From positions 1-34,628 of the forward strand of contig VGBI01000018.1 of the NCBI GenBank assembly GCA_016870595.1: 34,628 nucleotides of DNA. Direction: 5' to 3'. This DNA is from Actinomycetota bacterium. Its GTDB lineage: Bacteria; Actinomycetota; Acidimicrobiia; IMCC26256; PALSA-555. The position numbers and the translations under genes are program-made. The notes under the pieces were generated by a model, which was not told where the DNA came from, made no database searches, and saw nothing but the letters and a program-made list of their open reading frames with translations. This document shows, piece after piece, positions 1 through 34,628 of this stretch; within the stretch, counting starts at the first letter, position 1; the number at the start of each line of letters is the position of its first letter.

Positions 1-631
1 CGGCGCGGGCGAGCCGGAGGTTGTACACGGCGTCACGCCACTGGGCGATCGCGGCCGAGAGGGCGTCGACCGATTGGAGGCTCGAGGCGACGAGGTCGGC
101 GCGCGCGCCGGTCTCCCGTCGCCCCAGTCGCTCCAGGGTGGTGTGCTGGTCCTCGACGATGGCGATCGCCCCGTTCGCGGTGTCGACGAAGGTCCCGAGG
201 TCGGCCATGAGGTGCACGTCGAGTCCCGCACCCACCGCGACGCCGCCGAAGTAGATGGCCTGGGACACCGCGCTGTCGTAGTCGGTGGTGGCCGTGACCG
301 TCGTGGTGGCCGGGTCGTCGGCGATCCAGGTGTTCCAGGCGGTGTACGCGCCGTAGCCGAGGAGGACCACGACGGTGCACAGTGCGGCGAGCCGGACCGG
401 GACGTTGCGTCGGGGCGGCCGCCGGGCGCCCCGGGGCGGCGCGCCCGGCCTCCCGCGCGCGCCGGCGCCGGGGCGCGCGCCGGGGCGGGGCGGCGGCCCG
501 CCGGGGCCGCGCGGCGCGGTGGCGCGACTGGCGGCGGGCGGCGGAGGGGCCGGGTTCGCCGTCCCCCGACGGGGGGGCGGGCCCGGTCGGGAGGGGGGTC
601 CCGGCGGGGTGGCCGGGGACGGTGGCCGCAT
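1..631 (-). CDS. Hypothetical membrane-anchored protein with long Pro/Arg/Gly-rich N-terminus, one TM helix and extracytoplasmic region (partial, runs off left edge)
   Basis: Manual minus-strand translation from ATG at 631: MRPPSPATPPGPPSRPGPPPRRG...RRNVPVRLAALCTVVVLLGYGAYTAWNTWIADDPATTTVTATTDYDSAVSQAIYFGGVAVGAGLDVHLMADLGTFVDTANGAIAIVEDQHTTLERLGRRETGARADLVASSLQSVDALSAAIAQWRDAVYNLRLARA; open to the window edge, so absent from the ORF track. TACTCT -10-like element 7 nt upstream. Confidence 0.8.
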   Translation of the reverse strand, partial: MRPPSPATPPGPPSRPGPPPRRGTANPAPPPPAASRATAPRGPGGPPPRPGARPGAGARGRPGAPPRGARRPPRRNVPVRLAALCTVVVLLGYGAYTAWNTWIADDPATTTVTATTDYDSAVSQAIYFGGVAVGAGLDVHLMADLGTFVDTANGAIAIVEDQHTTLERLGRRETGARADLVASSLQSVDALSAAIAQWRDAVYNLRLARA

Positions 632-689
632 CAGGGCCAGAGTAACGTCGCCGCCCGGCCCGGGACCGGCGTGCCGCCTCCGCCCCGGT

Positions 690-750
690 TCCCGAGCCGA
701 CCCCGAGCCGACCCCGAGCCGACCCCGAGCCGACCCCGAGCCGACCCCGA
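690..750. repeat. 11-bp tandem repeat (CCCCGAGCCGA), about 5.5 units, ending 6 bp before the CoA-transferase start
   Basis: Unit starts at 701, 712, 723, 734, with a near-complete copy from 690 and a partial copy at 745-750. Confidence 0.97.
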
Positions 751-756
751 GGAACG

Positions 757-2442
757 ATGGACCGAGTCCGCCCGCTGTCCGATGCCGTCGCCGAGCACGT
801 CCGGGCCGGCGACACCCTCCATCTGGCCGTGGGCCACACCCGGTGGTCGGCCGCGGCCCGCGAGGTGGTGCGCCAGTGGTGGGGCCGGGACCCGCAGTTC
901 GAGCTGGTCATGCTCAGCCTGTCGAGCCTGGGGGCGCTGTTCTTCGAGGGCGGCCTCGTGCGCCGGGTCGTCACCGGCTACAGCGGCGATACCTTCCCGA
1001 ACTTCACGCCCAATCCCAACTTCGCCCGGGCCTACCAGGACGGCCGGGTCGCGGTGGAGCACTGGTCGTTCCTCGCCTTCGCGCAGCGCCTCGAGGCCGC
1101 CGCACGCGGGCTCCCGGCGGTCACCACCCGGTCGATCGCGGGCTCGTCGATGGCCGAGAACGAGGGCTTCACCACCGTCGACACGCCGTTCGGGGAGGTG
1201 GGCCTCCTCGCCCCGCTCGCACCCGACGTCGCGCTGCTCCATGCGCCGGTGGCCGACCGGGCCGGCAACGTCGCCGTGCACCCACCCCTGCTCGAGGGCG
1301 TGTGGGGCGCGCTCGCCGCCCGGCGCGGTGCCGTCGTGACGGTCGAGCGGATCGTCGACGACCTGCGGCCGTGGTCGCACCTGGTCCGCATCCCCGCGCA
1401 CCGCGTGCTCGCCGTCTGCGAGGCGCCCATGGGGGCGCACCCCGGCGGGTGCTACGCAGGTGAGCTGCCCGTCGACGGCTACGGCGAGGACTACGACTTC
1501 TGGGTCGACGCGCGGGCCTCGAGCCGCAGCGAGGAGTACGCCGACTGGATCCGCCACTGGGTGCTCGAGGTCGACTCCCAGGAGGAGTACCTGCGCCGCC
1601 TCGGCACCGCCCGCCGAGCCGAGCTCGCGGCGAAGGCCGACCCGGAGTCGTGGCGGAACGACCAGGCCACCTACCTGCCCGACCTCGACGCGCCCCCCAA
1701 CCGCTGGGAGCTCGCCGCATCGTGGGGCGCCCGCCACCTCGCCGAGCGGGTCCTCGCGCTGGACGCCCACGCCGTGCTCGCCGGCGCCGGCGTCGCCAAC
1801 CTGGCCGCGTGGCTCGCGGTGGCGATCGCCCGTGAGCGGGGGAGCGAGGTGCAGCTCACGGCCGAGATCGGCCTCTGGGGCTACGACCCGGTCCCCGCCG
1901 ACCCCTTCGTGCTCAACCACCGCAACTTCGGGCGGTCGGTCATGCTCAACGATGCGAGCACCGTGCTCGGCGCCCTGGTGGGCGGCGCGGGCACCCGCAC
2001 CATCGCGTGCCTGGGCGGCGCGCAGGTCGACCGGGCCGGGAACATCAACTCGACCCTGATCCCCGACGGGCCGTTCCTCGTCGGCTCGGGTGGCGGGAAC
2101 GACGTCGCCAGCGTCGCGGCCGAGTGCATCGTGGTGGCCATCCTCAATCCGCAACGCACCCCCGAGCGCTGCGGCTACGTCACCTCACCGGGCCGCAACA
2201 CCCGGGCGCTCGTCACCGATCTGGGCACGCTCGAGAAGCCCGAGGGGCGCGACGAGCTCGTGCTCACGGCCGTGCCCCCCGGGCCGGAGTCGCTCGCCGA
2301 GCGCGTCGCGGCGGCGCGTGCCGCGTGCGGGTGGGACCTCGAGGTCGCGCCGAGCGTGCGCGAGCTCGCGCCGGTCGATCCCGACGACGTCGCCGCGCTG
2401 CGTCGCTGGGACCCCCGAGGCTGGTTCCTGCGCGACCGCTGA
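757..2442 (+). CDS. Fused (alpha+beta) family I CoA-transferase
   Basis: 561-aa ORF; two CoA-transferase-like halves (GDTLHLAVGHTR...; ELAASWGARHLAERVLALDAHAVLAGAGVANLAAWLAVAIARERG...CLGGAQVDRAGNINST..GSGGGNDVASVA). Confidence 0.85.
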   Translation: MDRVRPLSDAVAEHVRAGDTLHLAVGHTRWSAAAREVVRQWWGRDPQFELVMLSLSSLGALFFEGGLVRRVVTGYSGDTFPNFTPNPNFARAYQDGRVAVEHWSFLAFAQRLEAAARGLPAVTTRSIAGSSMAENEGFTTVDTPFGEVGLLAPLAPDVALLHAPVADRAGNVAVHPPLLEGVWGALAARRGAVVTVERIVDDLRPWSHLVRIPAHRVLAVCEAPMGAHPGGCYAGELPVDGYGEDYDFWVDARASSRSEEYADWIRHWVLEVDSQEEYLRRLGTARRAELAAKADPESWRNDQATYLPDLDAPPNRWELAASWGARHLAERVLALDAHAVLAGAGVANLAAWLAVAIARERGSEVQLTAEIGLWGYDPVPADPFVLNHRNFGRSVMLNDASTVLGALVGGAGTRTIACLGGAQVDRAGNINSTLIPDGPFLVGSGGGNDVASVAAECIVVAILNPQRTPERCGYVTSPGRNTRALVTDLGTLEKPEGRDELVLTAVPPGPESLAERVAAARAACGWDLEVAPSVRELAPVDPDDVAALRRWDPRGWFLRDR

Positions 2443-2462
2443 GCACCGGGCGCGCGGCGCGA

Positions 2463-2483
2463 CCGCTGAGCCGACGTCAGCGG
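2463..2483. terminator. Candidate bidirectional hairpin between convergent genes
   Basis: CCGCTGA-GCCGACG-TCAGCGG, 7-bp perfect stem; 3' arm contains the stop codon of the minus-strand thiolase-like gene; no U-tract. Confidence 0.4.
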
Positions 2484-3601
2484 GTGCAGATGATGACGGC
2501 GGCGTTGGCGCCCCGGCCCACCGTGTGGGCGAGGCCGACCCGAGCGCCGTCGACCTGGCGGGGGCCGGCGGTGCCGCGCAGCTGCTGGGTGATCTCCACC
2601 ACCTGCCCGAGCGCCGAGGCGCCCAGCGGCTCACCCTTGGCGAGCAGGCCACCGCTCGGGTTGACCGGCAGGCGACCACCCGGCTCGGTGTCGCCCCGCT
2701 CCACCAGCCCGGCCGCGCCACCCCGCTCGCAGAGCCGGAGCTCCTCATATCCGAGCAGCTCACGCGCGGCGTCGGTGTCCTGGCCCTCGACCACGTGGAG
2801 GTCGGCGGGACCGAGGCCGGCCTCGGCGTAGGCGGCGTCGGCGGCCAGGGTCGAGGGCGGGTCGATCCCGGTGTCGTCGATGCCGCTCATGGGGGTCGCC
2901 TCGCCGAGCACGGAGCCGGGCAGGTGCGACCGCAGCGCCGCAGCCGCGATGCGCACGGCGCCGTCGCCGGGGCGGGCCTTCTGCAGCACCACGGCCGCAG
3001 CCCCCTCGTTGGGGGAGCACAGCATGTGGAGGTGCAGGGGCTCGCACACGAGGCGTGACCCGAGCACTGCGTCGGCGGTGGTGGGCGTCTGGTACATCGC
3101 GTTGGGGTTCCGGGCGCCGTTGGCCCGGTTCTTCACGACCACGCGGGCCAGGTGCTCCTTGGTCACCCCCGACTCGCGCACCAGGCGCTGGGCCCGCAGC
3201 GCGAAGTACGCCGGGGTGACCGCGAGGCCACCCTGCTCGCGCCACGGCTCGAAGAACGACGAGCGGATGATGCCCTTGGGCATCTTCTCCATGCCGAACA
3301 CGAGCACGGTGTCGTACTGCCCGTTGGCGATCGCGTGGGCGGCGAGCATCAGCGCAGCCCCGCCGCTCGCACAGCCCGCCTCCACGTTGACGATCGGCAC
3401 TCCGGTGAGGCCGAGGGAGCCGAGCACCTTGTGTCCGGAGGCCACCCCGCTGTACACGGAGGCGCAGAACGCAGCCTGGAACTGTGGGTTGCCCGCCTCG
3501 GCGAGGGCCGCCTGCACCGCGGTCACACCCATGTCGGTCACGGTGACGCCGTCGAAGCGCCCGAAGGGGTGCAGCCCGACGCCGGTGATCGAGACGTCCA
3601 T
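2477..3601 (-). CDS. Thiolase-fold protein (lipid-transfer protein/SCP-x or Ltp-type)
   Basis: MDVSITGVGLHPFGRFDGVTVTDMG...VEAGCASGGAALMLA...NPSGGLLAKGEPLGASALGQV...; ATG overlaps the stop of the upstream DUF35 gene. Confidence 0.85.
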   Translation of the reverse strand: MDVSITGVGLHPFGRFDGVTVTDMGVTAVQAALAEAGNPQFQAAFCASVYSGVASGHKVLGSLGLTGVPIVNVEAGCASGGAALMLAAHAIANGQYDTVLVFGMEKMPKGIIRSSFFEPWREQGGLAVTPAYFALRAQRLVRESGVTKEHLARVVVKNRANGARNPNAMYQTPTTADAVLGSRLVCEPLHLHMLCSPNEGAAAVVLQKARPGDGAVRIAAAALRSHLPGSVLGEATPMSGIDDTGIDPPSTLAADAAYAEAGLGPADLHVVEGQDTDAARELLGYEELRLCERGGAAGLVERGDTEPGGRLPVNPSGGLLAKGEPLGASALGQVVEITQQLRGTAGPRQVDGARVGLAHTVGRGANAAVIICTR

Positions 3602-4020
3602 CACGCATCCGCCCCGGCGGGCGCGAACGCGTAGGTCAGGACCACCGTGCCGTCGTCGTCGGTCTGGAGCCGGTCGGCGACCAGGCGCATGGGTTGGCCG
3701 AACTCGAGCGCGGCGGGGTCGGCGACGGTGAGGCGGGTGACGACCCGGAGGCCGTCGTCGAGCTCCACCACCCCGAAGCCGAACGGGAGCTCGCCGTCGT
3801 AGCCGGGCGGGCGGGTGGTCACCGCGGTCCACCCCCAGAGGTTGCCGGTGGTGGGCAGCTCCACCTCCTCGACGTCGGCGGCCCCGGTGTACGGGCAGGC
3901 GGCGAGGCGGGGGAAGTGGGTGCGGCCGCTCGAGGCTGAGACGCCGCCGATGAGGACGATCGATCCGTCGGGGCGCTCGCGGAAGAGCCCGTCGGTCAGG
4001 AGTCGGTTGGCCGTGCTCAC
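3601..4020 (-). CDS. DUF35/OB-fold domain protein, probable partner of the thiolase-like protein
   Basis: 139 aa; ...RTHFPRLAACPYTGAADVEEVELPTTGNLWGWTAVTTRPPGYDGELPFGFGVVELDDGLRVVTRL...; adjacency and TGATG overlap with the thiolase-like gene. Confidence 0.85.
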   Translation of the reverse strand: MSTANRLLTDGLFRERPDGSIVLIGGVSASSGRTHFPRLAACPYTGAADVEEVELPTTGNLWGWTAVTTRPPGYDGELPFGFGVVELDDGLRVVTRLTVADPAALEFGQPMRLVADRLQTDDDGTVVLTYAFAPAGADA

Positions 4021-4021
4021 G

Positions 4022-5257
4022 TCAGACGATCCGCTCCTCGTGCAGTCGGGCGATCTCCTGGGGCGTCAGCCCGAGCAGTTCGCCCAACACCTCGTCGGTG
4101 TGCTCGCCGAGCCGCGGGGCTCCGCTCGGAGCCACCACCGGCTCGCCGACGCGCCGGGGGTAGGGCGCCTGCTGGCGCAGCGGTCCCACCACCGGGTCGT
4201 CGACGGTCACGAGGTCGCCCCGGGCCTGCATGTGGGGGTCGGCGAAGATGTCGGCCGCGGTGTAGGCGGTGGCCACGGGGACGTCGTGCGCGATGCAGCG
4301 GGCCTCGACCTCGTGGGCGGGCAGCGTCGACGTCCATTCGGCCACGATCCCGTTGATCGCGTCGTTGTGGGCGGCGCGGTCGGCGAGGCGGGTGAAGCGC
4401 GGGTCCTCGAGCAGATCGGGCCGCTCCATCGCTGCGCACAGGCGGGTGAAGTTGGCGTCGCTGCCCGCCACGATGCAGACGTACTTGCCGTCGGCCGCCG
4501 GGTAGTTGTCGAGCGGGGCCGAGTTGGCGAGTCGGTTCCCCTCGCGGGTGCGCACCACCCCGAGCCGCTCGTAGGCGGGCAGGGTCCACTCGAGGATGCG
4601 CAGCACCGAGCCGTACAGCGCGGCGTCGATGATCGCCCCCTCCCCGGTGCGCCGGGCGTCGCGTGCGTAGAGCGCGCTCACGGCGGTCTGGGCTGCGAAC
4701 ACCCCGGTCAGGTAGTCGGAGATGGTGACGCCGACCCGCACCGGCGGCCGGTCGGGGTAACCCGTGAGGTGGAGCAGACCCCCGTACCCGATGCCGACCC
4801 GGTCGAGGCCGCCGCGCTCGGCGTAGGGCCCGTCCTGGCCGAACATCGAGATCCGCACCACCACGAGGCGGGGGTCGAGGTCGCCCGGTCCGATGTGCCA
4901 GCCCTCGAGGGTGCCGGGCCGGAAGTTCTCGACCACCACGTCGGCGGTGGCGGCGAGGCGGCGGAAGACGTCCTGGCCCTCGGCCGTGCGCAGGTCGAGG
5001 GTGACGCTCCTGCGCCCGCGTCCCTCGACCGCCCAGAACAGCGAGTAGCCGGGTCCTCCGGCGGTGACGCCGGCGGTGGCGTCGTCGGTCGAGGTGGGCG
5101 TGACGAACGGCCCGATGTCGCGCATGAAGTCGCCGGTGCGCGGCTGCTCGATCTTGATGACCTCGGCGCCCTGCTCGCCGAGCAGGCCGGCGCAGAACGG
5201 CGCAGCGATGCGGGTGCCGAGGTCGAGGACCCGGACCCCCTCGAGCGGGCCGCTCAC
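4022..5257 (-). CDS. CaiB/BaiF (family III) CoA-transferase
   Basis: VSGPLEGVRVLDLGTRIAAPFCAGLLGEQGAEVIKIEQPRTGDFMRD...NFRPGTLEGWHIG...; GTG start overlaps the TGA of the upstream ECH gene. Confidence 0.92.
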   Translation of the reverse strand: MSGPLEGVRVLDLGTRIAAPFCAGLLGEQGAEVIKIEQPRTGDFMRDIGPFVTPTSTDDATAGVTAGGPGYSLFWAVEGRGRRSVTLDLRTAEGQDVFRRLAATADVVVENFRPGTLEGWHIGPGDLDPRLVVVRISMFGQDGPYAERGGLDRVGIGYGGLLHLTGYPDRPPVRVGVTISDYLTGVFAAQTAVSALYARDARRTGEGAIIDAALYGSVLRILEWTLPAYERLGVVRTREGNRLANSAPLDNYPAADGKYVCIVAGSDANFTRLCAAMERPDLLEDPRFTRLADRAAHNDAINGIVAEWTSTLPAHEVEARCIAHDVPVATAYTAADIFADPHMQARGDLVTVDDPVVGPLRQQAPYPRRVGEPVVAPSGAPRLGEHTDEVLGELLGLTPQEIARLHEERIV

Positions 5258-6081
5258 CGCTCGCCCGCCTGCTCGCGCTTCACCGCGTCCATCCCGCCTT
5301 CCTTGCGGGCGGCGAGCGCGCCGGTGGCCTCGGCGGTGTTCGACACGAACTGGTGGACCATGAAGTGGTAGCGCCAGGAGTCGTGCTGGCCCATGGCGTC
5401 GAGGGTGTGGTTGACGGTGTCCTTGATCGCCTCGGCCGTGACCGGCGGGACGAGAGCCACCTTCTCGGCCATCTCGCGCACGGCGGCGTCGAGGTCGGCC
5501 CGGGGCACCACCTTGTTGACGAGCCCGAAGCGCTCGGCGTCGGCGGCGGAGAGCGTCTCGGCGCACCAGAGGAACTCCTTGGCCTTACGGGGCCCGAGCT
5601 CCCACGGCTCGACCAGGATCTCGACCCCCACCCCGGTCATGCGGGCGACCGGGTTGGAGAACCGGGTGTCGTCGGCCGCGACGATCAGGTCGCACATGCA
5701 GGCCAGCATGAGGCCGGCGGCGGCGACCGCACCGTGCACCGAGGCGATGGTGGGCTTGCGGAAGTTGCGCAGCCGCAGGCACTTGTCCCAGTACATGACC
5801 TGCTCGTGGCGCAGCTTGCCCTCGGGGGTCTCGCGCCGCCGGGCCCACTCGTCGGCCCCGCTCAGGATGTCCTTGAGGTCGTGGCCGGCCGAGAAGTGCT
5901 TCCCCTCGGCGCCGAGCACCACCACCCGCACGGTGTCATCGGCGTCGGCGAGGTCGAGCGCGGCGTCGATCTCGTCGATCATCTGCGAGCTCTGGGCGTT
6001 GGCCGCGTCGGGCCGGTCGAGGGTCACGAAGGCGACGGGACCGTCGACCTCGTAGCGGATCGTCTCGAAGGGCGCAGGCAT
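5254..6081 (-). CDS. Enoyl-CoA hydratase/isomerase family protein
   Basis: 275 aa; VAFVTLDRPDAANAQ...GKHFSAGHDLKD...KPTIASVHGAVAAAGLMLACMCDLIVAADDTRF. Confidence 0.93.
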   Translation of the reverse strand: MPAPFETIRYEVDGPVAFVTLDRPDAANAQSSQMIDEIDAALDLADADDTVRVVVLGAEGKHFSAGHDLKDILSGADEWARRRETPEGKLRHEQVMYWDKCLRLRNFRKPTIASVHGAVAAAGLMLACMCDLIVAADDTRFSNPVARMTGVGVEILVEPWELGPRKAKEFLWCAETLSAADAERFGLVNKVVPRADLDAAVREMAEKVALVPPVTAEAIKDTVNHTLDAMGQHDSWRYHFMVHQFVSNTAEATGALAARKEGGMDAVKREQAGER

Positions 6082-6148
6082 TCCGGCATCATGCCAGGAA
6101 TTCCCGTGGTGCTGACGACCGCGTCAGGACGCCGGTGGGCGGCGCGGG

Positions 6149-7330
6149 CTACTTCGGGTCGCGGGGGAGGCCGAGCACGCGCTCCGAGAGGATGTTGCGC
6201 TGGATCTCGTTGGTGCCGGCCCAGATCGACGATGCCTGGTAGTAGAGCCACGAGCGCTGCCAGGTGCCGCCGCCGGGGTTCTCGGTCGCCCCGAACCACA
6301 GCGGCGCGGTCTCGGCGAGCACCGCCATCACGGTCTCGTGGAGGCGCTTGCTCATCTCGCTCCAGTAGAGCTTGAGCGCGCTGCCCTCGGGGCCGGGCGG
6401 CTGGCCCTTGGCCACACGCGAGAGCGTCCGCCAGTTGTGGAGCTGGAACAGCCGGACCTCGGCCGCCGCCTGCCCGAGCCGGGGGGCGAGGCGGGGGTCG
6501 TCGAAGGCGCCCGCCTCCTCGGCGAGCCGGAGCAGCTCCTCGAGCAGCTGGATGTGGATCACCAGCTGGCGGGGGTTCACGCCCCGCTCGTGGGTCAGGG
6601 TCGAGTTGGCGACCCGCCAGCCCTCGTGCTCGGGGCCGATGAGCTGCTCGTCGGGGACGAAGACCTCGCTGAAGAACACCTCGTTGAACTCGGCCTCGTC
6701 GGTGATCTGGCGCAGGGGCCGGACCTCCACGCCCGGGGCCCGCATGTCGATCGCGAAGGCCGAGATCCCCTGCTGCTTGGCGACGTCGGGGTTGGTGCGG
6801 GCCAGGCACAGGCCCCAGTCGGCGAACTGCGCGTAGCTGGTCCAGACCTTCTGGCCGTCGAGGATCCAGCCGCCCTCGGTGCGCTGCGCCTTGGTTGCGA
6901 CCGCGGCGAGGTCGCTGCCCGCGCCGGGCTCGCTGAACAGCTGGCACCAGATCTGGCGGGCGGGGAGGATCTCGGTGAGCCAGCGCTGCTTCTGCGCGTC
7001 GGTGCCGTGTCCCAGCAGGGTGGGGCCGACGAGGTTGATGCCGATCCGGCCCACGAGCTCGGGGGCGCGGGCCCGGGCCAGCTCCTCGATCACGATGAAG
7101 TGCTCGACCGCACCGGCGCCGCGCCCGCCGTACGCCTCGGGCCAGCCGACGCCGACCCAGCGCCCCTCGGCCAGCTTGGCCTGCCATTCGCGTCCGAACG
7201 CGACCTCCTCGGCGAGGTCGTCGAAGCGGGGGGGCAGGCCCTTGCCGTACCCCCACGGCAGGTTGTCCCGGAGCCACTCGCGCACCTCGGCGCGGAACGC
7301 GGCTTCCTCGGGGGTGGGGGTCAGGTCCAT
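6149..7330 (-). CDS. Acyl-CoA dehydrogenase
   Basis: 393 aa; QLFSEPGAGSDLAAVATKA...GQKVWTSYAQFADWGLCLARTNP...WAGTNEIQRNILSERVLGLPRDPK. Confidence 0.95.
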   Translation of the reverse strand: MDLTPTPEEAAFRAEVREWLRDNLPWGYGKGLPPRFDDLAEEVAFGREWQAKLAEGRWVGVGWPEAYGGRGAGAVEHFIVIEELARARAPELVGRIGINLVGPTLLGHGTDAQKQRWLTEILPARQIWCQLFSEPGAGSDLAAVATKAQRTEGGWILDGQKVWTSYAQFADWGLCLARTNPDVAKQQGISAFAIDMRAPGVEVRPLRQITDEAEFNEVFFSEVFVPDEQLIGPEHEGWRVANSTLTHERGVNPRQLVIHIQLLEELLRLAEEAGAFDDPRLAPRLGQAAAEVRLFQLHNWRTLSRVAKGQPPGPEGSALKLYWSEMSKRLHETVMAVLAETAPLWFGATENPGGGTWQRSWLYYQASSIWAGTNEIQRNILSERVLGLPRDPK

Positions 7331-7366
7331 GGTGTGGAGTCTGGCGCGCGGAGCGGCGCGAATGCC

Positions 7367-7376
7367 GACCGGGCGG

Positions 7377-7378
<2 letters not shown>
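7367..7378. promoter_or_regulatory. Candidate TetR-type operator (GACCG-GG-CGGTC) upstream of the ACAD operon
   Basis: Perfect 5-bp-arm dyad 36 bp upstream of the ACAD start at 7330; overlaps the gltA stop codon. Confidence 0.35.
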
Positions 7379-8684
<1,306 letters not shown>

Positions 8685-8747
8685 GGGTGCCGCTCCTTCG
8701 CGTCGGGCCGGTCGTTGGGGGTGTGCACCGCAGCCTATCGGGCCGCA

Positions 8748-8766
8748 ACCACCGTTCCCCGGTGGT
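8748..8766. promoter_or_regulatory. Dyad ACCACCG-TTCCC-CGGTGGT upstream of the ACAD promoter
   Basis: Perfect 7-bp arms ending 13 bp before a TAGCCT -10-like element at 8780-8785. Confidence 0.35.
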
Positions 8767-8794
8767 GCGGGCCCGGGGCTAGCCTCCGACCCGT

Positions 8795-9883
8795 ATGGAT
8801 TTCGATCTCTCCGAAGACCAGTTGGCCCTGCGTGACGGAGCCCGGGAGCTCCTCGACGGCGTGTCGCCCCCCGAGGCGGTGCGTGAGGTGCTCGAGGCGG
8901 GCGGCGGCCGCCACGACGGCATCTGGTCGGCGATGGTGGAGCAGGGCTGGCTCGGCGTCGCGGTGGCCGAGGCCGACGGTGGCCTCGGGTTCGGCACGGT
9001 CGAGCTCGCGGTGCTGCTCGCGGAGATCGGCCGCCACGCCACCCCGGTGCCCTTCGCGTCGACGGTGCTGGCCATCGACGGCCTGGTCCGGGCCGGTCGC
9101 ACCGACGACGCGGCCCGGCTCGTCGCCGGCGACGCAATCGGGACCGTGGCCTGGAGTGCCCGGGCCGACGCCGTCCGGGCCCGGGAGGAGGGTGGCGCCT
9201 GGCGCCTCGACGGCCGGGCCGACCCCACGCTCTACGCCCCGTCGGCGGCCCTGGCCCTGGTGGTGGCGTCCACGCCCGACGGCCCGGCGCTGTTCCGGGT
9301 CGACCTGGAGGCGACCGGGCGCCCGGCGGCCGAGCCCGCCGTCGACCGCACCCGGGAGCTGGGCTGGCTCGACTTCACCGGCACCCCGGCCGATCGCCTC
9401 GGCGGCGCCGACGCGGTGGAGGCCCTGCTCGACCGCGGCGCGCTCTTCGCGTCGGCCGAGATGCTGGGTGGGGCCGAGCGGGTCCTCGAGCTCACCGTGG
9501 AGTACGCCAAGGACCGGGTCCAGTTCGGGCGGGCCATCGGCTCGTTCCAGGCGATCAAGCACAAGTGCGCCGACATGCTCGTCGACGTCGAGGGCATGCG
9601 CTCGACCGTCTTCTGGGCGGCGTGGTGCATCGGCGCCGACGACCCCGACGCCTCGGTGGCCGCCTCCACGGCCAAGGTGTGGTCGGCCGACGCGTCGAAG
9701 CGGGTGATGGCCGACGGGCTCCAGATCCACGGGGGCATCGGCTTCACCTGGGAGCACGACCTGCACCTGTTCCTCAAGCGGGCCCAGCTCGACCAGCTGA
9801 CCTTCGGCGACGCGGCGTTCCACCGGGCCCGCCTCGCCGCGCTCCTGCGGCCCCGTGTGGCCGCGGGCACCGGCGTCATCTGA
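8795..9883 (+). CDS. Acyl-CoA dehydrogenase family protein
   Basis: 362 aa; MDFDLSEDQLALRDGARELLDG...ERVLELTVEYAKDRVQFGRAIGSFQAIKHKCADMLVDVEGMRSTVFWAAW...LQIHGGIGFTWEHDLHLFLKRAQ. Confidence 0.95.
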   Translation: MDFDLSEDQLALRDGARELLDGVSPPEAVREVLEAGGGRHDGIWSAMVEQGWLGVAVAEADGGLGFGTVELAVLLAEIGRHATPVPFASTVLAIDGLVRAGRTDDAARLVAGDAIGTVAWSARADAVRAREEGGAWRLDGRADPTLYAPSAALALVVASTPDGPALFRVDLEATGRPAAEPAVDRTRELGWLDFTGTPADRLGGADAVEALLDRGALFASAEMLGGAERVLELTVEYAKDRVQFGRAIGSFQAIKHKCADMLVDVEGMRSTVFWAAWCIGADDPDASVAASTAKVWSADASKRVMADGLQIHGGIGFTWEHDLHLFLKRAQLDQLTFGDAAFHRARLAALLRPRVAAGTGVI

Positions 9884-9904
9884 ACCGGGTCCGGCGCCTC
9901 CCAC

Positions 9905-9920
9905 CTGAGCGTCCGCTCAG
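9905..9920. promoter_or_regulatory. Perfect dyad CTGAGCG-TC-CGCTCAG in a convergent intergenic region (operator-like or short hairpin)
   Basis: 7-bp perfect arms, 2-bp centre. Confidence 0.3.
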
Positions 9921-10056
9921 CGGGCCTTCACCGTCTCCTCACGCGGGTCCCGTCGGCTCCTGATCCGGCGGTGGCATCGTCATGCCCACACCACCGGGGC
10001 CCGGAATCCCCGGTCGACGGCCGGTCGACTCCCTCGGGTCGGCCGGCCGTTCGCGT

Positions 10057-10074
10057 GGCGCCCGACGGGGCGCC
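10057..10074. terminator. Candidate bidirectional hairpin terminator
   Basis: GGCGCCC-GACG-GGGCGCC, 7-bp perfect stem, 4-nt loop, between convergent 3' ends; no U-tract. Confidence 0.4.
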
Positions 10075-10080
10075 CGGGGC

Positions 10081-11589
10081 TCAGCCGGCTGCGGCGAGGT
10101 CGCGCAGGGCCGCCCGGTCGGGCTTGCCCGCCGCGAGCAGCGGGAAGGCGTCGACCACCACGACCCGCTCGGGGGTCTTGAACCGGGCCACGCCCCGGGC
10201 CTCGAACCAGGCCCGGCCCGCCTCGACGTCGAACGACGGCGGTGCGAGCACGAACGCGCACACGCGCTCCCCGAGCCGGTCGTCGGGGTAGCCCACCGCC
10301 ACGGCCTGGCGGACGTCGGGGTGGGCCTCGAGCACGGACTCGACCTCGGCGGCCGAGATGTTCTCGCCGGCCCGGATGATGACGTCCTTGATCCGACCGA
10401 CGATGGTGCACCAGCCGTCGTCGGACAGGGTCGCGAGGTCGCCGGTGCGGAACCAGCCCCGGGTGACCGCGGCCCGGGTCTGCTCGGCGTCGACGTACCC
10501 GCTGAACAGCTCGGGGCCCTGCACCCACAGCTCGCCCCGCGCGCCGGCGGGGAGCGGGCGGCCGGTCGCGGGATCGACGACGCGCAGGTCCACCGCCCCG
10601 ATCGCGCGCCCGTCGGTCTCGGCGGCGCGGCGGCGGGAGTCGCGGGGGCCGCTGGTGGCGATGGTCGGCGCCTCGGTGGAGCCGTAGGTCCGCTTCACCC
10701 GGCACCCGAGGGCGGCGCTGGCCTCCTCGACGAACGCCGCGCTGACGCCCCCGCCCCCACTCGACACCAGGCGCAGGGACTCGACCTTCGCAGGAGAGAA
10801 CGCGGGGTCGTGCATGAGCCCGACGAAGAAGGTGGTCGGGCCGATCATGAAGGTGATGTGCTCGCGCGCGATGGTGTCGAGGGCGCGACCGGCGTCCCAG
10901 CGCTCGACCATATGGGTGGCGAACGCCCCGGCCCCGGGGACGAGCACGCCGTTGAGCAGGCCACTCACGTGGGCGAGCGGGGCGGGCATCAAGATGGCGT
11001 CGCGGGGGCGCAGCCCGTGGGTGTGCACCATCATCCGGGCCTTGTAGGCGAGGCTGCGCTGGGTGTGCAGGGCCGCCTTGGGGCCGCCGGTCGACCCCGA
11101 CGTGAACACCACGGCGGCGAGGTCGGCGGGCCGGGCTGCGCCGGGGGCGACCGGGTCACCTCCGAGCAGCGTGTCGAAGCGGGGTCCCCGGACCTCGGTC
11201 CGGTCGAGCCAGACCTTGGGGGAGATGGCGGCGAGCATCCGCTCGACGTCGGCGTCGCCGGCGAGGTGGTGGACCGGGGCCGACACTGCGCCGAGGCGCC
11301 ACGCGGCCCGGTACAGGACGTAGACCTCCCACCAGTTGGGGGCCTCCCAGGCGACCACGTCGCCCCGGCGCACCCCGGCGGCCCGCAGTCCGCCGGCCAC
11401 GCGGGCGACCGCAGCCTCGAGGCCCGGGCCGTCGAGGCGTACGTCGACGGAGTCGTCGACCACGAGCGCGTGGCGGGCCCGCCGCCCCGCCTCGGTGAGC
11501 ACGGCGTCGAGCGACGGCAGGTCCCACGCCCCGCCGGGCGCGCGGTACTCCTGGGCGCGCGGGTGACGGTAGGTGGGGCGGAGGGGCAC
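10081..11589 (-). CDS. AMP-dependent acyl-CoA synthetase/ligase
   Basis: 502 aa; AAVVFTSGSTGGPKAALHTQRSL...RTYGSTEAPTIATSGPRDSRRRAAETDGRAIG...GWFRTGDLATLSDDGWCTIVGRIKDVIIRAGENISAAEVESVL...FKTPERVVVVDAFPLLAAGKPDR. Confidence 0.93.
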   Translation of the reverse strand: MPLRPTYRHPRAQEYRAPGGAWDLPSLDAVLTEAGRRARHALVVDDSVDVRLDGPGLEAAVARVAGGLRAAGVRRGDVVAWEAPNWWEVYVLYRAAWRLGAVSAPVHHLAGDADVERMLAAISPKVWLDRTEVRGPRFDTLLGGDPVAPGAARPADLAAVVFTSGSTGGPKAALHTQRSLAYKARMMVHTHGLRPRDAILMPAPLAHVSGLLNGVLVPGAGAFATHMVERWDAGRALDTIAREHITFMIGPTTFFVGLMHDPAFSPAKVESLRLVSSGGGGVSAAFVEEASAALGCRVKRTYGSTEAPTIATSGPRDSRRRAAETDGRAIGAVDLRVVDPATGRPLPAGARGELWVQGPELFSGYVDAEQTRAAVTRGWFRTGDLATLSDDGWCTIVGRIKDVIIRAGENISAAEVESVLEAHPDVRQAVAVGYPDDRLGERVCAFVLAPPSFDVEAGRAWFEARGVARFKTPERVVVVDAFPLLAAGKPDRAALRDLAAAG

Positions 11590-11608
11590 GGGTGGTGCGC
11601 GGGTGGGG

Positions 11609-12829
11609 TCAGGCCGGACGGCCGCGCCAGGCGTGCCCCGACGGGACGGCCCCGCGCAGGACCTGCGACCCGATGAAGTTGCGCTGGATCTCGACCGTCC
11701 CCGCCCCGATGCACAGGCCCCGGATGTCGCGGTACACCCGCTCCACCGGGTATTCGCGGCTGAAGCCGTAGCCGCCGAGCAGCTGGATGGCCTCGTCGCA
11801 CACGAACTTCGCGGCGAGGTTGGCCGCCGACTTCGCCATGGCCGTCTCGAGCGCCGGCGGGGTGCCGTGCGGTCCGGCGAGGTGCACGGCCCGCTTGAGC
11901 AGCATGCGCGCGCCCTCGAGCTGCGTGGTCATGTCGGCGATCTTCCACTGCAGGCCCTGGAGGTCGGCGAGGGGCCGACCGCCCACGATCCGCTCGTTCA
12001 TGTACTGCACGGCGTACTCGAGCGCGCCCTGGGCCGCCCCGATGCACATGGCCGCGTTGCCGCAGCGCTCGTGGTTGATGTGGCCGATCAGCGTCTTGAA
12101 CGAATCGCCGTTGCCGGGGTCGCCGGCGAGGAGGACGTCCTCGGGGCCGATGTACACGTCGTCGAAGGCGAGCTCGGCTTCGCTCGTGCCCCGCAGCCCC
12201 ATCTTCACGTGGGTCCCGGCCACGGTCACCCCCGGGTCCTGGAGGTCCACCATCACGGCGCCGATGCCCTTGGCGCCCTCGCTGCCGGGGAAGCGGCACC
12301 ACACCAGGCACGCGCCCGCCTTGTGCCCGCCGGTGACGTAGTTCTTGTAGGCGTTGAGCCGGAAGCCGTCGCCGTCGGGGGTGAGGCGGGCCCGCATGTA
12401 GTTGACCGCCGAGCCGGCCTCGCTCTCGCTGATCCCGATGCAGAACAGCGCCTCGCCGCTGGCCGCCATCGGCAGCCACTTCTCCTTCATGGCGTCGCTG
12501 CCGAGGTGCTCGATCGCCCGGGGCGGCCCGTTGAAGATCAGCTGGGCCAGGATCGCCGACGACACGCAGGCCCGCCCGAGCTCCTCGAGCACGATGGCGG
12601 CCTCGATGTCGCCCATGCCCATCCCGCCGTACTTCTCGCCGATCGTGATCCCGAACAGGTCGGCGGCGCGGATGGCGTCCCACGAGGCCTGGGGGAACTC
12701 CTCGGTCTCGTCCCAGTGGCGGGCCATCGGGGCGAGGGAGCGGTCGGCGACGTCGCGGGCGAGGGCCCGCAGCGCCTGCTGGTCCTCGTCTTCGGCGAAC
12801 GGGTCGAGGGGTCGATCGAAGGCAGTCAC
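11609..12829 (-). CDS. Acyl-CoA dehydrogenase
   Basis: GTG start at 12829, 7 nt downstream of TACGCT; CIGISESEAGSAVNYMRARL...LLGGYGFSREYPVERVYRDIRGLCIGAGTVEIQRNFIGSQVL. Confidence 0.95.
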   Translation of the reverse strand: MTAFDRPLDPFAEDEDQQALRALARDVADRSLAPMARHWDETEEFPQASWDAIRAADLFGITIGEKYGGMGMGDIEAAIVLEELGRACVSSAILAQLIFNGPPRAIEHLGSDAMKEKWLPMAASGEALFCIGISESEAGSAVNYMRARLTPDGDGFRLNAYKNYVTGGHKAGACLVWCRFPGSEGAKGIGAVMVDLQDPGVTVAGTHVKMGLRGTSEAELAFDDVYIGPEDVLLAGDPGNGDSFKTLIGHINHERCGNAAMCIGAAQGALEYAVQYMNERIVGGRPLADLQGLQWKIADMTTQLEGARMLLKRAVHLAGPHGTPPALETAMAKSAANLAAKFVCDEAIQLLGGYGFSREYPVERVYRDIRGLCIGAGTVEIQRNFIGSQVLRGAVPSGHAWRGRPA

Positions 12830-12864
12830 GCCTGGAAGCGTAGCGAGCGGGAGGGGGTTGCTGA

Positions 12865-14835
12865 TCAGCCGAAGACCCGGGGGTTCCCGCGGTCGGCCAG
12901 GGCGGTGGCCCGCAGCGCGCGCATCCCGTCGGGGCCGAGGCGCGCACGCACGGTGCGCCCGTAGTCGCGCAGGTCGAAGAACGCAAGGGTGCCGTCGGGG
13001 CTCGTGAACCCGGGGTCGCCGGTGGTGCGCCGGATCTCGTCCTCGCGGACTCGGTCCTCGTACCCGCGCCGGTCGAGCACGAGGCCGCGGAAGCCCAGGG
13101 CCACCGCCCGCTCGAGCATCTCGGTGGTGTCGCCCTGGGTGGCCCCGGCGGCCCAGTCGGCCTCGGTGCCCACGACCCCGCCCCAGCTCCAGCGCAGGCC
13201 GTCGGTCTGGAGGTAGCCCCGGGCCGAGTCGTATGGGCCGATGCCGAAGATCGTGCCCGACTCGGGGAAGAACATGTACGGCACGTTCAGGACGGCCGAG
13301 CCGGGGGGCAGGGTGCGCTCGACCCGTCCGAAGAAGGTGCGGTCGGACGTGAAGACCGTCTCGGTCTCGTCGTAGCGGGGCACCATCCGCGGCGAGAACT
13401 GGTCGAGCACCGCCAGCCCGATGAGCAGCCCGCACGCGACGACCGTGGCCGGGGTGCGCCACCACCGGTCGGGGAGCCGACGCCGCAGCCAGTCGATGCC
13501 GAAGCCGACCGTGACGAGGGCGAAGAAGCCGATGAAGACCGAGATCCGGTTCCACGACCGGATCTCCTTGATCCCGAGCCCCGAGATGATCAGCGAGATC
13601 CCGCTGATCGCCGCGATCACGATCCCGCCGACCGTCGCGATCCCGAACACCCGCACGACCCCTCCGGGGGTGAGCGGCGGGTCCCACCCCGGTCCGGCCG
13701 AGGGGGGGACCTCGATTGCGACGGTACGACGACGGGTGCCGGCCAGCAGCACCACGAGGATCGCGACGAACCCGACGGCGCCCAGCGCCCCGAGCTGCTG
13801 GCCCCGCTCGGCCGGGATGATGGAGAACCGGGTGCTGTCGGCCTCGATCTCGGCGAGGGCACCGATGCGGTGTCCCTCCACCGGCAGCACCAGCTGCGAG
13901 ATCTTGAGTCCGTTGACCTCGGTCTCGCTCGGGCCCCGCTGCACGAGGTCCTCGTTGCGGCCGTTGTCGGCCCAGTAGACGAAGGTCGGGACGAGGTTCA
14001 CCGCCGCCGCGCCGAGGATCACGGCGACCACCAACGCCCCCGACGCCAGCACCCGGAGGTTGCGGCGGGCCGCGACGTCGACCAGCACCACGATCACGAC
14101 GAGGGTCAGGGTCAGCGCGGCGTAGTACGAGCCGGTCGACGCAAGGCCGATGCCGGCGAGCAGCCACAGCAGCGACGATCTTGTCCGCCAGGCGATCCGC
14201 CAGCCCCGGGGGGTGTCGGCGTCGGCGGTGAACGGGGGTCGGGGTGACACGACCTGCGCGAGCAGGAGCGCGGCGACCGGCACCATCCAGTACGCGGACA
14301 GCAGGAGATGGGCGGTGCCCCGGGCGAAGTGGTACGGGAGGAACGCGTAGACGACCGCCACGACCATGCCCGCGATCCGGGAGCAGCCGAGGCGCCGGGC
14401 GACCAGGTAGGCCGAGACCGCGACCCCGGCGAAGGTCAGGAGGTAGAAGAGGTTCACCGTGGTGAAGGCGTTGCCGGTGATCCAGCCGACCACCTGCAGC
14501 ACGACCAGGTTGAGGTGGTCGAGGCCCTGGGGGAACTCGTGGAGGGCCTGTCCGAACGGATGGCCCAGGCTCGGGTTGTTCAGGAACCACCCGTGGTCGA
14601 TCGCCCCCTTCACGATCATCGGGTAGAAGGGCGCGTCCGGGGCGTAGGAGAACGGCGACCGGTCGGGCTCGAGGTACACGAGCGGGACCGACAGGTCGCC
14701 GGCCCACAGCTGGAGGCAGACCACGGCGAGACCGACGGCCGCGCCTGCGACCACGACGGCGTCGAGCACCAGCCGGCGGGGCCGCGTCGCTGCGGTCGTC
14801 GGGGGCGGCGCCCCGGGCGGGCGGTCGACGGCCAC
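12865..14835 (-). CDS. Multispanning membrane protein (GT-C glycosyltransferase/YfhO-like)
   Basis: 656 aa with many hydrophobic helices; ...YAPDAPFYPMIVKGAIDHGWFLNNPSLGHPFGQALHEFPQGLDHLNLVVLQVVGWITGNAFTTVNLFYLLTFAGVAVSAYLVARRLG... Confidence 0.7.
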   Translation of the reverse strand: MAVDRPPGAPPPTTAATRPRRLVLDAVVVAGAAVGLAVVCLQLWAGDLSVPLVYLEPDRSPFSYAPDAPFYPMIVKGAIDHGWFLNNPSLGHPFGQALHEFPQGLDHLNLVVLQVVGWITGNAFTTVNLFYLLTFAGVAVSAYLVARRLGCSRIAGMVVAVVYAFLPYHFARGTAHLLLSAYWMVPVAALLLAQVVSPRPPFTADADTPRGWRIAWRTRSSLLWLLAGIGLASTGSYYAALTLTLVVIVVLVDVAARRNLRVLASGALVVAVILGAAAVNLVPTFVYWADNGRNEDLVQRGPSETEVNGLKISQLVLPVEGHRIGALAEIEADSTRFSIIPAERGQQLGALGAVGFVAILVVLLAGTRRRTVAIEVPPSAGPGWDPPLTPGGVVRVFGIATVGGIVIAAISGISLIISGLGIKEIRSWNRISVFIGFFALVTVGFGIDWLRRRLPDRWWRTPATVVACGLLIGLAVLDQFSPRMVPRYDETETVFTSDRTFFGRVERTLPPGSAVLNVPYMFFPESGTIFGIGPYDSARGYLQTDGLRWSWGGVVGTEADWAAGATQGDTTEMLERAVALGFRGLVLDRRGYEDRVREDEIRRTTGDPGFTSPDGTLAFFDLRDYGRTVRARLGPDGMRALRATALADRGNPRVFG

Positions 14836-14918
14836 GACGGCGCAGGCTATCGCCCGACGCCGTGGCTAGCCTGCCACCCGACGGCGCACCCACGCGCCGG
14901 GTGAACGAGGGGGGGACC

Positions 14919-16127
14919 GTGGCCACAGCCGCCGACGGCGCGCCGGCGCCGAGGATCGACTACCAGATCGACTTCTTCACCGGGCAGCCCTATCCCGTCT
15001 GGGCGGGCCTGCGGCAGTCCGCGTGCCCCGTCGCCGAGGTCGACGGCCAGACCATGGGCGTGTTCGGCCGTCCGTCGTTCCTCGTGACCCGGTGGGAGGA
15101 CATCGAGGGCATCCTGCGCGACGGCGAGACCTTCTCGTCCTCGATCAACGCCGAGCACATCGGGCAGTTCATGGGCGAGCTCATGCTGGCGATGGACGGC
15201 AAGGAGCACCGCGCCTACCGCAACCTGGTGGCCCACGCCTTCCGGGCGTCGCAGCTCGAGCAGTGGGACGACACGCTGGTCCGGCCCACCATCGACCGGC
15301 TCATCGACGCGATCGCGCCGCTCGGCAAGGCCGACCTCGTCGCCTCGGTCACCTCGCAGTACCCCGTGCAGGTGATCTGCGGGATCGTCGGCGTGCCCAT
15401 CGACGACGCGGTCCAGTTCCAGCGTTGGGCGGAGCAGATCAACACCGGCCCGCTCGACCCGCCCGCCGGGATGGCCGCGTCCCAGGCCATGCGCGACTAC
15501 CTTGCGCCGCTGGTCGCGGCCCGTCGGGCCGAGCCCACCGGCGACTTCCTCTCCGACCTCGTCCACGCCGAGGTCGACGGCGAGCGCCTCACCGACGAGA
15601 AGCTCTACGGCTTCCTGCGCCTCCTGCTCCCGGCCGGGGCCGAGACCACGTTCCGGGCGATGGGCAACGCGCTCACGGCGTTGCTGACCGTCCCCGGGCT
15701 CATGGAGCGGGTGCAGGCCGATCGTGACCTGCTGCCCGCAGTGGTGGAGGAGACGCTGCGCTGGGAGACCTCGGTGACCCAGGTCAGCCGGGTCGCCACC
15801 CGCGACACCGAGATCGCGGGATGCCCGATCCCCGCCGGCGCGGTGCTCAACGTGCTCACCGGCTCGGCCAACCACGACGAGGCCCGCTACCCGGACCCCG
15901 AGACCTTCGATCCCGCCCGGCCGGCGCAGAACCACATGACCTTCGGCACCGGTCAGCACCAGTGCCTCGGGATGCACCTCGCCCGGATGGAGCTGCGGGT
16001 CGGGCTCGGCGTGATCCTCGACCGGCTGCCCGGTCTGCGCCTCGACCCCGACGCGCCGCCGCCGGTCATCGAGGGACTCGCGTTCCGCGGCCCGAGCGCG
16101 TTGCACGTCCGCTTCGACCCGTCCTAG
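14919..16127 (+). CDS. Cytochrome P450
   Basis: LLLPAGAETTFRAMGN I-helix motif, ETLRWE, heme loop FGTGQHQCLGMHLARME; GTG at 14919 with a purine-rich upstream region (GTG 14901 or 14862 are alternatives). Confidence 0.95.
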   Translation: MATAADGAPAPRIDYQIDFFTGQPYPVWAGLRQSACPVAEVDGQTMGVFGRPSFLVTRWEDIEGILRDGETFSSSINAEHIGQFMGELMLAMDGKEHRAYRNLVAHAFRASQLEQWDDTLVRPTIDRLIDAIAPLGKADLVASVTSQYPVQVICGIVGVPIDDAVQFQRWAEQINTGPLDPPAGMAASQAMRDYLAPLVAARRAEPTGDFLSDLVHAEVDGERLTDEKLYGFLRLLLPAGAETTFRAMGNALTALLTVPGLMERVQADRDLLPAVVEETLRWETSVTQVSRVATRDTEIAGCPIPAGAVLNVLTGSANHDEARYPDPETFDPARPAQNHMTFGTGQHQCLGMHLARMELRVGLGVILDRLPGLRLDPDAPPPVIEGLAFRGPSALHVRFDPS

Positions 16128-16175
16128 GGGTTGCGTCCGGGGACGCGACACCGAGGGGCTGGCTCCCGGGGCGGC

Positions 16176-16643
16176 TCAGAGCAGCTTCTCGAAGCACCGC
16201 AGCGACGGCGAGTCGCGGTGTGCGCCGAACGGCGCGATGGGCAGGTAGCCCTCGGCTTCGTACAGCGCGACGGCCTCGGGTTGCATCGTCCCGGTTTCGA
16301 GGACGAGGCGGCGGTAGCCCATCGCCCGGGCGCGGACCTCGAGCGCCCGCAGCACGGTACGCGAGTGGCCGTTGCCCCGGTGCTCGGGGACCACGTACAT
16401 GCGTTTCACCTCACCCGTGGTGTCGTCGTGGCGACGGACCCCACCGCAGGCGACCGCGGTGCCGTCGACGACCCCCACCAGGAAGACGCCCGCAGGGGGT
16501 ACGAGGTGCGCGGGGTCGAGGTCGTCGGAGAACTCGACGCCCTCGGGGACGCCGTAGCGCCGCATCAGCTCGCGCCACTGCGCGGCCACCAGCGGTGCGC
16601 CGGTGGGGGAGACCACCGACTCCTCGACCAGGTCGAGCCGCAC
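16176..16643 (-). CDS. GNAT family N-acetyltransferase
   Basis: VACGGVRRHDDTTGEVKRMYVVPEHRGNGHSRTVLRALEVRARAMGYRRLVLETGTMQPEAVALYEAEGYLPI. Confidence 0.92.
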   Translation of the reverse strand: MRLDLVEESVVSPTGAPLVAAQWRELMRRYGVPEGVEFSDDLDPAHLVPPAGVFLVGVVDGTAVACGGVRRHDDTTGEVKRMYVVPEHRGNGHSRTVLRALEVRARAMGYRRLVLETGTMQPEAVALYEAEGYLPIAPFGAHRDSPSLRCFEKLL

Positions 16644-16645
16644 CC

Positions 16646-17362
16646 TCAACCCATGAACGCGCGCCACTGCTCGAGGCTCGTGACGCGGAACACGTAGTTC
16701 TGGCGGCGGGTCTCGCCCATCGACGCGTGCGCCTCGTGGGAGTAGAAGTGCCCCGGATACAGGATCGTGTCGTCGGGGACGGTGGCGAGACGCTGGGTCA
16801 GGCTCTCGTACATCGCGTCGGGATCCGCCCCGGCGAGGTCGGTGCGCCCGCACCCGTCGAGGAAGAGCGTGTCGCCCGACACGAGACGCCCGTCGACGAA
16901 GAAGCACTGGCTGCCCGGGGTGTGGCCCGGCGTGTGCATGAGCGTGATCGGGATGTCGCCGACCATCACGACGTCGCCCCCGGCGTGGCCCACGAGGTCG
17001 GAGTCCGACACGCCGGTGGCCCGCTTCACCCACTCGGCTTCGGGAGCCTGGATGTGCACCCGGGCGTCGACGTCGGTGCGCCCGACCAGCTCGCGGATCC
17101 CGGCGATCGGGTGGCCCATGAGGTCGCCGCCGAGGTGATCGGGGTGCCAGTGCGTGCCGAGCACTCCCACGAGGCGCAGGCCGTCGGTGGCGAGGATCTC
17201 GACGAGCTCGTCGACCCCGTACGCCGGGTCGACGACCATGGCTTCGCCCTTCTCCCGGTCGCCGATCAGGTAGGTGAAGTTCACCATCTGGCGGGCGACG
17301 GCGTCGTCGCGTGCGAAGTCCCGGCCCGAGAGCAGCTGGCGGAAGTACAGGCGGTCGGCCAT
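16646..17362 (-). CDS. MBL-fold metallohydrolase (glyoxalase II/persulfide dioxygenase-like)
   Basis: GTHWHPDHLGGD motif, HTPGHTPGSQCFFVDGRLVSGDTLFLDGCGRTDL, ILYPGHFYS. Confidence 0.92.
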   Translation of the reverse strand: MADRLYFRQLLSGRDFARDDAVARQMVNFTYLIGDREKGEAMVVDPAYGVDELVEILATDGLRLVGVLGTHWHPDHLGGDLMGHPIAGIRELVGRTDVDARVHIQAPEAEWVKRATGVSDSDLVGHAGGDVVMVGDIPITLMHTPGHTPGSQCFFVDGRLVSGDTLFLDGCGRTDLAGADPDAMYESLTQRLATVPDDTILYPGHFYSHEAHASMGETRRQNYVFRVTSLEQWRAFMG

Positions 17363-17414
17363 CGCCGACGACGCTACCGGACCGCCCCCGGCCCGGCTGC
17401 GTCGGGTGGTGGGC

Positions 17415-18386
17415 TCAGCGCGGCGCGAGGAAGCGGTCACGCAGGGCCGTGACCGTCTCGGCGTCGAGGCCGAGTCCACGGTCGAGGTAGCGCGCGACGG
17501 TGCCGTAGCGGCCGATGATCGCCTCGAACGCCGTGTCGACCGGGGCCCGGGTGACCGGGCGGGCGGGCGCCGCGCCGCCGGGCGGGGGGCGGTTGGTCAG
17601 GAGGTGGTCGGCGACGACGGTCTCGCGCGCGACGCCGACCGTCGCGAGGAGCAGCGTCGTGGGCCAGCCCCGGCGGTCACCCGCGGCGTCGCAGTGCACC
17701 CACTCCGGGCCGGACCCACGCGCGAGCCGGCGGAGCCACCGCGCGTCCCGGGTGCGTGCGGCGCGGGTCGTGACCGCGCCCGGCGCGCGGGGCGCGGCAC
17801 GGTCCGTGCGACCCGGTGCGGGGCAGTCGTCCGGGAGGCCGAGCGACGCGAGGCGACGCCGGTCGGCGGCGGTGACGGCGGTGAGCCCGCCGGTGCGGAA
17901 CAGCGTGCCCCACCGGATGCGCCGACCGTCGACGGTGCTGTACCCGCCGAGGTCACGGGTGCCGGGGGCGCCCTCGAGGCCGAGGTAGCGGTCGCCGACC
18001 ACGGGGCCACGGTCCTCACCGGCGGCCACGACCTCGAAGTAGCGCCGGTCCCCGGCGCCGGTGCCGGGGACCGTCACCTCGCTCCCGGTGCCGACCTCGG
18101 CGACCGGCGCGGTCCGGTCGATGCGGTCGGCGGTGGGTCCGGTGAGGATCCGCACCGGTGGCGCAGCCGTCTCCCACGACACGGTGCACCCGGTGGGTGC
18201 GCAGGCGACCCGGGCGCCGATCACCGGCGGTGACACCGACTGCAGCGCGGTGGGCGGTGGGCGCAGGGCCGGGGGGACCGGAGTCGGGCGGGGCGGTGGG
18301 CGCAGGGCCCCGTCGCCCTCGGGCGCGGGTCCCGGGGCGAGCGCAACGACGAGGAGCCCGACCGCGCCGACGATCAGCGCGATCAT
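17415..18386 (-). CDS. Tyrosine phosphatase-like protein with N-terminal TM/Pro-rich linker and FN3-like region
   Basis: MIALIVGAVGLLVVALAPGPAP...; GTRDLGGYSTVDGRRIRWGTLFRTGGLTAVTAADRRRLASLGLP; CX5R loop HCDAAGDRRG. Start could extend to a TTG about 33 nt upstream. Confidence 0.7.
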   Translation of the reverse strand: MIALIVGAVGLLVVALAPGPAPEGDGALRPPPRPTPVPPALRPPPTALQSVSPPVIGARVACAPTGCTVSWETAAPPVRILTGPTADRIDRTAPVAEVGTGSEVTVPGTGAGDRRYFEVVAAGEDRGPVVGDRYLGLEGAPGTRDLGGYSTVDGRRIRWGTLFRTGGLTAVTAADRRRLASLGLPDDCPAPGRTDRAAPRAPGAVTTRAARTRDARWLRRLARGSGPEWVHCDAAGDRRGWPTTLLLATVGVARETVVADHLLTNRPPPGGAAPARPVTRAPVDTAFEAIIGRYGTVARYLDRGLGLDAETVTALRDRFLAPR

Positions 18387-18415
18387 GACGGCGTGGGCGG
18401 CGCCGACCGGCCGCC

Positions 18416-19216
18416 TCAATCCGTGCCCGCCGCCATCGCCCCCATGCGGTCGATGAACGCGTCGGGGAACTGGGTCTTGCCCACGACCATGTCGTGCATG
18501 AGGCCCAGGCCACCCGGGAAGTGCGGAGGCACGTAGTACTCGAAGCCGTCGGTCACGATCGCCTCGGCGATCGCGGCGGCGCATTCGGCGGCGGGGACCA
18601 GCGGACCGGCGTAGCCGGCGGGGTCGTTGCCGGGCTGGTCCCAGATCTCGGTCTCGATCGGGCCCGGCAACGCCAGCTTCACCTCGACGCCGGTGCCGTG
18701 GAGATCGATGGCCATCGACTCGCACCACCCGGCCATCGCGAACTTCGACGCGCAGTAGGCCGCCTCGTGGGCGATCCCGATGCGTCCGCCCATGCTCGAC
18801 ACGAACACGACGCAGCCCCGGTCGCGCTCGAGCCACCGGGGGAGCACGGCGAGGGTCATCCGGACCGGCGACATGAAGTTCACCCGCATGGTCTCGTCGA
18901 CGAGGTCGCCGGTCAGGCGCGCGACGGGGACCCGCTTCGGGATCGCGGCGTTGTGGATCATGCAGTCGAGGCCCCCGAACGCGTCCCAGGCCTCCTCGGC
19001 CACGGCGACGGCCCGGTCGAGGTCCCCGAGGTCGGCGGCCCAGAGGCGCGAGTCCGGGGTGTGGCGGCGGCACTCCTCGAGCACCGCCTCGAGCCGGTCG
19101 CGACGCCGGGCGACGATCCCGACCGTCGCCCCGCGTGCCGCGAGCATCGGGGCGAGCGCGGCGCCGATCCCCGACGACGCTCCGGTGAGCAGGATCTTCG
19201 ACCCGGCGATCTCCAT
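18416..19216 (-). CDS. Short-chain dehydrogenase/reductase
   Basis: KILLTGASSGIGAALAPMLAARGATVGIVARR...IHNAA...VFVSSMGGRIGIAHEAAYCASKFAMAG. Confidence 0.93.
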   Translation of the reverse strand: MEIAGSKILLTGASSGIGAALAPMLAARGATVGIVARRRDRLEAVLEECRRHTPDSRLWAADLGDLDRAVAVAEEAWDAFGGLDCMIHNAAIPKRVPVARLTGDLVDETMRVNFMSPVRMTLAVLPRWLERDRGCVVFVSSMGGRIGIAHEAAYCASKFAMAGWCESMAIDLHGTGVEVKLALPGPIETEIWDQPGNDPAGYAGPLVPAAECAAAIAEAIVTDGFEYYVPPHFPGGLGLMHDMVVGKTQFPDAFIDRMGAMAAGTD

Positions 19217-19337
19217 GTCGGTCCCTCCGTCGTGGCGCCGCGGGCGCGAGGCGCCCGTTGACCGACGGGCGCTGGCGACCGTATCACCGGCCCTTCGCGA
19301 TCCCTTCACATTCGGGTGCGATTATCTTCCCATGCAG

Positions 19338-19667
19338 ATGCGACGTGTCGTCACCATCACCGTCCTCACCGGATCCCTCGTCGTCGGCGGGGCGTCGGCC
19401 GCGGTCGCAGCGGAGCGCCCGGCCGGGGAGGGCCGGGCCGCCCGCTGCGCCCGGCTCGCCGAGCGGGTCGGGCAGGTCCCCGACATCCGGGCCCGGATCG
19501 GGTCCCGGATCGACCAGATGGAGCAGCGGATCGCCGACGCGACCCCGGCGGCCCGCCAGGCGGTGGCCGACCGCCTCGAGCCCCGCATCGAGCGCCTGCG
19601 CGGCGTCGACACCCGGATCGCCGACCTGGCCGCCCGGGCCCAGGAGCGCTGCGCCGGCACCACCTGA
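19338..19667 (+). CDS. Small secreted helical protein with signal peptide
   Basis: MRRVVTITVLTGSLVVGGASAAVAAERPAGEGRAARCARLAERVGQVPDIRARIGSRIDQMEQRIADATPAARQAVADRLEPRIERLRGVDTRIADLAARAQERCAGTT; alternative ATG at 19332; TATCTT 9 nt before 19338. Confidence 0.75.
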   Translation: MRRVVTITVLTGSLVVGGASAAVAAERPAGEGRAARCARLAERVGQVPDIRARIGSRIDQMEQRIADATPAARQAVADRLEPRIERLRGVDTRIADLAARAQERCAGTT

Positions 19668-19763
19668 TCCCCCCAGGCTGATCCCCCCGGGTCCCCGTGA
19701 CCCCGCCGGGGCCGTCCGCCGTCGCTCTGGCGGGGGCGGTCCCGGTCGTGCTCCAATCGGCCT

Positions 19764-21341
19764 GTGACCGCGACCGACGACCGCACTTCGGGTACGGACG
19801 AGGTCCCGGCGGCGTACACGTTCACCCACCGTCAGATCCAGACGGTGATGTTCGGGCTGATGGTCGCGTCGTTCCTCGCCGCGCTCGACCAGACGATCGT
19901 CGCCACCGCTCTCCCGAGCATCATCGGGGACTTCGGTGGCGTCGACCAGCTGGCCTGGATCGCGTCGGTCTACCTGCTGACCTCCACCGCCGCGATGCCG
20001 CTCGTGGGCAAGCTCGGCGACCTCTACGGACGCCGGCTCCTGCTCCAGATCTCGATCACGGTGTTCGTGCTCGGCTCGGTGATCGCCGCCGTCGCCCAGT
20101 CGATGGGGCAGCTGATCGGCGGTCGGGCGGTCCAGGGCCTGGGGGCCGGTGGCCTCATGGTCCTGAACTTCGGGGTCCTCGGAGACATCGTCGCGCCCCG
20201 CGAGCGGGGCCGGTACCAGGGCTACGTCGCGTCGGTCTGGGCGGTGGCGAGCGTGCTCGGTCCGATCGTCGGCGGCTTCTTCGTCGACAACCTCACCTGG
20301 CGGTGGATCTTCTGGATCAACCTGCCGGTCGGAGCGGTGGCCTTCGTCGTCAGCTCGGCGGTGCTCAAGCTGCCGCGACGGGCGCGTCGGCGGGTCCCGA
20401 TCGACTACCTGGGCGCCGCGCTCCTCGTGGCCGTCATCGTGAGCCTGCTCCTGGTCACGGAATGGGGCGGTGAGCGCTACGAGTGGGGATCGCTCCCCAT
20501 CCTCGGGCTGATCGCCGGCAGCGTCGCGTTGGTGGCCGTGCTGGTCGCGGTGGAGCGCCGAGTGGCCGACCCCATCATCCCGCCCCACCTGTTCCGGATC
20601 CCGACCGTGCGGGTCAGCGCAACGGCCGCGACCATCTTCGGGATGCTCATGTTCGGCACGATCCTGTTCGTGCCCGTCTACTTCCAGATCGTCCGGGGCG
20701 ACACCGCCACCAACGCGGGCCTCCTGCTGTTGCCGCAGATGATCGGCATCCTCAGCGGCACGATCACCGCCGGGCGCCTCACGAGCCGCACCGGCCGCTA
20801 CAAGGTATTCCCCCTCGTCGGCCTCACCGCGATCGCCGTGGGCTACTTCGTCCTGTCGCGCATCGACCCGGCGACGCCGCCGTGGGTCGCGATGCTGTGC
20901 ATGGTCGTGACCGGGGCCGGGGTGGGCATGACCACGCCCGCGCTCATGCTCTCGGTCCAGAACGCGGTCCCGACCACCGACCTGGGCTCGGCCACGTCGA
21001 TGCTGACCACCGTGCGGTCGATGGGGGCATCGGTGGGTGCCGCGCTGCTCGGCGCGGTCCTGACCAGCCGGCTCGACCACGAGCTCGGGCGGAACCTGGG
21101 GCGCGCGGCACGGGGGATCGACCCGGCTCTGTTGCGGGGCAGCCCGGCGCAGATCGCGGCGCTGCCGGCCGCGGTGGAGGCCGGGGTGGTGGCGTCGTTC
21201 GCGAGCGCGCTGTCGACCGTGTTCCTCGCTGCGGTGCCCATTGCACTCGTTGCGCTCGTGGTGACGTGCTTCCTGCCCGAGCTCCCGCTGCGCACCCGGG
21301 CCGAGATGCTGGAGCCCGCCGAGCCGACGATCCCCGGCTGA
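19764..21341 (+). CDS. MFS transporter, DHA2 (EmrB/QacA) type
   Basis: VASFLAALDQTIVATALPSIIGDFGGVDQLAWIASVYLLTSTAAMPLVGKLGDLYGRRLLLQISITVFVLGSVIAA. Confidence 0.95.
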   Translation: MTATDDRTSGTDEVPAAYTFTHRQIQTVMFGLMVASFLAALDQTIVATALPSIIGDFGGVDQLAWIASVYLLTSTAAMPLVGKLGDLYGRRLLLQISITVFVLGSVIAAVAQSMGQLIGGRAVQGLGAGGLMVLNFGVLGDIVAPRERGRYQGYVASVWAVASVLGPIVGGFFVDNLTWRWIFWINLPVGAVAFVVSSAVLKLPRRARRRVPIDYLGAALLVAVIVSLLLVTEWGGERYEWGSLPILGLIAGSVALVAVLVAVERRVADPIIPPHLFRIPTVRVSATAATIFGMLMFGTILFVPVYFQIVRGDTATNAGLLLLPQMIGILSGTITAGRLTSRTGRYKVFPLVGLTAIAVGYFVLSRIDPATPPWVAMLCMVVTGAGVGMTTPALMLSVQNAVPTTDLGSATSMLTTVRSMGASVGAALLGAVLTSRLDHELGRNLGRAARGIDPALLRGSPAQIAALPAAVEAGVVASFASALSTVFLAAVPIALVALVVTCFLPELPLRTRAEMLEPAEPTIPG

Positions 21342-21352
21342 GGCGGGCTCCG

Positions 21353-21994
21353 GTGGCGCGCCCGGCCGCTCGGCCCCCCGATCCGCCCCACGTCGCGGCG
21401 TCGCACGCGCTCGCGGCGCGTGAGCCGGCGGTGGCGCAGTTGCTCGAGCGCTTCGGTCCGTGTCCCATCGGGGCGACCCGGCCCCGGCGCAGTCACTTCG
21501 CCGAGCTGACCCGCATCGTCTGCTCGCAGCAGCTGGCCGGCGCCGCGGCCCGGGCCATCCACGCGCGGGTCGAGGCCCGACTCGGGGGTCGGGTCACTCC
21601 CGACGCCGTGCTCGCGCTGCCCCCCGACGCGCTTCATGGTGCCGGCCTGTCGGCCGCGAAGGCAGCCGCAATCGTCGACCTCGCGGCCCGGGTGGATCGG
21701 GGCGACCTGCGCCTGGGCGGCCTCGGCCGGGTCGACGACGCCGAGGTGGTGCGCCGCCTCGTGACCGTGCGGGGGATCGGTCCGTGGAGCGCGGAGATGT
21801 TCTGCATGTTCCAGCTCGGTCGCCTCGACGTGTGGCCCGTGGGCGATCTCGGCGTGCGGATGGGGTACGCCCGCATCGCCGGGCTGGACCGCGCGCCCTC
21901 GCCGCGCGCGCTCGAGCCCCTGGGCGAGCGGTTCCGGCCCTACCGGTCGGTGGCCGCGTGGTACTGCTGGCGGGCCGTGGACGCGAGCGCCTGA
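21353..21994 (+). CDS. DNA-3-methyladenine glycosylase II-like (HhH-GPD)
   Basis: FAELTRIVCSQQLAGAAARAIHARVEARLGG...VRGIGPWSAEMFCMFQLGRLDVWPVGDLGVRMGYARIAGL; starts 12 nt after the MFS stop. Confidence 0.9.
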   Translation: MARPAARPPDPPHVAASHALAAREPAVAQLLERFGPCPIGATRPRRSHFAELTRIVCSQQLAGAAARAIHARVEARLGGRVTPDAVLALPPDALHGAGLSAAKAAAIVDLAARVDRGDLRLGGLGRVDDAEVVRRLVTVRGIGPWSAEMFCMFQLGRLDVWPVGDLGVRMGYARIAGLDRAPSPRALEPLGERFRPYRSVAAWYCWRAVDASA

Positions 21995-22038
21995 CCGGAG
22001 GCCGCGCGCGGGCGGCGGCCGGCGGGACGACCGGTCAG
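21991..22038. terminator. Candidate bidirectional terminator whose arms contain both convergent stop codons
   Basis: CTGACCGG (21991-21998) ... CCGGTCAG (22031-22038) plus inner GGCCGC-GCGCGGGCG-GCGGCC; TGA at 21992-21994 and TCA (minus TGA) at 22035-22037. Confidence 0.55.
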
Positions 22039-22544
22039 TCGGGCCGGGGGGTCGTGACCGGCCAGAGCGGACGGCCGTGCTCGTGGTACTCGGCCTCCAT
22101 CTGGGCGTGCTGGACCGCGAGCGGGACCATCCCCATCCGGGCCCGGCGGACGTCGACCCGCTCGGGCTCCTCGATCGGCCACGGCACGAGGGTCCCCGCA
22201 GCGGTGACCACGAACTGCGACCCGTAGCGCTGGGGCTTTCCGTCGGCCATCCGGACCCGGTCGTCGAGGCAGGCGTAGTGCCCCGGGGGCGCGTCGCCCC
22301 AGTCGACGGCCGCCTCGAGGTGGTCGAGGCAGCGCCGTTGCAGCTCGGTGTCGCCGAGCTGGACGATCAGCCAGGCCGCGTGCTCGCCGTCGACGTCGAC
22401 GAGCCGGAAGCCCGGCCACGCCTCGTACTCGTCGAGCACGTCCCAGAGGCGGTCGGCGTTCCCGGGTGCCGCCGGCTGCTCGGCGCGCCGGAGGAGCTCG
22501 AGGCGCAACGCGTCGTCGCGCGGTGTGTCCCGTCGGTGGCGCAT
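22035..22544 (-). CDS. DUF6624-like hypothetical protein
   Basis: 169 aa; VQLGDTELQRRCLDHLEAAVDWGDAPPGHYACLDDRVRMADGKPQRYGSQFVVTAAGTLVPWPIEEPERVDVRRARMGMVPL; TACCGT 6 nt upstream. Confidence 0.7.
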   Translation of the reverse strand: MRHRRDTPRDDALRLELLRRAEQPAAPGNADRLWDVLDEYEAWPGFRLVDVDGEHAAWLIVQLGDTELQRRCLDHLEAAVDWGDAPPGHYACLDDRVRMADGKPQRYGSQFVVTAAGTLVPWPIEEPERVDVRRARMGMVPLAVQHAQMEAEYHEHGRPLWPVTTPRPD

Positions 22545-22689
22545 CGGGTCACGGTACCGCGGCCCTGGCGCACGACGACTCGGGTGCGCCCGGGTCGGCC
22601 CGGTCGGGCCGGGTCGGTGTGCGACCGAGGGCGGGGTCGGCGAGAATGCGGCTCGGCGGTGCCCGCGGGGCGACCGGAGAGGTGGGGAC

Positions 22690-23508
22690 ATGGACGCATC
22701 GGGGATCGCACTCGTCACCGGGGCCAGTCGCGGCATCGGCCGGGCCGTCGCCCTCGAGCTCGCCCGGCGCGGGTTCGAGGTGGTGGCCACGATGCGCGAC
22801 CCGGCCGCGGGTGGGGCGCTCACCGCCGAGGCGGCGGCGGCCGGCGGATCGCTGCGCGTGGCCCGGCTCGACGTCACCGACCCCGAGACGATCGTCGTGC
22901 CCGACGGCCTGCGGGTGCTCGTGAACAACGCCGGGGTCGAGGCCGAACACCCGCCGTTCGAGGCCACGCCCCTCGAGGTGTGGCGGACGATGTACGAGAC
23001 CAACGTGTTCGGGCTGGTCGAGACGACCCGGCGTGCGATCCCGGCGCTGCGCGCCTCGGGGGGCGGGGTGGTCTGCAACGTCACCTCGTCGTCGATCCTC
23101 GTGCCGGTGCCCTTCTACGGCCCGTACCGGTCGAGCAAGGCCGCGGTGATGGCCATCGGCGAGACGCTGCGCGTCGAGCTTGCCCCCTTCGGCATCCGGG
23201 TCCTCGAGGTGATGCCCGGGCCCATCGACACCGACATGCTGGCCGAGTCGGAGCGCCCGACCGCGGCGATCGACCATCCCGCCTACGCCGACATGGCCCG
23301 GCGGATGTTCGAGGGGCGCCAGGAGCGCACGGCCGGCCTGGTGACCCCGGCCGACGAGGCGGCCCGGATGATCGCCGACGCGATCCTCGACGACGACGCC
23401 CCGCTCCGGGTGGGCTGCGATCCGCTCAGCATCGGGTTGCTCGACGGGTGGCGGGCCACCTCCGACGAGGAGTTCATGCGGGCGATGATGGGCGCCTGGC
23501 TCGACTGA
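22690..23508 (+). CDS. Short-chain dehydrogenase/reductase
   Basis: IALVTGASRGIGRAVALELARRGFEVVATMRD...VLVNNAGVE...NVTSSSILVPVPFYGPYRSSKAAV. Confidence 0.95.
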   Translation: MDASGIALVTGASRGIGRAVALELARRGFEVVATMRDPAAGGALTAEAAAAGGSLRVARLDVTDPETIVVPDGLRVLVNNAGVEAEHPPFEATPLEVWRTMYETNVFGLVETTRRAIPALRASGGGVVCNVTSSSILVPVPFYGPYRSSKAAVMAIGETLRVELAPFGIRVLEVMPGPIDTDMLAESERPTAAIDHPAYADMARRMFEGRQERTAGLVTPADEAARMIADAILDDDAPLRVGCDPLSIGLLDGWRATSDEEFMRAMMGAWLD

Positions 23509-23535
23509 TCCACCGCGGGAGCCCCGGTCGCCGGC

Positions 23536-24514
23536 TCACTCCGGGTCGCAGTACCCGCCCCAGGGTCGGGACCCCTGCCACTGGTAGAGCGCCCAGTCGA
23601 GGTCGTCCTGGTCGTACGGCGACGCGGTGTGGGGCGGGCGCCCACGAGGCCGGGTCGCCCGGCGTGGGCGGCGGTGACGTTCCACGTCGACTGCAGGAAC
23701 TGGTAGGCGCCGAGGTACGGCCCGGCCCGGTTCACCGCGCCGTAGTTGCCGCCCGACTCGCGGGCGCGGGTGCACACGAGGAACGCCTCGTCGTGGCGGG
23801 GGTGGGTCCCGGGCGTCGGCACGTAGCCCGGCGGCCGGGTGGGGCCGGGACCGACCGACGTGCCGGTCGTGGTGGTCGTGGTGGCAGCGGCGACGGCGGC
23901 GCGTCGGCGGTCCTCGGCCTCGGCGAGGCGGGTGTCCACGACCCGCCCCTCGGCCCGGACCTCCTCCAGCGCCGCGGCGGCCAGCGCCTGGGTCCGGCGC
24001 AGGTCGCTGCGCTCGGCCGCGAGCCGGGCCGAGGCGGCCCGCAGGTCGGCTGCGGCGGCGTCGTCGCCGGCGTTGAGCTGGCGCAGCCAGCGGACCCGGC
24101 GGGTCGCGGTGACCGCGTCACCGGCCCCGAGCACCGGGGGAAGGCCGGTGGCGGCGCGCAGGTAGGCGGCGACGGCCCGGTCGCGGGTCCGGGTCCGGAG
24201 CCGGGCCACCTCGGCGGTGAGGGTGCCGACCCGGGCCTCGGTGTCGTCGATCCGTCGTCCGAGCGCATTGAGCCGGTCGAGCTCGGCGAAGTACCGCCCG
24301 GCCACCGCGTCGGCCTCGGCCCGCAGCGCGGCCACCTCGGCCTCGGCCGCCGCGACGCCGGGATCGCGGGTCTGGGCGCCGCCCGGGCTCCGAGCCCGGC
24401 GGTGGCGACGGTCGCAGTCGCGGCGGTCGCGGCGACGAGGATCGCGACGGCGACGCGCGCAGCCACGGCCCCAAGGTAGTTCCCACGCTTCGGCCTCTTG
24501 TTTGGACGCTTCAC
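23536..24514 (-). pseudogene. Secreted coiled-coil protein with C-terminal transglycosylase/Rpf-like domain, interrupted by two apparent -1 frameshifts
   Basis: Frame 1: VKRPNKRPKRGNYLGAVAARVAVAILVAATAATATVATAGLGARA (signal peptide). Frame 2: GAQTRDPGVAAAEAEVAALRAEADAVAGRYFAELDRLNAL...ESGGNYGAVNRAGPYLGAYQFLQSTWNVTAAHAGRPGLVG. Frame 3: GRPPHTASPYDQDDLDWALYQWQGSRPWGGYCDPE*. Confidence 0.8.
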
Positions 24515-24568
24515 GGCGCCTTGGCGCCGGAAGCGGTCCGAACAAGGGGGGTGTACGGTCCGGGGACT

Positions 24569-25267
24569 GTGTCGCCGTGGGCGTTCCCCGATCCCGGTGC
24601 CGCCGGGGACAGCGAGGTCGTGGGGGTCGGCGCCGATCTGGCTCCCGACACGCTGCTCGCCGCCTACCGGGCCGGGCTGTTCCCGATGCGCCTCGCCCCC
24701 GACGGCCCGCTCGGGTGGTGGAGTCCCGACCCCCGCGGGATCCTCCCGCTCGACGCGCTCGTGGTGCACCGCTCGTTGCGCCGATCGGCCCGACGCTTCG
24801 TGGTCACGGTCGACACCGCCTTCACCGAGGTGATGCGCGGGTGCGCCGACCGCCGCCGACCGGGCCACTGGATCGACGAGGCCTTCGTCCGCGCCTACAC
24901 CCGCCTGCACGAGCTCGGGTGGGCGCACAGCGTCGAGGTGTGGCGCGACGCGCCAGCCGGCCCGGAGCTGGTCGGTGGCCTCTACGGGGTGGCGATCGGT
25001 GGCCTCTTCGCCGGCGAGTCGATGTTCCACCGCGCCACCGATGCGTCGAAGGTCGCGCTCTGGGCCACGGTCGAGGCCGTGCGCGCCGGCGGCGGTGTGC
25101 TCTTCGACGTGCAGTGGGCCACCCCCCACCTCACCTCGCTCGGAGTGGTGGAGGTGCCACGGGCCGAGTACGGGCGCCGGTTGGCCGAGGCCGTGGCCCG
25201 GCCGCAGCTGCAGCTCGGACCGACGGTGCCGGCGCCGCCCGACGCCTACCAGAGCTGGTCGGTGTAG
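24569..25267 (+). CDS. aat: Leucyl/phenylalanyl-tRNA--protein transferase
   Basis: LLAAYRAGLFPMRL...LGWWSPDPRGILPLDALVVHRSLRRSARR...GHWIDEAFVRAYTRLHELGWAHSVEVW...LVGGLYGVAIGGLFAGESMFHRATDASKVAL...DVQWATPHLTSLG. GTG start 9 nt after TACGGT. Confidence 0.96.
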   Translation: MSPWAFPDPGAAGDSEVVGVGADLAPDTLLAAYRAGLFPMRLAPDGPLGWWSPDPRGILPLDALVVHRSLRRSARRFVVTVDTAFTEVMRGCADRRRPGHWIDEAFVRAYTRLHELGWAHSVEVWRDAPAGPELVGGLYGVAIGGLFAGESMFHRATDASKVALWATVEAVRAGGGVLFDVQWATPHLTSLGVVEVPRAEYGRRLAEAVARPQLQLGPTVPAPPDAYQSWSV

Positions 25268-26040
25268 GTGTCGGTTCCGATCACGGTCGGGATGAACGGC
25301 CCGCACCAGATCGTGCGCATGATCCCCGACCCGTCGATCTCGGCGCCCAGGGCCCGGAACGCGTCCCAGTGCGTCCGCGGGTCGGCCTCGAGGTGGAAGA
25401 GGAACAGCACCCGGACGTCGGCCTCGGGGTCGCGCGGCACGAACGACGGAGCGGAGTCGAGCAGCGGCGCCGACTTCCACGCCGACGCGTTGGCCACGGG
25501 GCCGCCGCCCATGAAGGCGGGAAGGTGCGCGTCGAACCACGCCAGCACCGCATCGGTGTCGACGCCCGCATCGGGTTGCACCGCGAGCGAGACCATCCCC
25601 GTGTACTCGGCCTTGTCGAGCGCGAGCTCGAGCGGCACCGGGTCGTCGTCGCGGTACCAGCGGGCGACGTGGAAGTACATGCCGGTGTGGGCGTGGACCC
25701 GGTTCTGGTACCCGCGGTCGTCGGCGTAGAGCCGGTTCACCTGCTCGGTGGCCCACTCGAGGTGGTCCTCGTAGCGCTCGTCGAGGATCCAGTAGACGGC
25801 CACGTAGGAGCCGTCGCGCACGGCGGGGACGAACGGCGTGTCGTCGGGGAACCGGAGGTCCTTCAGGTCCCGGGTCGCAACCCAGCGCCGTCCGGCGAAC
25901 AGCCAGGGGCCGATCATGCACCCGGCGTAGAAGTGGTCCCGCTCGTACCAGCGGTTGTAGTCGACCTCGTAGCCCCGCTCGGGATCGACCTGGGTGTACA
26001 GCATGGACCCGACCCGGACCGGGTACTCCCGGAACGCCAT
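25246..26040 (-). CDS. Conserved hypothetical protein (264 aa)
   Basis: Full-length ORF MAFREYPVRVGSMLYTQVDPERGYEVDYNRWYERDHFYAGCMIGPWLFAGRRW...; 3' end overlaps aat by 22 bp. Confidence 0.75.
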   Translation of the reverse strand: MAFREYPVRVGSMLYTQVDPERGYEVDYNRWYERDHFYAGCMIGPWLFAGRRWVATRDLKDLRFPDDTPFVPAVRDGSYVAVYWILDERYEDHLEWATEQVNRLYADDRGYQNRVHAHTGMYFHVARWYRDDDPVPLELALDKAEYTGMVSLAVQPDAGVDTDAVLAWFDAHLPAFMGGGPVANASAWKSAPLLDSAPSFVPRDPEADVRVLFLFHLEADPRTHWDAFRALGAEIDGSGIMRTIWCGPFIPTVIGTDTYTDQLW

Positions 26041-26086
26041 CTCGCCCCCCCGTGTGGTGGTGCCCCGGTCGCCCGGGGTCCGGTGC

Positions 26087-27208
26087 TCAGGCGAGCGCGG
26101 TCGCCCCTGCGTCGAGCAGCTCGTACTCGGTCTCGGTGTCGACCGCGTGCTCGTAGTCGATCACGCCGATCTCGGTGAACCGCTGGCGCAGCCAGCCGTC
26201 GCCGGCGTCGAGGAGCCCGAGCTTCTTGCAGTTGGGCACGATCTTCGAGAACAGCGCCGCCTGGAACGGGTTCTCGCCGTTCTGGCGCAACCCGATGAGC
26301 ATCTTGGTGATCGCCTCGCGGTCGATGCCCATGCGCTCCCACACCGCGTGCATCATGATCCGGTCCCGCATCCGGAGCGCGGCCTCGAACGCGAACTCCT
26401 GGCGCTCGAGGATCTCGGTGGCCGAGAGACCGGCGTAGTACTCCTGCAGCGACACCACGCCGAAGGCGACGTGGCGGGCCTCGTCGGCCATCACGTAGCG
26501 CAGCAGCTGCTTGAGGAGGGGCTCCTCGGTGATGAGGTGCATGAACCCGAACGCGGCCAGGGCCAGGCCCTCGATCATGATCTGCATGCCCATGTAGGTC
26601 ATGTCCCAGCGCGAGTCTCCGACCACGTCGTCGATGAGCAGCTGCAGCGCCGGGTTGACCGGGTAGTGACCATCGAGCTTGGTGTCGAGGTAGCGGGCGA
26701 AGACCTCGACGTGGCGGGCCTCGTCCATGACCTGCGTCGCGGCGTAGTACTTGGCGTCGATCCACGGCACGGTCTCGACGATCTTGGCCGTGCACACCAG
26801 CGCGCCCTGCTCGCCGTGGAGGAACTGGCTCATGCGGAAGTTGAACGCCTCGATCGAGAGCCGGTTCCACTCGGTCTCGCCCCAGGTCCGCATCGGTGAG
26901 CCGTCGACACCGGTGAGGAGGTCACGGATGCCGACGATGGCGCCCTGCATCTCCGCAGCGACCTTCTCCACGTCGACGTCGGTGTCCCAGGGCAGGTCGT
27001 TGGCGTTCCACTGCCGTTCCTTGGCCCGCTCGTAGAGCTTGCCGAGCGCCGGCCGGGTCCGCTCGTAGTCCCAGGTGAACATGGCGTCGCCGCCCACCGG
27101 CTGGGCGTGCCAGGCGTCGCCGAAGTCGATGGCGTCGTCGGCGAGGATCGACGCGATGTCGTCGACGTCGCTGCGGCCGAGGAACGTGGTGCGGTGCTCG
27201 GTCATCAC
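26087..27208 (-). CDS. Ferritin-like/R2-like diiron protein
   Basis: FLHGEQGALVCTAKIVE, QVMDEARHVEVFARYL, MIEGLALAAFGFM, MADEARHVAFGVVSLQ; E...DEARH repeated diiron ligands; GGAGG upstream. Confidence 0.85.
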   Translation of the reverse strand: MMTEHRTTFLGRSDVDDIASILADDAIDFGDAWHAQPVGGDAMFTWDYERTRPALGKLYERAKERQWNANDLPWDTDVDVEKVAAEMQGAIVGIRDLLTGVDGSPMRTWGETEWNRLSIEAFNFRMSQFLHGEQGALVCTAKIVETVPWIDAKYYAATQVMDEARHVEVFARYLDTKLDGHYPVNPALQLLIDDVVGDSRWDMTYMGMQIMIEGLALAAFGFMHLITEEPLLKQLLRYVMADEARHVAFGVVSLQEYYAGLSATEILERQEFAFEAALRMRDRIMMHAVWERMGIDREAITKMLIGLRQNGENPFQAALFSKIVPNCKKLGLLDAGDGWLRQRFTEIGVIDYEHAVDTETEYELLDAGATALA

Positions 27209-27351
27209 GCCTCCCTGATCAGCGCACGGTGCGCAGGCTCTCGGTGATCCCTGTGATCCCTGCTGCCGGGGCGGCAGGACGAACCGATCTGCCCGATTCC
27301 GCGCGGATCTCCCCGGATCTGTCGGGCCGAACCCGGCCCGGGGGCCGGTGA

Positions 27352-27386
27352 TTCCCGGGTCCCCGGGAACTTGTTACCCGAGGGTA
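27352..27386. promoter_or_regulatory. Two dyads over the predicted promoter of the ArsC-like gene
   Basis: TTCCCGGG-TC-CCCGGGAA (27352-27369) and TACCC-GA-GGGTA (27375-27386), centres 20 bp apart; TAGCCT -10-like at 27385-27390. Confidence 0.5.
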
Positions 27387-27396
27387 GCCTCAGGTC

Positions 27397-27750
27397 ATGG
27401 CAACCGTGACCGTGTACCACAATCCCGGCTGAGGGCAGTCCCGCGGCGTGCTGGAGATCCTGCGCGACCGGGGCGTCGAGTTCGACGTCGTCGAGTACCT
27501 CAAGACCCCGCTGACCCGGGCCGACCTGGAGCGGATCCTGGCCGCCGTGCCCGATCCGCCCGCCGACCTGGTCCGCAAGGACAAGCGGTTCGGGGAGCTC
27601 GGCCTCGACGCCGACGCCTACGTGACCGATGTCGCAGTGCTCGACCTGCTCGGCGAGCACCCGGAACTCATGCAGCGCCCGGTGGTGTTTCGGGGCGACG
27701 AGGCCCGGATCTGTCGCCCCTCGGCCGTGGTCGAGGAGCTGCTCGACTGA
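27397..27750 (+). CDS. arsC: ArsC/Spx-type arsenate reductase family protein with in-frame TGA at the catalytic Cys12 codon (candidate selenoprotein)
   Basis: MATVTVYHNPG-[TGA 27430-27432]-GQSRGVLEILRDRGVEFDVVEYLKTPLTRADLERILAAVPDPPADLVRKDKRFGELGL...QRPVVFRGDEARICRPSAVVEELLD*; aligns with remembered E. coli R773 ArsC MSNITIYHNPAC12GTSR and its conserved Arg positions. Confidence 0.75.
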
Positions 27751-27792
27751 GGCGGGCCCACCCGCCCGACACTATCGCCGGGTCCGCCCGCC

Positions 27793-27857
27793 CCGATCCG
27801 ATCCGACCCGTCCGATCCGATCCGACCCGCCCGTACGACCCGCCCGTACGGCCCCGA
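27793..27857. repeat. Imperfect C-rich tandem repeats directly upstream of the ACAD start
   Basis: CCGATCCGATCCGACCCGT / CCGATCCGATCCGACCCGC (19 bp x2, 27793-27830), then CCGTACGACCCGC / CCGTACGGCCCCG. Confidence 0.8.
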
Positions 27858-27871
27858 CCCGGGAGGCACCC

Positions 27872-29170
27872 GTGGCCATCGTCACCGACCCCACCGTCAC
27901 GAGCGCCATGACCGACGCCGAGTTGCGCGCCGCGGTGCGCCGGTTCGTCGCCGAGGCCTACGACCCCGCGCTCACGCTCGCCCAGTGGTGGGAGCGCCTG
28001 GCCGACTCGGGGTGGGCCGTGCCCACCTGGCCGCGGGAGTGGCACGGCCTCGGGCTGCCCGGCGCCGCCGCGCGCACGGTGGCCGAGGAGCTGCGCGCCG
28101 CGGCGGTGCCCGGTCCGCCCGCCGGCCTCGGGCTGCTGCTCGCCGGCCCCACGATCCTCGCCCACGGGACCGACGAGCAGAAGGCCCGCTACCTCCGCCC
28201 GCTCGTCGACGGCCGCGAGGCGTGGTGCCAGCTGTTCTCCGAGCCCGGGGCCGGCTCCGACCTCGCGTCGCTGCAGACCAAGGCCCAGCGCGACGGCGAG
28301 GAGTGGATCGTCAACGGCCAGAAGGTGTGGACCTCGGGCGCCCAGTCGGCCGACTTCGGCATGCTGCTCGCCCGCACCGACCCCGAGGCGCCCAAGCACA
28401 GGGGCATCTCGTACTTCGCGTTCCCGATGGACCAGGCCGGGGTGGAGGTGCGACCGCTCAAGGAGATGACCGGGCGGTCGTTGTTCTGCGAGGTCTTCTT
28501 CACCGACGCGCGTGTCGCCGACGCCGACTGCGTCGGCGGGCACGGGGCGGGCTGGATCGTCGCCAACACCACGCTCGCCGCCGAGCGGGCCGGCCTCGGC
28601 GTGGGCGGCAGCGGCTCGGCCGGCGGCGGGTTCCCCGGGCGCAAGGCCGGGATGCTCGACCTCGTCGTCGGCGAGCTCATGGCCGGGGCCCAGGCCCAGG
28701 CCGCCCAGGCGACCCGGGCCGAGCGGGGCGGGGTGCTCATGCGCCGGGTCGCCCGCGAACTCGGCGTCGCCGACGACCCGCTCGTGCGTCAGGAGCTGGC
28801 CCAGGCCTACATCCTCGAGGAGGTCGGGCGGATGACGTCGCTGCGGGCCAAGCACCTGCGCGCTGCGGGGAGCGGGCTGCCCGGCGAGGGCAACCTGGCC
28901 AAGCTGCAGATGAGCCGGGTGCTGCGCCACGGGCGCGACCTCGGCCCCGCCATCATCGGCCCGTACGGCACGCTGCTCGGCGCCGAGACGCCGGGCGAGG
29001 GCAACTTCCAGGAGGCCACGATCTGGGCACCGGGCCCGTCGATCTACGGCGGGTCCGACGAGATCCAGAAGAACATCCTCGGCGAACGCGTCCTCGGCCT
29101 GCCCAAGGAGCCGGGACCCGACAAGAACACGCCGTTCCGCGACCTGCTCGTGGGCACCCAGGCCCACTGA
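27872..29170 (+). CDS. Acyl-CoA dehydrogenase
   Basis: GTG start preceded by GGGAGG; QLFSEPGAGSDLASLQTKAQRDGEEWIVNGQKVWTSGAQSADFGMLLARTDP...YGGSDEIQKNILGERVLGLPKEPG. Confidence 0.95.
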   Translation: MAIVTDPTVTSAMTDAELRAAVRRFVAEAYDPALTLAQWWERLADSGWAVPTWPREWHGLGLPGAAARTVAEELRAAAVPGPPAGLGLLLAGPTILAHGTDEQKARYLRPLVDGREAWCQLFSEPGAGSDLASLQTKAQRDGEEWIVNGQKVWTSGAQSADFGMLLARTDPEAPKHRGISYFAFPMDQAGVEVRPLKEMTGRSLFCEVFFTDARVADADCVGGHGAGWIVANTTLAAERAGLGVGGSGSAGGGFPGRKAGMLDLVVGELMAGAQAQAAQATRAERGGVLMRRVARELGVADDPLVRQELAQAYILEEVGRMTSLRAKHLRAAGSGLPGEGNLAKLQMSRVLRHGRDLGPAIIGPYGTLLGAETPGEGNFQEATIWAPGPSIYGGSDEIQKNILGERVLGLPKEPGPDKNTPFRDLLVGTQAH

Positions 29171-29222
29171 GACTCGCGGCGCCGGGGGCTGCCGGACGCC
29201 GGCCGCCGGACGCCGGAGGCGG

Positions 29223-30674
29223 TCAGCCGCCGATCAGGCGCTCCACGATCAGCGTGCGCTGGATCTGTCCGGTCGCCGGGGTCCGGGGGAGCTCGTCCAC
29301 CAACGCGACCCGGCGCGGGTGCTTGAACGGGGCGAGCCGGTCGCGGCAGTGCGCGCGCAGCCCGTCGACGTCGACCTCGGCCGCCCGGCCCGGGACCGCC
29401 ACGACCACCGCGCACACGATCTCGCCCCACTCGGCGTCGGGGATGCCGACCACCGCGACGTCGGCGACCGCCGGATGGTCGCGCAGCGCGTCCTCCACCT
29501 CGAGCGGCGCCACGGTCTCGCCCCCGGTGCGCAGCACGTCGCGTGCCCGGCCGACGATCGAGAGGTAGCCCTCGTCGTCGAACGCGCCGAGGTCGCCGGT
29601 GTGGTACCAGCCGTTGCGCAGCGCCTCGGCGGTGGCGTCGGGCTGCTCGAAGTAGCCGTCCATCAGGTAGTCGCTGGTGACGCAGACCTCGCCGCGCTCG
29701 TCGAGTCGGACCATCACGCCGGGGGCGGCCCGCCCGACCGACCCGGGCTTGCGCAGCACCGCGGAGGGGTGTAGCAGCGTGCCCGGCCCGGCTTCGGTCG
29801 ACCCGTAGATGACCGTCGTGGTGGTGTGGGGGAGCGCCGCGCGGATCGCGGCGATGAGCTCGGGCGGGGTGGCCGACGTCCCGGTGTCGGCGTTGCGCAG
29901 GCGCGACAGGTCGTGGCCGCCGAGCCCGGCGTCGAGCACCCGCTTCCACACCGCGGGGATCAGGTAGAGCCGGGTGGCCCGGTGGCGGGCGACCGTGCCG
30001 AGCAGGTCGTCGGGGTCGCCGCTGGTCACGAAGTGGATCGGGCGGCGCGCGTGGAACGCGCCCATGGCCATGGTCCAGCCCGCCATGTGGAACAGCGGGA
30101 ACATGCACACCGTCGATCCGTCGGGATCGCCGGCCATGCCCCCCATCGCCCGCAGGCGGTTGACCCGGTGCGAGAGGACCACGCCCTTGGGCCGCCCGGT
30201 GCTGCCCGAGGTGAAGAACAGGACGTGGGGGTCGCGCTCGTCGAGCCGGGGCTCGTCGGTGGGCGTCGTTGCGGCGGCTTCGGCTCGGGCGTGGAGCCCG
30301 ACGTGGTCGACCACGGTGACGTCCCAGCCCTCGGTCATCGGGGCGTGGGTGGCGTCGGCGATCACCAACGTGGGTCGGGCGTACCCGGCGACCCGCTCGG
30401 CCTCCTCCGCGCCGTAGCGCGCGTTGAGGGGCGCGAACACCGCGCCGATGCGGGCGACCGCGGCGAAGATCGGCAGTGCGTCGAGCCCGGTCTCGCCCCA
30501 CCAGACCACCCGGTCACGGTGGCCGACGCCGAGGCCGCGCAGGGCGTGGGCGATCCGGTCGGCCCGGGCGTCGAGCGCGGCGTAGGTGAGGACGCCGTCG
30601 CCGAGGGTGGCGGCGGCGGTCTCGGGCGCGGCTGCGGCGGCGCTGCGGACGAGGTCGCCGATCAGGAGGGCCAT
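29223..30674 (-). CDS. AMP-dependent acyl-CoA ligase
   Basis: ATG at 30674, TACGCT 8 nt upstream; VLFFTSGSTGRPKGVVLSHR...IYGSTEAGPGTLL...GWYHTGDLGAFDDEGYLSIVGRARDVLRTGGETVAPLEVEDALRDHP...FKHPRRVALVDELPRTPATGQIQR. Confidence 0.95.
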   Translation of the reverse strand: MALLIGDLVRSAAAAAPETAAATLGDGVLTYAALDARADRIAHALRGLGVGHRDRVVWWGETGLDALPIFAAVARIGAVFAPLNARYGAEEAERVAGYARPTLVIADATHAPMTEGWDVTVVDHVGLHARAEAAATTPTDEPRLDERDPHVLFFTSGSTGRPKGVVLSHRVNRLRAMGGMAGDPDGSTVCMFPLFHMAGWTMAMGAFHARRPIHFVTSGDPDDLLGTVARHRATRLYLIPAVWKRVLDAGLGGHDLSRLRNADTGTSATPPELIAAIRAALPHTTTTVIYGSTEAGPGTLLHPSAVLRKPGSVGRAAPGVMVRLDERGEVCVTSDYLMDGYFEQPDATAEALRNGWYHTGDLGAFDDEGYLSIVGRARDVLRTGGETVAPLEVEDALRDHPAVADVAVVGIPDAEWGEIVCAVVVAVPGRAAEVDVDGLRAHCRDRLAPFKHPRRVALVDELPRTPATGQIQRTLIVERLIGG

Positions 30675-30735
30675 GACGCGGGAGCGTAGGTCCACCGTTG
30701 TCGCGCGCGCCTGCCGCACCGTTCCTGCCCGCTCC

Positions 30736-30934
30736 GCCGTTCCGGTCCCCCGGCGTTGCGTCCCCGCCGTTCCGGCTTCCGCCGTTCCGGTCCCCCGGCG
30801 CTGCGTCCCCGCCGTTCCGGCTTCCGCCGTTCCGGTCCCCCGGCGCTGCGTCCCCGCCGTTCCGGCTTCCGCCTCCCCGGTCGCCGCGGTTTCGGTTCCC
30901 GCGGTTTCGGTTCCAGCGGTTCCGGTCGCCGCCG
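30736..30934. repeat. Hierarchical 45-bp tandem repeat made of 15-bp sub-units, between divergent promoters
   Basis: 45-bp copies at 30736-30780, 30781-30825, 30826-30870 (GCCGTTCCGGTCCCC|CGGCGYTGCGTCCCC|GCCGTTCCGGCTTCC), then degenerate 15-mers (CGCGGTTTCGGTTCC x2 and AGCGGTTCCGGTCGCC). Confidence 0.95.
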
Positions 30935-30983
30935 CTGCGGCACCCCCGACCTCCGGGGTCCCGGGTCGGCCTAGGGTTCGACC

Positions 30984-31961
30984 ATGACGATCATCCACCA
31001 CGATTCCGACGCCGATCTCGGCGTGCTCGCCGGGGCGACGGTCGCCGTCGTCGGCTACGGCAACCAGGGGCGCTCGTGGGCGCTGAACCTGCGCGACTCG
31101 GGCCTCGACGTCCGGGTCTGCGTGCGGGCCGACGCCTCGCGGGCCCAGGCCGAGGCTGACGGGTTCCGCCCCGGCGACCTCGCCGACGCGAGCGCGGCCG
31201 ACGTGGTGTGCGTGCTCGTGCCCGACGACGCGATCCCGTCGCTGCCGCTCGACCGGCCTGCCGACGGCCTCACCGTCGTGGCGAGCGGGTACACGTTGGC
31301 CTTCGACCGCTTCGCGCCGGCGGGCGACGTCGGCATGGTCGCGCCCCGCATGCTGGGGCCCGAGGTGCGCAAGTGCTTCGAGGAGGGGATCGGCTTCATC
31401 ACCGCGGTGGGCGTGCACCACGACGCCACCGGCCGGGCCCACGCCCGCACCCTCGCGGTGGCCAAGGCGATCGGCGGACTGCGTCAGGGCGCGATCGAGA
31501 TGACGCCGATGCAGGAGGCGGTGCTCGACCTCGCGGTGGAGCAGGCGCTGGCGCCGGCCCTCACCCTGGTCAACCAGACCTTCACCCGGGTGATGCTCGA
31601 GCACGGCATCCCGCTCGAGGCGGTGATCACCGAGCTGTCGCTGTCGGGGGAGACCGAGCGCACCATGCGCCTGGTCCGCGAGTCGGGCTACGCGCACCAG
31701 TTCGGCTTCCACTCGCCCACGAGCCAGTACGGCCAGGTCTCGCGCCGCGACGCCTACGACGGCGACGCGCTGGGTGAGACCATGCGGCGCCTCGTCGGCG
31801 ACATCGCCTCGGGGCGCTTCGCCGACGAGTGGGACGCCGAGCGCGACGCCGGCTTCCCGAACCTCACCCGGCTCCGGGAGCAGTACGCCGGTCCGGCGGT
31901 GGCCGCGTTCGAGGCCGAGCTGCGCACCCGGCTGGGGGAGGGGGCGGTGTCGGGGTCCTGA
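30984..31961 (+). CDS. Divergent ketol-acid reductoisomerase-like (KARI/IlvC superfamily) protein
   Basis: ATVAVVGYGNQGRSWALNLRDSGLDVRVCVR...ADVVCVLVPDDAIPSLPL...MVAPRMLGPEVRKCFEEGIGFITAVGVHHDATGRAHARTLAVAKAIGGLRQGAIEMTPMQEAVLDLAVEQ... Confidence 0.8.
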   Translation: MTIIHHDSDADLGVLAGATVAVVGYGNQGRSWALNLRDSGLDVRVCVRADASRAQAEADGFRPGDLADASAADVVCVLVPDDAIPSLPLDRPADGLTVVASGYTLAFDRFAPAGDVGMVAPRMLGPEVRKCFEEGIGFITAVGVHHDATGRAHARTLAVAKAIGGLRQGAIEMTPMQEAVLDLAVEQALAPALTLVNQTFTRVMLEHGIPLEAVITELSLSGETERTMRLVRESGYAHQFGFHSPTSQYGQVSRRDAYDGDALGETMRRLVGDIASGRFADEWDAERDAGFPNLTRLREQYAGPAVAAFEAELRTRLGEGAVSGS

Positions 31962-31991
31962 CCGGTCCGGCCGGGACCCTGTCACCAGGAT

Positions 31992-32021
31992 TTGGCAGCT
32001 GACAAAGATTGTCGATAAGGT
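31992..32021 (+). promoter_or_regulatory. Promoter with embedded dyad upstream of the Fur/PerR gene
   Basis: TTGGCA (31992-31997) - 18 bp - TAAGGT (32016-32021); dyad GACAA-AGA-TTGTC (32001-32013) in the spacer; GTG start 7 nt after the -10. Confidence 0.6.
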
Positions 32022-32028
32022 AACGTCC

Positions 32029-32460
32029 GTGACCCCCGCCGCTGCGCTCACCGACCGCCTCCGGGCCGCCGGCCTGCGGGTGACCCCCCAGCGTCAGGTG
32101 ATCGTCCGGTTGCTCGAGGGCAACGAGGAGCACCCGACGGTCGAGGCGCTGTTCGAGGCGGCCCGGGCCGAGATGCCCGCCATCTCGCTCAAGACCGTGT
32201 ACCAGACCGTCCACGAGCTCGAGGACCTCGGCGAGGTCCATCTCCTCCACGTGGGCACGGGCAGCTTCCGGGTCGACCCCAACGTGGAGCACCCGCACCA
32301 CCACCTCGTGTGCACGGAGTGCGGTCGGGTGCGCGACGTCGCGGTCGACGTCGACGCACTGCGCCTCCCGACCCGGTCCCGCGCGGGGTTCCGGGTCGAC
32401 GACGTGCAGGTCCACTTCCGCGGCGTGTGCGCCGACTGCGGTGGGGCGCCGGAGCCCTGA
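32029..32460 (+). CDS. Fur family transcriptional regulator (PerR-like)
   Basis: [94 protein letters not shown]...GVCADCG (two CxxC). Confidence 0.93.
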
Positions 32461-32545
32461 GCCGTCCCGGGGAATCGTCGTCGGCCCGGGCGGGTTGGCG
32501 ACCCCGGACCCCGAACCCGACGAGTCGCCACACACCGACGAGCGC

Positions 32546-32700
32546 ACGATCCCGACCCGACGATCCAGCACCAGATCCCGAACCAACCAGATCCCGAACC
32601 AACCAGATCCCGAACCAAGCAGATCCCGAACCAAGCAGATCCCGAACCAAGCAGATCCCGAACCAAGCAGATCCCGAACCAAGCAGATCCCGAACCAACA
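32546..32700. repeat. 16-bp tandem repeat (AGATCCCGAACCAAGC), eight units ending at the rubrerythrin Shine-Dalgarno, with two degenerate units upstream
   Basis: Copies start at 32573, 32589, 32605, 32621, 32637, 32653, 32669, 32685; degenerate 'cgatcccgacccga' and 'cgatccagcacc' precede them; AAGGAG at 32700-32705. Confidence 0.98.
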
Positions 32701-32710
32701 AGGAGCACCG

Positions 32711-33130
<420 letters not shown>

Positions 33131-33156
33131 CCGAGCGCCACTGACCACGTCGTGAC

Positions 33157-33188
33157 CGACGGCCCCGGGTTCGTGCCCGGGGCCGTCG
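33157..33188 (+). terminator. Strong hairpin downstream of rubrerythrin
   Basis: CGACGGCCCCGGG-TTCGTG-CCCGGGGCCGTCG, 13-bp perfect stem, 6-nt loop; no U-tract. Confidence 0.6.
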
Positions 33189-33251
33189 CACGACAGCACG
33201 GCCCTGGGAACCGGCCGTGACCTCGGGGGGCGAGCACAGAGGAGATCAGCC

Positions 33252-33833
33252 ATGCAGAAGCTCACCGTCGACGACATCCTCGACCTGCGCGCCTACGAGC
33301 GTGAGCGGGCCGAGTTCCGGACCCGGATCATCGCGATGAAGCAGGTCCGGCGCCTCGCACTGGGCGACCTGATGACCGTGGTGTTCGAGAACACCGACAC
33401 CATGCGCTTCCAGATCCAGGAGATGGCCCGGGCCGAGAAGATGCTGCGCGACGAGCAGATCGCGCACGAGGTCGAGACCTACAACGAGCTGCTCCCCGAC
33501 GACGGGCAGCTCGCCGCCACCCTGTTCGTGGAGATCACCGACCCGGACGGCCTGCGCGAGTGGCTCCCCAAGCTGGTCGGGCTCCAGGACCACGTGGCCG
33601 TGGAGGTCGGCGGTGTTGCGTCGCCCGCCCACGAGATCGACGAGGAGCGGCTGACCCGCGAGGACGAGATCACCTCGACCGTCCACTACCTGCGGTTCTC
33701 GTTCACCCCCGAGCAGCGCGCCGCGTTCGCCGCCGGGCCGGTGGTCTTGCGGATCGACCACCCCGCCTACCAGGCCGCGGTCGAGCTCGGGCCCGAGGCC
33801 CGCGCGTCGCTCGCCGCCGACTTCGCCACCTGA
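33252..33833 (+). CDS. DUF3501 family protein
   Basis: [95 protein letters not shown]; adjacency to rubrerythrin fits the family. Confidence 0.88.
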
Positions 33834-33871
33834 TCGACCACTGATCTTCGCTCCCGCCCGGCCGGTCGGGA

Positions 33872-34628
33872 TCATCCCGGCCCGGCCCGGGCCGGAGCCG
33901 GAGCCGGACCCGCGGCGTGCATCGCCACGCTCGGATCGGCGCCGAGAGCGGCGAGTGCGGGGAGATCGTCGCGGTCGACCAGCCGCAGGCCGGCCGGATG
34001 GTTCGGGTTGCCGAGCAGCAGGCGGCGGCCCTGGGGGGCGAGTTGCCCGTGGTGCTCGACGCACACGGTGGCGAGGTTGGCGATGGCGTCGGGGCCACCC
34101 CACGACGCCGGCCACAGGTGGTGCACCTGGACGCCGTGGCGGCGGTCGCACCCCGGCCACCGGCAGTGACCGTCGCGTTGCCTGACCACCCGCTTGGTCT
34201 TCTCGGACAGCGCCGACTCGGCCCGCCCGGCCGACTGCGGCGTGCCGTCGGCGGCGGTGGTGACCGGCTCGAGCCGGGCCTCGGCCCGCAGCCGGGCGAC
34301 CATCGGGTCGGGGAGCGGGACGCCCCCGACGAGCGCCGGCCCCTCGGGCGGCACGTGCACCAGGAAGTGGGCGCGGTACCCCGTGGTCTGGGCGTGGGGA
34401 TCGTGGTCGCGGGCGATCCGGCAGCACTCGACCAGGGCGTCGGCGCCCCGGTGCTCGCGGGTGTCCCAGGGCTGCCCCTTGGCCGGCCGCATGCGCTCGA
34501 CCAGATCGACCAGCACGGTCTCGACCAGGGCACCGTCGATGTCGGGGAGCGAGAAGCGTCCGTCGAGCATCCCGGTGCGGCGGTTCCACCACCAGCGTAA
34601 CTCGCGGGCGGCTCGGCGGGCCTCGGCC
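33872..34628 (-). CDS. DUF222/HNH endonuclease domain protein (13E12-type), partial at right edge
   Basis: RELRWWWNRRTGMLDGRFSLPDIDGALVETVLVDLVERM...CRWPGCDRRHGVQVHHLWPASWGGPDAIANLATVCVEHHGQL; frame open upstream to 34628. Confidence 0.88.
   Translation of the reverse strand, partial: AEARRAARELRWWWNRRTGMLDGRFSLPDIDGALVETVLVDLVERMRPAKGQPWDTREHRGADALVECCRIARDHDPHAQTTGYRAHFLVHVPPEGPALVGGVPLPDPMVARLRAEARLEPVTTAADGTPQSAGRAESALSEKTKRVVRQRDGHCRWPGCDRRHGVQVHHLWPASWGGPDAIANLATVCVEHHGQLAPQGRRLLLGNPNHPAGLRLVDRDDLPALAALGADPSVAMHAAGPAPAPARAGPG

Follow-up and report, generated by a model that had tools for sequence, protein, structure and literature searches.

Arsenate reductases of the ArsC family with selenocysteine (Sec) in place of the catalytic cysteine have been described from marine metagenomes. 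The 2005 report on Sargasso Sea data gives 14 Sec-ArsC sequences of the UxxS type (PMC1088965), the GOS survey gives 77 (PMC2398784), and the ArsC UxxS selenoprotein family is listed under TIGR00014 (PMC13188914). A first reading of the present DNA from its sequence only (the sequence-only reading) had mentioned ArsC-like selenoproteins from metagenomic surveys, and the first two publications show that this was correct. A COG1393 relative with Sec, the arsenate reductase-like selenoprotein NF041106, has UxxC instead of UxxS and is a separate family in PMC13188914. In the consensus model of the bacterial SECIS (Fig. 2 of PMC13188914), the spacing from the UGA to the apical loop is 16-37 nt.

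The DNA analysed here (the window, 34,628 nt) is contig C18 of genome G000, a draft of 2.72 Mb in 165 contigs that is 93% complete. Its arsC frame (27397-27750, forward strand, 117 aa plus stop), read directly, opens with ATG at 27397, runs through 11 sense codons (MATVTVYHNPG) into a TGA at 27430-27432, continues in translation as GQSRGVLEILRDRG... and remains open to the TGA at 27748-27750. With C written for U, the product scored 45.5 bits against Pfam ArsC (cut-off 24) and matched the solved structures of R773-type ArsC (chains 1jzw and 1i9d) with an E value of 1.8e-21. In this alignment the TGA, which we read as selenocysteine at codon 12, lies exactly on the catalytic Cys12 of R773 ArsC, as the sequence-only reading had proposed, and Arg60, Arg94 and Arg107 are conserved. 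The two proteins belong to a common family with the motif YHNP-x-C/U-G-x-S-R and these three arginines. The motif of the present protein is UGQS. Like the Sargasso Sea and GOS sequences it is of the COG1393/TIGR00014 type, with a score just short of the TIGR00014 cut-off, and it has Sec for the catalytic Cys and a UxxS motif. Those sequences came from marine metagenome reads. The present gene, by contrast, belongs to a genome that carries all of the Sec machinery, and its relatives span several phyla. The gene is an additional member of the known Sec-ArsC family, and the family is not new. Mechanical ORF calling opened the gene at GTG 27448, as had also been foreseen from the sequence, and the truncated ORF to be expected from standard gene calling (27448-27750, forward strand) loses the active site. 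Downstream of the TGA, comparison with a same-genus copy gave a dN/dS of 0.25, which means that this part of the frame is under purifying selection. Another genome of the genus, assembled separately, shares the TGA at this codon, in a protein 75% identical and with the same neighbours, so chance or sequencing error is very unlikely.

Compared with R773 ArsC, the gene has Sec for Cys12 and lies outside an ars operon context, and neither of the arsenite pumps Acr3 and ArsB was found in this 93% complete genome, for which reason arsenate reduction in the cell is something that we infer only. Upstream lies a conserved divergent gene for an AurF-like protein (26087-27208, reverse strand; a weak Pfam match, below cut-off), and downstream an acyl-CoA dehydrogenase gene (27872-29170, forward strand), which is conserved in the order as the downstream neighbour of arsC, whether of the Sec or the Cys form. 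The cluster of the three genes (26087-29170 in the window) is also conserved at L022, L028, L029, L030, L036 and L039, and these neighbours do not point to arsenic. Within one genus, two genomes have a Sec arsC at this locus and a third has Cys (L039); since the Cys copy of L039 has the same neighbours, the Sec and Cys forms occupy one locus. Judging by the conserved active site, arsenate may well be the substrate. There is a lesser, though substantial, chance that this Sec protein has the ArsC fold but acts on something other than arsenate, as a thiol/selenol oxidoreductase: the missing Acr3 and ArsB and the conserved neighbours that are not ars genes would agree with this, and the product (C for U) scored 105.5 bits against TIGR00014, half a bit under the cut-off of 106.05. 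Against this, the protein retains all three arsenate-site arginines of R773 ArsC, and the genome is an incomplete one in which the exporter search covered Acr3 and ArsB. An MshC-like gene in the genome, below cut-off, suggests mycothiol as a possible reductant in place of glutathione and glutaredoxin.

Profile search showed selA (459 bits, above cut-off) and selB (281 bits, above cut-off) side by side on contig C1 of the same genome, and selD (403 bits) on contig C115; a tRNA-Sec gene (selC) with anticodon TCA was also found on C1, with 73.6 bits against a gathering score of 47. A genome lacking this machinery, which the sequence-only reading had named as grounds for giving up selenocysteine, is thereby excluded. 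The gene for a formate dehydrogenase alpha subunit (fdhA, L150, G000:C17:24199-26070, minus strand) has one in-frame TGA, in NNIDSCNRT-U-HAPSVVGL, and the stretch downstream of it contains a GGUCU loop. The SECIS of E. coli fdhF has a GGUCU loop too. This fdhA is a second selenoprotein gene of the genome, which a standard caller would split at the TGA. With the Sec machinery and this fdhA in the genome, Sec appears to be in use independently of arsC.

Protein search showed an arsC homologue in 42 of the 58 genomes of the order, and 30 loci were read among these homologues. TGA stood at codon 12 in seven of the 58 genomes (G000, G032 of the same genus, G028, G020, G022, G057 and G056), and all other homologues of the order that aligned across codon 12 had TGC or TGT. 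The relatives covering the site therefore have TGA or a Cys codon there, with no unrelated nonsense codons, and this column together with the Sec machinery supports the candidate Sec arsenate reductase first named from the sequence. The gene selA was above cut-off in 7/7 TGA genomes versus 24/35 Cys genomes of the order; since it is common there (38/58 genomes above cut-off), this co-occurrence by itself is weak evidence for reading the TGA as Sec. In addition, scanning one genome per species with the pattern NPG-TGA-GG gave 97 stretches, and 75 of the 80 listed were ArsC with TGA at codon 12. The records of these Sec-ArsC were labelled Acidimicrobiia, Binatia, Deltaproteobacteria and Gammaproteobacteria (Actinomycetota, Pseudomonadota, Myxococcota, Binatota). 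Among 18 scan genomes checked for selA, 16 were above cut-off and a 17th had a fragment. Counted from the first base of the TGA, the pattern ends after 14 nt, and so the scan did not select for the hairpin that is described below. Another UGA followed by GTCGAGTTCGAY was also sought in the window's own genome, and the sole other match was rejected, as its TGA is out of frame in what by eye resembles a cold-shock protein gene. The tree of Sec and Cys forms needs four changes; with sampling that favours Sec forms and R773 as a long branch, no direction is claimed for the swap.

For the RNA comparison, 64 distinct Sec sequences gave a gap-free alignment of the 66 nt that begin with the TGA (T of TGA = 1). 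Most of the gene varies at third codon positions, but synonymous constraint was strongest 46-54 nt downstream. Among the sequences that encode V, E and F at codons +15, +16 and +17, these codons are GTC in 98%, GAG in 100% and TTC in 100%, compared with 38%, 68% and 83% for the same codons elsewhere in these genes. The z scores of synonymous constraint were -12.6 and -13.2 for codons +15 and +16, the strongest in the gene, and -6.0 for codon +17. RNAalifold found a hairpin as the sole consensus structure, in which columns 43-49 pair with columns 54-60 around an AGUU loop. In the window this candidate SECIS is GGCGUCG-AGUU-CGACGUC (27472-27489, forward strand; 7 bp, loop 27479-27482), with the loop 46 nt from the UGA and -9.3 kcal/mol in a simple scan. 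The stretch 27430-27480, in which the sequence-only reading had proposed to search for a SECIS, takes in the 5' part of this hairpin, but its 3' arm lies beyond. Its small loop with G at position 2 followed by U, its 7-bp stem and its folding energy fit the bacterial SECIS model (PMC13188914), and the spacing, which lies outside 16-37 nt, is the one feature in which it departs from that model. The Rfam search gave no SECIS match, and folding of the window sequence alone was not unusual (z -0.66).

Double changes were found at three pairs of the hairpin, 45-58 (CG to UA or GC), 46-57 (GC to AU) and 48-55 (CG to UA), and slid registers paired worse. The covariation score was 0.276 compared with 0.196 in shuffled alignments, and none of 500 shuffles was as high, although related sequences can beat shuffles without any structure. 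Because kinship alone can do this, the codon redraws and the Cys controls weigh most. At least 6 of the 7 pairs were kept in 62 of 63 Sec sequences, whereas synonymous redraws encoding the same peptide kept them in a mean of 34 and a maximum of 44 of 63 (1000 draws), and neither the VEFD peptide nor the hairpin was present in any of 21 Cys homologues. The hairpin was found even in a Sec gene with a GC3 of only 0.35, and in all seven Sec genes from the protein search, in one of them (L032/L065) with compensating base changes. One Sec-ArsC, L106 (CALAJQ010000026.1, 5043-5108), has a form of the hairpin without the loop G and with several pairs lost, and this is either a natural variant or a decaying gene. 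We consider it probable that SelB binds the far hairpin. It is also fairly likely that a distinct class of bacterial SECIS is common to the Sec-ArsC genes of four or more phyla: a short AGUU hairpin that lies 46 nt after the UGA, is reached through a folded spacer and is under constraint strong enough to have fixed the overlapping VEFD peptide. The 16-37 nt model would miss such an element.

The spacer itself contains a near stem-loop (27444-27470, forward strand in the window). Over codons +1 to +13, Sec genes fold better than their synonymous redraws (mean z -1.48) and Cys genes do not, and 50 of the 64 Sec sequences have a hairpin whose loop contains a G and whose spacing is 16-37 nt. The functional SECIS could be one of canonical spacing (about +18 to +37 after the UGA), with another or an ancillary role for the far hairpin, but we regard this as unlikely. 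Such hairpins are just as frequent in Cys genes (17/21), the simple scan gave -7.5 kcal/mol or better in this range for only 13 of the 64 Sec sequences, and the invariant loop and the covariation belong to the far hairpin. The near hairpin (+18 to +37) was rejected as a conserved SECIS, as its loop and stem register differ from sequence to sequence, its sequence is not conserved, and RNAalifold gave no consensus pair there. The folding of these codons fits a spacer of variable sequence that would reduce the distance between the UGA and the far hairpin.

Taken with the Sec machinery of the genome, the TGA column and the Sec-specific covarying hairpin, the gene very probably codes for an ArsC with selenocysteine (thioredoxin fold, R773/glutaredoxin-type class) whose UGA is decoded with a displaced downstream hairpin, and Sec would be inserted in the cell. 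SelA, SelD and tRNA-Sec would provide Sec-tRNA, and SelB, bound to the mRNA hairpin with its AGUU loop 46 nt downstream, would deliver it at UGA 27430-27432, while the probably folded spacer would place the far hairpin near the UGA. In the enzyme, Arg60, Arg94 and Arg107 would hold arsenate for attack by the Sec12 selenolate, and a small thiol would resolve the resulting adduct.

Two other explanations of the TGA are highly improbable. TGC commonly changes to TGA by a single base, and the draft assembly that contains the window is fragmented, so a decaying pseudogene or a sequencing error with a chance nonsense mutation might be supposed, but the same TGA occurs in dozens of species of several phyla, always at codon 12, the frame after it is under purifying selection, and the RNA element that follows is confined to TGA forms. 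Termination at the TGA, with a shorter protein made from GTG 27448, is just as improbable, since the ORF that gene callers would report there encodes a protein without the catalytic residue, the first strand and the loop, the upstream codons MATVTVYHNPG are conserved among TGA forms, and the TGA-specific hairpin would be left unexplained.

Decoding of this UGA as Sec would add a selenoprotein gene, truncated by standard callers, to an actinobacterial lineage with little-described selenium use. None of the papers searched linked acidimicrobial bacteria with selenocysteine and selenoproteins, yet selA is above cut-off in 38 of the 58 genomes of the order. No description of a displaced covarying hairpin was found in the texts searched; one of the earlier surveys draws an ArsC SECIS in a figure, so that an earlier description may exist. 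A SECIS candidate with comparative support beyond the accepted spacing could widen the rules for predicting bacterial selenoproteins. Two records of Sec-type ArsC should also be mentioned. In L110 (CAMBEL010000001.1), labelled as a Bifidobacterium breve MAG, the Sec-ArsC protein is identical to that of a genome of the order (L034, G022), and the label looks wrong. Near position 2457 of L126 (CALJDK010000029.1), an ArsC start with YFNPG-U-GKAR is followed soon after by a stop, and this copy is probably frameshifted or a pseudogene.
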